Shown here: positions 1 through 64,000 of the stretch, piece by piece
Layout of the letters: each line of letters begins with the position of its first letter
Numbering within the stretch: the stretch's first letter is position 1
From: Embleya hyalina
GTDB lineage: Bacteria > Actinomycetota > Actinomycetes > Streptomycetales > Streptomycetaceae
DNA length: 64,000 nucleotides
Reading direction: 5' to 3'
NCBI RefSeq assembly: GCF_003967355.1
Contig: NZ_BIFH01000014.1
Coordinates: 1 to 64,000 of the forward strand
Made by a program: the position numbers and the translations under genes
Notes under the pieces: model-generated
Told to the model about the DNA's origin: nothing
What the model saw: only the letters and a program-made list of their open reading frames with translations
Database searches by the model: none

Positions 1-370
1 CCCCGAGTCCCGCACGCCGGCGGCGGCCCACCCCACAAGCCGGGCCGGCCTCGGACCGGCCGGCCGCAACCACACGCGCAACGTCCGCCGGGGACAGTCG
101 AGTCACCCGGAAGGTCACTCAGGAGCCGGACCCGTTGTTTCGTTCCGTGCCCAGGCTCGGGGTGGTGTCGGGGTGGGCCGGGCGTTCTGGGGCGCCAGGT
201 TCTGTGCCCTGCGGGTGCGGTGTGTCGGGTGGTTCGGGGTGGCGGGCCGGGTTGGCTTGGCCGAGGCTGTGGAAGCCGAGCCTTCGCGCCGGACGGGACG
301 GGTGGGCGGGCCTGCCTACACCCCGCCCGGCTCGGGGTGCCCGGCGGGGCCATGTGGTCGTGAGCACGGC
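1..370. other. left-edge region without a confident gene
   Basis: No reading frame here has convincing protein character. The open frames that cross it on both strands are repetitive Arg/Gly/Pro translations typical of non-coding high-GC DNA. Bases 130-360 are G/T-rich on the plus strand. The promoter of the PTH2-like gene presumably lies near the right end, but I see no clear -35/-10 pair. A gene could end to the left of base 1. Confidence 0.4.
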
Positions 371-1045
371 ATGATCGGAGCCGTGAGTTCCATCGAATAC
401 GTCCTCCCCCTCGTCGCCCACATCGAGAAGGACGAGCCCCCGGCCCGTACCGACGCCCTCGAGGCCGCCGCGCGGGCGGTTCTCGTTCTGCTTGCCGATG
501 CCCGTTCCGCCGACCCCGAAGGGGACTGGTACGAGGTCGTCGAGGCATGGCAGGGGCATCGCATCCGCAAGGTGGTGCGCCGGGCTCGCGGTGGTGAGTG
601 GCGTCGTGCCGGTGCCCTGCCCGGGATCACCGTGACCCACCGCACCGCCGAGGTCCGGGTGTATCCGCCGATTCCGTTGGACGGATGGCCCAAGGATCTG
701 GCCAGGTTGCAGGTCTCCGGCACCGACCTGGACGAGCCGGTCGCGCCGCCCGCCGCCGATCCCGGGCAGCCGGTGCTGTGGTTGAACCCGTCCCTGGAGA
801 TGACCGCCGGCAAGGCCATGGCGCAGGTCGGGCACGGCGCGCACATCGCCTGGATGGGGCTCGGTCCGGGCGCGCGGAAGGAGTGGGCGGCGCGCGACTT
901 CGACCTCGCGGTTCGGGTCGCCGACCCCGCCGCGTGGCCCGCGCTCACCGGCGGCGCCCGGCCCGTGGTTCGCGACGCGGGCTTCACCGAGATCGCGCCG
1001 GGGTCGTGCACCGTGGTCGCCGACGTACCGTGGCCGACCCGCTGA
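371..1045 (+). CDS. PTH2-like peptidyl-tRNA hydrolase domain protein
   Basis: Product is 224 aa. The C-terminal half (about residues 130-220) resembles the peptidyl-tRNA hydrolase 2 fold: a strand ending in LWLNPSLEMTAGKAMAQVGHG, where Lys in GKAMAQVGHG corresponds to the conserved GK.AAQ.aHa segment of PTH2, and later a strand TVVADVPWP. PTH2 enzymes release peptides from stalled peptidyl-tRNA in the cytoplasm. The N-terminal half (VLPLVAHIEKDEPP onward) is a poorly characterised extension seen in actinobacterial members. The start at ATG 371 is chosen because the upstream in-frame sequence is low-complexity; GTG 383 is an alternative. The enzymatic role is inferred from the fold only. Confidence 0.75.
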   Translation: MIGAVSSIEYVLPLVAHIEKDEPPARTDALEAAARAVLVLLADARSADPEGDWYEVVEAWQGHRIRKVVRRARGGEWRRAGALPGITVTHRTAEVRVYPPIPLDGWPKDLARLQVSGTDLDEPVAPPAADPGQPVLWLNPSLEMTAGKAMAQVGHGAHIAWMGLGPGARKEWAARDFDLAVRVADPAAWPALTGGARPVVRDAGFTEIAPGSCTVVADVPWPTR

Positions 1046-1391
1046 ACGCCGTGCCGCTCCACCCGTCGCGTCGAGCCGAGCCGCGTCGAGCCGAGGTGAC
1101 GTTGTGTCATCGGGTCGATCGGGCGAGCGAGCGGCGCTGCTCCGTGTGGCGTTCGGGACGATCCGTGTACGCTGCAACCGAGACCCGTACGTGACCGGAT
1201 CGTCACTGCCCCGGTTCCCGAGGCCCACTACGGTAGGTCACAGGCCGGGCCGACCACCCGGCTCTCGAGCCACGTGTCCAGGTCCCGCCCGGATCCGTCG
1301 GTGCCATCCGCTGGGGGACGGGTCCGCCGATCGCTCCGGCCGCCCTGTCTCGCGCGGCTCGGGACACCATGGGCGAGGGGACTGCCGGCGC
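1046..1391. other. intergenic region with a short tandem repeat
   Basis: There is no credible gene in these 346 bases. Bases 1067-1095 hold a 14-base unit (CGCGTCGAGCCGAG) repeated twice with 15-base period. The rest should contain the promoter of the STAS gene starting at 1392, but no consensus promoter is evident. A ribosome-binding site (GAGGGG) lies near 1376. Confidence 0.4.
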
Positions 1392-1772
1392 GTGACTCTT
1401 CAGGTGATCAAGGACGATCTCCAGGGCTGGACCGTGCTGCACGTCCTCGGGGAGGTCGACTACGCCGTCGTCCCCGAGCTCCGCGAGCACGTCAGACGCG
1501 CGGTCGCCGACGGCGATCATCGGATCGTCCTCGAACTCACCCGGGTCGAATTCCTCGATTCCACCGGCATCGGCACCCTCGTCGCGGCCCGCCGACTGCT
1601 CCGCTCCACCGGCGGCTCGCTGCGTCTGGTGATGCCCGGCAACAACGACCACCACGTCAACCGGGTCTTCACCGCGCTGGGCCTGCGTCGCCTCTTCGAC
1701 GTACACCCCGACCTCACCGAGGCCCTGTCCGACGACACCCCCACGGACGAGGACCTGAGCGCCGCCGGCTGA
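1392..1772 (+). CDS. STAS-domain anti-sigma factor antagonist
   Basis: A 126-aa single STAS domain of the SpoIIAA/RsbV/BldG family. In this family the unphosphorylated protein binds an anti-sigma kinase and frees a sigma factor; phosphorylation on a conserved Ser reverses this. The phospho-acceptor motif DSTGIG is present with Ser57, preceded by the typical strand VLHVLGEVDYAVVPEL. GTG 1392 is used because GAGGGG lies upstream and the STAS fold begins at once. It converges on the B12-protein/PP2C pair, whose phosphatase is a plausible partner. No anti-sigma kinase gene is present in the window. Confidence 0.9.
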   Translation: MTLQVIKDDLQGWTVLHVLGEVDYAVVPELREHVRRAVADGDHRIVLELTRVEFLDSTGIGTLVAARRLLRSTGGSLRLVMPGNNDHHVNRVFTALGLRRLFDVHPDLTEALSDDTPTDEDLSAAG

Positions 1773-1811
1773 CCGGGTGCCGGGGGGACACCGAGGCGGC
1801 TCCGGCCCGCC

Positions 1812-2807
1812 CTACAACACCGCGCCCGCAGCCGTCAGCGTGGCGCCCGCGCCGGGGACGTGGGTCAGGCGCGTGGCGAAGGCCCGATAGGCGGCGGCCA
1901 GTGCCTCGCTGGGGACGCGCCGGTGGCCCAGCACGTCGGCGAACCACCGGGTGAAATCGACGAACAGCGCGTCGTCGTCCAGGAACAGCGAGACGGCGAG
2001 CGTATCGACGGCACTGGCCAGGCCGTCGCGCATGGTGGTGTCCGAGCGTTCGCCCTCGATCGGGGCCAGCGCCGACATGCCCGCGGCGACCAGCGGGGTG
2101 CGCAGCAGGCCGACGCCGTCGTGGGTCGGGTCGGGCAGGTGGCGCAGGCGCGGAGCCGGGGTGGTGACGGTCGGCCAGTCGGGGTCGGTCAGCATCTCGG
2201 CGGCGCGTTCGGCGTCCGGCGCCCAGCCGTTCGCGCCGACGACGCCCGCCCAGCGGCCGTTCGGGCCGAAGCCCGGACCGCCGACCAGGACCGGCACCCC
2301 GACCCGGCGGGCCACCTCCACCATCGCCCGCGCGCCCGGCAGCGCGGTGGAGACCGTACAGCTCAGCACCACCGACCCAGCGCCCGAGTCGGGTACCACT
2401 CGGGCCAGTTCGCCCGCGCCCGTACCCGGTGGCAACACCGTCGTGTCGATGCCGCGCAGCCGCAACAGCGCGGCCAGGATCCGGGACGCGAGCCCGTGCC
2501 AGTCGCCCTGCGCGCAACACACCACGATCCGGGTCTGCGAACGCGGGCGCGGCGTCGTGTCCGCGACCAAGTGCACCACTCGCCCGCTGACGTGCGAGGC
2601 GGCGTGCTCGCGCGCCACCGTCCACTCGCCCGTGGCCCACCGCTCGCCCACCACGCGCAGCGCCGGGATGACCAGGTCGGTCAACACCTCCTCGCCCGGT
2701 ACCCCCCTGCCCAGCAGATTGCGGGCCAGGTTCAGTGCCTCGACCTCGTCGGCTCGGCCCAAGTGTGCGAGGAACAGGTCGAGTTCGTCGGAGACCACGT
2801 GCGTCAT
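1812..2807 (-). CDS. stand-alone B12-binding photoreceptor-like protein
   Basis: 331 aa with no MerR DNA-binding domain. Residues 5-80 form a helical B12 cap domain and contain W57-x9-E67-H68, the W-x9-EH signature of adenosylcobalamin photoreceptors of the CarH/LitR type. Residues 92-205 form the Rossmann B12-binding domain with D102-W-H104 (lower-ligand His of the DxHxxG motif; the usual Gly is Ala), Ser149 in LSCTVS and the GG of VGGPGFG. About 120 further residues carry FVDFTRWFADVLGHR, a helical segment of unknown function. ATG 2807 overlaps the stop of the upstream phosphatase gene (ATGA), so the two are translationally coupled. Inferred role: a light- or cobalamin-state sensor acting on the phosphatase or STAS partners. 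Cofactor binding is not proven. Confidence 0.8.
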   Translation of the reverse strand: MTHVVSDELDLFLAHLGRADEVEALNLARNLLGRGVPGEEVLTDLVIPALRVVGERWATGEWTVAREHAASHVSGRVVHLVADTTPRPRSQTRIVVCCAQGDWHGLASRILAALLRLRGIDTTVLPPGTGAGELARVVPDSGAGSVVLSCTVSTALPGARAMVEVARRVGVPVLVGGPGFGPNGRWAGVVGANGWAPDAERAAEMLTDPDWPTVTTPAPRLRHLPDPTHDGVGLLRTPLVAAGMSALAPIEGERSDTTMRDGLASAVDTLAVSLFLDDDALFVDFTRWFADVLGHRRVPSEALAAAYRAFATRLTHVPGAGATLTAAGAVL

Positions 2808-4534
2808 GCGCCGTCCGGATGCTCGTCGGGACCGGGACCACCGAGCTCGGCCAGGATCGGCAACGCCTCGTGGTCGTCCCGATAGGGGATGTGAATGGCC
2901 AACAGCACCACGTCGTCGATCACCGGGGCGTCGCCCAGATGCTCGAGCAGCCGCTGTTCCAGGCGCTCCACCAACGCCTCCACCGGCATGCCCGCGCACG
3001 AGGCCAGGTCGTGCCGCAACGCCTCCACCCCGTACGCCTCACCGTCCGCGTCCCGCGCCTCGGTGACCCCGTCGCTGTACAGGAGCAGGGTCGACCCGGC
3101 GGGCAACGGCAGTTCCCGCTCGCCGAACACGGTGCCCGGGATACCCGCCACCAGCGGATCCGTGAACGCCATCGCGGTCACCCGACCCGCCGGGTCCATC
3201 CACAGCGGCGGCGGATGCCCGGCGCAGGTCAGCCGGACCCGCGCGGAGCCGTCCGGATGCACCGAGCAGTCCCCGGTGATCGCGGTCAGCACCAACGAGG
3301 GATCGCCGAGGGTGAGTTCCGCGTCGAGCAGCGCCATCCGACGCGCGGGAGCGCAGCCCGCGCTCGCCGCCGTGCGCAGTATCAGCAGCGAGCGCGAGCT
3401 GAACATGCCCACGGGCGTGCCGCGTCCGCACACGTCGCCGACGGAGAACGCCCACGTGCCGTCGACCGGGGTGGGATGCACGGCGTAGAAGTCGCCGCCC
3501 AGACCGTTGGTCAACGACACCGGCCGATACCGGGCGGCGATCCGCGCGCCGGGCACCTCGGGCAGCGGGCCCGGGACGAGTGCCCGGGCGAGCAGCAGGG
3601 TGCGCCGATCCTGTTCGACGTACAGCCGCGAGGTGCGCAGTGCCACGCCCACCCGTTCGGCGTAGTCCACCGCGAGTGCGATCTCCTCCTCGGCGAACGG
3701 TTCCGAGGTCGCCGAGCGCACGAACGTCAGTACGGACGGCGCGTCGTCATCGGTGGGCACCGGGACCACGAGCGCACATCGCGCGTCGACGGCGAGCAGG
3801 TCCGCGACCGCCTCGTCCGGGACCAGCCGGCCGAGCAGTTCGCGATCCATCAGCGGGTGCAGCTCCTGCCGGCGGGTGCGCAACACCCGGCCGACGCCCG
3901 CCGGGGCCGTCCACGCCGTGCCCAGGCCGGTGGTCACCCGGGCGATCGGGGTGCCGGTCGCGGGCGCGTAGGTGGTGCGCATCCGGCCGTCCTCCATGCT
4001 CGGCACGGACAACGCGACCCAGTCGGCCAGTTCGGGCGAGGGCAGCGTGGTGACCAGATCGGTCAGCCGGCGCGGGTGGGTGGTCGCGGACAACATCCGG
4101 CCCGCCTCGGCGAGGAAGACCTTGCGCCGCCGCTCGGCCAACAGCGCGTCCTCGCGCCGCCGTTCGGCGGTGGTGTCGCGGACGTACCAGGCGTAGTGGC
4201 CGTCGCTCAGCACCGCCCGGCGCCCGTGCACGCGACGATCGTCGACCTCGCCCCGCCAGGTGGTCCCGGTCGCGGGCAGGGTCGGGAAGGCGGTGCCCAC
4301 GACACAGTCGGGCAACACCCGCCCGGCCGCGGGGTTGACGTGGCACACGGTGCCTTCGGGGGTGAACACGATCACGCCGGTGTCGCTCTCGTCGAGCACC
4401 TCGGCCGGCGACCAGCCGGGCGGCCCCGTTTCGTCGGGGGCGTGCGGCGGCTCGAAGCCGTCGCTCAGCCGAGAGGCGGCCGGCTTCTGCGTGTTGCTGC
4501 CCCGCTCGTCGCTCGAGGGGCGTGGTCCGGTCAT
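2804..4534 (-). CDS. PAS-GAF-PP2C (SpoIIE/RsbU-type) phosphatase
   Basis: 576 aa. A PAS domain (about 45-125, VLDESDTGVIVFTPEG) is followed by a GAF domain (about 145-300) and a C-terminal PP2C/SpoIIE domain (about 320-560). Metal-binding acidic motifs are visible: GLGGDFYAV, FSVGDVCGRG, LLLYSDGVTEARD and IDDVVLLAI. Such phosphatases dephosphorylate STAS antagonists and so activate sigma factors. No HATPase kinase domain is fused, unlike many streptomycete relatives. Start ATG 4534 has AAGGGA upstream; an in-frame GTG at 4600 would add 22 residues. The stop overlaps the B12-protein start by ATGA. Likely substrates are the STAS proteins at 1392 and 4814 (inference from neighbourhood). Confidence 0.9.
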   Translation of the reverse strand: MTGPRPSSDERGSNTQKPAASRLSDGFEPPHAPDETGPPGWSPAEVLDESDTGVIVFTPEGTVCHVNPAAGRVLPDCVVGTAFPTLPATGTTWRGEVDDRRVHGRRAVLSDGHYAWYVRDTTAERRREDALLAERRRKVFLAEAGRMLSATTHPRRLTDLVTTLPSPELADWVALSVPSMEDGRMRTTYAPATGTPIARVTTGLGTAWTAPAGVGRVLRTRRQELHPLMDRELLGRLVPDEAVADLLAVDARCALVVPVPTDDDAPSVLTFVRSATSEPFAEEEIALAVDYAERVGVALRTSRLYVEQDRRTLLLARALVPGPLPEVPGARIAARYRPVSLTNGLGGDFYAVHPTPVDGTWAFSVGDVCGRGTPVGMFSSRSLLILRTAASAGCAPARRMALLDAELTLGDPSLVLTAITGDCSVHPDGSARVRLTCAGHPPPLWMDPAGRVTAMAFTDPLVAGIPGTVFGERELPLPAGSTLLLYSDGVTEARDADGEAYGVEALRHDLASCAGMPVEALVERLEQRLLEHLGDAPVIDDVVLLAIHIPYRDDHEALPILAELGGPGPDEHPDGA

Positions 4535-4813
4535 GGCTACGGAATCCCTTGCGTCCGTGCGTTTCGAGCCGGCTCGCACCGGCGCTCGCGCAACCTTCAC
4601 GGTACGACCGCCGGGGCCGGCCGCGGGTGGCTTCCGACGGAATCACACCTATAGGGGAAGACGGTCCACGAGCGACCGATACGGCGAGTAGGGTGCCGAT
4701 GCGGTCTTGCGTTCCGGGATGACTGTGGGGGTTCGTCCCGGGACGCGCGCATCGTAGCGAGCGGTCGCGCGCCGCGCGACCGAACCGACACTCGACCGGG
4801 TGGAGTGGTCCAC

Positions 4814-5203
4814 ATGAACCTTGACGATCTCCCGCCGGACGACGTGGATCACACATCGTTCTCGGCCAGACCGTGCGTGGTGCGCACGGCCCTGGAAGCC
4901 GACCTCGGCGGCGTCGTGTCCGTGCACGGTGACATGGACATGACCGCGGCACCGGCCTTCCGCCAGGCGGTGGACCGCCTCGTCGACGAGGGCGCGCGCA
5001 GCCTGCGGATCGACCTGTCCGGGGTGCCGTTCATCGACTCGTCCGGCCTGGGCAGCCTGGTCTACGGCTACCGCCGACTGCGCGACCGGGACGGGAACAT
5101 CGTGGTGTGCGGTGTCGGCCCGCAGCCGGCGCGGGTGTTGCGAATCACCCACTTGGACCGGATCCTCAGCGTGGAACCGGCGGGTGTCCTCCGGAACCGG
5201 TGA
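4814..5203 (+). CDS. STAS-domain anti-sigma factor antagonist
   Basis: 129-aa STAS protein, divergent from the PP2C phosphatase gene. The core begins around residue 32 (GGVVSVHGDMDM) and carries the phospho-acceptor motif FIDSSGLG at residues 73-80, with Ser76 as probable site. The N-terminal 30 residues are an acidic extension. ATG 4814 is preferred over GTG 4805 because the GTG lies inside the GGAG ribosome-binding site. Its sequence differs clearly from the STAS protein at 1392, so the phosphatase may serve two different partner-switch branches. Confidence 0.9.
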   Translation: MNLDDLPPDDVDHTSFSARPCVVRTALEADLGGVVSVHGDMDMTAAPAFRQAVDRLVDEGARSLRIDLSGVPFIDSSGLGSLVYGYRRLRDRDGNIVVCGVGPQPARVLRITHLDRILSVEPAGVLRNR

Positions 5204-5451
5204 CCGCCGACCGCCGATCGCCGAACACGATTCCCGACGTCCGCCGACGAGTACACGCGTGCCCGCGCGTGTGGCCGCCGGCACCCGCGCCCCCGCGCGG
5301 TCGATCCCGTCCCGATCACGGTGCCGCCCGTCCCGAACCGTCCCGAGGCGTTCCGAACCGTCCCGCCCGTCCCCTCGCGGTCCCGTGGCGCAGTCCCCGA
5401 GCCCGTCCCGCCGAGCGCGATCCCCGCGCACATCCGCCCCGAAGGGCGGAC

Positions 5452-6639
5452 TCACCGGCCCAGGCCGGCCTCCAGTTCACTCGCCGTACGACTGCGGATC
5501 AGGTCGTTGATCGCCTCGCCCGGTCCGACCTGCTCGAACAGCGTCGGCGGCCGGAAGGTGACGTACATCGTGCGCCGCCCGCCCACCCCGGCGGGCGGCG
5601 GCGACGCGTGCAGTACGTCGGCCACGTGCACCGTCACGTCGCCCGGCTCGGTGGGCACCGCGACATAGGGCAGGTTCGCCGGTTCCTCCCGCGTCGGTTG
5701 CGGGCAGGTGCGCCCGTGCGAGCCGGGGATCGCCTCCAGGTAGCCGGTCTCGGCGCAGGAACCGGTGAGTTGGATGCCGATCGCCACCGACGGGCACATG
5801 ATGTGGTGGCCGCCGAGACCGCAGTCGGTGTGCCACGGGATGTTGGCGAGGCCCTTGAGCCGACCGGCCGGCTTGAGCAGGACGGAGACCCCCTCCATGC
5901 GGTCCATGGACGCGGCCAGGTCGTCGTGCAGCAGGCCGGCCAGTCGGACCAGGCGTGGATCGCGGGCCAACTCGTCGATCGGCGCGGAACGTTCGCTCGC
6001 GTACACGATCCGGCACAGCACCGCCTCACCCGACTCGGTCTCCGCCCACCAGGACCGGTCGTCGTCCGGCCGGGCCTCGGCGGCGAGCCGGTCCACCTCC
6101 GCGTTCAGGGCGGCGATCTCGGCGGCGGAGAACACTCCGCGCACCCGCATCACCCCGGTCGCCTCGAAGTGTTCGGCGAGTTCCCGATCGGAGTGGTCGA
6201 GGGTGAGTTCGGCCGCCGGGTCCACCCGCGCGCCGTGCCGGTCGTACAGCTCCGGCCCCTGCGGCAGGTAGATTTCGATGCCCTGATAGAGCGCCCGCAA
6301 CGCCGGTTCCCAGCGGAACAGGTCCAGCACCGTGCCCTGTTCGGTGTGCACGTCGCCCGCGATGGCCAGCGCCGCGGCGGTGCGCAGCAGGGTGACCAGG
6401 TCGGTCCAGGCGTCGGGGGACAACCGCACCACGCAGCCGGCGTCCGGGTCGATCCCCTCCACCACGCGAAGTCGGGAACCCTCCGCGCGATAGGTCCAGG
6501 CGCCGGTGCCGATCCGCAGGCCGAGCGGGTCGAGTCCGGCGAGGCCCGCCTCGGCCCGTTTGCCGTGCGTGCCGATGAGCAATCCGGGGACGATGTCCCG
6601 GTGGTACGTTTCCGCGTCGATCCGGTCGTGCCCGAGCAT
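5452..6639 (-). CDS. phytanoyl-CoA dioxygenase (PhyH)-family oxygenase
   Basis: 395 aa. Residues about 155-395 form a PhyH-type Fe(II)/2-oxoglutarate dioxygenase: the iron ligands H270-T-D272 (IPWHTDCG) and distal H344 (DVLHASPP) and a candidate 2-oxoglutarate Arg near 356 are present. The first 150 residues are an additional alpha/beta segment (YRAEGSRLRVVEG...LALRALY-like) that might be a sterol-carrier/SCP2-like domain; this is uncertain. ATG 6639 has AGGAGG nine bases upstream. Monocistronic, with an inverted repeat about 50 bases upstream. The substrate is unknown. Confidence 0.85.
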   Translation of the reverse strand: MLGHDRIDAETYHRDIVPGLLIGTHGKRAEAGLAGLDPLGLRIGTGAWTYRAEGSRLRVVEGIDPDAGCVVRLSPDAWTDLVTLLRTAAALAIAGDVHTEQGTVLDLFRWEPALRALYQGIEIYLPQGPELYDRHGARVDPAAELTLDHSDRELAEHFEATGVMRVRGVFSAAEIAALNAEVDRLAAEARPDDDRSWWAETESGEAVLCRIVYASERSAPIDELARDPRLVRLAGLLHDDLAASMDRMEGVSVLLKPAGRLKGLANIPWHTDCGLGGHHIMCPSVAIGIQLTGSCAETGYLEAIPGSHGRTCPQPTREEPANLPYVAVPTEPGDVTVHVADVLHASPPPAGVGGRRTMYVTFRPPTLFEQVGPGEAINDLIRSRTASELEAGLGR

Positions 6640-6689
6640 CCTCGCGACCTCCTGCGCTGTACGTTGCCGCGCAGTATGCCGGGCCGGAG

Positions 6690-6707
6690 CGCTCTGTCAC
6701 CAGAGCG
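6690..6707. promoter_or_regulatory. inverted repeat upstream of the PhyH gene
   Basis: CGCTCTG-TCAC-CAGAGCG, a perfect 7+4+7 inverted repeat 51-68 bases upstream of the dioxygenase start. It sits where an operator would overlap the promoter. It could also form a hairpin. Confidence 0.4.
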
Positions 6708-6801
6708 TTGCGCGCTTTGCCGAAAGTCGGCGCGGGCGGCCTGCCGGCAACTCACCCCCGCTCCCGACCCGTTGACCGATCGCCTTGCCACACGCGGTCG
6801 A

Positions 6802-6847
6802 TGACGGATCGTCAGCTGCGTGCCCCGGATCGTTGACGGTTCGTCAG
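6802..6847. repeat. two copies of a TGACG-n3-CGTCA palindrome
   Basis: TGACG-GAT-CGTCA at 6802-6814 and TGACG-GTT-CGTCA at 6834-6846, 32 bases apart and followed by G in both. The second copy overlaps the stop codon of the GntR gene. Spacing of about three helical turns suggests a tandem operator for the downstream dioxygenase, although a terminator role for gntR is possible. Confidence 0.4.
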
Positions 6848-7587
6848 TTCTCCGGGGAGGGCGCGTCTTCGCGGACCCGGGACACCTGCGGATAGGCGCG
6901 GCGCAGATGCGCGGCCACCGCGTCGGCCGCGGCGCGCGGATCGCGAGCCACGATCGCGGCCAGGATGGCCCGGTGATCCGCGCGCAACGCGCCCGTGTCC
7001 GGCCCCAGTTCGGCCACCGCGCGGCGCTGGTGTCGGCGTACGGTGTCGCGCAGCGCGCGCATGAACGTGGTCACCAGCGCGTTTCCCGACAACTCCGCGA
7101 TCGTGGTGTGGAACTCGGTGTCCAGTTCGTTGAACCGGTCCGGGGACAGGTCCGGATCGTCCATCGCGGCCACGATCGCGTGCAGCCGGTCGAGGTCGGC
7201 CTCGCCCGCGTGCCGTGCCGCGCCCTCGACCGCCCACGACTCGATCAGCAGCCGGGTCTCGACCACGTCGTCCACGGCGAAGTTGGCCAGCCCCAGGTGC
7301 AGCCCGAGTACGCCGGTCAGCGCCGGGCCCGCCGAACCGGCCAGGATCGCCCCCGCCTCCGGGCCGCTGCCCGGGTTGGCCACCAGCACGCCCATGGCCT
7401 CCAGGACCCGCATCGCCTCGCGCACCGAGGGGCGCCCGACCCCGAGTGCGGCGGCCAACGCGCGCTCGCCCGGGAGCTTGTCGCCGGCCCGCAGTCGGCC
7501 GCTCGCGATCTGCTCCTCGATCTGCGCCACGACCTCCTCGAACGCGCGTACACGTTTGACCGGACGCCAGTCGGGGCCGTCTGTCAC
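6844..7587 (-). CDS. FadR-subfamily GntR regulator of lactate utilisation
   Basis: 247 aa. The winged HTH spans about residues 10-75 (LPGERALAAALGVGRPSVREAMRVLEAMG), followed by the all-helical FCD ligand domain (about 90-230) with the acidic/His metal-binding pattern (ETRLLIE, DTEFHTTIA, DHRAILAAI). GTG 7587 follows GAGGAG at good spacing; a longer in-frame extension has no protein character. It is divergent from lutABC and a palindrome of FadR type lies between them, so it is the likely LldR/LutR-type repressor of that operon, probably responding to lactate (inference from family and context). Confidence 0.88.
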   Translation of the reverse strand: MTDGPDWRPVKRVRAFEEVVAQIEEQIASGRLRAGDKLPGERALAAALGVGRPSVREAMRVLEAMGVLVANPGSGPEAGAILAGSAGPALTGVLGLHLGLANFAVDDVVETRLLIESWAVEGAARHAGEADLDRLHAIVAAMDDPDLSPDRFNELDTEFHTTIAELSGNALVTTFMRALRDTVRRHQRRAVAELGPDTGALRADHRAILAAIVARDPRAAADAVAAHLRRAYPQVSRVREDAPSPEN

Positions 7588-7678
7588 GGGGGCTCCTCGG
7601 ATCCGGGCGTCGCGAAATCGCGAATCGGGGGTGTCTTGTGGCCAAGCATGCCATGCCCTTAGCGTGAGCACACCACAG

Positions 7679-7693
7679 TGTGGTCCGACCACA
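7679..7693. promoter_or_regulatory. GntR/FadR-type operator of the lut operon
   Basis: TGTGGTC-C-GACCACA, a perfect 7+1+7 palindrome that contains the FadR-family core TGGT-n3-ACCA. A further half-site ACCACA at 7672-7677 gives an extended ACCACA/TGTGGT/ACCACA arrangement. It lies in the gntR-lutA divergent gap, 31 bases before the lutA start. Confidence 0.7.
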
Positions 7694-7723
7694 TGATTCG
7701 ACAGTCGCGAGGAGGCCGCACGC

Positions 7724-8455
7724 ATGCGCGTCGGACTGTTCATCACCTGCGTCAACGACACGCTCTACCCCCGCACGGGGCAGGCCGTCGTCCGCCTCCT
7801 GGAACGGCTCGGCTGCACCGTGGACTTCCCCACCGCGCAGACGTGCTGTGGCCAGATGCACTGGAACACCGGCTACGGAAAGCGGATCGAGCCGATGGTG
7901 GCCGGGTTCGCGGACACCTTCGCGGGCTACGACGCGGTGGTCACCCCGTCCGGGTCCTGCGGCGCGATGATCCGGGACAACCACCCGCGCGCCGCCGCAC
8001 GGGCGGCGGATCCGGGGTTGTCGGCCCGGGTCGCGGCGGTGGTTCCGAAGGTGTACGACCTCACCGAGTTCATCGTGGACGTGCTCGGCGTCACGGATGT
8101 CGGCGCCTACTTCCCGCACCGGGTCGTCTACCACCCCACCTGCCACTCCCGCCGGCTCCTGGGTCTGGGCGACCGGCCGACCGCGCTGCTTCGCGAGGTG
8201 CGGGGCCTGGAACTGGTCGACCTGCCGGGGGAGGAGGAGTGTTGCGGCTTCGGCGGCACCTTCGCGGTGAAGAACCCGGACGTCTCCACCGCGATGGGCG
8301 CCGACAAGGTGCGGCACGCGGCCGGCACGGGGGCGGAGGTGCTGTGCGCGGCGGACAACTCGTGCCTGATGCACATCGGTGGGCTGATGGATCGTCAGCG
8401 GACCGGCATGCGCGTCGTGCACTTGGCGGAGATCCTCGCCTCGACGGCGGGTTAG
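7724..8455 (+). CDS. lutA: L-lactate utilisation protein LutA (CCG-domain Fe-S protein)
   Basis: 243 aa, usual LutA/LldE length. It carries two cysteine-rich CCG domains: TCCGQMHWNTGY with upstream Cys10, and CHSRR...EECCGFGGTFAVK, the ligands expected for Fe-S centres as in heterodisulfide reductase-like subunits. With LutB and LutC it forms the cytoplasmic complex that oxidises L-lactate to pyruvate. ATG 7724 follows GAGGAGG closely. First gene of an operon with lutB (132 bases downstream) and lutC. Confidence 0.93.
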   Translation: MRVGLFITCVNDTLYPRTGQAVVRLLERLGCTVDFPTAQTCCGQMHWNTGYGKRIEPMVAGFADTFAGYDAVVTPSGSCGAMIRDNHPRAAARAADPGLSARVAAVVPKVYDLTEFIVDVLGVTDVGAYFPHRVVYHPTCHSRRLLGLGDRPTALLREVRGLELVDLPGEEECCGFGGTFAVKNPDVSTAMGADKVRHAAGTGAEVLCAADNSCLMHIGGLMDRQRTGMRVVHLAEILASTAG

Positions 8456-8587
8456 GCGTTTCGGTCCACCCACCCCCTCCACCACCCGTTGCCCCGCGCG
8501 GATCGGCCGCGGACGCCCAGCCACCGGTGTGGCCGCCACGGCCCGCGAGCCGACGTGCCTCGACCCGTTGATCGGAAAACCTTCGTG

Positions 8588-10117
8588 ATGACCCCACCGC
8601 CCACGTTTTTGGGTATGCCGCCCTTTCCCGAGGCCGCTCGATCGGCCGTGTCGAATCCTCAGCTTCGGCACAATCTGCGCAAGGCCACCCATACCATCCG
8701 GGACAAACGAGCCCATGTGGTCGGTGAGCTTTCCGACTGGGCCGAGTTGCGGGCCGCCGGGGCGGCGATCAAGGACCGGACGTTGCGTCGGCTCGACGAG
8801 TACCTGGTCGCCGCCGAGGCGGCCGTCACCGCCGCCGGGGGCACCGTGCACTGGGCGGCGGACGCGGCCGAGGCGAATCGCATCGTCGCCGATCTGGTCC
8901 GGGCCACCGGGGAGACCGAGGTGGTCAAGGTCAAGTCGATGGTCACCCAGGAGATCGGGCTGAACGAGGCGTTGGCCGCCGAGGGGATTCGGGCCTACGA
9001 GACCGATCTGGCCGAGTTGATCGTGCAGTTGGGCGACGACCTGCCCTCGCACATCCTGGTGCCGGCCATCCACCGCAACCGGGCCGAGATCCGGGAGATC
9101 TTCGTCCGGGAGATGGCCGAGTGGGGGGTGCCGGCCCCGCCCGGGCTCACCGACGAGCCGGCCGCGCTGGCCGAGGCCGCGCGGCGACACCTGCGGGAGC
9201 GCTTCCTGTCCGCGAAGGTCGCGGTGTCCGGGGCGAACTTCCTGGTCGCCGAGACCGGCACCCTGGTCGTGGTCGAGTCGGAGGGCAACGGGCGGATGTG
9301 TCTGACCCTGCCCGAGACGCTGATCTCCGTGGTCGGCATCGAGAAGGTGGTGCCGACCTGGGCCGACCTGGAGGTGTTCCTGCAACTCCTGCCCAGGAGT
9401 TCGACCGGCGAGCGGATGAATCCGTACACCTCGACGTGGACCGGCGTCACCCCCGGCGACGGGCCGCGGGACTTCCACCTGGTGCTGCTCGACAACGGCC
9501 GTACCGACGTGCTCGCCGATACCACCGGGCGGCAGGCGTTGCGCTGCATCCGGTGTTCGGCCTGCCTGAACGTGTGTCCGGTCTACGAGCGCACCGGGGG
9601 GCACGCGTACGGGTCGGTGTACCCCGGGCCGATCGGCGCGATCCTGGTGCCGCAACTGCGGGGCGTGGCGAGCGGGAAGGTGGACCCGCAGACCGCGTCG
9701 TTGCCCTACGCGTCGTCGTTGTGCGGTGCCTGCTACGAGGTGTGCCCGGTCGCCATCGACATCCCCGAGGTACTGGTGCACCTGCGCGAACAGGTGGTCG
9801 AGGGCGGCGGCCATCGGGCCGAGCGGGCGGCGATGCGGGCGGCCGAGTGGGTGCTCGACGACGCGAAGCGGCTGCGCACCGTACAGCGGGTCGCGGCCCG
9901 CTCGCGTCGGCTGCTGCCCCGCCGCGCGCCCGGCCCGGGCGCGGCCTGGTCGGACAGCCGGGCCCTGCCGGAGGTGCCGGCGCGGTCCTTCCGCGACTGG
10001 TGGGTGCGCGAACGGAGCGCGCCGCCGCCACAACCCCCGGCCGCTTCGCCACAACCCCCGGCCGCTTCGGCGCAACCGCCGGCGGAGCAGAACCGGATCG
10101 AGGAGGACGACCGATGA
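8588..10117 (+). CDS. lutB: L-lactate utilisation iron-sulfur protein LutB
   Basis: 509 aa. The N-terminal two thirds is the LUD domain (about 70-300), followed by two [4Fe-4S] ferredoxin-type motifs, CIRCSACLNVCPVY and CGACYEVCPVAI, and a C-terminal helical region. It transfers electrons in the LutABC lactate oxidase. The last 45 residues are an unusual Pro/Gln/Ala tail with internal tandem repeats. Start ATG 8588 is chosen from homologous N-terminal layout (FPEAARSAVSNPQLRHNLRKATHTIR); GTG 8585 is adjacent and the ribosome-binding site is weak. The stop overlaps lutC by ATGA. Confidence 0.93.
   Translation: MTPPPTFLGMPPFPEAARSAVSNPQLRHNLRKATHTIRDKRAHVVGELSDWAELRAAGAAIKDRTLRRLDEYLVAAEAAVTAAGGTVHWAADAAEANRIVADLVRATGETEVVKVKSMVTQEIGLNEALAAEGIRAYETDLAELIVQLGDDLPSHILVPAIHRNRAEIREIFVREMAEWGVPAPPGLTDEPAALAEAARRHLRERFLSAKVAVSGANFLVAETGTLVVVESEGNGRMCLTLPETLISVVGIEKVVPTWADLEVFLQLLPRSSTGERMNPYTSTWTGVTPGDGPRDFHLVLLDNGRTDVLADTTGRQALRCIRCSACLNVCPVYERTGGHAYGSVYPGPIGAILVPQLRGVASGKVDPQTASLPYASSLCGACYEVCPVAIDIPEVLVHLREQVVEGGGHRAERAAMRAAEWVLDDAKRLRTVQRVAARSRRLLPRRAPGPGAAWSDSRALPEVPARSFRDWWVRERSAPPPQPPAASPQPPAASAQPPAEQNRIEEDDR
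10027..10068 (+). repeat. 21-bp tandem repeat in the lutB 3' end
   Basis: Two perfect copies of a 21-base unit (GCCACAACCCCCGGCCGCTTC), followed by a degenerate third, encode the PQPPAAS tail of LutB. The unit keeps reading frame (seven codons), so copy number could vary without disrupting lutC coupling. Confidence 0.7.
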
Positions 10118-10800
10118 GTTCGCGTGAAGCGATCCTGGCCCGGGTCCGCCGGGCGCTCGCCGACGTGCCGCGCGACGACGACTTCCCCGTCGCGCGCGAC
10201 TACGCGCGGGCGCATGTCGCCGAAGGTGTGCTGGAGCTGTTCGTCGAGCACCTGCGCGACTATCGGGCCGTGGTGCACGAGGTCGCCGAGGACGCCCTCC
10301 CCGACGCGGTCGCGGCGGCGGTCGGGCGGCGCGGGGCCCGCACCGTGGTGACCCCGGCCGGACTGCCGGCGGCCTGGACGGCCGGACTCGCCGAGGGGGT
10401 GTGCCTGGCGGACGGCTGGGAGTACGGGCAATTGTACGAAGATAGTATTAATAACAGGCCTGAGCTCGTCGAAGCCGCCGGCATCCTGACCACGCACGCC
10501 CTCGACACCGCCGACGGCGTGCTCACCGCCGCCGCCGTCGGCATCGCCGAAACCGGCACGATCGTGCTCGACGCCGGACCCGGCCAGGGCCGTCGGGCGT
10601 TGACCCTGGTACCGGACTGGCACCTGTGTGTGATGCGCGCCGCCGACGTGGTCGCCTCGGTGCCGCGGGCGCTCGAACGACTGGACCCCGGTCGACCGCT
10701 GACCTGGATCTCCGGACCGTCCGCGACCAGCGACATCGAGCTGAATCGGGTCGAGGGGGTGCACGGGCCGCGCACCCTCGAAGTCCTGATCGTGCGGTGA
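10114..10800 (+). CDS. lutC: L-lactate utilisation protein LutC (LUD domain)
   Basis: 228 aa LUD-family protein. The conserved C-terminal half is clear (GVLTAAAVGIAETGTIVLD, LVPDWHLCVMRAADVV, SDIELNRVEGVHGPR). ATG overlaps the lutB stop (ATGA). Oddity: codons 106-115, bases 10429-10456, are strongly AT-rich (21 of 28 bases) in an otherwise very GC-rich gene and encode QLYEDSINNR, inside a segment between the two conserved halves that is longer than I expect for this family. The frame remains open, so the protein may be functional. Confidence 0.92.
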   Translation: MSSREAILARVRRALADVPRDDDFPVARDYARAHVAEGVLELFVEHLRDYRAVVHEVAEDALPDAVAAAVGRRGARTVVTPAGLPAAWTAGLAEGVCLADGWEYGQLYEDSINNRPELVEAAGILTTHALDTADGVLTAAAVGIAETGTIVLDAGPGQGRRALTLVPDWHLCVMRAADVVASVPRALERLDPGRPLTWISGPSATSDIELNRVEGVHGPRTLEVLIVR

Positions 10801-10830
10801 CGGGCCGCCGATCATTTACAGTCCATAGGC

Positions 10831-11505
10831 GTGGCACCTGATACGAAGGCACTCGTCCGCTCGACCAAGAACCTGATGGAGATGGTCGACCTCCTCGGCA
10901 ACACCAGTCCGCCCGAGGCGTACGACGCGATCGCCGAGCAGCTGGCGAACACGCGGCGGCTGCTCGGCCAGTTGACCGCGCCGGTGCCGACCACGCTGTG
11001 CAACGAGCATCCGCACGGTCCGGTCGACGAGGACGCCCGGGACAAGTGCCTGTTCTGCGAGAACCGGCGGCGGCGCGGCCGGGCCCGGGACGCGGCCGAC
11101 GCACGACCGCGTTCGGCGCCGTGCCCCCGGCACCCCGAACGCGGCCTGCTCGCGCTCGGCGAGACGTGTCCGCTGTGCGGCGGCCCCGAGGGCGTGTCGA
11201 TGCCGCGTCAGGGCGTGCCGAGCGTGCGCGACCCGCGACCGGCCCCGTTGGCCGGTGTCCGCGGCGTCGACATGCGGCTGACCGTGCTCACCCGGCAACT
11301 CGCCGGGATGGCGGGCGAACCGGGACAGGACGCGCGCGGGGAGGCGTTGCTCGCCGCCGCGGTCGACGCGCTCAAGGGCGCCCAGGGGCTGATCCAGGCG
11401 GCCAACGCGTTCTCCGAGGGGCGCGGCGACGAGGCGTACAACACCGCCACCCGGGTCGCGCGCGGCCTGCGCGCCACGGCCGCCGAGGTGCTGGAGGACC
11501 TGTGA
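10831..11505 (+). CDS. zinc-ribbon protein of unknown function
   Basis: 224 aa, cytoplasmic. Two probable metal-binding cysteine clusters occur: C-x15-C-x2-C in the segment TLCNEHPHG...CLFCENRR and CPRHPERG...CPLCGG. The N-terminus (about 1-50) and C-terminus (about 145-224, AAAVDALKGAQGLIQAANAF) are helical and Ala-rich. GTG 10831 lies only 30 bases past lutC with no clear ribosome-binding site, so the mRNA may be leaderless or read through from lut. Streptomycete hypothetical proteins of this type exist; I assign no function. Confidence 0.75.
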   Translation: MAPDTKALVRSTKNLMEMVDLLGNTSPPEAYDAIAEQLANTRRLLGQLTAPVPTTLCNEHPHGPVDEDARDKCLFCENRRRRGRARDAADARPRSAPCPRHPERGLLALGETCPLCGGPEGVSMPRQGVPSVRDPRPAPLAGVRGVDMRLTVLTRQLAGMAGEPGQDARGEALLAAAVDALKGAQGLIQAANAFSEGRGDEAYNTATRVARGLRATAAEVLEDL

Positions 11506-11527
11506 GCCGGCCGGCCCGCGCCGGTTG

Positions 11528-12085
11528 TCAGTCCTCGTAGGTCGAGGCGATCGGGTCGTGCCCGTTCCATACGACGAAGACCGACGAGGTCTGCCCGTGT
11601 CGGAAGAAGTCGACCCGGATCCACCGGTCGCCCGGCCACACCTTGACCGCCCACCCCGAGTTCGGCGTCGCGGCGATCAGCGTCGCGGTGGTCGCCTGGT
11701 AGCGGAACGACGCCCGCCCGCCGCGCACCTCGAAGCTCTGCACCGCCGCGGCCGGCGGCTGCTCCCGCAACTGCGCGGGCGGCGGCGCCGGCGGGGCCTT
11801 CGTGGTCGGCGGGGTCGTGGTCGGGGGCGGGGAGGACGAGGTCGGCGGCGGGGTGCGGTTGACGGCCGAGATCAGGTCCGGCGCCTCGGAGGTCGGCGGC
11901 GCCGAGGGCGTGGGCGGCGGCGTGGTCACCGAGGGCGGCGGCACGTCGCCGGCCACCGGGCTCGGCGGCCTGGGCGGCTCGAACACGGTCTCGCGCAGCA
12001 CGCTGCGCACCCCCCACCAGGAGAGCGCGACGGCGACCGCGGTCACCGCGAGCCATACCGAGATCGACGTGATGATTCTCCGCAC
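11528..12085 (-). CDS. membrane-anchored Pro/Thr-rich extracytoplasmic protein
   Basis: 185 aa. A single N-terminal membrane segment (VWLAVTAVAVALSWWGVRSVL, about residues 9-28) precedes a Pro/Ser/Thr-rich linker (about 35-105) and a small C-terminal beta-rich domain (about 110-185, ASFRYQATTATLIAATPNSG). The layout is a type II anchored protein spanning the wall with a domain outside. GTG 12085 is preceded by GGAGG. It is divergent from the response regulator and its partner kinase, so it may be linked to that signal pathway, but no function is known. Confidence 0.8.
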   Translation of the reverse strand: MRRIITSISVWLAVTAVAVALSWWGVRSVLRETVFEPPRPPSPVAGDVPPPSVTTPPPTPSAPPTSEAPDLISAVNRTPPPTSSSPPPTTTPPTTKAPPAPPPAQLREQPPAAAVQSFEVRGGRASFRYQATTATLIAATPNSGWAVKVWPGDRWIRVDFFRHGQTSSVFVVWNGHDPIASTYED

Positions 12086-12123
12086 GAGCCCTATCCTCCC
12101 GCCCCGAGCCCGCCCCTCACCGG

Positions 12124-12179
12124 CGGGGTGGAGCCGACGGCACGGGCCCTCCCGGGCGGGGTGGAGCCGACGGTACGGG
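12124..12179 (+). repeat. 33-bp-period direct repeat upstream of the response regulator
   Basis: A 23-base sequence beginning CGGGGTGGAGCCGACGG occurs at 12124-12146 and 12157-12179 with one mismatch, ending 14 bases before the response-regulator ATG. It is placed like paired binding sites for an OmpR-type regulator, possibly autoregulation. Confidence 0.6.
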
Positions 12180-12193
12180 TACGGTTCCGAACC

Positions 12194-12871
12194 ATGGCAC
12201 AGGTGCTCGTTGTCGAGGACGACCAATTCGTACGTTCGGCGCTGATCCGCTACCTCACCTCGTCCTCCCACGCGGTGCGCAGCGTGGGCACCGCCCTGGA
12301 GGCGCTGCGCGAGGTGGCCCAGTACTCGTTCGACGTGGTCATCCTGGACCTCGGCCTGCCGGATCTGGACGGATCCGAGGCATTGAAGATGTTGCGCGGC
12401 ATATCCGACGTCCCGGTGATCATCGCGACCGCCCGGGACGACGAGGCGGAGGTGGTCCGGCTGCTCAACGCCGGCGCCGACGACTATGTGACGAAGCCGT
12501 TCTCCGGGGAGCACCTGGGTGCCCGGTTGTCGGCCGTGCTGCGCCGCGCGCGCGGCGGCAGCACACCCGAGGTGTTCACCACCGGCGGGCTGCGGATCGA
12601 CACCCGGCGCCGTGAGGCGCACCTGGACGGCCGCGAACTGGAGTTGACCCGACGCGAGTTCGACCTGTTGGCGTTCCTGGCCGCGCGGGCCGGCCGGGTG
12701 GTGCCGCGGCGGGAGATCCTGGCCGAGGTGTGGGGTCAGGCGTACGGGGACGACCAGACCATCGACGTGCACCTGTCGTGGTTGCGCCGCAAGCTCGGCG
12801 AGAAGGCGCGGGAGCCGAGATATCTGCATACCGTGCGGGGCGTCGGGGTGAAGCTGGAGCCCCCGGCGTGA
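12194..12871 (+). CDS. OmpR/PhoB-family response regulator
   Basis: 225 aa. Receiver domain (1-118) with acidic pocket ED at 8-9, phospho-acceptor D52 (VVILDLGLPDLDG) and K in YVTKPF; C-terminal winged HTH (about 128-222) with the transactivation-loop pattern LTRREFDLLAFLA and recognition helix TIDVHLSWLRRKL. It should be phosphorylated by the kinase encoded immediately downstream, whose GTG overlaps its stop (GTGA). A 33-base-period repeat sits just upstream of the start. Confidence 0.95.
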   Translation: MAQVLVVEDDQFVRSALIRYLTSSSHAVRSVGTALEALREVAQYSFDVVILDLGLPDLDGSEALKMLRGISDVPVIIATARDDEAEVVRLLNAGADDYVTKPFSGEHLGARLSAVLRRARGGSTPEVFTTGGLRIDTRRREAHLDGRELELTRREFDLLAFLAARAGRVVPRREILAEVWGQAYGDDQTIDVHLSWLRRKLGEKAREPRYLHTVRGVGVKLEPPA

Positions 12872-14382
12872 GACTGCGCTCGGGCGGGCGCGGGGCGACG
12901 GGGCGGCGCGGGGAGGGCCGGTCCGGTGGTCGGGCGGCGGGTGCGGCCGAGCGGGCCGATGGGTCCGCCCGGGTCCCGAGGTCGGCCGGCCCGAGGCCGG
13001 CCCGGGCGCCGAGGGGGCTGCGGGGCACGCTCGTCCGGGTCTCGTTGGCGGTGACCACGATGGTGGCGCTGGCGTTCCTGATCCCGCTGGTCCTGGTGAT
13101 CCGGGAGATCGCCGCGGACCGGACCTTCACCGATGCCGAGCGGCAGGCCGCCGCGTTGCAGCCGGCGCTGGTGATCACCACCGAACGGGCCGCGCTGGAG
13201 CCGGCGATCGCGAGTGTGCCGGCCGGATCGGGCGGGCGGATCGCGATCCACCTGCCCGACGGGTCGGTGCTCGGGCGGCCGCGCGCGAGCGAGCACAACG
13301 TGGCGGGCGCGCGCGAGTCGGCCCGCTCGTTCCGGGTCCGGGCGGGCGGCGGCTGGGCGCTGTTGCAGCCGGTGGTGCTGGACCAGGGGCGGATCACGGT
13401 GATCGAGGTGTACGTCCCGGACGGCGATCTCGACCACGGCGTGGGCACCGCGTGGCTGGTGCTGACCGGGGTGGCGGTGGTGCTGGTCGGCGGTTCGGTC
13501 CTGGTCGCCGACCGGCTCGGCGCGCAGGTGGTGCGCTCGGCCCGGGCGCTGGCCGCCGCCGCGCGTTCGCTGGGTACGGGCGACCTGGAGGCGCGGATCG
13601 CCCCGCAGGGCCCCTCCGAACTCCAGGAGGCCGCCACGTCGTTCAACACGATGGCCGATCGGGTCGAGCAACTGCTGGCCAACGAGCGGGAGATGGCCGC
13701 CGACCTGTCGCATCGGCTGCGCACCCCGCTGACCGCGCTGCGGCTGAACGCGGCGGCGCTCGGGGACGATCCGGTGGCCGAGCAGACCCGGGACGCGGTG
13801 GCGCGGCTGGAGCGCGAGGTGGACGAGTTGATCCGCGGCGCGCGGCGGTCCAGCGCGAGCATCGAGCGGGTGGGCTGCGACGCGGCGGAGGTGGTGCGGG
13901 CCCGGATGGACTTCTGGTCCGCGCTGGCCGAGGACGAGGATCGCCCGTGGCAGCTGGTGGGCGCGGAGGTGCCGGTACGGGTCCCGGTGTCCCGGGGCGA
14001 CCTGGCCGCCGGTCTGGACGCGATGTTGGGCAACGTGTTCCGGCACACCGAGGAGGGGGTGCCGTTCTCGGTCACCCTGCACGCGGGCCGGGAATCGGTG
14101 ATCCTGCTCGTCGCCGACGGCGGCCCCGGCATCGCCGATCCGGAGACCGCGCTGCGGCGTGGGCACGGCCAGGGCGGCGACGGCTCGACCGGCCTGGGTC
14201 TGGACATCGTGCGCCGGCTCGCGGAGGCCACCGGGGGAGAGGTCGACCTGGGTCGATCGGTGCTCGGCGGCGCGGAGGTGAGCGTACGCCTGGGCGCGGG
14301 CCGTACGGACGCGGTCACCCGGCGCAGTCGTCGGGCCGGCAAGAGTCGGCGCGGACGGCGCCGGCCGGTGTCGGCCGAGTGA
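12868..14382 (+). CDS. sensor histidine kinase
   Basis: 504 aa. A basic, low-complexity 50-residue N-terminus leads to a first membrane helix (VSLAVTTMVALAFLIPLVLVI), an extracytoplasmic sensor loop (about 75-190), a second helix (WLVLTGVAVVLVGGSVLV), HAMP (about 215-270), HisKA with DLSHRLRTPL (His282) and an HATPase domain (N-box MLGNVFRHTEEG, G1 DGGPGI, G2 GSTGLGLDIVRRL). It overlaps the response-regulator stop by GTGA, so the pair is co-translated. The stimulus is unknown. The unusually long basic N-terminus could indicate an internal start. Confidence 0.93.
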   Translation: MRLRSGGRGATGRRGEGRSGGRAAGAAERADGSARVPRSAGPRPARAPRGLRGTLVRVSLAVTTMVALAFLIPLVLVIREIAADRTFTDAERQAAALQPALVITTERAALEPAIASVPAGSGGRIAIHLPDGSVLGRPRASEHNVAGARESARSFRVRAGGGWALLQPVVLDQGRITVIEVYVPDGDLDHGVGTAWLVLTGVAVVLVGGSVLVADRLGAQVVRSARALAAAARSLGTGDLEARIAPQGPSELQEAATSFNTMADRVEQLLANEREMAADLSHRLRTPLTALRLNAAALGDDPVAEQTRDAVARLEREVDELIRGARRSSASIERVGCDAAEVVRARMDFWSALAEDEDRPWQLVGAEVPVRVPVSRGDLAAGLDAMLGNVFRHTEEGVPFSVTLHAGRESVILLVADGGPGIADPETALRRGHGQGGDGSTGLGLDIVRRLAEATGGEVDLGRSVLGGAEVSVRLGAGRTDAVTRRSRRAGKSRRGRRRPVSAE

Positions 14383-14701
14383 CCCGGCGCTTTCGGCCGG
14401 TTGTCGACGGTCGATTTTCTCACGGTGAGTCACCGGTCGTGCGCCCCCCGGAACCTTGGCGACGATTCACTCTTAAGAGGGCCTTAAACCCTCGTCCCGG
14501 GCCCAATCCGGTCGGGCCGACAGGTGTTCTTCGGCCACGGTTTTCACTAGCCTTCACAACGACGGTCCATTCGGAACCAACGGGACTCCCCCCTTTCCGA
14601 GTGGGCCAGGCGCAGCCCAATCCCCCCCAGGGTCTGTAGCCGTTCGGGGATCTGATCCCCGGCCGTTCGTGTCCCCACCCCCACCCGGGGCGCGACGGCA
14701 C
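14383..14701. other. structured non-coding region after the histidine kinase
   Basis: About 320 bases without a credible protein gene but with several potential structures: GAGGG-n7-CCCTC near 14476-14492, ACTC/GAGT pairing around the C-run near 14585-14600, and a perfect CGGGGATC-T-GATCCCCG hairpin near 14645-14661. The local composition (A/T-containing patches such as CTTAAGAGGGCCTTAA) differs from the flanking coding DNA. The strong terminator at 14702-14739 ends the region, so a non-coding RNA is possible. A 45-codon minus-strand frame (14557 to 14420, starting GTGAAGGCTAG) has no convincing ribosome-binding site. Confidence 0.45.
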
Positions 14702-14739
14702 CCGGCCCGAGAGCGTGAGCTCTCGGGCCGGCCTTTTTT
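14702..14739 (+). terminator. intrinsic terminator with U-tract
   Basis: CCGGCCCGAGAGC-GTGA-GCTCTCGGGCCGG forms a perfect 13-bp stem with a 4-base loop, followed by six T residues at 14734-14739 on the plus strand. It would terminate transcripts from the two-component operon or from an RNA encoded in the preceding gap. Confidence 0.88.
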
Positions 14740-14742
14740 GCC

Positions 14743-15972
14743 CTACAGCGCGCCGACGCCGTGCAGGAACGCCTTCGTCTTCTCCGGCTCGTACATGAAC
14801 TCCTCGAACTCCGCCGGGTTGTCGAACGCGCTCATGATCGCGTCGCAGACGGCCGGGCAGTCGTTGCCCGCGCCCATCAGCATCCGCATGTGCTCCGGCG
14901 GGGCGCCGAGCAGGGCGGTGGAGAACTTCACCCCGTGCCGCGCGCGGTCCCAGAACGTGGCGAAGAGCGACTCCATCCAGTCCGCGTCGAACGGCCGGTC
15001 CCCGTGCGCCACGATCGCGTTCAGGTACAGGTCGGCCGCCCGCGCGGCGTTGTTGGCGCCCTGGCCGCTGAGCGGGTCGTTGGTGACCAGCACGTCGCCG
15101 ATCCCCAGGGCGACTCCGCCGGAGGGGAGTCGGGCGACCGGCTTGCGCACGATGGGGGAGAAGCCGCCGCTGAGCACGCACATCGGGTCGGTGAGTTCGG
15201 CCCGGCTGATCCGGTCGTGGTCCCACGGCGCGAACTGCCGCACCACGTCGCGCATCAGCGCCCAGTAGATCTGCGGGTCGCGCACCCCGCCGAACACGTC
15301 CAGCGGTCCGCCGGGGATCGCCTCGAGCAGGATCATGTCGCACGGCCCGGACAGGGTCAGGCCCGGGAACATGATGATCTCGCCCGCCTCGGGGATGGCG
15401 TTGACGTGCAGCGCGTCGTGCCCCACCGCCGGCCTGGGCGTCGCGCCGTGGAAGTAGGCGACCGCCAACTGCCGCTGCGGGGTCGTGAATTCGGACTTCT
15501 CGTGGTCCCGGTCGAACATCGACACCAACTCGCCCTTGCCGGCGGCCACCACCACGAGGTCGTAGGCACGGGTGAACCAGTCGATGTCGGACACCGCGAC
15601 CGGGTGCACCACCAGGTTGCCGCCCCGGGCCACGAACAGCTCCATCCAGGCGGGCATCTTCATCCGCTGGTCCACCGACTGCGCGCCGCCCAGATCGCCC
15701 AGCCAGTCCACCACGGGCGTGCCGTCCGGGCCGGGGATGGTGAAGCCCGCCCGGTCGATCGGCGGCACCCGGTCGGCCCACAGGTCCAGCCCGTGCGGCC
15801 GTTCGAGGGCGACCGTCGAGGGCATCATGATCTGCGTCGAGGTCACCCGGCCCGCGCGTATCTCGTCGGGCGTGCGCTCGGTCATCACGGTCACGTCGTA
15901 GCCGTGGGCGAGCAATCCCAGGCCGAGCTGGAGCCCGGATTGGCCGGCACCGACGATGAGGATCCTGCGCAT
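14743..15972 (-). CDS. styrene/indole monooxygenase (StyA)-family flavoprotein
   Basis: 409 aa, similar in length to StyA. N-terminal FAD-binding Rossmann motif GAGQSG (residues 8-13), the segment YDLVVVAAGKGELVSMFDRD that matches the StyA YDLLVVCTGKYALGKVF region, and a second FAD motif GIGDVLVTNDPLSGQGANNAA. Family members are group E flavin monooxygenases that epoxidise styrene, indole or related alkenes using FADH2 from a separate reductase (StyB). No reductase gene is adjacent. ATG 15972 follows GGGAAGGGA. Substrate unknown. Confidence 0.85.
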   Translation of the reverse strand: MRRILIVGAGQSGLQLGLGLLAHGYDVTVMTERTPDEIRAGRVTSTQIMMPSTVALERPHGLDLWADRVPPIDRAGFTIPGPDGTPVVDWLGDLGGAQSVDQRMKMPAWMELFVARGGNLVVHPVAVSDIDWFTRAYDLVVVAAGKGELVSMFDRDHEKSEFTTPQRQLAVAYFHGATPRPAVGHDALHVNAIPEAGEIIMFPGLTLSGPCDMILLEAIPGGPLDVFGGVRDPQIYWALMRDVVRQFAPWDHDRISRAELTDPMCVLSGGFSPIVRKPVARLPSGGVALGIGDVLVTNDPLSGQGANNAARAADLYLNAIVAHGDRPFDADWMESLFATFWDRARHGVKFSTALLGAPPEHMRMLMGAGNDCPAVCDAIMSAFDNPAEFEEFMYEPEKTKAFLHGVGAL

Positions 15973-16109
15973 GGCTGAAGTCCCTTCCCCTGATCAAGTC
16001 GCATGCATCGTATGGCTCGCGCTGCGTGTTCACGGGGGCACCGACGGGAACTCGGGGGCCGCCGAACGGAGATCGGGCCTCGGCCGTCGGCGGGCTCGGG
16101 GTGTCCACC

Positions 16110-16589
16110 TCAGGGGCGGGGCGCCGTCCACCGCTCGCGTGTGCTCCAGCCGGAATCCCGGTCCCGGTCGTCCCGGATCCGCACGCTCCAGTAGTACGTG
16201 GTGCCCGATTCGTAGCGGAACCCCGACGGCCGCACCCCGGCGTGCTGCGCGGAGTGCACGACCCCGCTGTCCCACACGTCCGGGTCGACGCCGCCGGCGA
16301 GCACCGTGTCCAGCGAGACCGGATCGGCGGAGATGACCAGCCGGTAGGTGCGCTGCGCGCGGTCGTGGCCGCGGTCGCGGTAGCGGACCGCCCAGCCGAT
16401 CCCGTCGGACCCCGTCCGCGCCTCGTCCGACTGCGCGACCACGGTCGGCGCCTGCCGGGACGCCGGCGATCCGGAGCGGGCCGCGTACCCGAGCAGGCTG
16501 CCCGCCAGTACCACGCCGGTCGACAGCACCAGACCCGTGAGCAGCACCGGGCCCACCCGTCCCACGCGTCGTGCCGACCCCACGAGCAC
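16110..16589 (-). CDS. small exported protein with FN3-like C-terminus
   Basis: 159 aa. The N-terminus is a signal-anchor or signal peptide (RRVGRVGPVLLTGLVLSTGVVLAGSLLGYAA). The mature part is beta-rich and ends with TTYYWSVRIRDDRDRDSGWS, which resembles the fibronectin-III-like segment YYWRVRVWD.....SxWS found at the N-terminus of bacterial alpha-L-rhamnosidases. No catalytic domain follows, so it may be an extracellular binding module on its own. GTG 16589 has GGGACGGG upstream; GTG 16583 is an alternative. Confidence 0.7.
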   Translation of the reverse strand: MLVGSARRVGRVGPVLLTGLVLSTGVVLAGSLLGYAARSGSPASRQAPTVVAQSDEARTGSDGIGWAVRYRDRGHDRAQRTYRLVISADPVSLDTVLAGGVDPDVWDSGVVHSAQHAGVRPSGFRYESGTTYYWSVRIRDDRDRDSGWSTRERWTAPRP

Positions 16590-16747
16590 CCCGTCCCAGG
16601 CGGCGGATGATCACGCGACCCTAGACATGTGACACGCGTCACCGGAAGCCCCCGCGATCGGTGCGCGGGACGCCGCCGCCGACGCGCGGGCGGGGTCGTA
16701 TCCGGGTTGGGTCCGGGACGGGGTCGGCGAGCAGGCAGGATAGACGG

Positions 16748-19261
16748 GTGACTCTCATCGATCTGCTCCCCGCCGAGGCCGACCCCGACGCGCTGTACGA
16801 AGCCTTCGCCGCGTACGCGGAAGAGCGCGGCCTCACCCTGTACCCCGCGCAGGAAGAGGCGCTGATCGAGCTGGTCTCGGGCAACAACGTCATCCTGAAC
16901 ACGCCGACCGGCTCGGGCAAGAGCCTGGTCGCCGCCGGCGCGCACTTCGCCGCGCTGGCCCGCAAGGAGCGCAGCTTCTACACCGCGCCGATCAAGGCGC
17001 TGGTCTCGGAGAAGTTCTTCGACCTGGTGGCCCAGTTCGGCACCGAGAACGTCGGCATGATGACCGGCGACGCCTCGGTCAACGCCAGCGCGCCGATCAT
17101 CTGCTGTACCGCCGAGGTGCTGGCCAACATCGCGCTGCGCGACGGCGCGGACGCCGACGTGGGCCTGGTGGTGATGGACGAGTTCCACTTCTACGGCGAC
17201 CCGGACCGGGGCTGGGCCTGGCAGATCCCGCTGATCGAGCTGCCGAGGGCACAGTTCCTGCTGATGTCGGCGACGCTCGGCGACATGGACCACTTCCAGG
17301 CCGACCTGAAGCGGCGTACCGGCCGGTCCACCACGATCGTCAAGTCGGCCACCCGCCCGGTGCCGCTCTACTTCTCCTACCGGGTCACCCCGCTGCACGA
17401 GACCATCGAGGAGTTGCTGACCACGCGTGAGGCGCCGGTGTACATCGTGCACTTCACCCAGGCGTCGGCGGTCGAGCGGGCCCAGTCGTTGATGAGCATC
17501 AACATGTGCACGCGCGCGGAGAAGGACGAGATCGCGTCGGTGATCGGGCGCTTCCGGTTCACCACCAAGTTCGGCCGCCAGCTCTCGCGCTGGGTGCGGC
17601 ACGGGATCGGCGTGCACCACGCGGGCATGTTGCCCAAGTACCGCCGGCTGGTGGAGCGCCTCGCCCAGGCCGGGCTGCTCAAGGTGATCTGCGGTACCGA
17701 CACCCTCGGCGTCGGGGTCAACGTGCCGATCCGCACGGTGTTGTTCACCGCGTTGTCGAAGTACGACGGCCAGCGGGTGCGCCGGCTGCGGGCGCGCGAG
17801 TTCCACCAGATCGCCGGGCGGGCCGGGCGGGCCGGCTTCGACACGGTGGGCAACGTGGTGGCGCAGGCCCCCGAGTACGAGATCGAGAACCTCAAGGCGC
17901 TGGCCAAGGCCGGCGACGACCCGAAGAAGCGCCGCAAGGTGGTGCGCAAGAAGGCTCCGGAAGGTTTCGTCGGCTGGAACGAGGAGACCTACACCAGACT
18001 CCAGGAGGCCGAGCCGGAGCCGCTGGCGTCCCGTTTCCGGGTCACCCACGCGATGCTGCTCGCGGTGATCAACCGGCCCGGCAACGCGTTCGAGGCGATG
18101 CGGCACCTGCTGGTCGACAACGACGAGCCGCGCGCGCGGCAGTTGCGGCACATTCGGCAGGCGATCGCGATCTACCGCTCGCTGCTCGACGGCGGTGTGG
18201 TGGAAAAGCTCGACGCCCCGGACGAGGAGGGCCGCATGGTGCGGCTCACCGTGGACCTCCAGGCCGACTTCGCGCTCAACCAGCCGCTGTCCACCTTCGC
18301 GCTGGCCGCGTTCGACCTGCTCGACCCGGAGGCGCCGACCTACGCGCTCGACGTGCTCTCGGTGGTCGAGGCGACCCTGGACGATCCGCGGCAGATCCTG
18401 GCCGCGCAGTTGAACAAGGCCAAGGGCGAGGCGGTCGGGCAGATGAAGGCCGACGGCATCGAGTACGAGGAGCGGATGGAGCGGCTGGCCGACATCCGGT
18501 ACCCGCGTCCGCTGGAGGAACTGCTCGAACACGCCTACGCGATCTACATGCGCAGCCACCCGTGGGTGGGCGACCACCCGCTGTCGCCCAAGTCGATCGT
18601 GCGCGACATGTTCGAGCGGGCGATGACGTTCGGCGACTACGTCGGCTGGTACGAACTCGCGCGCACCGAGGGCATCGTGCTGCGCTACCTGGCGAGCGCG
18701 TACAAGGCGCTGAACCAGACCGTGCCGGACGACGCCAAGAACGAGGACCTGCACGACATGATCGCGTGGCTGGGCGAACTCGTCCGCCAGGTCGACTCCA
18801 GCCTGCTCGACGAGTGGGAGAAGTTGGCCAACCCGGACGCCACGCAGGAGGAGTTGGACGACATCGAGGGGCGCACCGCGCCCGTCACCGCCAACGAGCG
18901 CGCGTTTCGGGTCCTGGTGCGCAACGCGCTCTTCCGGCGGGTGGAACTCGCGGCGCTGCGGCGCTACTTCCAACTCGGCGAGTTGTCCGAGCAGGAGGGC
19001 GACACGGCGTGGGATTCGGAGCGCTGGCAGGACGCGCTGGCGGACTACTGGGACGAGCACGACTCGATCGGCACCGGCCCCGACGCGCGCGGGCCCAAGC
19101 TGCTGCAGATCACCAAGGAGGACTCGGCATGGCGGGTCCGCCAGGTGTTCGACGACCCGGCGCAGGACCACGACTGGGGCATCACCGCCGAGGTGGACCT
19201 GACCGAGTCGGACGAGACCGGGCGCGCGGTGGTGCGGGTGGTGGCGGTGGACCGGATGTGA
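16748..19261 (+). CDS. large DExH-box (Ski2-like) helicase
   Basis: 837 aa. Walker A TPTGSGKS at 52-59, motif II as DEFH (VVMDEFHFYGD), motif III SATLGD, a second RecA lobe with TDTLGVGVNVPIRTV and motif VI QIAGRAGRAG, then about 400 residues of helical C-terminal domain. The arrangement matches the conserved actinobacterial DUF3516-type helicases related to Ski2/Hel308, thought to act on RNA or DNA; the exact substrate is not known. GTG 16748 is preceded by AGGA. It has an unrelated, small Ser-rich gene 72 bases downstream. Confidence 0.93.
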   Translation: MTLIDLLPAEADPDALYEAFAAYAEERGLTLYPAQEEALIELVSGNNVILNTPTGSGKSLVAAGAHFAALARKERSFYTAPIKALVSEKFFDLVAQFGTENVGMMTGDASVNASAPIICCTAEVLANIALRDGADADVGLVVMDEFHFYGDPDRGWAWQIPLIELPRAQFLLMSATLGDMDHFQADLKRRTGRSTTIVKSATRPVPLYFSYRVTPLHETIEELLTTREAPVYIVHFTQASAVERAQSLMSINMCTRAEKDEIASVIGRFRFTTKFGRQLSRWVRHGIGVHHAGMLPKYRRLVERLAQAGLLKVICGTDTLGVGVNVPIRTVLFTALSKYDGQRVRRLRAREFHQIAGRAGRAGFDTVGNVVAQAPEYEIENLKALAKAGDDPKKRRKVVRKKAPEGFVGWNEETYTRLQEAEPEPLASRFRVTHAMLLAVINRPGNAFEAMRHLLVDNDEPRARQLRHIRQAIAIYRSLLDGGVVEKLDAPDEEGRMVRLTVDLQADFALNQPLSTFALAAFDLLDPEAPTYALDVLSVVEATLDDPRQILAAQLNKAKGEAVGQMKADGIEYEERMERLADIRYPRPLEELLEHAYAIYMRSHPWVGDHPLSPKSIVRDMFERAMTFGDYVGWYELARTEGIVLRYLASAYKALNQTVPDDAKNEDLHDMIAWLGELVRQVDSSLLDEWEKLANPDATQEELDDIEGRTAPVTANERAFRVLVRNALFRRVELAALRRYFQLGELSEQEGDTAWDSERWQDALADYWDEHDSIGTGPDARGPKLLQITKEDSAWRVRQVFDDPAQDHDWGITAEVDLTESDETGRAVVRVVAVDRM

Positions 19262-19333
19262 GGGGCGGCCGGGGGCGCGCGGTGTCGTGGGTGGTTACCG
19301 TCGATCGTATGTGAGTTCGGGCAGACTGGGCCG

Positions 19334-19717
19334 ATGACGAAGAAGCGGCTCGCCGTCGACGCACACGGCTCGATCCTGTCCCGGAACTCGCACAACTCGG
19401 TGTTGTCGATCGGGTCGGAGGGTTCGGTGCTCTCGATCGGCTCGGTGGGCTCGGTGTTGTCGATCGGCTCGGTCGGCTCGGCGCTGTCCTTCGGGTCGGT
19501 CGGCTCGACCCTGTCGTGCGTGTCGATCGGTTCGTTTCTGGGCGTGGCCTCGGCGTTCTCGGCCCAGTCGGTGTGGTCGGCCTTCTCGTTCCAGTCCAGC
19601 GGCGGCCTGTTCGACGCCCACAACAGGCGCCGCGACGTCCGCCGGGCGGCGCTCCCGACGGCGGTCGCGGTGGCCGCGTTGGCCACGACCGTCGCGCTGG
19701 TCCGCCGTTCCCGCTGA
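19334..19717 (+). CDS. nonapeptide Ser/Gly-repeat protein with C-terminal membrane segment
   Basis: 127 aa. Residues 13-93 are nine consecutive 9-residue units with consensus S-V-L-S-I-G-S-V-G: units 2-5 are near identical, units 6-9 drift to SFLGVASAF and SFQSSGGLF. The period and alternating Ser/hydrophobic pattern suggest a small beta-solenoid. A basic linker (HNRRRDVRR) and a hydrophobic helix (LPTAVAVAALATTVALV) end in RRSR, compatible with membrane insertion. The DNA repeats have 27-base period. The ribosome-binding site before ATG 19334 is poor. No function is known. Confidence 0.72.
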   Translation: MTKKRLAVDAHGSILSRNSHNSVLSIGSEGSVLSIGSVGSVLSIGSVGSALSFGSVGSTLSCVSIGSFLGVASAFSAQSVWSAFSFQSSGGLFDAHNRRRDVRRAALPTAVAVAALATTVALVRRSR

Positions 19718-19856
19718 CGCCGCCGACGCCTCCCGGCGGGGCTGCGCCCCCGGACCCGGGCCCAGAGCACGCCGCGCGGTCACCCGCCGTGCCCGCGACG
19801 TGGATCGCCCCGGCCGCGCGACGCGGGGAGTCGCACGACGAGGCGTCGCGGTCGGG

Positions 19857-20930
19857 TCAGCGGATCCTCGACGCGGCGTCGCGGAGTACGCCGGGGACCA
19901 GGCGGCGGTGTACGGCGGACAGCGGGGGCCAGATCAGTCGGCCGGGGGTGCGTTCGTAGCGCAGGAACGTCGCGAGCGAGACCCGGCCCTCGCTCGTTCG
20001 CACGACGAGGTCGGCGGTCAGGGACGGGGACGCGGTCGCCAACCGGATCCAGTCCGGGCCGCGTTCGGCGACGCGCCAGCCGGCCACCGTGTCCGGCGAG
20101 CGGCCGTGGGTGAGGCGCAGGCCGAGCAGGCCGCGCCAGATCAGGCGTTCCCCGGTGCCGGGGACGTCGCCGAACATCGCCCGGGCCCACTGCTCGGGCG
20201 TGGCGTCGGTGGCCGCCTCCGTGGCGAGGGTGAACACGTCGCCGTAGTCGAAGTCCGGCATCGAGGTGAGGGCGTGGAACGACGGGGGCATGTCGTGCCG
20301 CCCCACGACGCCGTCGACGGTGCCCGCCGGGCGGCCGCCTTCCGGCTTCGCCCGGCCGTACTCCCGCCAGGCGCGTTCCCATTGGCGGGTGAGCGCCGGG
20401 TAGACGACGAGGTGGCGGAACGGCGCGATGGCGGCCATGTACAGCCGGCCGAAGGTGCCGTTGGGCTTCACCAGGACGGCCATGCGCAACTCGTGGTCGC
20501 CGCTCGCGGTCGGCACCCATGCGAGGTGCATGATCGTGTGGACGGTCTTGTTCGCCAACTCGCGGGCGCACTCGGTGTCCAGCTCGTACACGGGGGTGAG
20601 CGGCATCTCCTCGGACTCCGGGCCCGGGCTGTCGCGCAGGTCGTCGGGGAGGCGATCGCGCAGGGACGAAACCCGTGCCGCGAGACCGTCCTTCGGCTCG
20701 TCCCAGCCGAACAGGGCGCCGATCTTCCAGCGCGCGGCGAACAGGAACCGGACCGGCGCGCTCTGCTTCCCGGGTCCGCCGGCCGCCCGCATCGCGGCGA
20801 GCATGGTCGGGAAGTCGTCCGGCCCGGCGCCGGGCGTGCGGAACGACCACACGTCCTCCACCCGGAAGTCGCGGGTGAGTTCGTGGATGCGCCACGGCTG
20901 ATCGGTGTACGCGGTGCGGGGAAGCTTCAT
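19857..20930 (-). CDS. double DUF2867-like protein
   Basis: 357 aa. The N-terminal part shows the DUF2867 pattern (DVWSFRTPGAGPDDFPTML...RWKIGALFGWD, then VYELD...NKTVHTIMHLAW). The C-terminal part repeats the theme (MPDFDYGDVFTLATE...PEQWARAMFGDVPG...LLGLRL). It appears to be a fusion or duplication of two such domains, whose biochemical role is unknown. ATG 20930 faces a TetR gene across a gap with two inverted repeats, so it is the probable target of that regulator. Confidence 0.75.
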   Translation of the reverse strand: MKLPRTAYTDQPWRIHELTRDFRVEDVWSFRTPGAGPDDFPTMLAAMRAAGGPGKQSAPVRFLFAARWKIGALFGWDEPKDGLAARVSSLRDRLPDDLRDSPGPESEEMPLTPVYELDTECARELANKTVHTIMHLAWVPTASGDHELRMAVLVKPNGTFGRLYMAAIAPFRHLVVYPALTRQWERAWREYGRAKPEGGRPAGTVDGVVGRHDMPPSFHALTSMPDFDYGDVFTLATEAATDATPEQWARAMFGDVPGTGERLIWRGLLGLRLTHGRSPDTVAGWRVAERGPDWIRLATASPSLTADLVVRTSEGRVSLATFLRYERTPGRLIWPPLSAVHRRLVPGVLRDAASRIR

Positions 20931-20955
20931 CGGCAGGACCGCCTCGGATGCGCGA

Positions 20956-20998
20956 TATACGGGTGCGTATAAAATGAGCCTAGCCGTTCTATACGGCT
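20956..20998. promoter_or_regulatory. two inverted repeats, probable TetR operators
   Basis: TATACG-GGTG-CGTATA (20956-20971, perfect 6+4+6) and AGCCGT-n5-ACGGCT (20982-20998, perfect 6+5+6) lie in the divergent gap between the DUF2867 and TetR genes. The region is locally AT-rich (TATAAAATGA), consistent with a promoter. Confidence 0.6.
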
Positions 20999-21031
20999 CC
21001 GTACATCAGGCATGGAAGTGAAGTGGGGCAC

Positions 21032-21607
21032 ATGGTGGGAACGCCGCGCACACCGCGTGACAGGTGGGTCGAGGAGGGGCTGCGCGCCCTGGCCGCCGGC
21101 GGTCCGGACGCGGTCCGCGTCGAGGCGCTGGCCAAGCGGCTCGGCGTCACCAAGGGCGGTTTCTACGGCTACTTCGCCGACCGCGGCGCCCTGCTGGAGA
21201 CGATGCTGGAGACCTGGGAGCGGGAGAGTACCGACGAGGTGATCGAGCGGGTCGAACGCGAAGGCGGCGATCCGAGGACCAAGATCCAGCGCGCGGGCGC
21301 GCTCACCTTCTCCGGCGACCGCCTGCTGCCCCTGGACCTGGCCATCCGCGACTGGGCCCGGCGCGACGAGGCGGTCGCGGCGCGACTGCGCCGCGTGGAC
21401 GCCCGACGCATGGCGCTGCTGCGCGAGATGATCGGCACGTTCTGCGCCGACCCGGACGAGGTCGAGGCCCGCAGCCTGATGGCCTTCGCGATGGCGATCG
21501 GCGGCCACTTCCTCGACCTCGACCACGGCCCCCGAACCAAGGCCGAAGTCCGCGCCCACGCCGCCGACATCCTCCTCGACCGCCCCAGGCCGAAGCCCGA
21601 CGCCTGA
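21032..21607 (+). CDS. TetR-family transcriptional regulator
   Basis: 191 aa. N-terminal HTH (about 8-55) with recognition helix VTKGGFYGYFADRGALLETML, then a helical ligand domain. The WARRDEAVAARLRRVDARRMALLREM segment resembles TetR members with an AcrR-like C-terminus. ATG 21032 is used; GTG 21023 in the same frame is equally possible. Divergent from the DUF2867 gene, with operator-like repeats between; likely represses it and itself. Confidence 0.88.
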   Translation: MVGTPRTPRDRWVEEGLRALAAGGPDAVRVEALAKRLGVTKGGFYGYFADRGALLETMLETWERESTDEVIERVEREGGDPRTKIQRAGALTFSGDRLLPLDLAIRDWARRDEAVAARLRRVDARRMALLREMIGTFCADPDEVEARSLMAFAMAIGGHFLDLDHGPRTKAEVRAHAADILLDRPRPKPDA

Positions 21608-21717
21608 CGAGGACCCGCCCACGCGGGACGGTCGCCCGCATTCGCCCCTCGTGGGCGTCGTCGCCTGGGTAGGTTGCTGTTCGGGGTCGGCCGGCCCCCG
21701 GGGAAGTGGGGGATGAC

Positions 21718-22824
21718 ATGCGATTCCTGGAGCGGGAACGGGCCACGACGGCGAAGCTGCTGCCGGGGCTGGACGAGAGCCTGCGGGCGGTGCCGCTCAT
21801 GGAGTTGGAGAGCCCCGACGCCCCCGGCATCGGGCTCTTTCGCGACAGCGGCGGCCCCGGCCTCGTGGTGCCGTCCGACAACCGGGGTCTGGGGGCCACC
21901 GCCCTGGACGCCCTGCGGGTGCAGCGCGCGCTGGGCAGCAGGTCACCGTCGCTGGCCGCGGCCACGACCACGCACCACTTCGCGATGGCCCTCCTGGCCG
22001 GTCTGGTCACCGACCAGGGCCTGGAGTGGATGCTGGTCGAGGGGATGGCCGCCGACAACCGCCTCGCGGCGACCGACCTCGCCGAGGAGCGCCCCGACGC
22101 CGCGATCCTCTCCGCCTCGATGACGGCCACCGACGGGCCCGACGGGGTGCGGATCGGCGGGGCCACGCGCGCGGGCGCGCTCGCCCGGTCGATGGACCTG
22201 CTCGTCGTCGGCGCCACGATCGCCCGCTCGGACGGCTCGGGCGACGAACTCGCGGTGGCGCTGGTGCCCGCGGAGAGCGAGGGTATGAGCGTCGGGGACA
22301 CGGACGCGACGAGGGAGCAGGTCACCCTCGACGACGCCCTCGTACCGCCCGAGTTGGTGGTGCGGGCCTCGGAGCTGGACGGGCCACTCGACGCACGGCT
22401 GAGCTCGGCCTTCGCCTGGTTCCAGGTCCTGATCACGGGCAGCCGGCTCGGGGCCGCCGACGCACTGGTCGAGCGGGTGCTGCTCGACGGCCGGGTGCCC
22501 GAGTCCGAGCGGGTCCGGCTGCTGGTGGAGGCCGAGGGCGCGATGTCGGCCGCGGAGGGCATCGCCCGCCGGATCGACGACGGCGACGCGGACGCGTCGA
22601 TCCTGGCCCACTCGCTGTACGTCCGGTACTGCGTGCAGGACGCCCTCTCCCGGGTGGTCCCGCGTGCGGTCGAACTCCTCGGCAACCTCGACTCCGCCAC
22701 CTCCGCCGAGGTCGCCCACCTGACCGCCTGCGCCGACGCACTGGCCCTGCACCCGCCGACCCGCTCCCGGACGACCGGCCTCCTGGCGGCGTACCTGGCC
22801 GACGGCGGCCTCCCCCTCACCTGA
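21718..22824 (+). CDS. acyl-CoA dehydrogenase-like protein, probably atypical
   Basis: 368 aa, with the overall order of an acyl-CoA dehydrogenase: N-terminal helices, a beta-domain around 115-210 and a helical C-terminus containing VRLLVEAEGAMSAAEGIARR and DALSRVVPRAVELLG. The usual active-site and FAD-binding signatures of the family (for example the C-terminal GG-G pattern with catalytic Glu) are not recognisable, so it may be a degenerate or non-oxidising homologue. ATG 21718 follows GTGGGGGAT. It ends 25 bases before a duplicated 43-base sequence. Confidence 0.7.
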   Translation: MRFLERERATTAKLLPGLDESLRAVPLMELESPDAPGIGLFRDSGGPGLVVPSDNRGLGATALDALRVQRALGSRSPSLAAATTTHHFAMALLAGLVTDQGLEWMLVEGMAADNRLAATDLAEERPDAAILSASMTATDGPDGVRIGGATRAGALARSMDLLVVGATIARSDGSGDELAVALVPAESEGMSVGDTDATREQVTLDDALVPPELVVRASELDGPLDARLSSAFAWFQVLITGSRLGAADALVERVLLDGRVPESERVRLLVEAEGAMSAAEGIARRIDDGDADASILAHSLYVRYCVQDALSRVVPRAVELLGNLDSATSAEVAHLTACADALALHPPTRSRTTGLLAAYLADGGLPLT

Positions 22825-22848
22825 CCCGGACAACCCGGCGTCGGTCGG

Positions 22849-22891
22849 ACGGGCCGGGTCATGGGCCCGGCCCGATACATCTCGGCGGCGG
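22849..22891. repeat. 43-bp dispersed element, copy A (hairpin-containing)
   Basis: These 43 bases are identical, in inverted orientation, to 38490-38532. The core GGGCCGGG-TCATGGG-CCCGGCCC (22851-22873) forms an 8-bp stem, followed by GATACATCTCGGCGGCG. It lies between the convergent acyl-CoA dehydrogenase-like and amt genes, where it could act as a bidirectional terminator. Confidence 0.85.
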
Positions 22892-22942
22892 CTGCGGGAC
22901 ACGGCGCCGACGGCCGGGCGGGTTCGCGGGGAGGGAGCGGGC

Positions 22943-24268
22943 TCAGTCCAGGTCCAGGTCCTCCGCCGGCTTCGGGCTCGGGCGCCAGGTCGGGCCCGGG
23001 GTGCGCTTGGTGCCGGCGAAGGCGGTCAGGTCGTAGGCGGATTCGGCGTGCACCGCCAGGTCCAGGCCGCGTTGTTCGTGGTCGGCGTGGGCGCGGAAGC
23101 CGATGGTGCGGTCGATCGCCTTGGCGATCGTGTACGTCACGCCGAAGGAGAACGCGGAGACCACCACGATCGCGACCAACTGCTTGCCGAGCAGCTCCGC
23201 GCCGCCGCCGTGCAGCAGGCCCGCCGGTCCGCCCGTGACGTCCTTCGCCGCGAACAGGCCGATCAGCAGCGTCCCGACCACACCGCCGACGTAGTGCACG
23301 CCGACCACGTCCAGCGAGTCGTCGTAGCCGAAGCGGTGCTTCCAGCCGACCGCGAAGCTGCACAGGACGCCCGCCACGAGGCCGATCGCCATCGCGCCCG
23401 GCAGGTCCACCACACCGCACGCCGGGGTGATCGCGACCAGGCCCGCGACCGCGCCGGAGGCCGCGCCGAGGGTGGTCGCGTGTCCGTCCCGGCGCTTTTC
23501 CACCGCGAGCCAGCCGATCAGGGCGGTACATCCGGCCGCCTGCGTATTCACCAACGCCTGTGCCGCGAGCCCGTTGGCGCCGAGCGCGGAGCCGCCGTTG
23601 AAGCCGAACCAGCCGAACCACAGCAGCCCCGCGCCCAGCACCACCAGTGGCAGGTTGTGCGGCCGCATCGGATCCCGCTTGAAACCGATTCGCGGGCCGA
23701 GCACCAGGGCCACCGCCATGCCCGCCGCGCCGCAGTTGATCTCCACCACCAGGCCGCCCGCGAAGTCGAGCGCGCCGAGCCGGTGCGCGATCCAGCCGTC
23801 GGGACCCCAGACCCAGTGGGCGAGCGGGACGTACACGCAGATCACCCACACGGCGCAGAAGAGCACCCAGGCCTTGAACCGGGTGCGGTCCGCGATCGCC
23901 CCGGAGATCAGTGCCACGGTCAGGATCGCGAAGGTCAGCTGGAAGGCCATGAACAGCAGTTCCGGCACCGTGCCGTGCAGATCGGTGGGCTTGGTGCCGG
24001 CCATGAACACGCTGCCGAGATCGCCGAGCAGACCGCCGCCCACGTCGCCGCCGAAGGCCAGGCTGTAGCCGAAGGCGATCCACACCACGGTCACCACCGC
24101 GATCGCCACGAAGCTCATCATCAGCATGTTCAGCACGCTCTTGGCCCGCACCATGCCGCCGTAGAAGATCGCCAGGGCGGGGGTCATCAGCAGCACGAGC
24201 GCGGTGGCCACGAGCAGCCACGCGGTGTCTCCGGCGTTCAGGGCGTCGGGGGCGACGGCGACGGTCAT
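22943..24268 (-). CDS. amt: ammonium transporter (Amt family)
   Basis: 441 aa polytopic membrane protein with about 11 helices. Family signatures: FYGGMVRAKSVLNMLMMSF, ADRTRFKAWVLF, DFAGG, GWFGFNGGS and DDSLDVVGVH. The second twin-His residue is present (H325) but the first, which is His in E. coli AmtB (VVHIN), is Glu176 here (VVEIN); Glu at this position is known from yeast Mep1/Mep3. No glnK or glnD follows, unlike the usual streptomycete amtB operon. ATG 24268 has GAGGGAG upstream. A GlnR-like box lies 74-119 bases upstream. Confidence 0.93.
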   Translation of the reverse strand: MTVAVAPDALNAGDTAWLLVATALVLLMTPALAIFYGGMVRAKSVLNMLMMSFVAIAVVTVVWIAFGYSLAFGGDVGGGLLGDLGSVFMAGTKPTDLHGTVPELLFMAFQLTFAILTVALISGAIADRTRFKAWVLFCAVWVICVYVPLAHWVWGPDGWIAHRLGALDFAGGLVVEINCGAAGMAVALVLGPRIGFKRDPMRPHNLPLVVLGAGLLWFGWFGFNGGSALGANGLAAQALVNTQAAGCTALIGWLAVEKRRDGHATTLGAASGAVAGLVAITPACGVVDLPGAMAIGLVAGVLCSFAVGWKHRFGYDDSLDVVGVHYVGGVVGTLLIGLFAAKDVTGGPAGLLHGGGAELLGKQLVAIVVVSAFSFGVTYTIAKAIDRTIGFRAHADHEQRGLDLAVHAESAYDLTAFAGTKRTPGPTWRPSPKPAEDLDLD

Positions 24269-24341
24269 GCGGCTCCCTCATGGGCCTGATGGGGTTTCAG
24301 GTCAGGGTGCGCAGCGCGGGTTTCCTGGCGTATACCTCGGT

Positions 24342-24387
24342 GTTACGCGCGGGTTAAGTAACCGGCCGTGTGTTACGCGGGCATTGC
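24342..24387. promoter_or_regulatory. possible GlnR box upstream of amt
   Basis: GTTAC-n6-GTTAA at 24342-24357 and GTTAC-n6-ATTGC at 24372-24387 follow the streptomycete GlnR spacing of 5-base half-sites separated by six bases, though the second half-sites match only loosely. The location, upstream of an ammonium transporter, is the expected one. Confidence 0.4.
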
Positions 24388-24458
24388 CCGATGGTGAGCG
24401 GGTGGGCACGGGGTGAGCGCCCCGACACGCCGGTGAAACACGGATGGCCGACCCGGCT

Positions 24459-25352
24459 TCACTCCGGCGCCCGCCCGCCCGAGCGGCGGGTGACCAGTCG
24501 GGCCACCGCCCCCAACCGCTCGCCGTAGTCGCCCACCCGACGGCCCGTCACGGCCTTCAGGCCGTTGAGCGTGAGGGCGACCGCGACCCGCCCGGCGGCG
24601 TCGAAGACCGGGGCGACCAGGGTCGAGATGTCGTACGTGGTGTCCGGGTCCACCGCGATCAGCTCGTACTCCTCCTCGCCGAGCGCCGCGACCAGTTCGG
24701 CCAGTCGGTCGCGCAGCAGCGGCGCCTCGCGGGGGTGTTCGGCCATACGCTCCAGCGTGTCGCCGATCCGGGTCCGGGTCGGGCTGTCCAGGGTGATCGA
24801 GTAGCCGCGCTCGCGGACCGCGCCGAGGGTGGCGGGCAGGTGGATCCGGGCCGTGCCGCGCACCCGCTCGTCGAGCCGGTCCAGCCAGGCGTCCACCTCG
24901 GCGGGCGGGGACCAGGCGTGGAACACCTGCCCGAGCGGCGGCACCATGCGCAGCCGCTGGCCCACCCGGACGTCGGCGGACGCCAGTTGCGGCCGGCCCT
25001 CGACGGCCAGGATCACCACCTCGTCGCCGATCGCCACACTCGCCACCAGCTCGGTGTCGAACTCGCCGGCCAGTGACCGCAGTTCGGCCCGAGCCAGGTC
25101 CACCGCCCGGTTGCCGCGCAGCGCCGCGTCGCCCAGCGCGATCGGCGCCGGGCCCAGCTCGTACGTCTTGCGGCGCGGATGCCGCACCAGGTAGCCGCCG
25201 TCCTCCAGCGCCTGGAGCACGGCGAGCGCGGAGGCGAGGTTGATGCCGAGCGCGGTGTGCAGTTCGGACAGCGTGTACGCCTGGCCCGGATGGGCGGCGA
25301 AGAAGTTCAGGATCTCCACCGCGCGACCGGCGGCGAGGGCGGGACGAACCAT
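24459..25352 (-). CDS. IclR-family transcriptional regulator
   Basis: 297 aa. N-terminal winged HTH (about 5-65: GRAVEILNFFAAHPGQAYTLSEL, LASALAVLQALEDGGYLVR) and IclR effector domain (about 85-280). ATG 25352 is preceded by GGAGAG. Divergent from a luciferase-like monooxygenase gene, with a perfect 16-base palindrome in between. It probably controls the monooxygenase in response to a small aromatic or other acid; the ligand is unknown. Confidence 0.9.
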   Translation of the reverse strand: MVRPALAAGRAVEILNFFAAHPGQAYTLSELHTALGINLASALAVLQALEDGGYLVRHPRRKTYELGPAPIALGDAALRGNRAVDLARAELRSLAGEFDTELVASVAIGDEVVILAVEGRPQLASADVRVGQRLRMVPPLGQVFHAWSPPAEVDAWLDRLDERVRGTARIHLPATLGAVRERGYSITLDSPTRTRIGDTLERMAEHPREAPLLRDRLAELVAALGEEEYELIAVDPDTTYDISTLVAPVFDAAGRVAVALTLNGLKAVTGRRVGDYGERLGAVARLVTRRSGGRAPE

Positions 25353-25462
25353 GAGGGCGACTCTCCGACCCGGCGGGCATTCTCCGGCCCGGCGGGCATC
25401 TTGTGGCCGATACCTCGCGAGGCCACACTCGGCACCACGAAATACGGGATTCGGAAACACTT

Positions 25463-25478
25463 TTCGATATATCGAAAT
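25463..25478. promoter_or_regulatory. perfect 16-bp palindrome, probable IclR operator
   Basis: TTTCGATATATCGAAA, unusually AT-rich for this region, lies between the IclR regulator and the luciferase-like monooxygenase genes, 36 bases before the latter's start. Confidence 0.7.
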
Positions 25479-25513
25479 CTACCGGACCCCGAACCCGACC
25501 CGGGAGTCGCCTC

Positions 25514-26626
25514 ATGAAGCTCGACGTGCTCTACGAAGTGGACGTGCCGCGCCCCTGGCCCGGCGAGCACCCGCACGGCCAGCGGCGCGCCGAGCAGCGC
25601 GCCTACCGCGAGGCGGTGGAGCAGATCCGGCTGGCCGACCGCATGGGGTTCCACACCGTCTGGGCGGTCGAGCACCACTTCCGCGAGGGCCGCTCGCACA
25701 TGCCGGCCTCCGAGGTCTTCCTCGGCCACCTCGCCGGCCTCACCGAGCGCATCCGGATGGGCTTCGGCGTCACCCTCACCCCGTTCGGCTTCACCCCGCC
25801 GCAGCGGATCGCGGAGAAGGTGGCCACCGTGGACATCCTGTCCGGCGGCCGGGTGGAGTGGGGGACGGGCCGCTCCACGCCGATGGAGCAGACCGCGTTC
25901 GGCGTGGACATCGCCCGCTCCCGCGACGACTGGCGGGAGGCGATCGAGATCGTCACGGGCATGTGGCGCGAGGAGTACTTCGAGTACGCGTCGGAACGGT
26001 TCACCTTCCCGCGCCGGATGGTCACCCCCAAGCCGTTCCAGGACCCGCACCCGCCGTGCTGGATGGCCGCCACCTCGCAGGGCTCGGCGGAGATCGCCGG
26101 TCGGTACGGCCTGGGCATGTTGTCCTTCTCGATCATGCAGCCGCTGGAGACGATGGCCGCCCAGGTGGCCGCCTACCGCGCCGCGGCGGCCGACCCCACG
26201 CCGCTGACCGACGTGACCACGAACAAGGTCGCCGCCTACACGCTCGTCCACACCACCGCCGGCAAGCGGGTGGATCGCCGGGTCTGGGACTCGGTCGCGT
26301 GGTGGTACAAGAACCTGGCCATGTTCACCCTGGAGTGGGAACTGCCGCACCTGTCCCCGGAGGAGCGCGACCGCACCTTCCCGCTCCTGAAGCCGCTGTT
26401 CGAGGGCGAGGTCCCGGTGGACACCTTCGACGCCGCCGACATGATCGTGATCGGCGACGTGGACACCTGCGTCCGCAAGCTCAAGCGCTACGCGGACCTG
26501 GGCGTGGACGAGTTGATCTGCTACGTCCAGTGGGGCTTCCTGGAGCACCGGGAGATCATGCGCACCCTCGAAATCCTCGGCAAAGAGGTCATTCCGGAAC
26601 TGGAGAGGTATCGACCAAACAAATAG
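25514..26626 (+). CDS. luciferase-like (LLM class) flavin monooxygenase
   Basis: 370 aa TIM-barrel protein of the bacterial luciferase superfamily. Typical elements: GFHTVWAVEHHFREG (EHHF motif), RIRMGFGVTLTPF, KVATVDILSGGRVEWGTGRS and FIG-like C-terminal IGDVDTCVRKLKRYADLGVDELICYVQWG. Enzymes of this class use FMNH2 from a separate reductase to oxidise alkanes, aldehydes, sulfonates or other substrates. ATG 25514 has GGGAG upstream. Single gene, divergent from its probable IclR regulator. Confidence 0.9.
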   Translation: MKLDVLYEVDVPRPWPGEHPHGQRRAEQRAYREAVEQIRLADRMGFHTVWAVEHHFREGRSHMPASEVFLGHLAGLTERIRMGFGVTLTPFGFTPPQRIAEKVATVDILSGGRVEWGTGRSTPMEQTAFGVDIARSRDDWREAIEIVTGMWREEYFEYASERFTFPRRMVTPKPFQDPHPPCWMAATSQGSAEIAGRYGLGMLSFSIMQPLETMAAQVAAYRAAAADPTPLTDVTTNKVAAYTLVHTTAGKRVDRRVWDSVAWWYKNLAMFTLEWELPHLSPEERDRTFPLLKPLFEGEVPVDTFDAADMIVIGDVDTCVRKLKRYADLGVDELICYVQWGFLEHREIMRTLEILGKEVIPELERYRPNK

Positions 26627-26683
26627 TGGGCGGATGTGGTCGGTTGCTGATGATTCTTGGCGCCGTGAGCACCCTTCACATTC

Positions 26684-26895
26684 GTGTCGCGAGCGCGACG
26701 CATCATCCCCGCCGGCCTCGTCCCGGCCCTGGCCGTCGGCTGCGGCGGGTCGAGAGGCGGGGCCGGGTCCAAGGCCGAGCGGCCGGCCACCGGCGCTCCC
26801 GCGCCCGCCGGAACCACCCCGCGTGCGTCGACGGCGCGGTGGAGACGTATCCGGTCGAGGGCGAACTGCCCGTCGCCGGTACCCGCTGCGGCTGA
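26684..26895 (+). pseudogene. possible remnant of a small lipoprotein gene
   Basis: From GTG 26684 the frame reads RARRIIPAGLVPALAVGCGG, which looks like a lipoprotein signal with lipobox AVGC, then an Ala/Pro-rich linker. The frame then runs on without plausible protein character, whereas the neighbouring frame reads CVDGAVETYPVEGELPVAG and stops at 26895. This pattern suggests a frameshifted small lipoprotein. The rest of the gap 26627-26978 shows no gene. Low confidence. Confidence 0.3.
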
Positions 26896-26978
26896 CCGCG
26901 ACTCGGCCGAGGGCGGGACGCGCATCACGATTGCGGCTCTCGTCCCCCCGCGCCGTGCTCGCGTTGTACGGTCCGTGA

Positions 26979-28922
26979 GTGACAGTCACATCACTCGCGA
27001 CGTGGCCCGTCGACTACCCGAGCGACTACGCGGTGGTCGATGTGGAGACCACGGGGCTTCGGAGTTCGGATCGCATCGTTTCGGTGGCCGTGGAGGTCCT
27101 GGACCGACACGGCACCGTCACCGATCGCTGGTCGACGCTGGTGGATCCCGGGCGTGATCCGGGACCGGTGCACATTCACGGGCTGACCGCCGAACGGCTG
27201 GCGGGGGCACCGACGTTCGACCGGGTGGCGGAGGATCTGGCCGAGTATCTGGCCGGGCGGGTATTCGTCGCGCACAACGCGCCGTTCGACTGGCAGATGT
27301 TGACGTCGGAGTATCGGCGGCTGGGCACGGCGTGGCCGATGGAGCGTCGATTGTGCACGATGGCGCTCGCGCGGCATCTGGAACTGCCGGTCGGCGACTA
27401 CCGGTTGGCCACCCTCGCCGAGCACTACCGGGTCCGCCAATTGCGGGCGCACGACGCGGTGGACGACGTGCGGGTGCTCTCCGAGATCTTCCGGTACGGC
27501 CTGCACGAGGCGGCCGGCGCGGGCCTGCCGCTGCCGCTGACCGCGCCCGGCGACGAACCGGGGCAGCGCCGCGCCGCGGTCGCGCGCGGTCGCAACGCGG
27601 AACGCGGCACGCCGGCCAAGGCGCCGTGTCCGTGGGTGAATCCGGGTCGGCTCGACCTCGGCGTCGGGCTGGTCCAGGGCATGCGTGTGGTGTTCACCGG
27701 CGAAACCGACCGGCCGCGCGAGAGGTTGGAGCTGCGCGCGATCGAGGCCGGGCTGTACGTCACCGGCGCGGTCAGCGGCAAGACGTCGGTCCTGGTCACC
27801 AACGACCCGCGGAGCGGCAGCGGCAAGAACCGCCGGGCGGCGCAGGCGGGGACGCCGGTGATCGACGAGGCGACGTTCGTCGAGCTGGTGGCCCGGGTGC
27901 GGCCCGGGACGGCGCGGGTCGGGGTGGTGCCGGCGCCGCGTGGGGAGGGTGGGCCGGCGGTGGACGCGGGCGGCCCGGTGGTGGTCCCGGAGCGTACCGA
28001 GGCCGGTGCGGCGTTCGACCCGGCCCGAGCCGCGGCCGTTCCCACCCGGGCCGGCGCCGCGCCGGACCCGGCCCGGGCCGCCACCGTGCCCGCCACCGCC
28101 CCCGACGCGCCGCGGGCCGGTGCGCGTGCGGCCGTGCGCCAGGTCCTGGTCCTCCAGGGCCACGACGAGCACCTGGACGGCGGTCGGGTCCGGCAGCTCG
28201 TCCTGGAGTCCGGAGCCCGGCTTCGGATCAACCTCACCTCGACCGTGGACACCGTGGTGGTGCTGCCCGGCGCGGCGGCCGACCCCCGGATCGCCCGGGC
28301 CGAGGCGTTCGGGGCGGTCTGTCTGACCGAGGCCGAGTGGTCCGCGTCGGTGTCCGGGACCCCGACGGCGCCCGCGACGCCCGGCCGGCCGGACACCGGC
28401 CATCTGCCGCGCGGGGGCACGGTCGAGTTGCCCGGCGGCGCCCACCCCGGCCGGTGGACGCTGAACGCCTCGTGGGCCTGGGATCGTCCCGACGAGGAGA
28501 TCGACATCGTGGCCTTCCTCCTCGACGAGCACGAACGGGTACGCGGCGACGCCGACTTCGTCTTCTGGAACCAGCCGGCCGCGCCGCTCGACCTGGTCGT
28601 GCTCGACGCGTCGGGGCCGGCCGAGCAGACGGTCACCCTCGAACTGGACGCGCTGCCGCGTGACGTACGTCGCGTCGTGATCGCCGCCGCCGTCGACGGA
28701 ACCAGTACGTTCGACGCGGTCGGGCCGATCGAACTGGACGTCGCGCCGTTCCAGGGAACCGCGTTCCGCCGCTCCGTGCTCGACGCCGCGACGGTGGAAC
28801 GGGTGTTGCTGCTCGGCGCGTTCTACCGTCTGGGCACGGGTTGGAAGTTCCGCACCGAGGGCCAGGGCTACGAGTTCGACCTCGCGGGACTGGCCGCCTC
28901 CTTCGGCGTGGACATCGCCTAG
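26979..28922 (+). CDS. DnaQ-type exonuclease - BRCT - TerD fusion protein
   Basis: 647 aa. Residues 17-180: DEDDh 3'-5' exonuclease (D21 and E23 in DVETTG, HNAPFDW, HDAVDDVRVL). Residues about 230-310: BRCT domain (GMRVVFTGETDRPRERLE, VSGKTSVLVTND). An Ala/Pro-rich linker and a second, weaker BRCT-like segment follow (about 385-455). Residues about 475-645: TerD domain, with DIVAFLLDEHERVRGDADFVFW, LDALPRDVRRVVIAA and GELYR-like GAFYRLGTGWKFRTEGQGY. TerD proteins bind calcium and belong to the tellurite/stress-response systems. GTG 26979 lacks a clear ribosome-binding site and may be leaderless. Inferred role: nucleic-acid processing under stress. Confidence 0.88.
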   Translation: MTVTSLATWPVDYPSDYAVVDVETTGLRSSDRIVSVAVEVLDRHGTVTDRWSTLVDPGRDPGPVHIHGLTAERLAGAPTFDRVAEDLAEYLAGRVFVAHNAPFDWQMLTSEYRRLGTAWPMERRLCTMALARHLELPVGDYRLATLAEHYRVRQLRAHDAVDDVRVLSEIFRYGLHEAAGAGLPLPLTAPGDEPGQRRAAVARGRNAERGTPAKAPCPWVNPGRLDLGVGLVQGMRVVFTGETDRPRERLELRAIEAGLYVTGAVSGKTSVLVTNDPRSGSGKNRRAAQAGTPVIDEATFVELVARVRPGTARVGVVPAPRGEGGPAVDAGGPVVVPERTEAGAAFDPARAAAVPTRAGAAPDPARAATVPATAPDAPRAGARAAVRQVLVLQGHDEHLDGGRVRQLVLESGARLRINLTSTVDTVVVLPGAAADPRIARAEAFGAVCLTEAEWSASVSGTPTAPATPGRPDTGHLPRGGTVELPGGAHPGRWTLNASWAWDRPDEEIDIVAFLLDEHERVRGDADFVFWNQPAAPLDLVVLDASGPAEQTVTLELDALPRDVRRVVIAAAVDGTSTFDAVGPIELDVAPFQGTAFRRSVLDAATVERVLLLGAFYRLGTGWKFRTEGQGYEFDLAGLAASFGVDIA

Positions 28923-29047
28923 GAACCGGTCCGACTCGTCGACATTACGACCGCCCGACCGGCCGGTAACCGGAGCACGATTCGGTCGCCGGGCGGCGGA
29001 GTGGTTTGCTTGACCCGGCCGACAGCAATCGAGGGCAAGGAGTGGTC

Positions 29048-29482
29048 ATGGCGCAGGTCAGGGCAACCGCACACACGACTGTGGCGGCGGAACCGAAGGC
29101 GGTTTTCGCGGCCGTCGCGGATTACGCGGACGTGCGACCCAAGCTGCTCACCGAGCACTTCTCGGAGTACGACGTGCGCGAGGGCGGCAAGGGCGCCGGT
29201 ACGGTCGCGCACTGGCGGCTGCAGGCCACCAGCAAGCGCTCGCGCGACTGCCTGGTGACGGTCACCGAACCGGCTCCCCTCACGCTGGTGGAGACCGACG
29301 CCAATTCGTCGATGGTCACCACGTGGACCGTCTCGCCCGCCGGTGCCGGCAGCCGGGTCGAGGTCGTCACGGTGTGGAACGGGGCCGGCGGCATCGGGGG
29401 CTTCTTCGAGAAGACCTTCGCGCCGGCCGGGTTGAAGCGGATCTACGACGGCGTCCTGGCGAAGCTGCCCGACGCGCTCTGA
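29048..29482 (+). CDS. SRPBCC-family (polyketide cyclase/START-like) protein
   Basis: 144 aa. Typical helix-grip fold pattern: N-terminal strand VRATAHTTVAAEPKAVFAAVADYADV, central strands (CLVTVTEPAPLTLVETDA, VTTWTVSPAGAGSRVEVVTVW) and C-terminal helix (LKRIYDGVLAKL). Members bind hydrophobic ligands; most have no known function. ATG 29048 is preceded by AAGGAG. It is followed by a strong terminator. Confidence 0.85.
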   Translation: MAQVRATAHTTVAAEPKAVFAAVADYADVRPKLLTEHFSEYDVREGGKGAGTVAHWRLQATSKRSRDCLVTVTEPAPLTLVETDANSSMVTTWTVSPAGAGSRVEVVTVWNGAGGIGGFFEKTFAPAGLKRIYDGVLAKLPDAL

Positions 29483-29511
29483 CGAGCCGGAACGGGTCAC
29501 GCGAAACGGAA

Positions 29512-29552
29512 GAGGCCGCCGGCCCCACCGCGAGGTGGGTGCCGGCGGCCTC
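29512..29552. terminator. large bidirectional terminator hairpin
   Basis: GAGGCCGCCGGC pairs with GCCGGCGGCCTC (12 bp), and inside it CCCACC-GCGA-GGTGGG gives a further 6-bp stem, making one long hairpin between the convergent SRPBCC and M50-like genes. No U-tract. Confidence 0.85.
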
Positions 29553-29576
29553 GGCGCGTTCGGGCCGGTGGCTGGA

Positions 29577-30296
29577 TCAGGTGAGCAGGGAACCCGCGCC
29601 GATGCCGAGGGCGGCGGCGGAGACCAGACCGAAGAAGCCGACCCAGAACGCGCCCGGTATGCGGGTCAGATCGGCGAGTTGATCCGCGTCCGACCACGGC
29701 GCACGGCCCCGGCTGCGCATCTGCTGCAACTCCAGGACCGGGCGTACGCCGGACACCAGCAGGAACCACACCAGCAGATAGGCGAACGCCGCCTGGATCC
29801 GGGCACTGGCCAGCCACGAGATGGCGAAGATCACCCCGGCGGTGACCAGCAGCACCAGCGCGCCGAACCAGTTGCGTATCGCGACGAACATCAACGCGAG
29901 CAGCACCAGCGCCACCCACAACACCATGGTGATGTGCGCGCCCGCGAGCAGCGCCGCCCCGCCCGCGCCCAGGAGCGACGGCGTGATGTAACCGGCCATC
30001 GCGGTGAACACCATGCCCAGGCCGGTGGGTTTGCCCACCGACACGGTCACCCCGGAGGTGTCCGAGTGCAGCCGGATCCCGGACAGCCGGCGCCCCATCA
30101 GCAGCGCCACCATCGCGTGTCCGCCCTCGTGGGCGATCGTCACCACCGTGCGCAGCGGTCGCCAGGTCGGGCGGTACAGCACCACCGCGACCGCGACCGC
30201 CCCCGTCACCAACGCGAGCCAACTCGGCGGATCCGGCTGGGTTCCGACCACCCGGTCCCACATGTCCTGCAACGACACCGTGTCGACGCTGCTCAC
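29577..30296 (-). CDS. M50-type membrane metalloprotease-like protein
   Basis: 239 aa with about five membrane helices. The zinc motif HEGGH (HExxH type) follows the first helix, in VVTIAHEGGHAMVALLMGRR, as in site-2-protease relatives annotated as M50B-like. The second M50 motif (NPDG-type) is not obvious; D in WSDADQLADLTRIPG may substitute. Likely an intramembrane or membrane-associated protease. GTG 30296 has GAGAGGGG upstream. Confidence 0.82.
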   Translation of the reverse strand: MSSVDTVSLQDMWDRVVGTQPDPPSWLALVTGAVAVAVVLYRPTWRPLRTVVTIAHEGGHAMVALLMGRRLSGIRLHSDTSGVTVSVGKPTGLGMVFTAMAGYITPSLLGAGGAALLAGAHITMVLWVALVLLALMFVAIRNWFGALVLLVTAGVIFAISWLASARIQAAFAYLLVWFLLVSGVRPVLELQQMRSRGRAPWSDADQLADLTRIPGAFWVGFFGLVSAAALGIGAGSLLT

Positions 30297-30429
30297 GCCG
30301 CCCCTCTCGTCCTACGTCCCGACCGCTGCCCCCGCCGCGAACGCTACCGCCCGCCGCGCACCCCCGATCGCCCTCGCGCCGTCCCGTGACGCGACTGTCG
30401 CCGACCCGGGGCACGCCCGGACCGGGCGG

Positions 30430-31491
30430 TCAGCCGCCGGCGGCTTCGGTGGCGGCTTCGGTGCCGACGTCGATCCGGCGGTCGGCGACCTCGACCCGGA
30501 CCCCGCCGCCGAGCACCAGCCGATCACGCGGGGCGAGGATCACCTCCGTGTCAGCGGCCAGCGGCCGGCCCGGCTCGTACGTCGCGCCGTTCCAGCGCTC
30601 CACCTCGGTGCCGTTGGCGGAGCCGAGATCGACCGCGACCACGTGCTCGCCGGCCCGCCCCGAGGTCAGGCGAAGCAGTACGTGCTGTCGGCTCACGTAG
30701 CGCACCGCCTCGCCGAACCGGTGCCCCCGACCGCCCAGGTCGTAGCCGTTGTCGATGCGCCCCCGGCCGAGCACGAGGGTGTCGCCCACCTCCAGCGGAA
30801 GCCGCTCGATCGACGCGCCGCCGGCATGGTCGGCCAACGCCACCTCCCGCAGCGCCCGGCGCGCCCCCGCCGCCCGGAGCGCACTCGCGCAGCCGGGACA
30901 GATCGCCCGCCCACCGCCGTCCACGCGCGGCCACACCGGCAGCCGCCCACTCCAGGTACGCGCGTACGCACACGACGTCTCGACGCAGCGCCACCGCGTG
31001 CGCACGATCTCCGGATGCCGTGCCGAATCGGGGTGGCGGTCGTCGACGTCCTCGGCGCGCGCGACAGGCGACTCGGGTCGGATCCCGGCGGGCACGAAGC
31101 GCACCCCGTCCGCATCCCGCCGCCAGTGGTGGAACCGCTCGGGATGCGCCTCGATCCACGGGTGGCGGCGGCGAAAGTCGAGGAAAGGATCCCCGCTCAG
31201 CACATGCAGCCCGTCGGCTTCGGCCCGCTCCAGGATCACCGTGTCCGCGACCGGCACCAGACTCGCCTCACCGCGCCCGACAAGCCGCCGCAACGCCTGC
31301 GCGTCGGCCGGGCTCAGGGTGTACAACAACGCCCGGTCGACCACGAGTTCGACCCGCGCATCGGCCCCGTGGCGAGCCCGCCAAGCCGCCTTGGCGGCAT
31401 CGACCCGAGCCAGAATCGCACCCTCCGCGCCGGCCGGTTCCCACTCCTCGGAGTGACACACATCGGCCACATCCACGATCGCGTCCCACAT
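30430..31491 (-). CDS. FHA-domain protein with N-terminal PIN/NYN-like region
   Basis: 353 aa. The N-terminus MWDAIVDVADVCHSEEW plus VELVVDRALLYTL and ADTVILERAEADG resembles the beta-alpha-beta start of PIN/NYN nuclease-like folds with acidic residues, though this is only a suggestion. A Cys-rich segment (CVETSCAYAR, CPGCASAL) may bind zinc. Residues about 245-345 form an FHA domain with VRYVSRQHVLLRL and DLGSANGTEVERW, which binds phospho-Thr. ATG 31491 follows AGGGGGA. Interesting pairing with the neighbouring membrane protease, same strand. Confidence 0.78.
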   Translation of the reverse strand: MWDAIVDVADVCHSEEWEPAGAEGAILARVDAAKAAWRARHGADARVELVVDRALLYTLSPADAQALRRLVGRGEASLVPVADTVILERAEADGLHVLSGDPFLDFRRRHPWIEAHPERFHHWRRDADGVRFVPAGIRPESPVARAEDVDDRHPDSARHPEIVRTRWRCVETSCAYARTWSGRLPVWPRVDGGGRAICPGCASALRAAGARRALREVALADHAGGASIERLPLEVGDTLVLGRGRIDNGYDLGGRGHRFGEAVRYVSRQHVLLRLTSGRAGEHVVAVDLGSANGTEVERWNGATYEPGRPLAADTEVILAPRDRLVLGGGVRVEVADRRIDVGTEAATEAAGG

Positions 31492-31645
31492 ACCGTCCCC
31501 CTGTTCGAACCCTGCCCCATTCCTATCCGAAACCCGCCCCGCCCCGCCGCGCCACACGCCGCCGTACACGGGGGATCGCCGAGGTAGGCCCGGCAGCCGC
31601 CGGCAGTCGATCCTGGGCTCGGTGATCGTCGGCCGCGTGGTCGCG

Positions 31646-32320
31646 CTACCGCGTGGGTCCGGCGGAGCGCTGTTCCCATCGGTCCCAGTGCAGGACGTGC
31701 TCGCGGGGGATTCGGGGGGCAGGCTTGAAGTCGGTGCCGATGGTGTAGGCCAGCGGGATGAACGCGGCCAGCATGATCTCGTCGTACGGAACGCCGAGCG
31801 CCTTGGCCAAGTCCCGCTCCAGCGGTCCCTGCGCTGTCGTCCAGGTGGTGCCCAGGCCGCGTGCGCGGGCGGCCAACATGAAGCTCCACGCCGCCGGCAG
31901 GATCGAGCCCCACGCCCCCGCCTGCACGGTCACCGGAGCGTGGTCGGTGCGTCCTTCCACCCCGGGGATGACGAAGGCGGGCACCCGGTGGATGTTCGCG
32001 GCCAGGTGGCGCAGGCCGTCGAAGACACGCTCGGTGGAGCCGGCGTGGTAGGTCATCCGCCACGCGTCGCGTTCGGTCAGGGGATGCCCGGCGGCCAGGG
32101 GTAGGGCGCGCAGGAAGATGTCCGCCACGGCCCGCCGCTGGGCGTCTTCGGTGACGACGATGAAGTGCCAGCGCTGCCGGTTGCGGCCGGTCGGCGCCTG
32201 CGTGGCCACGTCCACGCACTCCTCGATCAGGGATCGCGGGACCGGCCGGTCCAGGTCCAGGCGCTTGCGCACCGCGCGGGTGGTCGACAGGAGTTCGTCG
32301 GGGGTCAGATCCAGGGTCAC
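31646..32320 (-). CDS. nitroreductase-family flavoprotein
   Basis: 224 aa. FMN-binding signatures of the nitroreductase fold: STTRAVRKRLDLDRPVP, APTGRNRQRWHFIVV, and SILPAAWSFMLAARARGLGTTWTT. Reduces nitro compounds, quinones or similar using NAD(P)H. GTG 32320 has GAAGGA upstream and is preferred over GTG 32353. Divergent from a MarR regulator with two operator-like repeats between; this looks like a classical inducible detoxification pair. Confidence 0.9.
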   Translation of the reverse strand: MTLDLTPDELLSTTRAVRKRLDLDRPVPRSLIEECVDVATQAPTGRNRQRWHFIVVTEDAQRRAVADIFLRALPLAAGHPLTERDAWRMTYHAGSTERVFDGLRHLAANIHRVPAFVIPGVEGRTDHAPVTVQAGAWGSILPAAWSFMLAARARGLGTTWTTAQGPLERDLAKALGVPYDEIMLAAFIPLAYTIGTDFKPAPRIPREHVLHWDRWEQRSAGPTR

Positions 32321-32355
32321 GGCCGCTTCCTTCGCAGATTTCCGTCTCGGCACAG

Positions 32356-32426
32356 ATCATCTGTCTTCAGATGATTGGCGAGCATACAAATCAGATGAGT
32401 GGTACGCAAACAATCTGGAGGCAGAT
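32356..32426. promoter_or_regulatory. two inverted repeats, probable MarR operators
   Basis: ATCATCTG-TCTT-CAGATGAT (32356-32375, perfect 8+4+8) and ATCTG-GAGG-CAGAT (32413-32426, perfect 5+4+5) share the CAGAT half-site; a further CAGATGA lies between them. The DNA is notably AT-rich and holds both divergent promoters. Confidence 0.75.
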
Positions 32427-32477
32427 GAATTTTGGTAGGGTCGAGGGACGACCGCCGCACGCGCAGAGGAGGTGGGC

Positions 32478-32939
32478 ATGCCGCCCAAGACCGCAAACCG
32501 CGAGGCCGGCTACTTTGCGACACTTGCGGCGGAGCGCTCCGACATCGCGCTGTGCCGGGCCTCGACGGTCGTTGCCCGCGCTGCGGAGGCCCGCGCGAAC
32601 GAGTCCGGGATCGGCGTCGGGCAGCATCTGGTGCTCAAGATGCTCGCCGAGGTCGGTCCGAGTTCGCAGCGCATCCTGAGTGACCAACTGCGCATCGACC
32701 GCAGCGTCATGGTCGGCATCTGCGACGGCCTGGAGCAGGCGGGACACGTACGGCGCGAACGCGACGCGGGCGATCGCCGCGCCTACGCCGTCACGATCAC
32801 CGACTCGGGCCGCCGGCTCCTCGCCCGCGCCGAGGACGCGGTACCGGAATTCCTCGACGACACCTTCGCGGACCTCACCCCGGCCGAACGCGAGCAACTC
32901 TCCGCGCTGCTCGCGAAGGTCCTGCGGCTCCGCCCCTGA
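32478..32939 (+). CDS. MarR-family transcriptional regulator
   Basis: 153 aa. Winged HTH with recognition region QRILSDQLRIDRSVMVGICDGLEQAGHVRRERDAGDRRAYAVTIT, including the typical DxRxxxxxLT wing. ATG 32478 has GAGGAGG upstream; the in-frame GTG 32472 overlaps that site and is rejected. Divergent from the nitroreductase gene, which it probably represses. Confidence 0.92.
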   Translation: MPPKTANREAGYFATLAAERSDIALCRASTVVARAAEARANESGIGVGQHLVLKMLAEVGPSSQRILSDQLRIDRSVMVGICDGLEQAGHVRRERDAGDRRAYAVTITDSGRRLLARAEDAVPEFLDDTFADLTPAEREQLSALLAKVLRLRP

Positions 32940-33124
32940 CGTAGCCCCGGTCGTCTTCGGAGAGGACCCGGACGCCTCCATCCGCCGTGGCCCACACCCA
33001 GGGCTGAACGCCCCGGCGCCACCCCGCCGAGATCGAGTGCCGGCGGCTTCCGGGCTTACCTCGGCGATCTCCTGCTCGCGTGGCCGGCGGTTGGCATCGC
33101 CACTACTCGGTGATACTTTGTAGT

Positions 33125-33147
33125 GGTACTCGGTATCACTCAGTACC
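33125..33147. promoter_or_regulatory. inverted repeat upstream of padR
   Basis: GGTACT-n11-AGTACC at 33125-33147, adjacent to a direct repeat TACTCGGT (near 33104 and 33127). Located 25-47 bases before the PadR start, in a locally AT-rich stretch; probable autoregulatory site. Confidence 0.5.
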
Positions 33148-33171
33148 GGGAGTGGCCGAGGAGAATTCGCG

Positions 33172-33498
33172 ATGGACGACCTGACGGAGATGTTGAAGGG
33201 CACGCTCGAAGGTTGCGTGCTCGAAATCATCGACGGCGAGGAAACCTACGGCTACGCCATCACCCGTCGGCTGAACGAACTCGGCTTCGCCGACGTCGTC
33301 GAGGGGACGGTGTACACCATCCTGCTGCGACTGGAGCGCAACGGCCTGGTCCAAGTGACGAAACGAGCGTCCGGGGTCGGTCCGCCGCGCAAGTTCTACG
33401 CGCTCAACGACGCCGGACGCGAGCAACTCGCGAGGTTCTGGGCGAAATGGCAATACGTCTCGTCACGCATCGACAAGCTCAAGGAGGGCGGCGGATGA
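33172..33498 (+). CDS. PadR-family transcriptional regulator
   Basis: 108 aa, the short PadR-s2 type. Winged HTH: LEGCVLEIIDGEETYGYAITRRLNELG, EGTVYTILLRLERNGLV, PPRKFYALNDAGREQL. ATG 33172 follows GAGGAG. Its stop overlaps the next gene by ATGA. PadR followed by DUF1048 genes is a recurrent arrangement in Gram-positive bacteria. Confidence 0.93.
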   Translation: MDDLTEMLKGTLEGCVLEIIDGEETYGYAITRRLNELGFADVVEGTVYTILLRLERNGLVQVTKRASGVGPPRKFYALNDAGREQLARFWAKWQYVSSRIDKLKEGGG

Positions 33499-33851
33499 AC
33501 TTCCGGGAGACGGTCACCGGCAGCGATCTCACCAGGGAATGGAAGGCGTTCGAGGCTCGGGCCCAGACCCTGCCGGACGACCACCGGGCGGCGTGGGAAC
33601 AGATCAAGGCCAACCTCTTCCCCTACGGGGACTTCACCGGCCGCAACCTGACGCCGATCCTCGACGGCGCGCTGGGCCTGCTGGAGGAATCGGCGGCGGA
33701 CGGGCAGAGCGCCCACGAGGTGCTCGGCGACGACATCCCGGGTTTTTGCGCGGCACTGGCCGGCGGGGAAGGCACTCGTACCTTCCGCGACCGCCGGCGC
33801 GAGCAGTTGAACAGGAACGTCGCACGGAAATTGAGCCGGCTGGGAGGCTGA
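33495..33851 (+). CDS. DUF1048-family protein
   Basis: 118 aa helical protein. Conserved family features: WKAFEARAQTLPDDHRAAWEQIKANLFPYGDFTGR and GDDIPGFCAALAGG. Translationally coupled to padR (ATGA). The function of DUF1048 proteins is unknown; linkage to PadR suggests they are the regulated product. It is a diverged paralogue of the next gene. Confidence 0.85.
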   Translation: MNFRETVTGSDLTREWKAFEARAQTLPDDHRAAWEQIKANLFPYGDFTGRNLTPILDGALGLLEESAADGQSAHEVLGDDIPGFCAALAGGEGTRTFRDRRREQLNRNVARKLSRLGG

Positions 33852-33852
33852 C

Positions 33853-34179
33853 GTGAGCATCCGGGACATCGTCGAGGGCAAGAAGCAGTGGCGGGCGCAC
33901 ATGGCCAGGGTCAAGGCGCTCCCGCCCGACTACCGCATCGTCTACAAGGAGATGCAGACGTACCTGTTCAAGGTCGGCCCGCTCGACCTGCCCGACGGCC
34001 CCCTACTCCCGGGAATCGTCGACTTCTTCGAGGGGGGCGCCGCCACGGGCAAGGGCGTCCTCGAACTCATCGGCAACGACGTCGCGGCGTTCTGCGACGA
34101 CCTGATCAAGGAGTCCCCGACCCGCGCGGACGCCCTCCGGGAGTCCATCGGCGGTCGATCCAACCCGGCCGAGCAGTAG
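33853..34179 (+). CDS. DUF1048-family protein
   Basis: 108 aa. WRAHMARVKALPPDYRIVYKEMQTYLF and GNDVAAFCDDLIKE align with the preceding DUF1048 paralogue. GTG 33853 begins one base after its stop, so the two are co-translated. Third gene of the padR operon. Confidence 0.85.
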   Translation: MSIRDIVEGKKQWRAHMARVKALPPDYRIVYKEMQTYLFKVGPLDLPDGPLLPGIVDFFEGGAATGKGVLELIGNDVAAFCDDLIKESPTRADALRESIGGRSNPAEQ

Positions 34180-34279
34180 AACCGGCCCCCTCACACCGCT
34201 CGGCACGGCCCACAGGCGCCGTGCGCAGCCGCCGTGACCGCCGTGGTCGGGTCCGCAGGTGGTGGGGGAATGAGTCCGG

Positions 34280-34804
34280 TCAGCCTTCGGTGGCGTGTCC
34301 CGCGAGCGCGTCGAGGACGAGGTGCCAGGGGTGGGCGGGGATGCGGGTGCCGCCGGTGCCGGGCAGGTGTGGGACGAAGTGGGGTTCGCCGTACAGCACT
34401 TGCACGCCGCACGAGCGCAGCGTGGCCACGGCCCGGTCGACGGCTGGGTGGGCGGCCTGCGCGGCGTTCCAGAACGGCAGCGCGGCGATGGGCAGGCGGA
34501 GGCCGAGGGCTTCGGTGAGCACGCCGAGCGCGTAGGTGTCGGCGTGCCCGTCGGCCCATTTGGTGAGGGTGTTGACGGTCATCGGCGCCACGGCCACGGC
34601 CTCGTCGGCCCGCCGATATCGATGCCGAACGACCCGCCCGGAAGCCCCCTCGACGGCGGCCACGTCCACGAACCCACCCCCCTCGGCCGCCGGCGTCGCG
34701 ATCGTGCACACATCCCACCCCCGCCCGACCGCATCCCGCACCAACGTCACAACACCCGGCGCGGGCCCCGCCGCACACACGACCAGATACAACACACCAC
34801 TCAC
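34280..34804 (-). CDS. flavoprotein of the PPC-decarboxylase-like fold
   Basis: 174 aa. Begins VLYLVVCAAGPA, a Rossmann-like strand/loop of the flavoprotein family (Dfp/UbiX/EpiD), and contains the active-site-like segments VAPMTVNTLTKWADGHAD and PALPFWN (IAALPFWNAAQ). The PMT.NT motif positions match FMN-binding Asn/Thr residues of the family. Substrate unknown; such solo flavoproteins are common in actinomycetes. GTG 34804, with a G-rich ribosome-binding site. Confidence 0.82.
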   Translation of the reverse strand: MSGVLYLVVCAAGPAPGVVTLVRDAVGRGWDVCTIATPAAEGGGFVDVAAVEGASGRVVRHRYRRADEAVAVAPMTVNTLTKWADGHADTYALGVLTEALGLRLPIAALPFWNAAQAAHPAVDRAVATLRSCGVQVLYGEPHFVPHLPGTGGTRIPAHPWHLVLDALAGHATEG

Positions 34805-34880
34805 AACGAGACCCCCGATCGCACGGCCGGCCGACGCGGCGCCGAACCCATGCGCCCGTCGGTCGCGGAGCGGGGCGCCA

Positions 34881-35456
34881 CTACGACTCGCCCATGGCCT
34901 CGCGGAGCCAGTCGAGCGAGCCGGTCTCCAGGAGTTCGGCCGCGATGCGCCTGGCGGTTTCGGTGCGGATCCGCTTCTGCGAGTTCACGATCCAGCGCTC
35001 CACGTTGGCGTACCCCCGGTCCCGATACTCGATCGCCTGCACCAGGCACTCCAGCTTGTCCGCGTCACCCGCGCAGATCGCCTCGGGCGTCTCACGGGCC
35101 TCGTACTCACCGACGATCGACCGCATCAACGCCCCCAACCCGGCGGGCATGCCCTTGGACTGGTCCGCGACGATGGCCACCGCGTCCCCCTTGCCGACGT
35201 ACTTCTGACTGATGTGCGCGAGGTCTCCCGTGCGGCTCTCCCCGGTGTCGTGCCACACACTCAACAACGCCGCCCGCGCCGGATCCGCACCCTCGGACTC
35301 GGCGATGATCGACGCCAGAAGCGCGGCCCGCCACGAATGCTCGGCCACACTCTCGGGATCCTTCACCCCGGCGATCCACCACCCGGTGCGCCTGTGGTTC
35401 TTCAGCGTCCCCGCCTCGAAGAGGAAGTTCGCCACCGCTCGATCCTCGTCGGCCAC
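34881..35456 (-). CDS. HD-domain hydrolase (YfbR/HDDC2-like)
   Basis: 191 aa. HD-domain metal ligands are visible: His in SVAEHSWRAALLA, HD in VWHDTGESRTGDLAH, and a distal Asp in AGDADKLECLVQA. The closest known group is the YfbR/HDDC2 5'-deoxynucleotidases. GTG 35456 follows AAGGGG. Located 68 bases after a pterin-carbinolamine dehydratase gene on the same strand. The nucleotide substrate is inferred from family only. Confidence 0.87.
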   Translation of the reverse strand: MADEDRAVANFLFEAGTLKNHRRTGWWIAGVKDPESVAEHSWRAALLASIIAESEGADPARAALLSVWHDTGESRTGDLAHISQKYVGKGDAVAIVADQSKGMPAGLGALMRSIVGEYEARETPEAICAGDADKLECLVQAIEYRDRGYANVERWIVNSQKRIRTETARRIAAELLETGSLDWLREAMGES

Positions 35457-35524
35457 TCCATGCCCCTTGCCTGTGGTCCGGGTCCTCGAAGCCTGTCGTG
35501 CGCTCTCGGACGCTCGGTGCATCG

Positions 35525-35818
35525 CTACACGTTGACGATCGTGTCGATGGCGTCGGCGAGTTCGAAGTCGAGTTCGGTCACCACGCCACCTGCGGAGTAG
35601 GTGGTCATGCTGAACCGGACCTCCCGCCAATGCAGTTCGACGTCTGGGTGATGCTCCAGCTCCTTGGCGACCTCCGCCACCTCGGCGATCAGTCGCACAC
35701 CGTCGTGGTAGTCCACGACGTAGGACTTCGCGATGCGCGCCGAGTCCCCGGACCAGCCCTCCCGGACCGCCAGTCGAGTCGCCACATCGGCGGCATCGAG
35801 GGGTGTGCGCTTGCCCAT
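35525..35818 (-). CDS. pterin-4a-carbinolamine dehydratase-like protein, catalytic residue altered
   Basis: 97 aa. The PCD fold signature H56-H57-P58 (ELEHHPDVELHWREVRFS) is kept, but the third active-site His of the THxxxG motif is Tyr74 (TTYSAGG). Catalysis may therefore be impaired, with a structural or regulatory role more likely. ATG 35818 has GAGGAGG upstream. Follows a second PCD gene 59 bases upstream on the same strand. Confidence 0.85.
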   Translation of the reverse strand: MGKRTPLDAADVATRLAVREGWSGDSARIAKSYVVDYHDGVRLIAEVAEVAKELEHHPDVELHWREVRFSMTTYSAGGVVTELDFELADAIDTIVNV

Positions 35819-35877
35819 GAAGTCAGTCCTCCTCAGTCGCTGCCCGGCCCGCGCGGGGTCTGTCGAGGCGGCGGCGG

Positions 35878-36189
35878 TCAGTCGAGCGGGGTCGCCCCGT
35901 GTCCCTCGGCGATGGAGTCGATCCAGCGGGCGAGTTCGAAGTCGCACTCAGTGAGCCTGTTTCCGGCGTCGTGGGTGGTTACGGAGAAGCGGATCCGCTG
36001 CCAGGTGATGTGGATATCCGGGTGGTGACCGATCTCCCGGGCCTTGGCGCCGACGTACATCGCCAGGTGCAGCGTCTCGTGATACGCCTGCTTGTAGGTT
36101 CGCTCGATCGCGTCGTCGACCCGTTGCCAGCCGGGGAGTTCGGCGAGGAACTCGGCAATCCGGTCGTCGGTCAGCGGCGCGCGTGCCAT
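35878..36189 (-). CDS. pterin-4a-carbinolamine dehydratase
   Basis: 103 aa. All three active-site His residues are present: H55-H56-P57 (REIGHHPDIHITW) and H73 (TTHDAGNRLTECD), with the N-terminal helix ending PGWQRVDD. It recycles 4a-hydroxytetrahydropterin to dihydropterin. No aromatic amino-acid hydroxylase lies nearby. ATG 36189; GTG 36201 is an alternative. Divergent from an XRE regulator. Confidence 0.9.
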   Translation of the reverse strand: MARAPLTDDRIAEFLAELPGWQRVDDAIERTYKQAYHETLHLAMYVGAKAREIGHHPDIHITWQRIRFSVTTHDAGNRLTECDFELARWIDSIAEGHGATPLD

Positions 36190-36252
36190 GTCCACGTTCA
36201 CCCCCGTGTCGTCGCAGGTCGATCGTAGCCACAAGTCCGACAAGGTCACAGT

Positions 36253-36281
36253 TGTTGCCGGCCCGGCGTACCTTGGCAACA
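36253..36281. promoter_or_regulatory. inverted repeat between the PCD and XRE genes
   Basis: TGTTGCC-n15-GGCAACA, a perfect 7-base inverted repeat 29 bases upstream of the XRE regulator start; probable binding site or promoter-overlapping operator. Confidence 0.45.
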
Positions 36282-36309
36282 GGCGCACACACCACCTCCG
36301 GGGGCATCC

Positions 36310-37539
36310 ATGGACGTGCCGGCTGACCTGACGATGGGCGAGCGAATCGAGTGGTTGCGGAGGCGGCGTGGCATGAGCCGCCCGGTCCTGGCCGGTTTGT
36401 GTGGTCGCGGGCCCGACTGGCTCAAGAAGATCGAGTCCGGTGAGCGGGAACTGCGCGACCACAGACTGATACTGCGGCTGGCGTGCGTTCTCGGGCTGAC
36501 GGATCTCGGAGTCCTCACCGGTACCGGTGCCGGAGAGGTGCTTCAGCCCGTGTCACCGGCCCTGCACCACGAGTCGATCCCAGGCATCTGGGAGGCGGTG
36601 AAGAAGCGGAACCACTCCGCCGTTCGGCCTGCGGAGGCACCGGACGTGGCGGCACTCCGGGCGCGCGTCGATGCCGCCTGGCGGCTGTGGCACGGCTCGC
36701 GGTTCAACCGAAGCGAGGTCGGCGCGCTGCTGCCGGATCTGATCGGCGACGGCGAGGTTGCGGTCCGGGTGCTCGACGGGCCGGAGCGACGCGAGGCGTA
36801 CGCCGTCCTGGCCACGATCTACCACCTCGTACAGCAGCACATCGCCTACATCGCGCCCGCCGAGCTGGTGTGGGTGGTGGCCGATCGCGGCATGTCGTCC
36901 GCACAGCACGCCGACACCCCGGAGGCACTCGCGGGGGCCGCCTGGTGCTATGGCAACGCGTTGCGCGAGACGGCCGACGGAGACGAGGCGCTGGCGGTGG
37001 TGATCGACGCGGCGGATGCGATGCGGCCGCACCTCGACGACCTCGACGAGGACGCGCGGGGCCTGTACGGCGCGCTGCACCTGCATGCCGCGATCACGCA
37101 TGCGAAGTCCGGCCACGACGGGGATGCCTGGGCACACTGGCAGCGCGGCGACGCCACGGCGAAGTCCCTGCCGGCGGGTTACCTGCATCCGTGGACGGTC
37201 TTCGGGCGGACCAACGTAGACATCCACGCGGTCTCGGTGGCGGCCGACCTGCGGCGCGCGGGGACGGCATTGGAGTACGCGGATCGAATCGATCCGGAAG
37301 CCATGCCGTCGATGGAACGTCAGTCGCGGCTGTGGACGGAGAGCGCCCGCAGTCACGTCCAGCGAGGCGAGCACACGGCGGCCCTGCACCTGATGCAACG
37401 CGCGGTCACGGTAGGCCCGGAGGCGGTGCGGTTCACCCCGGCGGCGCGGGGTGTGATCGCGGAGCTGTGGCGGACCACGCGCGGTCCGCTCCGGAGCGAG
37501 GTCGTGCAACTCGCGGAGAACGTCGGCATCGTCGACTGA
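36310..37539 (+). CDS. XRE-family regulator with TPR-like C-terminal domain
   Basis: 409 aa. N-terminal HTH (about 8-65: MGERIEWLRRRRGMSRPVLAGLCGRGPDWLKKIESGERE), followed by about 300 residues of helical, TPR-like repeats (ALAGAAWCYGNALRETADGDEALAVVIDAADAM, HTAALHLMQRAVT), the layout of actinomycete regulators that sense a peptide or small ligand. ATG 36310. Followed by a terminator-like hairpin and two small genes on the same strand. Confidence 0.9.
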   Translation: MDVPADLTMGERIEWLRRRRGMSRPVLAGLCGRGPDWLKKIESGERELRDHRLILRLACVLGLTDLGVLTGTGAGEVLQPVSPALHHESIPGIWEAVKKRNHSAVRPAEAPDVAALRARVDAAWRLWHGSRFNRSEVGALLPDLIGDGEVAVRVLDGPERREAYAVLATIYHLVQQHIAYIAPAELVWVVADRGMSSAQHADTPEALAGAAWCYGNALRETADGDEALAVVIDAADAMRPHLDDLDEDARGLYGALHLHAAITHAKSGHDGDAWAHWQRGDATAKSLPAGYLHPWTVFGRTNVDIHAVSVAADLRRAGTALEYADRIDPEAMPSMERQSRLWTESARSHVQRGEHTAALHLMQRAVTVGPEAVRFTPAARGVIAELWRTTRGPLRSEVVQLAENVGIVD

Positions 37540-37552
37540 ACACGCACGGACA

Positions 37553-37599
37553 ACAGGGACGGATTTACCCTTTCGAGTGGGGGGACGATCTGTCCCTGT
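37553..37599 (+). terminator. hairpin downstream of the XRE gene
   Basis: ACAGGGACGGAT (37553-37564) pairs with ATCTGTCCCTGT (37588-37599), 12 bp including one G-U pair, with a 23-base loop and the sequence CGTCTTGT after it. Begins 14 bases after the XRE stop. Confidence 0.6.
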
Positions 37600-37777
37600 C
37601 GTCTTGTGCGTCTTCGTCCATGGTTGCGTGACTGTCCGCTGTTTCCGCGAGGAATGCCATGAGCCGACGCATGTGCACGCGCACCATGCTTGTTACGCCG
37701 ATCGGGCGGCTCGACCCGGTCCTGTCCACGTCCGATCGCACGCTCCTTCCGGACGCGGTGTTCCCACCGGTGGCACC

Positions 37778-37984
37778 GTGACGTCGCGCAGCGACATCGT
37801 CGTCCGAGTGAGCGTCACCGAATCGGGTGACTCGACCCGGCCCCACCGCATTACGTTGCCCGACCGCCCCGAACTGGACGTGACCGGCGCCGAATTGACC
37901 GTGCTGGTGCACGAGGCCCGGATGCGCCTGATGCGGACGCTGCCGCCCACGGGGATCGGCCGGATCTCGAACTCGGGCGGCTGA
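37778..37984 (+). CDS. small conserved-type protein of unknown function
   Basis: 68 aa from GTG 37778. It looks like a compact soluble domain: VRVSVTESGDSTRPHRITLPDRPELDVTGAELTVLVHEARMRLMRT, with strand-strand-helix character, and a Gly/Pro C-terminus. The upstream frame is open but without protein character. Its stop lies three bases before the next start, so the two are probably co-translated. Not recognised. Confidence 0.5.
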   Translation: MTSRSDIVVRVSVTESGDSTRPHRITLPDRPELDVTGAELTVLVHEARMRLMRTLPPTGIGRISNSGG

Positions 37985-37987
37985 GCC

Positions 37988-38536
37988 ATGCCCGATGGCG
38001 CCCGTGAGCAAGGCTGTGCCCCCGGCACCCCACGACCGGCCGCCCTCGTGCGCCTCGTCGCCGCCGTTGCCGAGCGTGAGCGGCTTCGCGGGTGGTGGCC
38101 GAACCCCGTGACGACGCCGCGCCATCGGCAGGACACGCACCGCCGGGAGTGCCGTGCCGCCGGGGCTGTGCTTCGTGGTGCGGTTGCCGACGCGTACCGG
38201 GGTGGGGTGTCCGTCGAAGTTGTCGCCCGCACCTCCGGGTTCTCGCCCGGCTATGTGCGGATGATCCTGCACCGCGTGCGCGCCGCCCCCGCTCCGGTTC
38301 CGTTTCGTGTTCGAGGAGAACTCGTGTCCACCTCACCTCCCCCCTGGTCCGTCGGCGAGCACCTGTGGCGCAGGCTCGACGGCGGCCGGCGTCACCATCT
38401 CGGCACCATCACCCGTGTGTGGCACGACGGCGACCGATGGATGGTCGAGTACGACTACGGTGCCCTCGCCGACAAGACCACCACCGCGCCCGCCGCCGAG
38501 ATGTATCGGGCCGGGCCCATGACCCGGCCCGTTTGA
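37988..38536 (+). CDS. small HTH-containing protein of unknown function
   Basis: 182 aa. Residues about 55-100 contain an HTH-like segment (GVSVEVVARTSGFSPGYVRMILHRV). From V113 (GTG 38324) a second compact domain WSVGEHLWRRLDGGRRHHLGTITRVWHDGDRWMVEYDYG looks like a small SH3-like/beta-barrel module and could be a separate protein from an internal start. The last 14 residues AAEMYRAGPMTRPV are encoded by the duplicated 43-base hairpin element, so the natural C-terminus may have been altered by its insertion. Confidence 0.55.
   Translation: MPDGAREQGCAPGTPRPAALVRLVAAVAERERLRGWWPNPVTTPRHRQDTHRRECRAAGAVLRGAVADAYRGGVSVEVVARTSGFSPGYVRMILHRVRAAPAPVPFRVRGELVSTSPPPWSVGEHLWRRLDGGRRHHLGTITRVWHDGDRWMVEYDYGALADKTTTAPAAEMYRAGPMTRPV
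38490..38532. repeat. 43-bp dispersed element, copy B
   Basis: Identical to the reverse complement of 22849-22891. The hairpin GGGCCGGG/CCCGGCCC (38508-38530) covers the final codons of the small HTH gene, whose stop follows at 38534. Like copy A it lies between convergent genes. Confidence 0.85.
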
Positions 38537-38656
38537 CCCTCGATCCGGTTCGGCACGGGCCGGGTGGGCGGTGGGGGCGGACGCGTTGTGCTTGGGTGGG
38601 GCGCCGGGCGGTCACCGAACCGACACGAGGGACGACGGCAACCTGATTCGCGAAGC

Positions 38657-39109
38657 TCAGTCGCCTTTGCGTGCTCCGTCCTCGTCGTCCTCGTCGCCGC
38701 GCGGCCAGATGGCGATGGCGATGAGGACGGCGGCCCAGATGCCGAGTGGTGCGAGTGGCCAGTAGGCGGTCGGCTCGCCCTTGAGCACGCAGCGCGTTCC
38801 CCAGACGGCGGTAAGGATCACCGCGCCGCCCAGCCAGTAGAGCCATTCCCTCAGCCATGCGCGCAGGTCCCGGCGATCTCGTTCCGCCCGCGCGGCCGGG
38901 GCCGCTCGGTCCCGTGCCGACGGCGCGGGCAGATCGGCGGTGAGCGATGCCAGTTCGCCGAGCACCGTGGCGGCGGCGGCGCGGGTTGCGCGCTCGTCGT
39001 ATTCGCCGCGGTCCAGGCGGCCCTCGGCGTAGCCGGCGGCGAGTCGCGCGAGCGTGGTGTCGCGGTCCTGGTCCGACGCGCGCATCGCGAGATCGAGTCG
39101 AGCATCCAC
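38657..39109 (-). CDS. DUF1707 membrane protein
   Basis: 150 aa. N-terminal DUF1707 domain with the characteristic MRASDQDRDTTLARLAAGYAEGRLDRGEYDERATRAAAA, a basic linker, then two membrane helices (WLYWLGGAVILTAVWG, YWPLAPLGIWAAVLIAIAIW) and a charged C-terminal end. GTG 39109 has AAGGAG upstream and is preferred over ATG 39085. Divergent from a TetR regulator. Function unknown; often cell-envelope linked. Confidence 0.85.
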   Translation of the reverse strand: MDARLDLAMRASDQDRDTTLARLAAGYAEGRLDRGEYDERATRAAAATVLGELASLTADLPAPSARDRAAPAARAERDRRDLRAWLREWLYWLGGAVILTAVWGTRCVLKGEPTAYWPLAPLGIWAAVLIAIAIWPRGDEDDEDGARKGD

Positions 39110-39179
39110 GACAATCTCCTTCCGGGCGGTCTCCGAATCTTTAGAATACAGTCGTATCCGAAACTTGTCAGGAGGTCCG

Positions 39180-39764
39180 ATGCCCAAGGTCGTGGACCGT
39201 GCCGCACAACGTCGCGCGATCGGCGCCGCGCTGTTGGACCTGGTGTCCCGCAACGGCCTCGACGACGTCAGCGTGCGCACCGTCGCCGTCGCCGCCGGGC
39301 GCTCCGCCGGCGCGGTCCAGAAGTACTTCCGCACCAAGGACGAAATGGTGCGCTTCGCCGCCGAGTTGGCCGGCGAGCAGGTGGAGCTGCGGTGGGCCGA
39401 GGTGGATGTCACCGGCCCACCGCACGAGGTGTTGCGCCGCCTGGTGCTGACCACCCTCCCGCTGGACGATGCCCGGCGCGCCGAGGCCACCGTCCGCTTC
39501 GCCTTCGTCACCCGAGCGGTCCACCATCCCGGTCTCGCCGCCACCCAACGCGAGATCGACATCGACATCCGTACGGCCCTGACCGACTGGCTCCTCGCCG
39601 CCGCGCTCCCCACGCACGACCGCGCCGATTGCGAGCGACTCGCCGACGCGGTGATCGCCCTGTCCGACGGCCTGGCCATGCGCCTGCTCTACACCCCCGA
39701 CGCGCAGGACGAACTGATCCCCGCTCTCGACCGGGCACTGCGGGCTCTCCTCACGCACCACTGA
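39180..39764 (+). CDS. TetR-family transcriptional regulator
   Basis: 194 aa. HTH region about 5-50 (AALLDLVSRNGLDDVSVRTVAVAAGRSAGAVQKYFRTKDEMV), helical ligand domain thereafter, with the C-terminal pattern ALSDGLAMRLLYTP typical of BetI-like members. ATG 39180 follows CAGGAGG. The promoter gap of 70 bases to the divergent DUF1707 gene contains ATAC-AGTC-GTAT (near 39150), a likely operator core. Confidence 0.9.
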   Translation: MPKVVDRAAQRRAIGAALLDLVSRNGLDDVSVRTVAVAAGRSAGAVQKYFRTKDEMVRFAAELAGEQVELRWAEVDVTGPPHEVLRRLVLTTLPLDDARRAEATVRFAFVTRAVHHPGLAATQREIDIDIRTALTDWLLAAALPTHDRADCERLADAVIALSDGLAMRLLYTPDAQDELIPALDRALRALLTHH

Positions 39765-39846
39765 ACCCGGCCGCCGCACGCAGGAGGGCGGACCCGCCCG
39801 CATCGCGTGAACCGCCGGTCGCCACCGGCTGGAGTAACGTGCGCAC

Positions 39847-40656
39847 GTGTCCTCGATCATGCCCGCAACCCTCGCGCTCTCCGGTCGATCCACCACCACG
39901 GCCGACCTGTTGGCCGAAGCCGCCGTGGCGCGTGGGATGGCGGTTGCCGTGCTTGCCGGGCCTCGGCCCGAACTGCGCGGCGGCGCCGTCTACTACGGCG
40001 GGCCTCTGTTTGCCGACACCGTTGCCGAGTCGTTGGACGTGGCGCTTCTGGAGCCTGCGGACGGCTGGTTGACCGCGTTGCCGCAGCGGTGGACGCGGCG
40101 GGGGATCACCGCGACGACGATGGGCGAGGCCCGCCGCCTGCGGGTGCCCGCGTTCGTGAAGCCGCCCAGCGACAAGTCGTTCGAGGCGGCGGTGTACGCG
40201 GACGGCACCCGGTTGCCCGCCGGTGTTCCCGACGCGACGCCGGTTCTGGTTGCCGAGATCCGCACCTTCGTCGTCGAGTACCGGCTGTTCGTGCTGGACG
40301 GCGTTCCGCACACCGGTTCGCGCTACGCGACCTTCGGCCGGCTCGACCCGATGCCGCTGTCCGACGACCCCAAGGCCGGGGAGGTGGCCTCGTTCGCCCG
40401 CGACCTGCTCGCGGAGCACGGCGCGGGGCTGCCGAGCGCGGTGGTCCTGGACGTCGGCCTGGCCGGCACGGCGGACAGCGCCGAGGAGCACTGGGCGGTG
40501 GTCGAGCCCAACATGGCCTGGTTCAGCAACATCTACGCCGCCGATCCGGCCCGATGCCTGGACGTGATCGTCGCCGCCGCAGGCCCCCGGGCCGCGCTGC
40601 GCCCGGCGGACACCCGCTTCGCCCGAGCACGACCCGCCGCCGCGCCCACCGACTGA
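39847..40656 (+). CDS. ATP-grasp protein (R2K-like clade)
   Basis: 269 aa. The central and C-terminal parts show an ATP-grasp-like order: FVKPPSDKSFEAAVY (nucleotide-binding Lys), VAEIRTFVVEYRLFVLDG (metal/ATP-binding acidic strand), then SAVVLDVGLA and WAVVEPNMAWFSNIY (Glu/Asn pair). It is close in style to the R2K ATP-grasp clades found in peptide or amino-acid ligation and conflict systems. No peptide substrate gene is evident. GTG 39847 start, weak ribosome-binding site. Confidence 0.75.
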   Translation: MSSIMPATLALSGRSTTTADLLAEAAVARGMAVAVLAGPRPELRGGAVYYGGPLFADTVAESLDVALLEPADGWLTALPQRWTRRGITATTMGEARRLRVPAFVKPPSDKSFEAAVYADGTRLPAGVPDATPVLVAEIRTFVVEYRLFVLDGVPHTGSRYATFGRLDPMPLSDDPKAGEVASFARDLLAEHGAGLPSAVVLDVGLAGTADSAEEHWAVVEPNMAWFSNIYAADPARCLDVIVAAAGPRAALRPADTRFARARPAAAPTD

Positions 40657-40731
40657 ACGACCCCGACCTTCGCGGGCGACGACGCTTCACCCTCGCGAGT
40701 GGAGCCGGCTCCGAAGTCGGTGCTCGCTCGC

Positions 40732-41238
40732 CTATGAACCGCCGGAGGCGCCGCGGCCCCTCGGCGGGTCGGCCTCGGCCGTCAGGTAGGCGTCGGCCAG
40801 GGTGGTGACGCACGTCAGGTTCGTGCCGAGACCCGGGCGGATGATCCAGGTCATCGACGAGCCCGGGTGGGGGCGAGGGCCCGGGAGGGTGAGGCAGCCG
40901 CCGTGGCCGACGTAGTGGTAGCGGGTGCCCTCGGCCGGGCCGACCGCGCCCTGCCATGCCTCCGCGCTGCCGGGTCCGACCAGGTAGGCCCACTTGCCCG
41001 CGTGCTCCTCGCCGATCACCGCCCCCACGGGCGCGCCCGCCGCGACCAGCAGCGCCAGCACCGCCCGGCCCAGATCGGCCCGCACCACCACGGCGTCGAA
41101 CAGCCGGCCGGTGTCCGCCGCGCGGCGTGCGCCGGGGCTGGTCAGCCAGGTGTACCGCGTGTCGCGCGGATCGCGGGTGGCGGCACTGATCCACGCGATC
41201 CCGGCCTGATTCACGCCGGCGTCTTGCTCCCGCAGCAC
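40732..41238 (-). CDS. hypothetical protein linked to an XRE/DUF397 pair
   Basis: 168 aa from GTG 41238, which has GGGAGG upstream. Alpha/beta character: LFDAVVVRADLGRAVLALLVAAGAPVGAVIG, KWAYLVGPGSAEAW, YHYVGHGGCLTLPGPRPHPG. I recognise no catalytic motif. It is divergent from the DUF5753 XRE gene across an intergenic region with three inverted repeats; proteins of this kind often accompany XRE/DUF397 loci in streptomycetes. Confidence 0.65.
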   Translation of the reverse strand: MLREQDAGVNQAGIAWISAATRDPRDTRYTWLTSPGARRAADTGRLFDAVVVRADLGRAVLALLVAAGAPVGAVIGEEHAGKWAYLVGPGSAEAWQGAVGPAEGTRYHYVGHGGCLTLPGPRPHPGSSMTWIIRPGLGTNLTCVTTLADAYLTAEADPPRGRGASGGS

Positions 41239-41301
41239 GATTCCTCGCCTCCCAAGGTTCGGGACACCGGCGCGGCCCCGGGCGCGACCGGACCCCGCGA
41301 G

Positions 41302-41388
41302 CCCTTCGGCACGTGCTCGAAGGGTCGCTGTAAGTAGCGTCCTCGCTACGGGCATCAAGTGCAAGTCAAACAACTCACCCGACTTGCA
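41302..41388. promoter_or_regulatory. cluster of three inverted repeats in a divergent promoter region
   Basis: CCCTTCG-n9-CGAAGGG (41302-41324, enclosing GCACGTGC), GTAGCG-TCCT-CGCTAC (41334-41349) and TGCAAGTC-n13-GACTTGCA (41360-41388) are all perfect. They lie between the hypothetical gene at 41238 and the XRE gene at 41515. Confidence 0.65.
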
Positions 41389-41514
41389 TCGTGTCGGATA
41401 TGAGTACCATGACGCCCATTCCTCGGGGCGAAATCCCGGAATTCCGTAGAAAAGCCCCGAGTACTGCGAAAAGCCACGACGGCGGTCGGTCGGGATCGGG
41501 ATCGGGAGGAACCA

Positions 41515-42495
41515 ATGGGCGCCGAGCAGTACCCGACGGTGCGCAGGCGCGTCCTGGGTGCCAACCTGCGTCGGCTGCGCGAGGATTGCGCGCTGCTCCT
41601 GGAGGACGTGGCCGACGCACTCTCCTGCCACCCCGCCAAGGTGAGCCGGATCGAGTCCGGCCGCAGCGGCATCCGGGCGCTCGACCTCAAGGCGCTGCTC
41701 GACCTGTACGAGGTGGCCGACCCGGCCACGCGCGAGGGCTGGTTGGCGCTGGCGCGCGAGGGTCGGCGGCAGCGCTGGTGGCGCGACCTCGCCGACCGAC
41801 TACCGCAGGACTTCCTCGACCTGATCGGCCTGGAGGCCGAGGTCGCCTCCTGTCTGGGCTTCCAACCCAGCATCATCCCGGGGCTGTTCCAGACCGAGGC
41901 GTACGCCACCGCCGTCATCCGCGGCGGCACCGTGGGACCGGTCGACGAACAGTGTCGGACCCGGGTCCGGGTGCGGCTGGATCGGCAGCGCGTGCTGACC
42001 CGCGAAGAGCCCGCTCCGATGCGGGTGTTGATGGTCATCGGCGAGGCCGCGCTGCGCCAGGAGATAGGCGGCCGGCGGGTGTTGCGCGAGCAACTCCTGC
42101 GCTTGATCGAAATTGCCCAACTTTCGAACGTGACCGTGCAGGTACTACCCTTTTCGGCAGGCGCCTATCCGGGCGGCCCCACGCCGTTCTCGATCTACGG
42201 GTTCCCTCCCCCCTCGGGGATGGAAGTGGTTTCGCTGGAGAACTTCACCAGCCACGCCTACCTGGAAAGAGCCCAGGACACCGCTCACTACGGCAAGGTT
42301 TTCGCGGACTTGCGGGGAATCGCGCTGAGTCCCATCGAGTCCGAGGCCTTCATCGCGTCCAGTGCCAAGGAACTCGCAGGCCGATCGTCCTGCGCACCGA
42401 CCACCTCGCAGCCCCCTCGCGGCCCCACCGACTCGCGGACCGAAGAGCCGAGCGGTCCGGTAACCGAGCAGTCCGGTAGCCGCGGAGTCGAGTAA
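41515..42495 (+). CDS. XRE-family regulator with DUF5753 domain
   Basis: 326 aa. HTH at about 15-65 (LGANLRRLREDCALLLEDVADALSCHPAKVSRIESGRSGI), then the DUF5753 effector domain with its signature PSIIPGLFQTEAYATAVI, RVRLDRQRVL, LRQEIGG and VQVLPFSAGAYPGG, SFSIYGFP-like segment. Such proteins pair with DUF397 partners (BldB/AbaA-type families) and influence development or antibiotic production in Streptomyces. ATG 41515 follows GGGAGGAA. The C-terminal 40 residues are low-complexity. Confidence 0.93.
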   Translation: MGAEQYPTVRRRVLGANLRRLREDCALLLEDVADALSCHPAKVSRIESGRSGIRALDLKALLDLYEVADPATREGWLALAREGRRQRWWRDLADRLPQDFLDLIGLEAEVASCLGFQPSIIPGLFQTEAYATAVIRGGTVGPVDEQCRTRVRVRLDRQRVLTREEPAPMRVLMVIGEAALRQEIGGRRVLREQLLRLIEIAQLSNVTVQVLPFSAGAYPGGPTPFSIYGFPPPSGMEVVSLENFTSHAYLERAQDTAHYGKVFADLRGIALSPIESEAFIASSAKELAGRSSCAPTTSQPPRGPTDSRTEEPSGPVTEQSGSRGVE

Positions 42496-42521
42496 CCGAG
42501 CAGCCGAGTAACCGAGCAGCC
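42490..42521 (+). repeat. 16-bp tandem repeat between the XRE and DUF397 genes
   Basis: Two perfect copies of GAGTAACCGAGCAGCC, preceded and followed by degenerate ACCGAGCAG-type units (from about 42460 to 42535). The first copy contains the XRE stop codon. Confidence 0.7.
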
Positions 42522-42554
42522 GAGCAGTCGACCAACCGAGTAGGAAGAATGCCG

Positions 42555-42743
42555 ATGCCTGAGAACTCACCCCTTTGGGTCAAGAGCAGCTACAGCATGC
42601 AGAACGGCGACTGCACCGAGATCCGCCCGCACCCGGACGGCCGTACCGACGTACGCGACAGCAAGGACCCGGCGATCGGGCTGCTGACCCTCGACCGGGC
42701 GCCCTGGGCCGCGTTCGTCGCCGCGCTGCGCGCCGACGCCTGA
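42555..42743 (+). CDS. DUF397-domain protein
   Basis: 62 aa. Classical DUF397 pattern: WVKSSYSMQNGDCTEI, VRDSKDP and a C-terminal WAAFVAALR. These small proteins are antagonists or partners of the adjacent DUF5753 XRE regulators. ATG 42555 is preferred to ATG 42549 because GGAAG lies too close to the latter. Followed by a strong hairpin. Confidence 0.92.
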   Translation: MPENSPLWVKSSYSMQNGDCTEIRPHPDGRTDVRDSKDPAIGLLTLDRAPWAAFVAALRADA

Positions 42744-42763
42744 CCGATCCGCCCGCTCGACCG

Positions 42764-42804
42764 GCCCGGCGAACACCCGACCCCCCGATGGGTGTTCGCC
42801 GGGC
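42764..42804 (+). terminator. 15-bp perfect hairpin after DUF397
   Basis: GCCCGGCGAACACCC pairs fully with GGGTGTTCGCCGGGC across an 11-base loop. No U-tract, as is usual for actinomycete terminators. It separates the XRE/DUF397 unit from valS. Confidence 0.85.
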
Positions 42805-42904
42805 TCGCCCGTCCCGCCGTCCCGTGCCGTCCCGCCGCGACCCGCCCCCACGGAACGAACAATCGGTTCGAGCCCCGCCCCCTCGCCCGGTACGCTCCGG
42901 GGGC

Positions 42905-45451
42905 ATGGTTCCCGCCTCTGGTTCCCCCCGCATGCCCGACAAGCCCACCCTCGACGGGCTGGAAGCGAAATGGTCGCGCGTCTGGGACGAGACGGGCGTA
43001 TACCGCTTCGATCGCACCCGGACCCGCGACGAGGTCTACTCGATCGACACCCCACCCCCGACCGTCAGCGGATCGCTGCACGTGGGCCACGTCTTCTCGT
43101 ACACGCACACCGACGCCATCGCGCGCTACCGCCGCATGTGCGGGCGCGAGGTCTTCTACCCGATGGGCTGGGACGACAACGGCCTGCCCACCGAGCGGCG
43201 GGTGCAGAACCACTTCGGCGTGCGCTGCGACCCGGCGCTGCCGTACGACCCCGATCTCGTCCCGCCCGCGCAGCCGGCGAAGCGCCAGATCCCGGTCTCC
43301 CGACGCAACTTCATCGAACTGTGCGAGGAACTCACCCGTCAGGACGAGCGCGCGTTCGAGGAGTTGTGGCGACTGCTCGGGCTGTCCGTCGACTGGTCGA
43401 TGACCTACCAGACCATCGACGCCGTCTCGCGCACCGCGTCGCAGCGGGCCTTCCTGCGCAACCTGGCGCGCGGCGAGGCGTATCCGGCCGAGGCGCCCAC
43501 CCTGTGGGACGTCACCTTCCGCACCGCGGTGGCGCAGGCCGAACTGGAGGATCGGGAGCGTCCCGGCGCCTACCACCGGCTGGTCTTTCGCGCCCCGACC
43601 GGCGACGCGCTGGAGATCGCCACCACCCGGCCGGAGTTGCTGCCCGCATGCGTGGCCCTGGTCGCGCACCCCGACGACACGCGCTACACCCACCTGTTCG
43701 GCTCGTGCGCGCGCACCCCGCTGTTCGGGGTCGCCGTGCCGGTGTACGCCCATCCGCTGGCCGATCCGGAGAAGGGCTCCGGGCTGGCCATGGTGTGCAC
43801 GTTCGGCGACACCACCGACGTCACCTGGTGGCGCGAACTGCGCCTGGAGACCCGGCCCGTGCTCGACTGGGACGGCAGATTCCGGAGCGAGCCGCCGGCC
43901 GGGATCGAGCGGCCCGAGGGGATCGAGGCCTACGCGCGCCTCGCCGGCGCCACCGTGTTCACCGCGCGCGAGCGGATCGTGGCGATGTTGCGCGAGAGCG
44001 GCGACCTGGTCGGCGAACCCGAGCCGATCACGCACGCGGTCAAGTTCTACGAGAAGGGCGACAAGCCGCTCGAGATCGTCACCACCCGGCAGTGGTATCT
44101 GCGCAACGGCGGCCGCGACGCCGACCTGCGCGGCCGACTGCTGGCCCGGGGCGCCGAGTTGGCCTGGCATCCCGCGCACATGAAGGTCCGCTACGACAAC
44201 TGGGTCGACGGCCTCAACGGCGACTGGCTGATCAGCCGGCAGCGCTTCTTCGGCGTGCCGGTGCCGCTGTGGTACCCGCTGGACGAGGCCGGCCTGCCGC
44301 TCCACGACAAGCCGCTGTCGCCCGCCGAGGCCGACCTGCCGATCGACCCGTACACCGACGTGCCGCCCGGATACACCGAGCGACAGCGCGGCGAGCCGGG
44401 CGGGTTCGTCGGCGACCCGGACGTGATGGACACCTGGGCGACGTCCTCGCTGACCCCGCAGATCGCCGGCGGCTGGTGTCGGGACGAGGACCTGTTCGCC
44501 CGGGTGTTCCCGATGGACCTGCGGCCGCAGGCGCACGAGATCATCCGTACCTGGCTGTTCTCCTCCGTGGTGCGCGCCGACGCGGAGAACGACAGCCTGC
44601 CCTTCGCGCACGCGGCGATCTCCGGCTGGATCCTGGACCCGGACCGCAAGAAGATGTCCAAGTCCAAGGGCAACGTGGTCACCCCGGTCGACCTGCTCGC
44701 GCAGCACGGCTCCGACGCGGTGCGCTACTGGGCGGCGAACGGCCGGCCCGGGGTGGACACCGCGTTCGACGTCGGCCAGATGAAGGTCGGTCGGCGGCTG
44801 GCGATCAAGCTGCTCAACGTGGGCCGCTTCGTGTTGTCGATCGGCGCGGCCGAGGCGCCGGAGGCGGTGACCGAACCGCTCGACCTGGCGCTGCTCGGCG
44901 AGTTGGCGGAGGTGGCCCGGGCGGCGGGGGAGGCGTTCGAGGACTACGACTACGCGCGGGCCCTGGAACGGACCGAGCGGTTCTTTTGGTACTTCTGCGA
45001 CGACTACGTCGAGTTGGTCAAGGCCCGCGCGTACGGCGAGGCCGGCGACGAGGCGGGCGCCGCCTCGGCCCGGGCCGCGCTGGCCGGCGCGCTGTCGGTG
45101 CTGACGCGGCTGCTCGCGCCGGTGTTGCCGTTCGCCACCGAGGAGGTGTGGTCCTGGTGGCAGGAGGGCTCGGTGCACCGGGCGGACTGGCCCGCCCCGG
45201 CCGCGCCGGCCGCGGCCGATCGGGCCCTGCTCGGCGTCGCGTCCGGCCTGATCGCCGAGGTGCGCCGGGCCAAGTCCGCCGCCCGGGTGTCGATGCGCGC
45301 CGAGGTGGCCGTGCTGACCGTCACCGGCGACGCCGACGCGCTGGCCCGGATCACGCCGGTCGAGAGCGACCTGCGTGCGGCCGGCCACATCGCCCGGATC
45401 GACCGGGTGCCGGGGAGCGGGCCGCTGTCGGTGGAGGTCGGGCTCAAGTGA
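42905..45451 (+). CDS. valS: valyl-tRNA synthetase
   Basis: 848 aa class I synthetase. HIGH-type motif GSLHVGHV (near residue 50), an editing CP1 domain (about 190-350), KMSKS motif KKMSKSKGN and an anticodon-binding helical domain (about 620-780). It charges tRNA-Val in the cytoplasm. It lacks the long C-terminal coiled coil of many bacterial ValRS, as in the alternative actinobacterial/archaeal-like type. ATG 42905; ATG 42932 (MPDKPTLDG) is possible. I see no T-box in the 100 bases upstream. Confidence 0.96.
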   Translation: MVPASGSPRMPDKPTLDGLEAKWSRVWDETGVYRFDRTRTRDEVYSIDTPPPTVSGSLHVGHVFSYTHTDAIARYRRMCGREVFYPMGWDDNGLPTERRVQNHFGVRCDPALPYDPDLVPPAQPAKRQIPVSRRNFIELCEELTRQDERAFEELWRLLGLSVDWSMTYQTIDAVSRTASQRAFLRNLARGEAYPAEAPTLWDVTFRTAVAQAELEDRERPGAYHRLVFRAPTGDALEIATTRPELLPACVALVAHPDDTRYTHLFGSCARTPLFGVAVPVYAHPLADPEKGSGLAMVCTFGDTTDVTWWRELRLETRPVLDWDGRFRSEPPAGIERPEGIEAYARLAGATVFTARERIVAMLRESGDLVGEPEPITHAVKFYEKGDKPLEIVTTRQWYLRNGGRDADLRGRLLARGAELAWHPAHMKVRYDNWVDGLNGDWLISRQRFFGVPVPLWYPLDEAGLPLHDKPLSPAEADLPIDPYTDVPPGYTERQRGEPGGFVGDPDVMDTWATSSLTPQIAGGWCRDEDLFARVFPMDLRPQAHEIIRTWLFSSVVRADAENDSLPFAHAAISGWILDPDRKKMSKSKGNVVTPVDLLAQHGSDAVRYWAANGRPGVDTAFDVGQMKVGRRLAIKLLNVGRFVLSIGAAEAPEAVTEPLDLALLGELAEVARAAGEAFEDYDYARALERTERFFWYFCDDYVELVKARAYGEAGDEAGAASARAALAGALSVLTRLLAPVLPFATEEVWSWWQEGSVHRADWPAPAAPAAADRALLGVASGLIAEVRRAKSAARVSMRAEVAVLTVTGDADALARITPVESDLRAAGHIARIDRVPGSGPLSVEVGLK

Positions 45452-45499
45452 CGTCCGACATTCATTGACTCGGCCAAGTACCCGTAGTACCCGTTGGCC

Positions 45500-46439
45500 A
45501 TGACCACACACCACCCCGACGACAGGTTCCACCCGCCGACCGACGACGATCCGTACTGGTCGGAGACCTCCTGGTTCACCTTCACCGTGCCGCACAAGCG
45601 GTTGTCCGGGCAGTTGTACCCGTTCTTCCGGGCGAACCAGGGGGTCGCGGCGGGCGGCGCGTACTTCTGGGACGACAGCGGACAGCACCCGCACGACGCG
45701 GTCTACGCCAAGAACTTCTGGCACCTGCCGATCCCCGACCAGGACCTGACCGACCTGCGCCTGCCGAACGGCTTCCGGGTGCGCTGCGTGGAGCCGCGGC
45801 GGGTGTACGAGGTCGGCTACGACGACCCCGACGGCGGCGACGAGATCCACGTCGACCTCACCTTCACCGGTCTGCTGCCGCCGCACCACCTGGCTCGACC
45901 AGCCCGGTCGCTACACCGGCACGGTGGTGCTGCGCGGCGAGGAGATCCCGGTCGACTCCTACGGTTTCCGGGACCGTTCGTGGGGGCCGCGCTCCCAGTT
46001 CGGCCCCGGCCTGATGCAATCGCCCGCCCGGCGCGGCGGATACAGCTACGCCACCGCCTCCGAACACGACGCCTTCCACAGCATCACCATGGATTTCGGC
46101 CGCGGGTGCGTCTCGATCCACGGTTATCTGCTGCGCGACGGCACCTGGGCGAAACTGGCCCGGGGCCACCGCGAGGTGGTCGAGCGCGACGACGCCACCG
46201 GCTGGGCGGCCCGGGTGGTGCTGACCGGCGTCGACACGCTCGGTCGCGAACTGCACGCCGAGGGGCGGCTGTACAACCGCCTCGGCTTCTTCCTGAACCC
46301 GAATCTGTTCACCGTCAACGGCCTCACCGAGTGGACCTTCGACGGCGTCACCGCGTGGGGCGAGGACCACGAGAACTTCTCCGCGGCCGAGATCCGCCGA
46401 CACAGCCGGGACTGGCGCGCCCGCCGCTCGGCCGGGTGA
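45500..46439 (+). pseudogene. frameshifted DUF7065/DUF7064 (hydratase-like) gene
   Basis: Two frames together give one protein of about 312 aa. The first (from ATG 45500) reads WSETSWFTFTVPHKRLSG...EIHVDLTFTGLLPPHH; near 45885-45893 the frame must shift by one base, after which WLDQPGRYTGTVVLRGEEI and the family motif FRDRSWGPRSQ continue to 46439, ending EIRRHSRDWR. Members resemble AttH/CrtC-type lipocalin hydratases acting on lipids or terpenoids. One extra C in the run CACCACC, or a two-base loss, would explain it. It may be a real pseudogene or an assembly error. Confidence 0.75.
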
Positions 46440-46505
46440 GCGGCGGGCGAATCGTGGGCCGGTCGGGGGGTTCGTGTGACGTTGTCCACCCGACTCGGGC
46501 TTGAG

Positions 46506-46524
46506 TTAGGCAAGCCTTACCTTT
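46506..46524 (+). promoter_or_regulatory. DmdR/IdeR-type iron box 1
   Basis: TTAGGCAAGCCTTACCTTT matches 13 of 19 positions of the iron-box consensus TTAGGTTAGGCTAACCTAA, 83 bases before hmuT. Confidence 0.75.
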
Positions 46525-46540
46525 AAATTGCCGGGTGAAG

Positions 46541-46559
46541 GAAGGCAAGGCTTGCCTGA
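46541..46559 (+). promoter_or_regulatory. DmdR/IdeR-type iron box 2
   Basis: Contains AGGCAAG-G-CTTGCCT, a perfect 7+1+7 palindrome similar to the iron box, 35 bases downstream of the first (start to start). Two iron boxes suggest tight repression of the haem importer by iron. Confidence 0.65.
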
Positions 46560-46606
46560 ATTCGCCGGCTCCGGGTCGGCCCACCCCGTGCACGAAAGGC
46601 CGCCGG

Positions 46607-47566
46607 ATGCGTCTGCGCCGAACAAGCTTGAAGGTGGCCGCGGCCGTCCTCGCCATCACCGCGTTCGCCACGGCGTGCGGCGACGACGACAAGAAGTCCG
46701 ACGCCGGGGCCGACAAGAGCGACAAGGCCGCCGCCGCGCTGCCCGCCACCGTGGACACCACGATGGGCAAGGTCACCGTCAAGGACGCGAGCCGCATCGT
46801 GCCGCTCGGCGGCGACATCGCGCAGACCGTCTACGCCCTCGGCCTGGCCCCGAACGTGGTCGGCGTGGACACCTCCGGCGCGGTCCTGCCGGAGAGCAAG
46901 GGCAAGCCCACCTTCGGCAACTCGCGCAGCCTCAACTCCGAGGGCATCCTCGCCCAGCGGCCCACCGTCGCGATCGGCAGCGCCTCGGTCGGCCCGCGCA
47001 GCGCGGTCGACCAGCTCAAGGCGGCCGGCGTACCGATCGTGCTGGTCCCGGACAGCAGCAGGCCCGAGGACGCGATCACCCGGATCACCACCATCGCCAC
47101 CGCGCTCGGCGTGCCCGACAAGGGCAAGGCGCTGGCCGACCGCACCGCCGGCGAGATCGCCGGCGCCAAGGCCAAGGGCGCCCAGGCCACCACCAAGCCG
47201 CGCGTGGCGTTCCTCTACATCCGCGGGCAGGCCAACCTGTACCAGATCGGCGGCAAGGGCCTGGGCCCCGACAGCATGATCAGCGCCGCCGGCGGCATCG
47301 ACACCGGCACCGAACTGGGCGTACAGATGTCCGCCGCGCTCACCCCGGAGGCGATGGTCGCGGCCAAGCCCGACGTCATCCTCGTCTTCCAGAAGGGCCT
47401 CGAATCGGTCGGCGGCATCGACGGCGTGCTCAAACTGCCCGGCGTGGCACAGACCCCGGCCGGCCAGAACCGCAAGGTCGTCGCGATGGACGACCTGGAA
47501 CTGGGCGGCGGCGGCCCGACCGCGGGCGTCGCGCTGAACAAGCTCGTCGACCTCCTGCATGGCTAG
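46607..47566 (+). CDS. hmuT: haem-binding lipoprotein of an ABC importer
   Basis: 319 aa. Lipoprotein signal MRLRRTSLKVAAAVLAITAF with lipobox ATAC, so Cys is lipidated and the protein sits outside the membrane. HmuT-type pattern: IVPLGGDIAQTVYALGLAPNVVGVD, LSEGILAQRPT-like segment (NSEGILAQRPTVAIGS), RVAFLYIRG and GGIDTGTELG. It passes haem to the permease encoded downstream. ATG 46607 has AAAGG upstream. Two iron boxes control it. Confidence 0.9.
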   Translation: MRLRRTSLKVAAAVLAITAFATACGDDDKKSDAGADKSDKAAAALPATVDTTMGKVTVKDASRIVPLGGDIAQTVYALGLAPNVVGVDTSGAVLPESKGKPTFGNSRSLNSEGILAQRPTVAIGSASVGPRSAVDQLKAAGVPIVLVPDSSRPEDAITRITTIATALGVPDKGKALADRTAGEIAGAKAKGAQATTKPRVAFLYIRGQANLYQIGGKGLGPDSMISAAGGIDTGTELGVQMSAALTPEAMVAAKPDVILVFQKGLESVGGIDGVLKLPGVAQTPAGQNRKVVAMDDLELGGGGPTAGVALNKLVDLLHG

Positions 47567-47695
47567 GCCCGGACCGATCCGCCGGACCGGTCCCGGGACC
47601 GGCCGGCCCGAGGTCCGCGCCGCCCGCGCGTCGGACGGGCCCGTCCCGCCCGTCCGACGCCCGAGGACGAACGACGGGAAGACCCAGGGGAGCCC

Positions 47696-48823
47696 GTGGC
47701 CACGGTGACGGAACGTCAAGAACCCGCGGGCGAGCCGGATTCACCCCCGCCCGCGGTCGAACTCGGCCCGCCCACCGCGCCGGTGCCGGCGGCGCCGCGC
47801 CGACACGGGCGTTGGCTGATGCCCACCCTCGTGCTGCTGCTCCTGGCCACGAGCATCGTCTCGGCCGGCATGGGCGCCTTCGAGATCCCCTCGGACCAGG
47901 TGCTCTACTCCGCGCTGCACCACCTGGGCCTGGACGTCGGCCACGTATCCGAGGCCAACGAGGCCGTGTTGTGGAACATCCGCTTCCCGCGCATCGTGCT
48001 CGGCATCATGGTCGGCGCCTGCCTGGGCTGCGCCGGAGCCGCGATGCAGGGCGTGTTCGGCAACCCGCTGGCCGAACCCGGCGTGATCGGGGTCTCCTCC
48101 GGCGCGGCGCTCGGCGCGGTCGGCGCGATCGTGCTCGGCGTGTCCGCCTTCGGATCCTGGACGGTGACCGCGTTCGCCTTCATCGGCGGCCTGCTCACCA
48201 CCCTCTTCGTCTACCTGCTCTCCCGCTCCGACGGCCGCACCGAAGTGGTCACCCTGGTCCTCACCGGCATCGCGATCAACGCCCTCGCGGGCGCCGCGAT
48301 CGGCCTGTTCACCTTCGTCGCCGACGACGCCGAACTGCGCAGCATCACCTTCTGGAACCTGGGCAGCGTCGGCGGCGCGAGCTGGAGGATCATCGGCGCG
48401 CTGGCCCCCTTCGCGGTGATCGGCCTGCTGATCCTGCCCCGGTACGCCCGCGCGCTCGACATCATGGCCCTCGGCGAACGCGGCGCCCGGCACCTGGGCG
48501 TGGACACCGAACGGGTACGCGTGGTGGTGGTCGTGCTGAGCGCGACCCTGGTCGGCGCGGCCGTCGCCGCGGCCGGCGTGATCACCTTCGTCGGCCTGGT
48601 CGTACCGCACATCATCCGACTGATCGCCGGCCCCCGACACCGACTGCTGCTGCCCGCGAGCGCGGTCCTGGGCGCGCTGGTCACCGTCGCCGCCGACCTG
48701 GCGGCGCGCACCGTCGCGATGCCCAAGGAGGTCCCGCTCGGCGTGCTCACCGCGCTGATCGGCGCCCCGTTCTTCCTGTGGCTGTTGCGCCGGACCCGTT
48801 CCCGGCAGGGAGGTTGGGCCTGA
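47696..48823 (+). CDS. hmuU: haem ABC importer permease (FecCD/BtuC family)
   Basis: 375 aa with about nine to ten membrane helices. Family signatures: RFPRIVLGIMVGACLGCAGAAMQGVFGNPLAEPGVIGVSSGAALG and GLVVPHIIRLIAGPRHRLLLPASA. A Pro-rich 35-residue cytoplasmic N-terminus precedes the first helix. GTG 47696 follows AGGGGAG. The stop overlaps hmuV (TGATG). Confidence 0.94.
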   Translation: MATVTERQEPAGEPDSPPPAVELGPPTAPVPAAPRRHGRWLMPTLVLLLLATSIVSAGMGAFEIPSDQVLYSALHHLGLDVGHVSEANEAVLWNIRFPRIVLGIMVGACLGCAGAAMQGVFGNPLAEPGVIGVSSGAALGAVGAIVLGVSAFGSWTVTAFAFIGGLLTTLFVYLLSRSDGRTEVVTLVLTGIAINALAGAAIGLFTFVADDAELRSITFWNLGSVGGASWRIIGALAPFAVIGLLILPRYARALDIMALGERGARHLGVDTERVRVVVVVLSATLVGAAVAAAGVITFVGLVVPHIIRLIAGPRHRLLLPASAVLGALVTVAADLAARTVAMPKEVPLGVLTALIGAPFFLWLLRRTRSRQGGWA

Positions 48824-49647
48824 TGAGGCTGCTCGCCCGGAGCCGGTCGGCGATCGACCGGAGCACCCCCGAGATCGGCGCGGTCGGCGTCGAGGCCGAG
48901 GACGTCACCTTCGCCATCGGCGGCCGCAACCTGGTCGACGGCGTCTCGCTGACCGTGCGCCACGGCGAGATCGTCGCGGTCCTGGGACCCAACGGCGCCG
49001 GCAAGTCCACCCTGCTCGGCCTGCTCACCGGCGACCTGACCCCGCACCACGGCACGGTGCGCATCGCCGGCCGCCCGGTGCCCGACTACGCGCAGCGGGA
49101 ACTGGCGCTGCGCCGAGGGGTGTTGCCGCAGAGTGTGACGCTGTCCTTCCCGTTCACCGTGGACGAGGTGGTCCGGATGGGCCGCGCGCCGCACGCGGGA
49201 CTGCCGAGCGAGGAGTCCGAGGACACGATCGTGGCCCGCTGCCTGGCGGAGACCGACGTGGCGCACCTCGCCGACCGGACCTACCCGTCGTTGTCCGGCG
49301 GTGAGCGGGCCCGGGTCTCGCTCGCCCGGGTGCTGGCGCAGGGCGCGCCCGTGCTGTTCCTGGACGAACCCACCGCCGCGCTCGACCTCAAGCACACCGA
49401 GGACGTCCTGCGCCTGGCCCGCGCCCGGGCCCGGCTCGGCGACGCGGTGGTGATCGTGCTGCACGACCTCAACCTCGCCGCCGCCTACGCGGACCGGATC
49501 GCGTTGCTGGCGGGCGGACGACTGGTCGCGTGCGGCGTACCGGACGAGGTGTGCACCGCCCCGGTGCTCTCCGACCTGTACGGCCACCCGGTCGAGGTGC
49601 TGCGCCGACCCGGTACGGACGAACTGCTGATCCTGCCGTCCCGATGA
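48823..49647 (+). CDS. hmuV: haem ABC importer ATP-binding protein
   Basis: 274 aa. Walker A GPNGAGKST, signature LSGGERARV, Walker B VLFLDEPTAALD and the switch His in IVLHDLNLAAAYADR. Energises haem uptake with HmuU. ATG 48823 overlaps the permease stop. The operon ends 18 bases before a convergent esterase gene. Confidence 0.95.
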   Translation: MRLLARSRSAIDRSTPEIGAVGVEAEDVTFAIGGRNLVDGVSLTVRHGEIVAVLGPNGAGKSTLLGLLTGDLTPHHGTVRIAGRPVPDYAQRELALRRGVLPQSVTLSFPFTVDEVVRMGRAPHAGLPSEESEDTIVARCLAETDVAHLADRTYPSLSGGERARVSLARVLAQGAPVLFLDEPTAALDLKHTEDVLRLARARARLGDAVVIVLHDLNLAAAYADRIALLAGGRLVACGVPDEVCTAPVLSDLYGHPVEVLRRPGTDELLILPSR

Positions 49648-49665
49648 GCGCCGGCCGGGTCCGGC

Positions 49666-50586
49666 TCAGGGGTGCAACGCCCGGCGCAGCGCGGTGAACG
49701 AGCCCGTCGCACACTCCTCGCAGCGCGGGACCAGGTCCACGAAGCTCATGAACCCGTGCACCATGTCGTCGAACGACTCGCACTCGACGGCGTTGCCCGC
49801 CGCGCGCAACCGCTCGGCGTAGTCGGCGCCTTCGTCGCGCAGCGGATCGTGGCCCGCGATCACCACATGCGCCGGAGCCAGGCCGGACAGGTCCTCGATG
49901 GTGCCGATCCGGGCGTACGGACCGAGGTCGTCGAGGTCCCGGCCGCCGAAGTAGTGGCCGAGGAACCACGCGATCGAGGCCGCGGTGAGCAGCGGCGCGT
50001 CGGCGTTCTCGACCTGCGACGCGGTGCCCTCGACGCCGGTCGTCGGATACCAGAGCATCTGCAACGCCGGTTGCGGGAGCCCGTGTTCGCGGGCCAGGAG
50101 GCAGACGGTCGCGGACAGCGTGGCGCCCGCGCTGTCCCCGGCGAGGGCGATCCGGGTGGGATCGGCGCCCAGTTCGCCGGCATGGTCGAGGAGCCACCGG
50201 TACGCGGCGAAGGCGTCCTCGGTCGCGGCGGGGAAGGGGAATTCGGGGGCCAGCCGGTAGTCCGTCGACACCACCACGCAGTTCGCGTGCCGGGCGATCC
50301 GCCGGGCCAGCGCGTCGTGGCTGTCCAGGCCGCCGATCACGAAGCCGCCGCCGTGGAAGAACAGGGTCACCGGCAACCCGGGCTCCTCCGACGGTCGGTA
50401 CACCCGCGCCGGTCGCGCGTCGACGGCGCCGGGGACGGTGCGATCCTCGACCCGCGCCAACTCGGTCAGTACCGGCAGCAGTGCGACCCCGGCATCGATG
50501 GTGGCCCGTGCGGTCGCCGCGTCCCCCACGAACAGGTCGTCCGGCAGGACCCCCAACAACTCCACCAGCTGCGGATCGATCGTCAC
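49666..50586 (-). CDS. alpha/beta hydrolase (HSL/GDXG lipase-esterase family)
   Basis: 306 aa. Oxyanion motif FHGGGFVIG, nucleophile GDSAG, catalytic Asp in the HDPLRDEG segment and His in DMVHGF. Esterases of this family cleave short acyl esters. GTG 50586 follows GGAGGGGG. Convergent with hmuV and 107 bases downstream of an FAD monooxygenase gene on the same strand, with which it may form a Baeyer-Villiger-like or aromatic degradation unit (inference). Confidence 0.92.
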   Translation of the reverse strand: MTIDPQLVELLGVLPDDLFVGDAATARATIDAGVALLPVLTELARVEDRTVPGAVDARPARVYRPSEEPGLPVTLFFHGGGFVIGGLDSHDALARRIARHANCVVVSTDYRLAPEFPFPAATEDAFAAYRWLLDHAGELGADPTRIALAGDSAGATLSATVCLLAREHGLPQPALQMLWYPTTGVEGTASQVENADAPLLTAASIAWFLGHYFGGRDLDDLGPYARIGTIEDLSGLAPAHVVIAGHDPLRDEGADYAERLRAAGNAVECESFDDMVHGFMSFVDLVPRCEECATGSFTALRRALHP

Positions 50587-50693
50587 CGTGCCCCCTCCGT
50601 CGAGCTCCCCATACCGGCCGGTACGGAATGTACGACGCATGCCCGGAAGGCGGAACCCACATCGGTGCCGCACTCGCGTCGACCCGGCCCGGA

Positions 50694-51890
50694 TCAGACC
50701 TCGGTTCGGGTCGACGCGGCGGCTCCCGTCGGCGGACGCCAGGCGAGCACCGAGTCCAGCGGGCGCAACGCCGCGTCCGGCGCGACCCGGCCGGCCACCC
50801 GCAGGAGCGTGTCGCGCGCCGCGACGGCGCCGCGCCCGTGCCACTGCGCCATCGCCCCGATCCGACGCGACTTCCGGACCACCGCCGAGGTCCGGGCCAC
50901 CCGGCGCCTGCTGTATCCCGGCAGCGCGTCGACCACCCCGGCCGCGGTCACGCCGGAGAGCACGTCGGCCAGTTCGATCGCGTCCTCCAGCGCCTGGTTG
51001 CCGCCCTGGCCCAGGTTCGGCGTCATCGCGTGCGCGGCGTCGCCGATCAGCACGACCCGCCCTCGGTGGTGGGCCGGCAGCGGCGTGGCCATCTCGTGCA
51101 CGTCCAGACGCAGGATGCGCCCGGCCGGCGCGGCGGCGATCAGGTCGCCGACGGGCGCGTGGAAGTCCCGGTACAGCCGCAGCAGTTCGGCCCGTTCGTC
51201 GCCGTGCGTGGTGCCGGCCGGCCGGTTCGCCGTCGCGTACCAGTACCCCCGCCCGTCGGCCAGCGGCATCGCCCCGAAGACCAGTCCGCGTCCCCAGGTC
51301 TCGCCCGGTGTGATGGCCACGGCCGGGACGATCGCCCGCCACGTGGTGAATCCGGCGTAACGCGGACCGGGGTGCTCGGGGAACACCACCCGCCGGATCG
51401 GCGACCGGATCCCGTCGGCGGCGACCACCAGGTCGGCGGTCAGCGTCTCGTCCGCGGTGGTCACCGTCGCACGTCGATCCGCGTCCCCCGGCGTCACCGT
51501 GAGCACGGTCGTCCCGGTCCGCAGCGCGTCGGCCGGCAGCCCCGCGAGCAGCACCCGCATCAACTCCGCCCGCGCCGCGAGCACCATCGGCTCGCCGAAC
51601 CGCGCGGTGAACGCCTCCCCGCTGGTCGGCGCGAGCACCCGCCCGTCCGGCCGGCGCAACGTCGCGGCGCCCCGGATCGCGGCCAGTGCGCGCAGCGGCG
51701 TACCCGCGTCGATGGTGTCCAGGGCACGCAGCCCGTTCGGCGCGATCGCGATCGCGGCGCCGATCGGCTCCAGCGTGGCGGAGCGCTCCAGGACCACCAC
51801 GGACCACCCCTTCCGGTGCAGCGCGGTGGCGGCGGCGAGCCCGCCGGGGCCGGCGCCGACGACGATCGCTTCGGGCTTGGTGACGGCCAT
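50694..51890 (-). CDS. FAD-dependent monooxygenase (PHBH class A)
   Basis: 398 aa. FAD motif GAGPGG (residues 12-17), the DG motif ADLVVAADGIRS and GDAAHAMTPNLGQGG, all typical of aromatic-ring hydroxylases of the p-hydroxybenzoate hydroxylase group. Uses NAD(P)H and O2; substrate unknown. ATG 51890. Transcribed from a divergent region with five palindromes shared with a TetR gene, and therefore probably inducible. Confidence 0.93.
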   Translation of the reverse strand: MAVTKPEAIVVGAGPGGLAAATALHRKGWSVVVLERSATLEPIGAAIAIAPNGLRALDTIDAGTPLRALAAIRGAATLRRPDGRVLAPTSGEAFTARFGEPMVLAARAELMRVLLAGLPADALRTGTTVLTVTPGDADRRATVTTADETLTADLVVAADGIRSPIRRVVFPEHPGPRYAGFTTWRAIVPAVAITPGETWGRGLVFGAMPLADGRGYWYATANRPAGTTHGDERAELLRLYRDFHAPVGDLIAAAPAGRILRLDVHEMATPLPAHHRGRVVLIGDAAHAMTPNLGQGGNQALEDAIELADVLSGVTAAGVVDALPGYSRRRVARTSAVVRKSRRIGAMAQWHGRGAVAARDTLLRVAGRVAPDAALRPLDSVLAWRPPTGAAASTRTEV

Positions 51891-51944
51891 GGTTTCCCCC
51901 GAGGTCGGTGGGTGTCGACGGTGTCGTCGACTGCCTGATGTCCA

Positions 51945-52056
51945 CTACAGGTGTAGAGGGCATGACCGTGACTCTACACCTGTAGTGGGCCGATTCTCTA
52001 CGGCTGTAGTGGATCGAATCTCTACAGCTGTAGTGGGCTTGTCTCTACAGCTGTAG
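51945..52056. promoter_or_regulatory. array of five CTAC-n4-GTAG palindromes (TetR operators)
   Basis: Five 12-base sites: CTACAGGTGTAG (51945-51956), CTACACCTGTAG (51974-51985), CTACGGCTGTAG (51998-52009), CTACAGCTGTAG (52022-52033) and CTACAGCTGTAG (52045-52056). The last two are perfect palindromes. Centre spacing is 29, 24, 24 and 23 bases, about two helical turns for the last four sites, allowing cooperative binding on one face. They cover the whole gap between the monooxygenase and TetR genes. Confidence 0.92.
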
Positions 52057-52077
52057 CGAAATCGCTAGGCTGCCTCC

Positions 52078-52728
52078 GTGACCACCGCCAAGCGCAGCCC
52101 CGACCGTCCGGACCGCCTCGTGCTGATCGGCGACACCGCGATCCGCCTGCTCGTCGAGCGCGGTATGCGCGGCCTGACCCATCGCGCCGTCGACGAGGCG
52201 GCCGGGCTGCCGGCCGGGTCCACCTCCTACTACGCGCGCACGCGCGTCGCGCTCCTCGAGGTGGCACTGGCCCGGATGACCGTCCTGGAGGCGGGGGAGT
52301 TCGCCCCCGCGCTCGCCGCCGGCGACCTGCCGCCCGCGCTGCCCGGCGACGTGGAGGGTGTCGCCGACATGGCCGCCACGATCGTGAGCGAGGCGATCCG
52401 CGAGGGGCGCGCGCAGAAGATCGCCCGCTACGAACTGGCCCTGGAGGCGACCCGGCGGCCCGAGCTGCGCGGGATGTACGACGGCGCCGGGGTGGCGTTC
52501 CGGGAGGCGGCCGTCGCGATGGTGGCCGCGCTCGGCTCGCCCGAGCCCGCGCGGCACGGCCGATTCCTGGTCGCGTGGTGCGAGGGGGTGATGTTCGACG
52601 CCATCGCCGGCGCGGGTTGGGCCACACCCCCCTCCCGTGCCGATATCCGCACCGGAATCGCCGAACTGCTGACCGGGATGCTCGGCGATACCGCCCGACG
52701 GCCCCGCCCGAAAAGCCCCAATGAGTGA
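52078..52728 (+). CDS. TetR-family regulator
   Basis: 216 aa. HTH at about 15-60 (IGDTAIRLLVERGMRGLTHRAVDEAAGLPAGSTSYYARTRVALLEVAL), with a ligand domain rich in Ala and Glu. GTG 52078 lies 22 bases after the fifth palindrome and has no strong ribosome-binding site, so a leaderless or weak translation start is likely. Probably represses itself and the FAD monooxygenase through the palindrome array. Confidence 0.92.
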   Translation: MTTAKRSPDRPDRLVLIGDTAIRLLVERGMRGLTHRAVDEAAGLPAGSTSYYARTRVALLEVALARMTVLEAGEFAPALAAGDLPPALPGDVEGVADMAATIVSEAIREGRAQKIARYELALEATRRPELRGMYDGAGVAFREAAVAMVAALGSPEPARHGRFLVAWCEGVMFDAIAGAGWATPPSRADIRTGIAELLTGMLGDTARRPRPKSPNE

Positions 52729-52802
52729 CATGAACGACTCGTCCGATCGTTCCCGACCCCTTTGGTCAAAAGTCGTTTCATCCTGACTTAGTCTGTTCAC
52801 TT

Positions 52803-54383
52803 GTGAGTCATGAGCACGTGCGCCAAAGGGGCGATAGGCACCAGCACCACCTGGTAGGGGAGTCGCACTACCTGCCGGAGTCCGATCTTCAGGACAAGGG
52901 GCTGAGCAGGAATTCCATCGGCCTGCTGGGAAGCGTGGTCGTCGCGATCTCCACGGTGGCGCCGGTGTACACGCTCACCGGCGCGCTCGGGCCCACGGTC
53001 AACCAGGTCGGCACCCACATGCCGGCGATCTTCCTGGTCGGCTTCGTCCCGATGTTGCTCGTCGCCTTCGCGTATCGCGAACTCAGCAAGGCCGTTCCCG
53101 ACGCCGGTACGTCCTTCACCTGGACGGTCAAGGCGTTCGGTCCGCGCGTGGGCTGGATGTGCGGCTGGGGCCTGGTGATGGCCACCATCATCGTGTTGTC
53201 CAACCTGGCCGGCATCGGTACGTCGTTCTTCTACCTCGCGCTCGGCGAGGCGTTCGACAGCGACCGGATTCGCGACCTGGACGACAACAAGCTCGTCCAC
53301 GTGCCCACCTGTCTGGCCTTCATCGCCGTCGCCACCGCGATCAGCTACCGCGGCATGACGGTGACCAAGCGGGTCCAGTACGTACTCGTCGCGCTCCAAC
53401 TCGCGGTGCTCGCCCTGTTCGTCGCGATGGCCATCGGCAAGGCCGGCGCGGGCGACGTGCCCACCTCGATCCCGTTCTCGTTCGACTGGTTCAACCCGTT
53501 CGGCATCGACGGCTTCGGCGCGCTGACCGCCGGCCTGTCGTTGTCGATCTTCATGTACTGGGGCTGGGACACCGCGTTGAGCATCAACGAGGAGACCGCC
53601 GGCGGACCCAAGGTTCCGGGCCGGGCCGCGATCATCTCGGTGTTGTGCATCGTGGTGGCCTACCTGATGACCGGCGTCGCCACGCTGATGTACGCGGGCA
53701 CCGGGACCACGGGCCTGGGCCTGAACAACGACGAGGACGACAACATCTTCGCGAAGCTGGCCGATCCGGTGATGGGTTCGGGGCTCGGCGTGCTGATGTT
53801 CGTCGCGGTGCTGGCCAGTTCGGTGGCCAGCCTTCAGACCACCTTCATCCCGGTGGCCCGCACACTACTGTCGATGAGCACCTACCAGGCGGTGCCCAAG
53901 GTGTTCTCGCGGGTGCATCCCCGGTACCGGACGCCGGGCTTCGCCACCATCACCGCGGGCGTCGCGACCGGCGTGTTCTACTCGGTCATGACGATCCTGT
54001 CGGAGAACGTGCTGACCGACACGATCTACGCGCTCGGCCTGATGATCTGCTTCTACTACTCGCTGACCGCGTTCTCCTGCGTGTGGTACTTCCGCAAGGA
54101 CCTGTCGCGCAGCGTCCGTGAGGCGATGGTCAAGGGCGTCATGCCGGCCCTCGGCGGACTGATGCTGGGCGCGATCTTCGTCAAGACGCTGGTCGACGTG
54201 GCCGACCCGAACTACGGCGACGGCAACCGGGTCCTGGGCGTGGGCAGCGTGTTCGTCATCGGCGTGGGCCTGCTGGTGCTCGGCGTGGTGCTGATGGAGA
54301 TCCGCCGCATCGAGAGCCCGGCGTTCTTCCGGGGCGAGGTGCTCAAGCGGGACACGCCCGTCCTGGTGCCGGACGAGGACTGA
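52803..54383 (+). CDS. APC-superfamily amino-acid permease
   Basis: 526 aa with about 12-14 membrane helices. APC features: IGLLGSVVVAISTVAPVYTLTGALG (first helix), the conserved ELSKAVPDAGTSFTWTVKAFGPRVGWMCGWG and FMYWGWDTALSINEETAGG. Imports or exchanges amino acids or amines. GTG 52803 is very close to a promoter-like TTGGTC / TTAGTC pair in front, so the mRNA may be leaderless. Ends before a strong terminator. Confidence 0.92.
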   Translation: MSHEHVRQRGDRHQHHLVGESHYLPESDLQDKGLSRNSIGLLGSVVVAISTVAPVYTLTGALGPTVNQVGTHMPAIFLVGFVPMLLVAFAYRELSKAVPDAGTSFTWTVKAFGPRVGWMCGWGLVMATIIVLSNLAGIGTSFFYLALGEAFDSDRIRDLDDNKLVHVPTCLAFIAVATAISYRGMTVTKRVQYVLVALQLAVLALFVAMAIGKAGAGDVPTSIPFSFDWFNPFGIDGFGALTAGLSLSIFMYWGWDTALSINEETAGGPKVPGRAAIISVLCIVVAYLMTGVATLMYAGTGTTGLGLNNDEDDNIFAKLADPVMGSGLGVLMFVAVLASSVASLQTTFIPVARTLLSMSTYQAVPKVFSRVHPRYRTPGFATITAGVATGVFYSVMTILSENVLTDTIYALGLMICFYYSLTAFSCVWYFRKDLSRSVREAMVKGVMPALGGLMLGAIFVKTLVDVADPNYGDGNRVLGVGSVFVIGVGLLVLGVVLMEIRRIESPAFFRGEVLKRDTPVLVPDED

Positions 54384-54417
54384 GCGTACGCGGCGGATCG
54401 GGCGCGACCGGCCCGCC

Positions 54418-54448
54418 GCCGGCCGGGTCGCTGGGGGACCCGGCCGGC
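54418..54448. terminator. 12-bp hairpin between convergent genes
   Basis: GCCGGCCGGGTC pairs with GACCCGGCCGGC across a 7-base loop, between the permease and the LURP-one-like gene. Confidence 0.82.
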
Positions 54449-54459
54449 AGCGGAACGAT

Positions 54460-55059
54460 TCAGCGGTTCTGGATGGCGTCCATGGCCACCGCGACGCAGA
54501 TCGCCAGTCGGCGGTCCATCGTCGAGTCGGGGAGCGACACCAGATACTGGTCGCGCAGCTTCATCTGCCGCTCGACGGTCAGCACCGGCTGCCCACCCTC
54601 GTCGACGAAGTCGAAGTGGTAGGTCGGAGCCGGCAACCAGGCCCCGACCACGGGTATGAAGCCCCACACGCGGCGCAGGATCGCCCCGGCGAGGCTACGC
54701 TCCTGCCCCGTCGCCCGGGGAGCGTCCGGACGCTCCAGGTGCCACGTGGAACGCAGCAGCGACTTCTTGAAGTCCTTCGCGAACATGCCGAGGTTGCCGC
54801 CCTCGACACCGGTCACGTCGTGCTGGGCCCGGATGTCGAGCATCTGGCGCGCCTTGAACCGGGCGAGTTCGGTGGTCTTGGTGTCGTCCGTGTAGAGGAT
54901 CACCTCTTCCTTGAGCTTGCCGCGCTTTTGCTGCGCGAAGGCGATCACCGGTCCGTGCTTGCCGTCCGGGCCGACCAGGTGCACCACGTATTGGTTCACG
55001 ATCGGGCGGAAGTTCTGCCGGATGATCAGTTGCTTCTCGTTCTGGAACGGCATGGTCAT
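54460..55059 (-). CDS. LURP-one/scramblase-like protein
   Basis: 199 aa, beta-rich, starting FQNEKQLIIRQNFRPIVNQYVVH with repeated strand pairs ending YHFDFVDEGGQPVLTVERQMKLRDQYLVSLP, which fits the LOR/Tubby-like (scramblase-type) fold seen in many actinobacterial proteins. Function unknown; possibly membrane-lipid binding. ATG 55059; ATG 55053 is also possible. Confidence 0.72.
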   Translation of the reverse strand: MTMPFQNEKQLIIRQNFRPIVNQYVVHLVGPDGKHGPVIAFAQQKRGKLKEEVILYTDDTKTTELARFKARQMLDIRAQHDVTGVEGGNLGMFAKDFKKSLLRSTWHLERPDAPRATGQERSLAGAILRRVWGFIPVVGAWLPAPTYHFDFVDEGGQPVLTVERQMKLRDQYLVSLPDSTMDRRLAICVAVAMDAIQNR

Positions 55060-55137
55060 GGCGTGCGCGATCCCCCCGGGGATTCATTGGATTCGCAGGC
55101 ACGGGGGCCTTGGGCCGCACAACCTACCGGTGTTCCG

Positions 55138-56685
55138 TCACGAACGCTCGTACTCCGCGATCAGCAGGCGTTTGTACAGTTTCCCGGTCGGGTGGCGCGG
55201 GAGCGTGGGGCGGAAGTCGACGGAGCGCGGGCACTTGTAGTGGGCCAGTCGGGCGCGGCAGTACGCGATCAGCTCCTCGGCCAACTCCGGCCCGGGCGCG
55301 GCCCCTTCGGCCGGCTGGACGACCGCCTTGACCTGCTCGCCCAGATCCGGGTCGGGCACGCCGAGCACCGCGACGTCGGCGATCGCGGGATGCAGGGCGA
55401 GCAGGTTCTCCACCTCCTGCGGGTAGATGTTCACCCCGCCGCTGATGATCAGGTGCGATTGACGATCCGTCAGGTACAGGAAGCCGTCCGCGTCCAGGTG
55501 TCCGATGTCGCCGAGGGTGGTCCAGCCCCGGCCGGCGGGATCGCGGCCGGCCTCGGTCCCGGCCGGATCCTCGTGGTAGGTGAACTGCGGCCCGTCGGCG
55601 AAGTAGACCACGCCGTCCTCGCCCACCGGCAGTTCGCGGCCCCGCTCGTCGCACACGTGCGGCGTGCCCAGGATCGCCCGCCCCACCGTGCCGCGATGGG
55701 TCAGCCATTCCTCGGGTGTGCAGGCGACGTAGCCGTTGGCCTCGGTGCCCGCGTAGTACTCGTACAACACCGGGCCCCACCACTCCAGCATGCGTTCCTT
55801 GACCTCGGGCGGACACGGCGCCGACGCGTGCACCGCGTAGCGCAGTGACGACAGATCGTGGCGATCGCGCACCTCGGCGGGCAGTTTGAGCATGCGCACG
55901 AACATGGTCGGCACCCACTGACTGTGCGTCACCCGGTATCGCTCGATCGCCGCGAGCGCGGCCTCGGCGTCGAAGCGCTCCAGCACCACCACGGTGTGAC
56001 CGCCCCGCAGGAACTGCATGCAGTAGCGCAGCGGGGCCGCGTGGTACAGCGGAGCCGGGCACAGGTAGACGTCGCCGCCGGCGCCCGAGGTGTTCATCCC
56101 GTACAGCGCGCCGAGCAACCGATAGAGCGTCACGGCCGGTCCGCTGCCCAGCGGATGGTCCTCGCGGCGGGGCAGCACGCCCTTGGGTCGGCCGGTGGTG
56201 CCGGAGGAGTAGAGCATGTCGGCGCCCTCGAGTTCGACGGCGATCGGCGTGCTCGGGTACGGCCGCACCGCCTCCTCGTACGCCTCGAACCCGGCTCTCG
56301 CGCCGTCGAGCATCAGTCGGCGCTCGACCCGGGGCGCCCGTTCCCCGACGGCGCCCGCGAGTTCGCCGACGGCGGCCGAGGAGACGAAGACGCGGGCGCC
56401 GCAATTGTTGACCACGTAGGCGAGTTCGTCCGGGTGCAGGCGCACGCTCACCGGCGTGTAGATCAGTCCGGAGCGCTGTGCGGCCCAGGTGATCGCGAGG
56501 TAGAGGGGATGGTTCTCCAGGGCGATGGCCAGGTGGTCCCCGGGGCGCAGCCCGGCGTCGTACATCAGGTGGGCGAAACGATTGGATTCGGCGTCCAACT
56601 CGGCGTAGGTGACGACCCGGCCGGAGCCGGCCAGGATCACGGCGGGACGGTCGGGGTGCGCGGCGGCGATGACACCGGGATGCAT
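55138..56685 (-). CDS. acyl-CoA synthetase (AMP-forming)
   Basis: 515 aa. ANL-superfamily motifs: P-loop YSSGTTGRPKGVL, EYYAGTEANGYVA, GWTTLGDIGHLDADGFLYLTDRQSHLIISGGVNIYPQEVEN and the C-terminal catalytic Lys in HPTGKLYKRLL. It activates a fatty, branched or terpenoid acid to its CoA ester, which fits the downstream acyl-CoA genes. ATG 56685 follows GAGGA. Gene order and the same strand suggest one catabolic cluster with the carboxylase genes. Confidence 0.93.
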   Translation of the reverse strand: MHPGVIAAAHPDRPAVILAGSGRVVTYAELDAESNRFAHLMYDAGLRPGDHLAIALENHPLYLAITWAAQRSGLIYTPVSVRLHPDELAYVVNNCGARVFVSSAAVGELAGAVGERAPRVERRLMLDGARAGFEAYEEAVRPYPSTPIAVELEGADMLYSSGTTGRPKGVLPRREDHPLGSGPAVTLYRLLGALYGMNTSGAGGDVYLCPAPLYHAAPLRYCMQFLRGGHTVVVLERFDAEAALAAIERYRVTHSQWVPTMFVRMLKLPAEVRDRHDLSSLRYAVHASAPCPPEVKERMLEWWGPVLYEYYAGTEANGYVACTPEEWLTHRGTVGRAILGTPHVCDERGRELPVGEDGVVYFADGPQFTYHEDPAGTEAGRDPAGRGWTTLGDIGHLDADGFLYLTDRQSHLIISGGVNIYPQEVENLLALHPAIADVAVLGVPDPDLGEQVKAVVQPAEGAAPGPELAEELIAYCRARLAHYKCPRSVDFRPTLPRHPTGKLYKRLLIAEYERS

Positions 56686-56897
56686 GGGCGATCCTCGTCT
56701 CGGTGCGGCGGTCCACCGCCCGGGCGGGCGACGGGCTGCTGAGCTTCCGTTCGGATGGCGCCGCAGAAGTCTCGCACCGTACGCAGCCGCGTTGAAGGAC
56801 CGGCGGCGACCGCGTGTTCACTCGGCGCGTTCGCCGCCGAGCCGTGCGCCCGGTCGCCGGCGTCGCCCGCTCTGGCGCGGCGGTCGCCCGCCCGCGC

Positions 56898-58175
56898 TCA
56901 GTGCAGCGGGCGTCCGCCCGTGAAGGCCGGCCCGCGTGCCTCGCCCTGCTGCGCGCCCGCCGCGAGTTCGCGCCCCAGCCACTCGAAGGCCGCCGGCAGC
57001 CCCCTGGCCCAGGTGCCGAAGTTGTGCCCGCCGGACGACTCGATCTGTACCTTCACCGTGTCCGTGGGCCGGAACTTGCGGGCGAACTCCCGCGCCTCGC
57101 GCACCGTCTTGCCCTCGCCCTTGGCCGCGAACAGATACATCCGCACCGGCGCGCGTCGAGCGTTCTCGATCGTGTACTGCGGGCTGTTCGCCCGGCGCAG
57201 CGCGTCGTCGCCCCGGTACAGATCGCCCGTGGTGATGTCGGTGATCGCCTTGAAGTAGCCGGACAGGCTGGCCGCCGCGGCGTAGCGGTCCGGGTGGCGC
57301 AGGGCCAGGTTCGCCGAGCAGAAGCCGCCGGTGGAGTAGCCGAGCAGCCCCCAGCCCGCCGGCGCGGGCGCGGTGCGGAAGTTGGCCGCTATCGCGTCGG
57401 GCACGTCCTGGCCGAGGTAGGTGTCGGCGCGGGCGCCGCCGGGGGCGTCCACACACTCGCTGTCCCGGCCCTCGATCGGGTTCTGCGCCGCGATCACCAC
57501 GATCGCCGGCGGCATCCGCCCCGACTCCATCAGGCCGGCGAGCATCTGGTGCACCTTCATCCGCCGCAGCCAGGTGTCCGGGGTGCCGGGGAAGCCCGAG
57601 GTCAGTTGGATCACCGGGAAGCGGGTCCGGGCGTTCTCCGGGGTGAAGTAGGCGGCCGGCAGGTAGACGAAGGTGTTCAGTTTGTAGCCGGTGCGCGGGC
57701 CCTGGATGCTGGTGTTGACCAGCACGCCGTGCTTGGGGTCGGCGCCGCGCCGCGGGGGGTGCGGGGCGCGCGGCTGGTCGGTCAGCGGGGGTTTCGTGAC
57801 CATGAACGGCAGGCCCTTGCCGTCGTCGTCGGAGAAGGGCACGGCCGGCTTGGGATCCAGGTGCTTGACCTTCACCGTGGACACCGATACGTCCGGTACG
57901 GACGGCCCGTCGGCGATGTGCATCAGGTCCGACAGGGTCGAGTAGAAGTACATCTGCGCGTTGACCGCGGCCAGGATGGTGAAGGTCACCATGAGCTGGG
58001 TGAACAGCAGCGTGCAGATCCGGCGGGTGCGCTGCAGCGTCCGGCGGTTCCAGAACCAGACGGTGGCGAAGGCGGTGCCGGCGGTGGCCACCGCCATTCC
58101 TATGACGAACCACACGCTCGTGATGTCCACGTCCCAGAAGGGCCGTCCCGCCAGCACTTGATCCAACGCTCCCAC
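56898..58175 (-). CDS. membrane-anchored or exported esterase-like protein
   Basis: 425 aa from GTG 58175. Two N-terminal membrane helices (WFVIGMAVATAGTAFATVWFW, ICTLLFTQLMVTFTILAAVNA) anchor an alpha/beta-hydrolase of the esterase D/antigen-85-like group: nucleophile GYSTGG, HxFG-type C-terminal His in GGHNFGTWARGLP. Streptomycete members are cell-envelope esterases. The start is uncertain: no strong ribosome-binding site precedes GTG 58175 and the frame is open further upstream. Confidence 0.8.
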   Translation of the reverse strand: MGALDQVLAGRPFWDVDITSVWFVIGMAVATAGTAFATVWFWNRRTLQRTRRICTLLFTQLMVTFTILAAVNAQMYFYSTLSDLMHIADGPSVPDVSVSTVKVKHLDPKPAVPFSDDDGKGLPFMVTKPPLTDQPRAPHPPRRGADPKHGVLVNTSIQGPRTGYKLNTFVYLPAAYFTPENARTRFPVIQLTSGFPGTPDTWLRRMKVHQMLAGLMESGRMPPAIVVIAAQNPIEGRDSECVDAPGGARADTYLGQDVPDAIAANFRTAPAPAGWGLLGYSTGGFCSANLALRHPDRYAAAASLSGYFKAITDITTGDLYRGDDALRRANSPQYTIENARRAPVRMYLFAAKGEGKTVREAREFARKFRPTDTVKVQIESSGGHNFGTWARGLPAAFEWLGRELAAGAQQGEARGPAFTGGRPLH

Positions 58176-58364
58176 TGCCTTCGTCGCCGAGCCCGACCGA
58201 TGGCGCCGGTCCCGGACGACGCCCCGCACGGTCGCGCCGGGAGCGGTGCAGCCTCTGTCTATTTTGTGCCCGACGGGTTGCCGGCGCGTCGATCCCGAGT
58301 CCCGTGCCGAGTCATTCACAAGTCGCACGCAAGTGCGCCGACTCCTCCGGCGGCCGATCGGGGA

Positions 58365-59567
58365 TCAGTACGAACGAGGCAATCCCAGTGTGTGCCGCGC
58401 CACATGGTTGAGGATCATCTCCCGACTCACCGGCGCGATCCGCAACGTCCTGGCCATCGCCCACAGCGGGATCAGCCCGTAGTCGCGGCTCATCCCGTTG
58501 CCGCCGTGGGTCTGGATCGCCGCGTCGACGGCGTGTATGGCCGCTTCGGCGGCGGCGTACTTGGCCATGTTGGCGGCCTCCCCGGCGGCCTTGACCCGCG
58601 CCTCGCCCGCGTCGTGCAGCCGGGCCGCGCGGTAGGTCATCAACGCGGCCAGTTCGACCTCGATGGCGGCCTGGGCGAGCGGGTGGGCGATCGCCTGGTG
58701 GGTGCCGATCGGGCGATCCCACACCTCGCGGGTCCGGGCGTAGTCGGCCGCGCGGGCCAGGGCGTACCTCGCGATGCCCACGCCCAGTGCCGCCCCGGTC
58801 ACCCGCTCGGGGTTGAGGCCGTGGAAGACCTGGCGCAGCCCGTCGCCCTCGGTGCCGATCAACCGGTCGGCGGACAGCGGTACGTCGTCGAGGAAGAGGG
58901 TGAACTGGCGCTCCGGGGCCGCCCCTTCGATCGCCAGCGGGGTCGCGGTCAGCCTCGGGTCCGCGGTGTCGACCAGGAACAGCGAGAGCCGGCCGTGTCC
59001 GGAGCCGGGATCGGTGCCGGTCCGGGCCACCACGAGCACCGCGTCGGCCTCGTCGACTCCGGAGATGAACTGCTTGGTGCCGCGCAGCGACCAGCCGTCG
59101 CCGTCCCGGCGGGCCGTGGTGGCCAGCCGATGGGTGTTGGAACCGGCCTCCGGCTCGGTGATCGCGAACACGATCTTGCGGGTGCCGGCGGCCAGGCCCG
59201 GCAACCACGCGGCCTTTTGCCCGGCGGTGCCGAAGCGGGTCAGCACCTCGCCGGCGATCGCCCCGGACACCAGGAGCAGCAGCAGCGGGCAGCCGTGCGC
59301 GGCGACCTCCTCGCAGACGATGGTCAGCTCGACCAGGCCGCCACCGCCGCCGCCGTACTCCTCGGGCAGGTTGACGCCGATATAGCCGTGCCGGCCCAGT
59401 TCCCGCCACAGCTCGGTGGTGGGGCGGCGCTCGCGGCTGTGCTCGGCGAAGTAGCCGGGGCCGAATCCGTCGGTGATGGCGCCCACGGCGGCGCGCAGGG
59501 CCCGGTGTTCGTCGCTTTCGTCGATGCTCGGGTCGGAGCCTCGGTCGCGGGTTTCGTGGAAGCGCAT
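58365..59567 (-). CDS. acyl-CoA dehydrogenase
   Basis: 400 aa. FAD-binding features: NLPEEYGGGGGGLVE, FAITEPEAGSN, W.LRGTKQFISG and the C-terminal IQTHGGNGMSRDYGLIPLWAMARTLRI. Oxidises an acyl-CoA to the enoyl-CoA. The gene lies next to atuA and biotin-carboxylase genes, fitting isovaleryl- or citronellyl-CoA-type dehydrogenation (LiuA/AtuD analogue). ATG 59567, three bases after the AtuA stop. Confidence 0.94.
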   Translation of the reverse strand: MRFHETRDRGSDPSIDESDEHRALRAAVGAITDGFGPGYFAEHSRERRPTTELWRELGRHGYIGVNLPEEYGGGGGGLVELTIVCEEVAAHGCPLLLLLVSGAIAGEVLTRFGTAGQKAAWLPGLAAGTRKIVFAITEPEAGSNTHRLATTARRDGDGWSLRGTKQFISGVDEADAVLVVARTGTDPGSGHGRLSLFLVDTADPRLTATPLAIEGAAPERQFTLFLDDVPLSADRLIGTEGDGLRQVFHGLNPERVTGAALGVGIARYALARAADYARTREVWDRPIGTHQAIAHPLAQAAIEVELAALMTYRAARLHDAGEARVKAAGEAANMAKYAAAEAAIHAVDAAIQTHGGNGMSRDYGLIPLWAMARTLRIAPVSREMILNHVARHTLGLPRSY

Positions 59568-59570
59568 GGA

Positions 59571-61349
59571 TCACCCGTCCAGCAGCGTCGTGGGGATGTC
59601 GGTGTGGCGGGACCGCACGTACTCGCCCAGGCCCTTGGCCTGCGGATCGGGGCGGGTCGAGGAGCCGACGCCCTCGCCGAGCAGGCCGGTGATCACGAAG
59701 TTCACCGCGCGCAGGTTGTCGAACACGTGGCGTTCGATCGGCAGGTCGGCCGCCTCCGGCAGCAGTTCGCGCAGCCGATCGACGGTCAGGTGTACGCGAA
59801 GCCAGCGATACGAGGCGTCGTCGCGGGTCCACAGGCCGAGGTTGGCGTCGCCGCCCTTGTCGCCGGAGCGGGCGCCGCAGACCAGGCCGAGGGGGGCTCG
59901 GCGGGTGGGGGCCGGCGGGCGGGCGGGCCGGCCGGGCGGGTCGGGGCGTGGGGGAGGGCCGGGGTCGCGGACGTCCTTCGGCGGCGCGGCGGTGGGTTCC
60001 GGTGGCGGGATGGGGCGGGCGGTGCCGTCGGGAAGCACCACGGTGTGCGCGACCTCGCCCGCCGGGATCCACGCGGCGCGGAAGACGGCGTAGGCGGTCT
60101 CGGCCGTGGGCGGGGTGGTGGTGTGGAAGCCGGGGTAGCCGGCCAGGGCGAGTTCGACGACCGCGCCGGAGAAGGCCCGGCCGACCCTGGTCGGGTCCGG
60201 GTCCTTGACGGTGATCCGCAGGTGCGCGCCGGCCTGCTCGTTGGTCGGCGCGTCGGGGCGGTCGTAGCGGAGCAGCCGCACGTCCACCTCGGCGAAGCGG
60301 TCCCGGCCGCCGAGCGCGTCGAACACCATGCGCTCGGCGTGCGCGGCCTTGGCCTCGATGTCCAGGCCGGTGAGGACCATCGTCATGGTGTTGCGGTAGC
60401 CGCCGAGTTCGTTGACCCCGACCTTGAGAGTGGGCGGCGGGGGCAGGCCCCGGACGCCCTGGATCCGGACCCGGTCGGGGCCGGCGGGACCGATCCGGAT
60501 GGTGTCGAAGCGGGCCACCGCGTCGGGGTTGGCGTAGGCGGGGCCGCCGATCTCGTACAGGAGTTGGGCGGTGACCGTGCCGATCGAGACGGTGCCGCCG
60601 GTGCCGCGATGTTTGGTGATCACCGACGAGCCGTCGGCGGCCACCTCGGCGATCGGGAAGCCGGGGCGACGGGTGTCCAGGGCGAAGTCGGCGGTGCGGC
60701 CGGGGCGTTGCCGTCGCGGGGGCTCGTCGAGGAAGGGGTAGTTGCCGCCGGTGGCCTGCGGGCCGCACTCGATCACGTGGCCCGCGACGATCGCGCCGGC
60801 GATGCGGTCGTGGTCGGTGCGCCGCCAACCGTGCCACCACGCGGCGGGGCCGACCACCAGGGACGCGTCGGTCACGCGCGGGCAGACCACGATGTCGGCG
60901 CCCTCGGCCAGCGCCTCGGCGATGCCCCAGCCGCCGAGGTAGGCGTTGGCCGTCACGGCGCGCGGGCCGGCGTCGATCCGGTCCAGTACGTCGTCGCCGG
61001 TGATGTACGCGATTCTCGGGGCCAGGCCCAGGCGTTGCGCGCTCACGCGCAGCCGCTCGGCCAGGCCGGCGGGGTTGAGGCCGCCCGCGTTGGAGACCAC
61101 CCGGATGCCCCGGTCCAGACAGGTGCCCATGACCTGTTCCAGCTGGGTCACGAAGGTGCGCGCGTAGCCGGCGCTCGGGTCCTTGGCCCGGGCCTTCCAC
61201 AGGATGGACATGGTCAGTTCGGCCAGGTAGTCGCCGGTGAGCACGTCGATCGGGCCGCCCTCGACCATCTCGTGCGCGGCGGAGAGGCGATCGCCGTAGA
61301 AGCCGGAGCAGTTGGCGATCCGGATCGGGCGGCTGTCGGTCCGGCTCAT
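59571..61349 (-). CDS. AtuA-family acyclic terpene utilisation protein
   Basis: 592 aa. N-terminal AtuA domain (RIANCSGFYGDRLSAAHEMVEGGPIDVLTGDYLAELTM, SNAGGLNPAGLAE, ECGPQATGGNY) and, after a Pro-rich linker, the small C-terminal AtuA-like domain (LGLVCGARSGDKGGDANLGLW, LRAVNFVITGLLGEGV). AtuA-like proteins are essential for acyclic terpene or branched acyl-CoA degradation, though their biochemical step is still unclear. ATG overlaps the biotin-carboxylase stop (ATGA). Confidence 0.92.
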   Translation of the reverse strand: MSRTDSRPIRIANCSGFYGDRLSAAHEMVEGGPIDVLTGDYLAELTMSILWKARAKDPSAGYARTFVTQLEQVMGTCLDRGIRVVSNAGGLNPAGLAERLRVSAQRLGLAPRIAYITGDDVLDRIDAGPRAVTANAYLGGWGIAEALAEGADIVVCPRVTDASLVVGPAAWWHGWRRTDHDRIAGAIVAGHVIECGPQATGGNYPFLDEPPRRQRPGRTADFALDTRRPGFPIAEVAADGSSVITKHRGTGGTVSIGTVTAQLLYEIGGPAYANPDAVARFDTIRIGPAGPDRVRIQGVRGLPPPPTLKVGVNELGGYRNTMTMVLTGLDIEAKAAHAERMVFDALGGRDRFAEVDVRLLRYDRPDAPTNEQAGAHLRITVKDPDPTRVGRAFSGAVVELALAGYPGFHTTTPPTAETAYAVFRAAWIPAGEVAHTVVLPDGTARPIPPPEPTAAPPKDVRDPGPPPRPDPPGRPARPPAPTRRAPLGLVCGARSGDKGGDANLGLWTRDDASYRWLRVHLTVDRLRELLPEAADLPIERHVFDNLRAVNFVITGLLGEGVGSSTRPDPQAKGLGEYVRSRHTDIPTTLLDG

Positions 61350-63394
61350 CCGACCGCCTCCTCCGGCGTCCCGGCGGGCGGAACGGCGGGCGGGTCGGCC
61401 GGCTTCGTGGCGAGTCCCGCCTCCTCCTGGGGGTCGGCGGCGCGTACGACGGCCAACACCGCGCCGGCGTCCACCGCTTCGCCCGTGCCGACCGGCAGGT
61501 GGGATACCACGCCCGGGTACGGTGCGGTCACCTCGTGCTCCATCTTCATCGCCTCCACGGCCAGGACGAATTGCCCGGCCGCCACCCGTTGGCCCTCGGC
61601 GACCGCGATTCGCACCACCGTGCCCGGCATCGGCGCGAGCAGCGACCCCGCCGGTTCGGTCTCGGCCGCCACGGGCTCCGGCAGGCGCGGGAGTTCGGTC
61701 AGCACGCTCGCGCCGAGCGGGCTGTCCAGGTAGACCTTCTCGCCGACCCGGTGTACGTGGACGGTTCGGCGGATGCCGTCCGCGGTCAGCTCGACCCGAT
61801 CGGCGTGCGCGGCGTGGATCACCAGGCCCGGCAGGGGTTTTCCGTCGATCGCGACGTGGTCCGGGAGGCGGTAGGAGACGGTGGTCCGGGTATCCGGATC
61901 GGAGGTGTAGGTCACCTGCTGGTCGGCGTCGCGGACATTGCGCCAGCCGCTCGGGATCGTGGCCAACACGCCCGCCCGGGACCGGCGTTCGGCCTGTCCG
62001 GCGAGCGCCGCGGCGGCGGCGTGCACGGGCGTCGCCGAGGGGTCGGCGGCGCACAGGTCGGCGGCGGCATGCCGATCCAGGAAGCCGGTGTCTGCGGCGC
62101 CCGCGGTGAACTCGGCCGAGCGCAGCACGCCGACGAGCAGGTCGCGGTTGGTGCGTACGCCGTGCACCCGGGCCCGGGCCAGCGCGCGGGCGAGCTTGCG
62201 GCACGCCTCCTCGCGGGTCGGCGCGTACGCGATCACCTTGGCCAGGAGCGCGTCGTAGTGCACGCCGATCCGACTGCCCGTCACCACCCCGGCGTCCACC
62301 CGGATTCCGTCCCGTTCGGACTCGGCGAGTTCGAAGCGGTGCAGGGTGCCGACCGAGGGGGCGTAGTCCCGGACCGGGTCCTCCGCGTACAGCCGGGCCT
62401 CGATCGCGTGCCCGGTGCGGTGTGCCTCCGCGGGCAGCGCATGGCCCTGGGCCACCAGGAGTTGCAGCCGGACCAGATCGAGGCCGGTGGTCAGTTCGGT
62501 GACCGGGTGCTCGACCTGGAGCCTGGTGTTCACCTCCAGGAGATGGAAGGCGCCGGCGCGGTCGAGGACGAACTCGACGGTGCCCGCCCCGATATAGCCG
62601 ATCGCGCGACCGGCGGTGACCGCCGCCGCGCACAACTCGGCGCGCAACCCGGGGTCGATACCCGGCGCGGGACTCTCCTCGATCAGCTTCTGGTGTCGGC
62701 GCTGGATCGAGCAGTCCCGCTCGAACAGGGCGATCACCCGGCCGTGCGTGTCGCCGAAGATCTGTACCTCGATGTGCCGCGGATTCTCGACCAGTCGCTC
62801 CAGGAACACGGTGTCGTCGCCGAACGCGGCGGCGGCCTCGCGGCGGGCGGCGGCGACGGCGGCGGGCAGTTCGCCGGGGTCGCGAACCACGCGCATGCCC
62901 CGACCGCCGCCGCCGAACGCGGCCTTGACGAGGAGCGGGAAGCCGATGCGGGCGGCCGTTTCGACCATGGATCCGGGCGTCACGACGCCGCCCGGGAGGA
63001 CCGGGACGCCGGCCCGGCCGAGGAGGTCCTTCGCGGCGAGCTTGTCGCCCATCGCGGCGATGGTGTCCGGGGTCGGGCCGACGAAGAGCAGCCCCGCCTC
63101 GGCCGTTCGGCGGGCGAAGTCGGCGTTCTCGGAGAGGAATCCGTAGCCGGGGTGGATCGTGTCGGCGCCGGTGGTCCGGGCCGCCTCGATCAGCAGGTCG
63201 CCGCGCAGGTAGGTGTCCGCGGCGGCCGAGCCCGGCAGCCGGACCGCCTCGTCCGCCGCCGCGACGTGCGGGGAGTCGACGTCGGGATCGGCGTACACGG
63301 CCACGGTGTCGATCCCCATGGCGTGGGCGGTGCGGGCGATCCGGACGGCGATCTCGCCGCGGTTGGCGATCAACAGCCTGCGGATGAGCGGCAT
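61346..63394 (-). CDS. biotin-dependent acyl-CoA carboxylase alpha subunit
   Basis: 682 aa. Biotin-carboxylase domain (about 1-450: RRLLIANRGEIAVRIART, KAAFGGGGRGMRVV, EVNTRLQVEHPVTE) and a BCCP domain at the C-terminus with the biotinyl-Lys in EAMKMEH. With the following carboxyltransferase it carboxylates a branched or terpenoid enoyl-CoA, as in methylcrotonyl- or geranyl-CoA carboxylase. ATG 63394. The operon order ligase-dehydrogenase-AtuA-carboxylase matches Atu/Liu clusters. Confidence 0.95.
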   Translation of the reverse strand: MPLIRRLLIANRGEIAVRIARTAHAMGIDTVAVYADPDVDSPHVAAADEAVRLPGSAAADTYLRGDLLIEAARTTGADTIHPGYGFLSENADFARRTAEAGLLFVGPTPDTIAAMGDKLAAKDLLGRAGVPVLPGGVVTPGSMVETAARIGFPLLVKAAFGGGGRGMRVVRDPGELPAAVAAARREAAAAFGDDTVFLERLVENPRHIEVQIFGDTHGRVIALFERDCSIQRRHQKLIEESPAPGIDPGLRAELCAAAVTAGRAIGYIGAGTVEFVLDRAGAFHLLEVNTRLQVEHPVTELTTGLDLVRLQLLVAQGHALPAEAHRTGHAIEARLYAEDPVRDYAPSVGTLHRFELAESERDGIRVDAGVVTGSRIGVHYDALLAKVIAYAPTREEACRKLARALARARVHGVRTNRDLLVGVLRSAEFTAGAADTGFLDRHAAADLCAADPSATPVHAAAAALAGQAERRSRAGVLATIPSGWRNVRDADQQVTYTSDPDTRTTVSYRLPDHVAIDGKPLPGLVIHAAHADRVELTADGIRRTVHVHRVGEKVYLDSPLGASVLTELPRLPEPVAAETEPAGSLLAPMPGTVVRIAVAEGQRVAAGQFVLAVEAMKMEHEVTAPYPGVVSHLPVGTGEAVDAGAVLAVVRAADPQEEAGLATKPADPPAVPPAGTPEEAVG

Positions 63395-63476
63395 ACGATC
63401 CCCTCGGTGTGCGGGTGGCCGGTGGGGGTGGTCGCGGGGGCGGTCGCGCGGGTGTGGGCCTCGGCCGGGGTCGGGC

Positions 63477-64000
63477 CTACATGCGGAAGACCCCGTAGCC
63501 GGTGGTACCCGCGACCGGGGCCGAATGCGCGGCGGACAGGGCGATTCCGAGCACGGTGCGGGTGTCGCGGGGGTCGATCACCCCGTCGTCGTAGAGCCGC
63601 GCGGTGACGAAGAAGGCGTGCGACTCGCGCTCGATCTGCGCCTCGATCGCGGCGCGCCGCAGTTCGTCCACGTCCTCGTCGAAGGCGATCCCGCGAGCGG
63701 CGGCGGCCTGGCGGCCGACGATGGACAGCACGCCCGCCAGTTGCGCCGCGCCCATCACCGCGAGTCTCGCGGTCGGCCACGCGAACAGCAGGCGGGGATC
63801 GAAGGCCCGCCCGGACATCCCGTAGTTGCCCGCGCCGAAGGACGCGCCGATGTTGAGGGTCAGGTGCGGGACGGTGGAGTTGGTCACCGCGTTGATCATC
63901 TTGGCGCCGTCCTTGACGATGCCGCCCTGTTCGTACGCGGTGCCGACCATGTAGCCGGTGGTGTTCTGCAGGAACAGCAGCGGGGTGTGCGAGCGGTTGG
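63477..64000 (-). CDS. acyl-CoA carboxylase beta (carboxyltransferase) subunit, C-terminal part
   Basis: Incomplete gene: the 5' part lies beyond base 64000. The visible residues include PLLFLQNTTGYMVG, IVKDGAKMINAVTNSTVPHLTLNIGASFGAGNYGMSGRAF, FAWPTARLAVMG and EDVDELRR, all typical of the carboxyltransferase subunit of methylcrotonyl-/geranyl-CoA carboxylase (the AGNYGMSGRA segment is shared with LiuB/AtuC). Stop TAG at 63477-63479. First gene of the visible carboxylase operon. Confidence 0.94.
   Translation of the reverse strand, partial: NRSHTPLLFLQNTTGYMVGTAYEQGGIVKDGAKMINAVTNSTVPHLTLNIGASFGAGNYGMSGRAFDPRLLFAWPTARLAVMGAAQLAGVLSIVGRQAAAARGIAFDEDVDELRRAAIEAQIERESHAFFVTARLYDDGVIDPRDTRTVLGIALSAAHSAPVAGTTGYGVFRM

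Follow-up and report, generated by a model that had tools for sequence, protein, structure and literature searches.

Two overlapping genes of Embleya hyalina probably encode a light sensor of the photocobilin family and a SpoIIE-type phosphatase dedicated to it, a pair that would switch a STAS/sigma-factor output. They lie in a 64,000-nt stretch of DNA (the window) belonging to a 12.05-Mb assembly of 78 contigs. The sequence gives the family, the predicted fold, the key residues, the pairing of the genes and the purifying selection; adenosylcobalamin (AdoCbl) photolysis, and a photocobilin protein acting on an enzyme separate from it, are known from other members.

This kind of module has already been described for a Saccharothrix photocobilin, as a predicted interaction: Zhang et al. 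2024 (PMC10979010) report a gene-neighbourhood analysis and name STAS, SpoIIE and PP2C proteins as potential interaction partners of SasPcob. The breadth of the SpoIIE pairing may already be contained in the supplement of that paper. In the passages searched, STAS/SpoIIE partners are named in PMC10979010 only, and not in PMC11796333, PMC10151467, PMC9861118, PMC9416670 or PMC11418112; B12 receptors are not mentioned in those of the papers on light in mycobacteria and Rhodococcus.

A photocobilin-type protein encoded with a SpoIIE-type phosphatase

Coordinates of the module are collected in Table 1. Pfam recognized two domains in the 331-aa protein, B12-binding_2 (residues 12-76, E 7e-11) and B12-binding (residues 93-202, E 1.5e-12), with no MerR domain (E <= 0.1) and no match for the C-terminal ~120 residues. 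The best PDB sequence match was SasPcob of Saccharothrix syringae (8j2w/8j2x; E 2e-57, residues 12-315), and AbPcob (8j2y) was also matched (E 2e-42). With the AlphaFold model (mean pLDDT 88, built from 21 sequences), the Foldseek top five were photocobilin chains (TM 0.85-0.86 over 327-330 columns; 37-38% identity with SasPcob), CarH structures ranking after them and covering about 200 columns. Among the matches listed, the nearest named relative is Embleya scabrispora, whose B12 protein shares 83% identity with that of the window. Because the photocobilin matches span nearly the whole protein, the C-terminal ~120 residues are identified, from sequence and model, as the photoglobin domain, which binds biliverdin in SasPcob. 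The predicted domain order is the one that defines a photocobilin: a B12 domain, made of a helical bundle and a Rossmann fold, and then a photoglobin domain. The initial annotation had proposed an unexplained phosphatase-contact domain here; the PDB search, the AlphaFold/Foldseek comparison and PMC10979010 replace it with the biliverdin domain, and an unknown domain was likewise rejected on the sequence and structure matches to photocobilins. The globin domain may still touch the phosphatase.

Table 1. Features of the module and of a second module of the same genome (nucleotide positions; the first thirteen rows refer to the window)
Feature	Position	Strand	Basis or remark
331-aa protein of photocobilin type (helical bundle, then B12 Rossmann fold, then photoglobin domain at the C-terminus)	1812..2807	-	Pfam, PDB sequence search, AlphaFold, Foldseek
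Four-helix bundle, residues 6-83; W57 at 2637-2639, E67-H68 at 2604-2609	2559..2792	-	
B12 Rossmann fold, residues 93-207; presumed cobalt-ligand His104 at 2496-2498	2187..2531	-	
PPGTG, residues 126-130 (GxxxP column)	2418..2432	-	alignment of 118 rows
Photoglobin (biliverdin) domain, residues 228-328; Gly262 at 2022-2024; W288 kept	1824..2126	-	
PAS-GAF-PP2C (SpoIIE-type) phosphatase	2804..4600	-	598 aa from GTG; 576 aa from possible ATG at 4534
PAS-like fold of phosphatase, residues 65-142	4175..4408	-	model topology; Pfam PAS_8 in relatives
GAF-like fold of phosphatase, residues 176-296	3713..4075	-	model, relatives' Pfam, PDB profile match
Long linker helix of phosphatase, residues 304-341, GAF to catalytic domain	3578..3691	-	model
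PP2C catalytic domain, residues 353-570	2891..3544	-	model and alignment
ATGA overlap: phosphatase stop TGA / photocobilin start ATG	2804..2807	-	
STAS (anti-sigma-antagonist-like) protein, DSTG motif (window)	1392..1772	+	convergent with pair; Pfam E 1.4e-18
STAS protein, DSSG motif (window)	4805..5203	+	divergent from pair; Pfam E 1.2e-20
SpoIIE-photocobilin-STAS, one strand, canonical order	G000 contig 25, 155548-158461		locus L177

We compared the protein with its characterized relatives. It resembles CarH/LitR in the B12 domain, the W-x9-EH motif and the lower-ligand His, and residues 19-182 match NCBIfam CarH; it differs in its score of 65.9 bits, below the 400-bit cut-off, and in having neither a MerR DNA-binding domain nor a His beside W57. 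Membership in CarH was rejected on the score and the missing MerR domain. With SasPcob it shares the standalone form, the domain order, a similar length and the conserved W/E/H/H, and differs by Gly262 in place of Asp270, by PPGTG in place of GxxxP and by STAS genes lying on the opposite strand. AbDPcob/AbPcob (8j2y) shares the fold and has a bilin Asp that is replaced there too (by His), but it is fused to a diguanylate cyclase, whereas the window photocobilin is encoded beside a phosphatase instead.

In the phosphatase, the SpoIIE domain was recognized by Pfam (E 3e-36), which found neither PAS nor GAF in the window protein itself; of 36 relatives, 18 gave a match to GAF and 7 a match to PAS_8 (E <= 0.01). 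The model predicts the order PAS-like fold, helix, GAF-like fold, long helix and PP2C domain, with low confidence at residues 1-58 and 576-598. Searched with the phosphatase-family profile, the GAF region (minus strand) matches DevS GAF domains in PDB (E 1.4e-7). The Foldseek best match is an RsbU domain (3ke6), followed by SiaA and SpoIIE, and D370, D389, D510, D562 and D563, taken as the metal ligands, are invariant in 36 aligned sequences. The protein is therefore classed, by its PP2C fold and metal-binding Asp residues, as a SpoIIE/RsbU (PPM) type phosphatase with predicted activity.

The main elements of the initial annotation thus stood. It had proposed a B12 photoreceptor domain of CarH type that lacks MerR and shares its locus with a PP2C phosphatase gene; W57-x9-E67-H68 and H104 are all in place in the 331-aa protein, the ATGA overlap was located, and the PAS-GAF-PP2C architecture was recovered, SpoIIE by Pfam and PAS/GAF from the relatives' Pfam matches and the AlphaFold topology. 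The STAS proteins that it had placed on both sides have clear domains; as a correction, both genes lie on the strand opposite to the pair, so by strand neither belongs to its transcript. DSTG and DSSG occupy the usual phospho-serine site of STAS proteins, so that each of the two would combine a STAS domain with a putative phosphorylatable serine. The other neighbours are ordinary: a PTH2-like protein (173-1045, plus strand), a PhyH-type dioxygenase (5452-6639, minus), a GntR/FCD regulator (6844-7761, minus) and a CCG-domain protein (7724-8455, plus).

Conserved B12 contacts and altered positions in the window's clade

Residues were examined in an alignment of 118 rows (the best 80 of at least 518 relatives, 37 further sequences and the window protein, with four repeats), the SasPcob PDB chain being brought to the numbering of the paper through conserved residues (chain index + 6). 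W61, E71, H72 and H108 of SasPcob correspond to W57, E67, H68 and H104 of the window protein. These four and G54 are invariant in 118/118 rows, 80 of which are the best of at least 518 relatives; homologues without W-x9-EH or the B12 His, which the initial annotation had named as counting against it, were not seen. AdoCbl photolysis is the switch in CarH and in photocobilins, W-x9-EH surrounding the adenosyl group, according to PMC10979010. The neighbour of W57 is Ala and not the equivalent of TtCarH His132, the cobalt ligand in the light state; SasPcob carries Gln at this position and is still photoactive.

GxxxP, GxxW, EH and GxxH form the signature of light-responsive B12 domains in PMC11796333. 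Three of these elements are present (G54..W57, E67-H68 and G101..H104). GxxxP was not found in the window's clade, which reads PPGTG (PxxxG) at this place; it is kept in 108 of the 118 rows (including the best 80 of at least 518 relatives), and four rows beyond the clade also lack its Pro.

The second departure concerns biliverdin. The key contact Asp270 of SasPcob is replaced by Gly262, and Trp296 is retained as W288. The column was assigned with a gap just before it, the stretch from Gly262 to W288 being ungapped against SasPcob; across the 118 rows (80 of them the best of at least 518) it reads D in 100, G in 12 and other residues in 6. Gly is also found outside the window's clade, at L047, L061, L072, L073 and L086 (Micromonospora) and at L059 (Actinomadura). 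AbPcob has His there in the PDB alignment, in agreement with PMC10979010, which classes AbPcob as a photocobilin despite weak biliverdin binding and no bilin Asp. Strong biliverdin binding has thus probably been lost in the window copy, and little or no red-light response is predicted for it. On a quick tree of 114 non-redundant photocobilin rows, with long branches, the state of this Asp requires at least 6 changes. Judged by sequence, the window module is a variant of the SasPcob-type sensor and partner, lacking the bilin Asp and GxxxP. We found no cobalamin-binding, spectral or phosphatase assay for this clade in the literature.

These departures bear on a different use of the same cofactor, in which the protein would sense the AdoCbl level or the cobalamin oxidation state, not light, and would report B12 status to the phosphatase. 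Such sensing would need only the B12-contact residues, and these are what the clade keeps while lacking GxxxP and the bilin Asp. Against it, W-x9-EH, placed round the adenosyl group that is photolysed, is invariant in all rows (80 of 118 being the best of at least 518), and the nearest solved relatives are light sensors. We consider this reading unlikely, though it is the strongest of the alternatives.

The genome holds a second module on contig 25, whose photocobilin keeps both the bilin Asp and GxxxP. A further SpoIIE gene lies ~2 kb on, and a Sigma70_r2 match at 163420-163614. Heme oxygenase has one match in the genome and could be the source of biliverdin.

With a canonical module at hand, the window copy might be a duplicate in decay whose sensor is dead, and the contig 25 module the working one. 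The clade's long stem (1.65 changes per column), the loss of GxxxP and bilin Asp, STAS genes out of their canonical place, and the canonical order, Asp and GxxxP of the second module would all suit this reading. Substitution rates speak against it: photocobilin dN was 0.016, 0.100 and 0.211 against dS of 0.122, 0.426 and 0.594 (G002, G001 and G003), and phosphatase dN 0.014 and 0.072 against dS of 0.093 and 0.382 (two relatives). The resulting dN/dS, about 0.13-0.36 for the photocobilin (three relatives) and 0.15-0.19 for the phosphatase (two), is well below 1 for both genes and points to purifying selection on the pair across relatives. The metal Asp residues of the phosphatase are moreover intact, and the clade is present in the three same-genus genomes searched. 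Decay is accordingly improbable in our judgement. In G002 and G001 (L161, L162) the whole block around the module aligns as DNA, so the conserved STAS neighbours there say little; in G003 (L163/L031) only the flank aligns as DNA and the module is found at protein level.

Pairing with the phosphatase across relatives

We then return to the favoured reading, a light sensor with a dedicated phosphatase, and to the co-encoding of B12 proteins with SpoIIE/PP2C elsewhere, which the initial annotation had proposed to look for. It was found: in 79 of 80 loci a same-strand SpoIIE domain lies upstream of the photocobilin match and ends at most 266 nt from it. These loci are the best 80 of at least 518 confirmed places, a set therefore biased towards the window protein, class membership being taken from record titles. 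The exception, L037, lies on a contig with only 216 nt before the photocobilin match. The SpoIIE profile was built from matches in the 80 loci themselves; plain phmmer with the window's SpoIIE domain detected SpoIIE in 76 of these 80 best-scoring loci. Start and stop codons overlap in 57 of 79 cases (31 ATGA, 24 GTGA and 2 TTGA) within the same best 80 of at least 518. With 40 SpoIIE matches spread evenly over 12.05 Mb, one would end <= 500 bp upstream on the same strand by chance with a probability of ~0.0008 per locus.

A less biased check was made in a phylum sample of 296 genomes. It gave 22 nearly full-length photocobilin places, reaching profile position 305 or beyond, the remaining matches ending at 229 or before. 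SpoIIE was present upstream in 12/12 places of the window's class (the genome's own two included) and in 0/10 full-length photocobilins outside it. Among 61 genomes near and far, 19 of 21 places had an upstream SpoIIE; L170 and L176, both inside the class, have none directly upstream. In total, 101 of 114 non-redundant photocobilins have an upstream same-strand SpoIIE, or 101/104 when the ten outside the class are set aside, both counts including the best 80 of at least 518 and the window's own row, entered by hand from the window gene data. Pairing is thus not a property of all photocobilins, as the ten outside the class and L170 and L176 illustrate. At L170 (G019 contig 47), the two neighbouring SpoIIE genes have the opposite orientation. 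The outside-class loci L151-L160 have no SpoIIE and, one distant match excepted (L155), no STAS match in the fetched stretch.

The linked phosphatases also tend to group together. Among its 26 other matches in its own genome, the window phosphatase is nearest to that of the second photocobilin module (141.9 bits; next 113.6). On a tree of SpoIIE domains, 160 in all, one change separates the 100 linked from the 60 unlinked (32 of the latter from the window's genome), compared with 48.6 in shuffles; the branch parting them has a support of 36, and many long branches were flagged.

No third neighbour is fixed in the 80 loci (best of at least 518). After photocobilin (80) and SpoIIE (79), the largest same-strand cluster covers 20 loci and is represented by a downstream STAS (L065); other same-strand clusters reach at most 18/80. 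Opposite-strand clusters (the largest of 77 loci) are presumed to be antisense shadows of these genes. Pfam named four of ten chosen cluster representatives (MarR, Exo_endo_phos, Usp and ROK) and returned nothing for six. A corrinoid carrier protein of a methyltransferase, instead of a sensor, is highly improbable and was rejected: the NCBIfam matches to corrinoid methyltransferase proteins that suggest it (E 8e-5 to 9e-4 for four of them, 0.04 for a fifth) are far below cut-off, Pfam names no methyltransferase in the module's three other genes and four nearby genes, W-x9-EH and the globin domain are characteristic of photocobilins, and the phosphatase is a constant partner in the loci above (79/80, best 80 of at least 518).

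STAS context and proposed light-dependent partner switching

At the chosen threshold, which makes the counts lower bounds, a STAS gene directly follows the photocobilin on the same strand within 700 nt in at least 56 of 114 rows and lies within 700 nt downstream on the opposite strand in at least 3 of 114, these rows including the best 80 of at least 518. Of 66 aligned STAS rows, in which a gene may be repeated, 62 have Ser at the phosphorylation position. SpoIIE-photocobilin-STAS triads occur in Mycobacterium/Mycolicibacterium-titled genomes (L055, L067, L075, L085, L089, L095, L105 and L109). Twelve of the 80 relatives (best 80 of at least 518) carry a kinase-like gene no more than 4 kb away, for example in the order STAS-kinase-SpoIIE-photocobilin at L090 and SpoIIE-kinase-STAS-SpoIIE-photocobilin-STAS at L079 (Saccharothrix yanglingensis).

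The window resembles RsbU/SpoIIE-STAS partner-switching systems in its SpoIIE-type phosphatase with intact metal Asp residues and in the STAS phospho-serine motif, and differs from them in that no anti-sigma-type kinase or sigma factor was found within its 64 kb: the only kinase-profile match is a histidine kinase of two-component type (12616-14379), and the 89 Sigma70_r2 matches of the genome all fall outside the window. HATPase_c_2 has 85 matches in the whole genome. The closest other genome match of both window STAS proteins adjoins the best of these, on contig 23, a layout presumably like that of Streptomyces bldG. The STAS protein of the second module was absent from both searches with the window STAS proteins (10 matches each, E <= 0.001).

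We propose the following scheme for the window copy. In the dark, a photocobilin dimer would hold AdoCbl between the helical bundle and the Rossmann fold, with W57 and E67-H68 around the adenosyl group and H104 under the cobalt. Light, mainly green, would break the Co-C bond, and the altered photocobilin would engage the PAS-GAF-linker region of its co-encoded phosphatase differently, so that phosphatase activity would rise or fall. The phosphatase would then dephosphorylate on its conserved serine a STAS protein, either local, distant and RsbV/BldG-like, or both, and a sigma factor or other partner would be freed by partner switching. STAS dephosphorylation and sigma control would thus be the output; AdoCbl binding, light response, phosphatase contact, sign of the effect, STAS substrate and sigma output are all what we infer for this copy.

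PMC10979010 offers a precedent: photocobilins impose light-dependent changes of activity on a separate diguanylate cyclase, and AdoCbl-only SasPcob acts on such a cyclase in the opposite direction to the biliverdin-loaded form, being an activator in the dark. As SasPcob without biliverdin acted oppositely, the sign of the effect may be inverted in the window copy. More tentatively, the genome might possess two channels, contig 25 reading red and green and the window module green or the AdoCbl state only, for a comparison of wavelengths, or of light and B12, within partner switching; this extension is rather doubtful.

What standalone photocobilins do is described as less clear in PMC10979010. 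Because a SpoIIE-type gene is near-constant and often overlapping across the class, it names their likely client enzyme; and because the bilin Asp needs at least 6 changes, spectral retuning would, on the two-channel reading, be recurrent in a mostly phosphatase-linked family. The window's clade, without the bilin Asp and GxxxP, would provide a natural test separating light-sensing parts from those serving partner control only. If true, the proposed scheme would represent an actinobacterial light input into stress or developmental signalling, unlike the direct repressors CarH/LitR.
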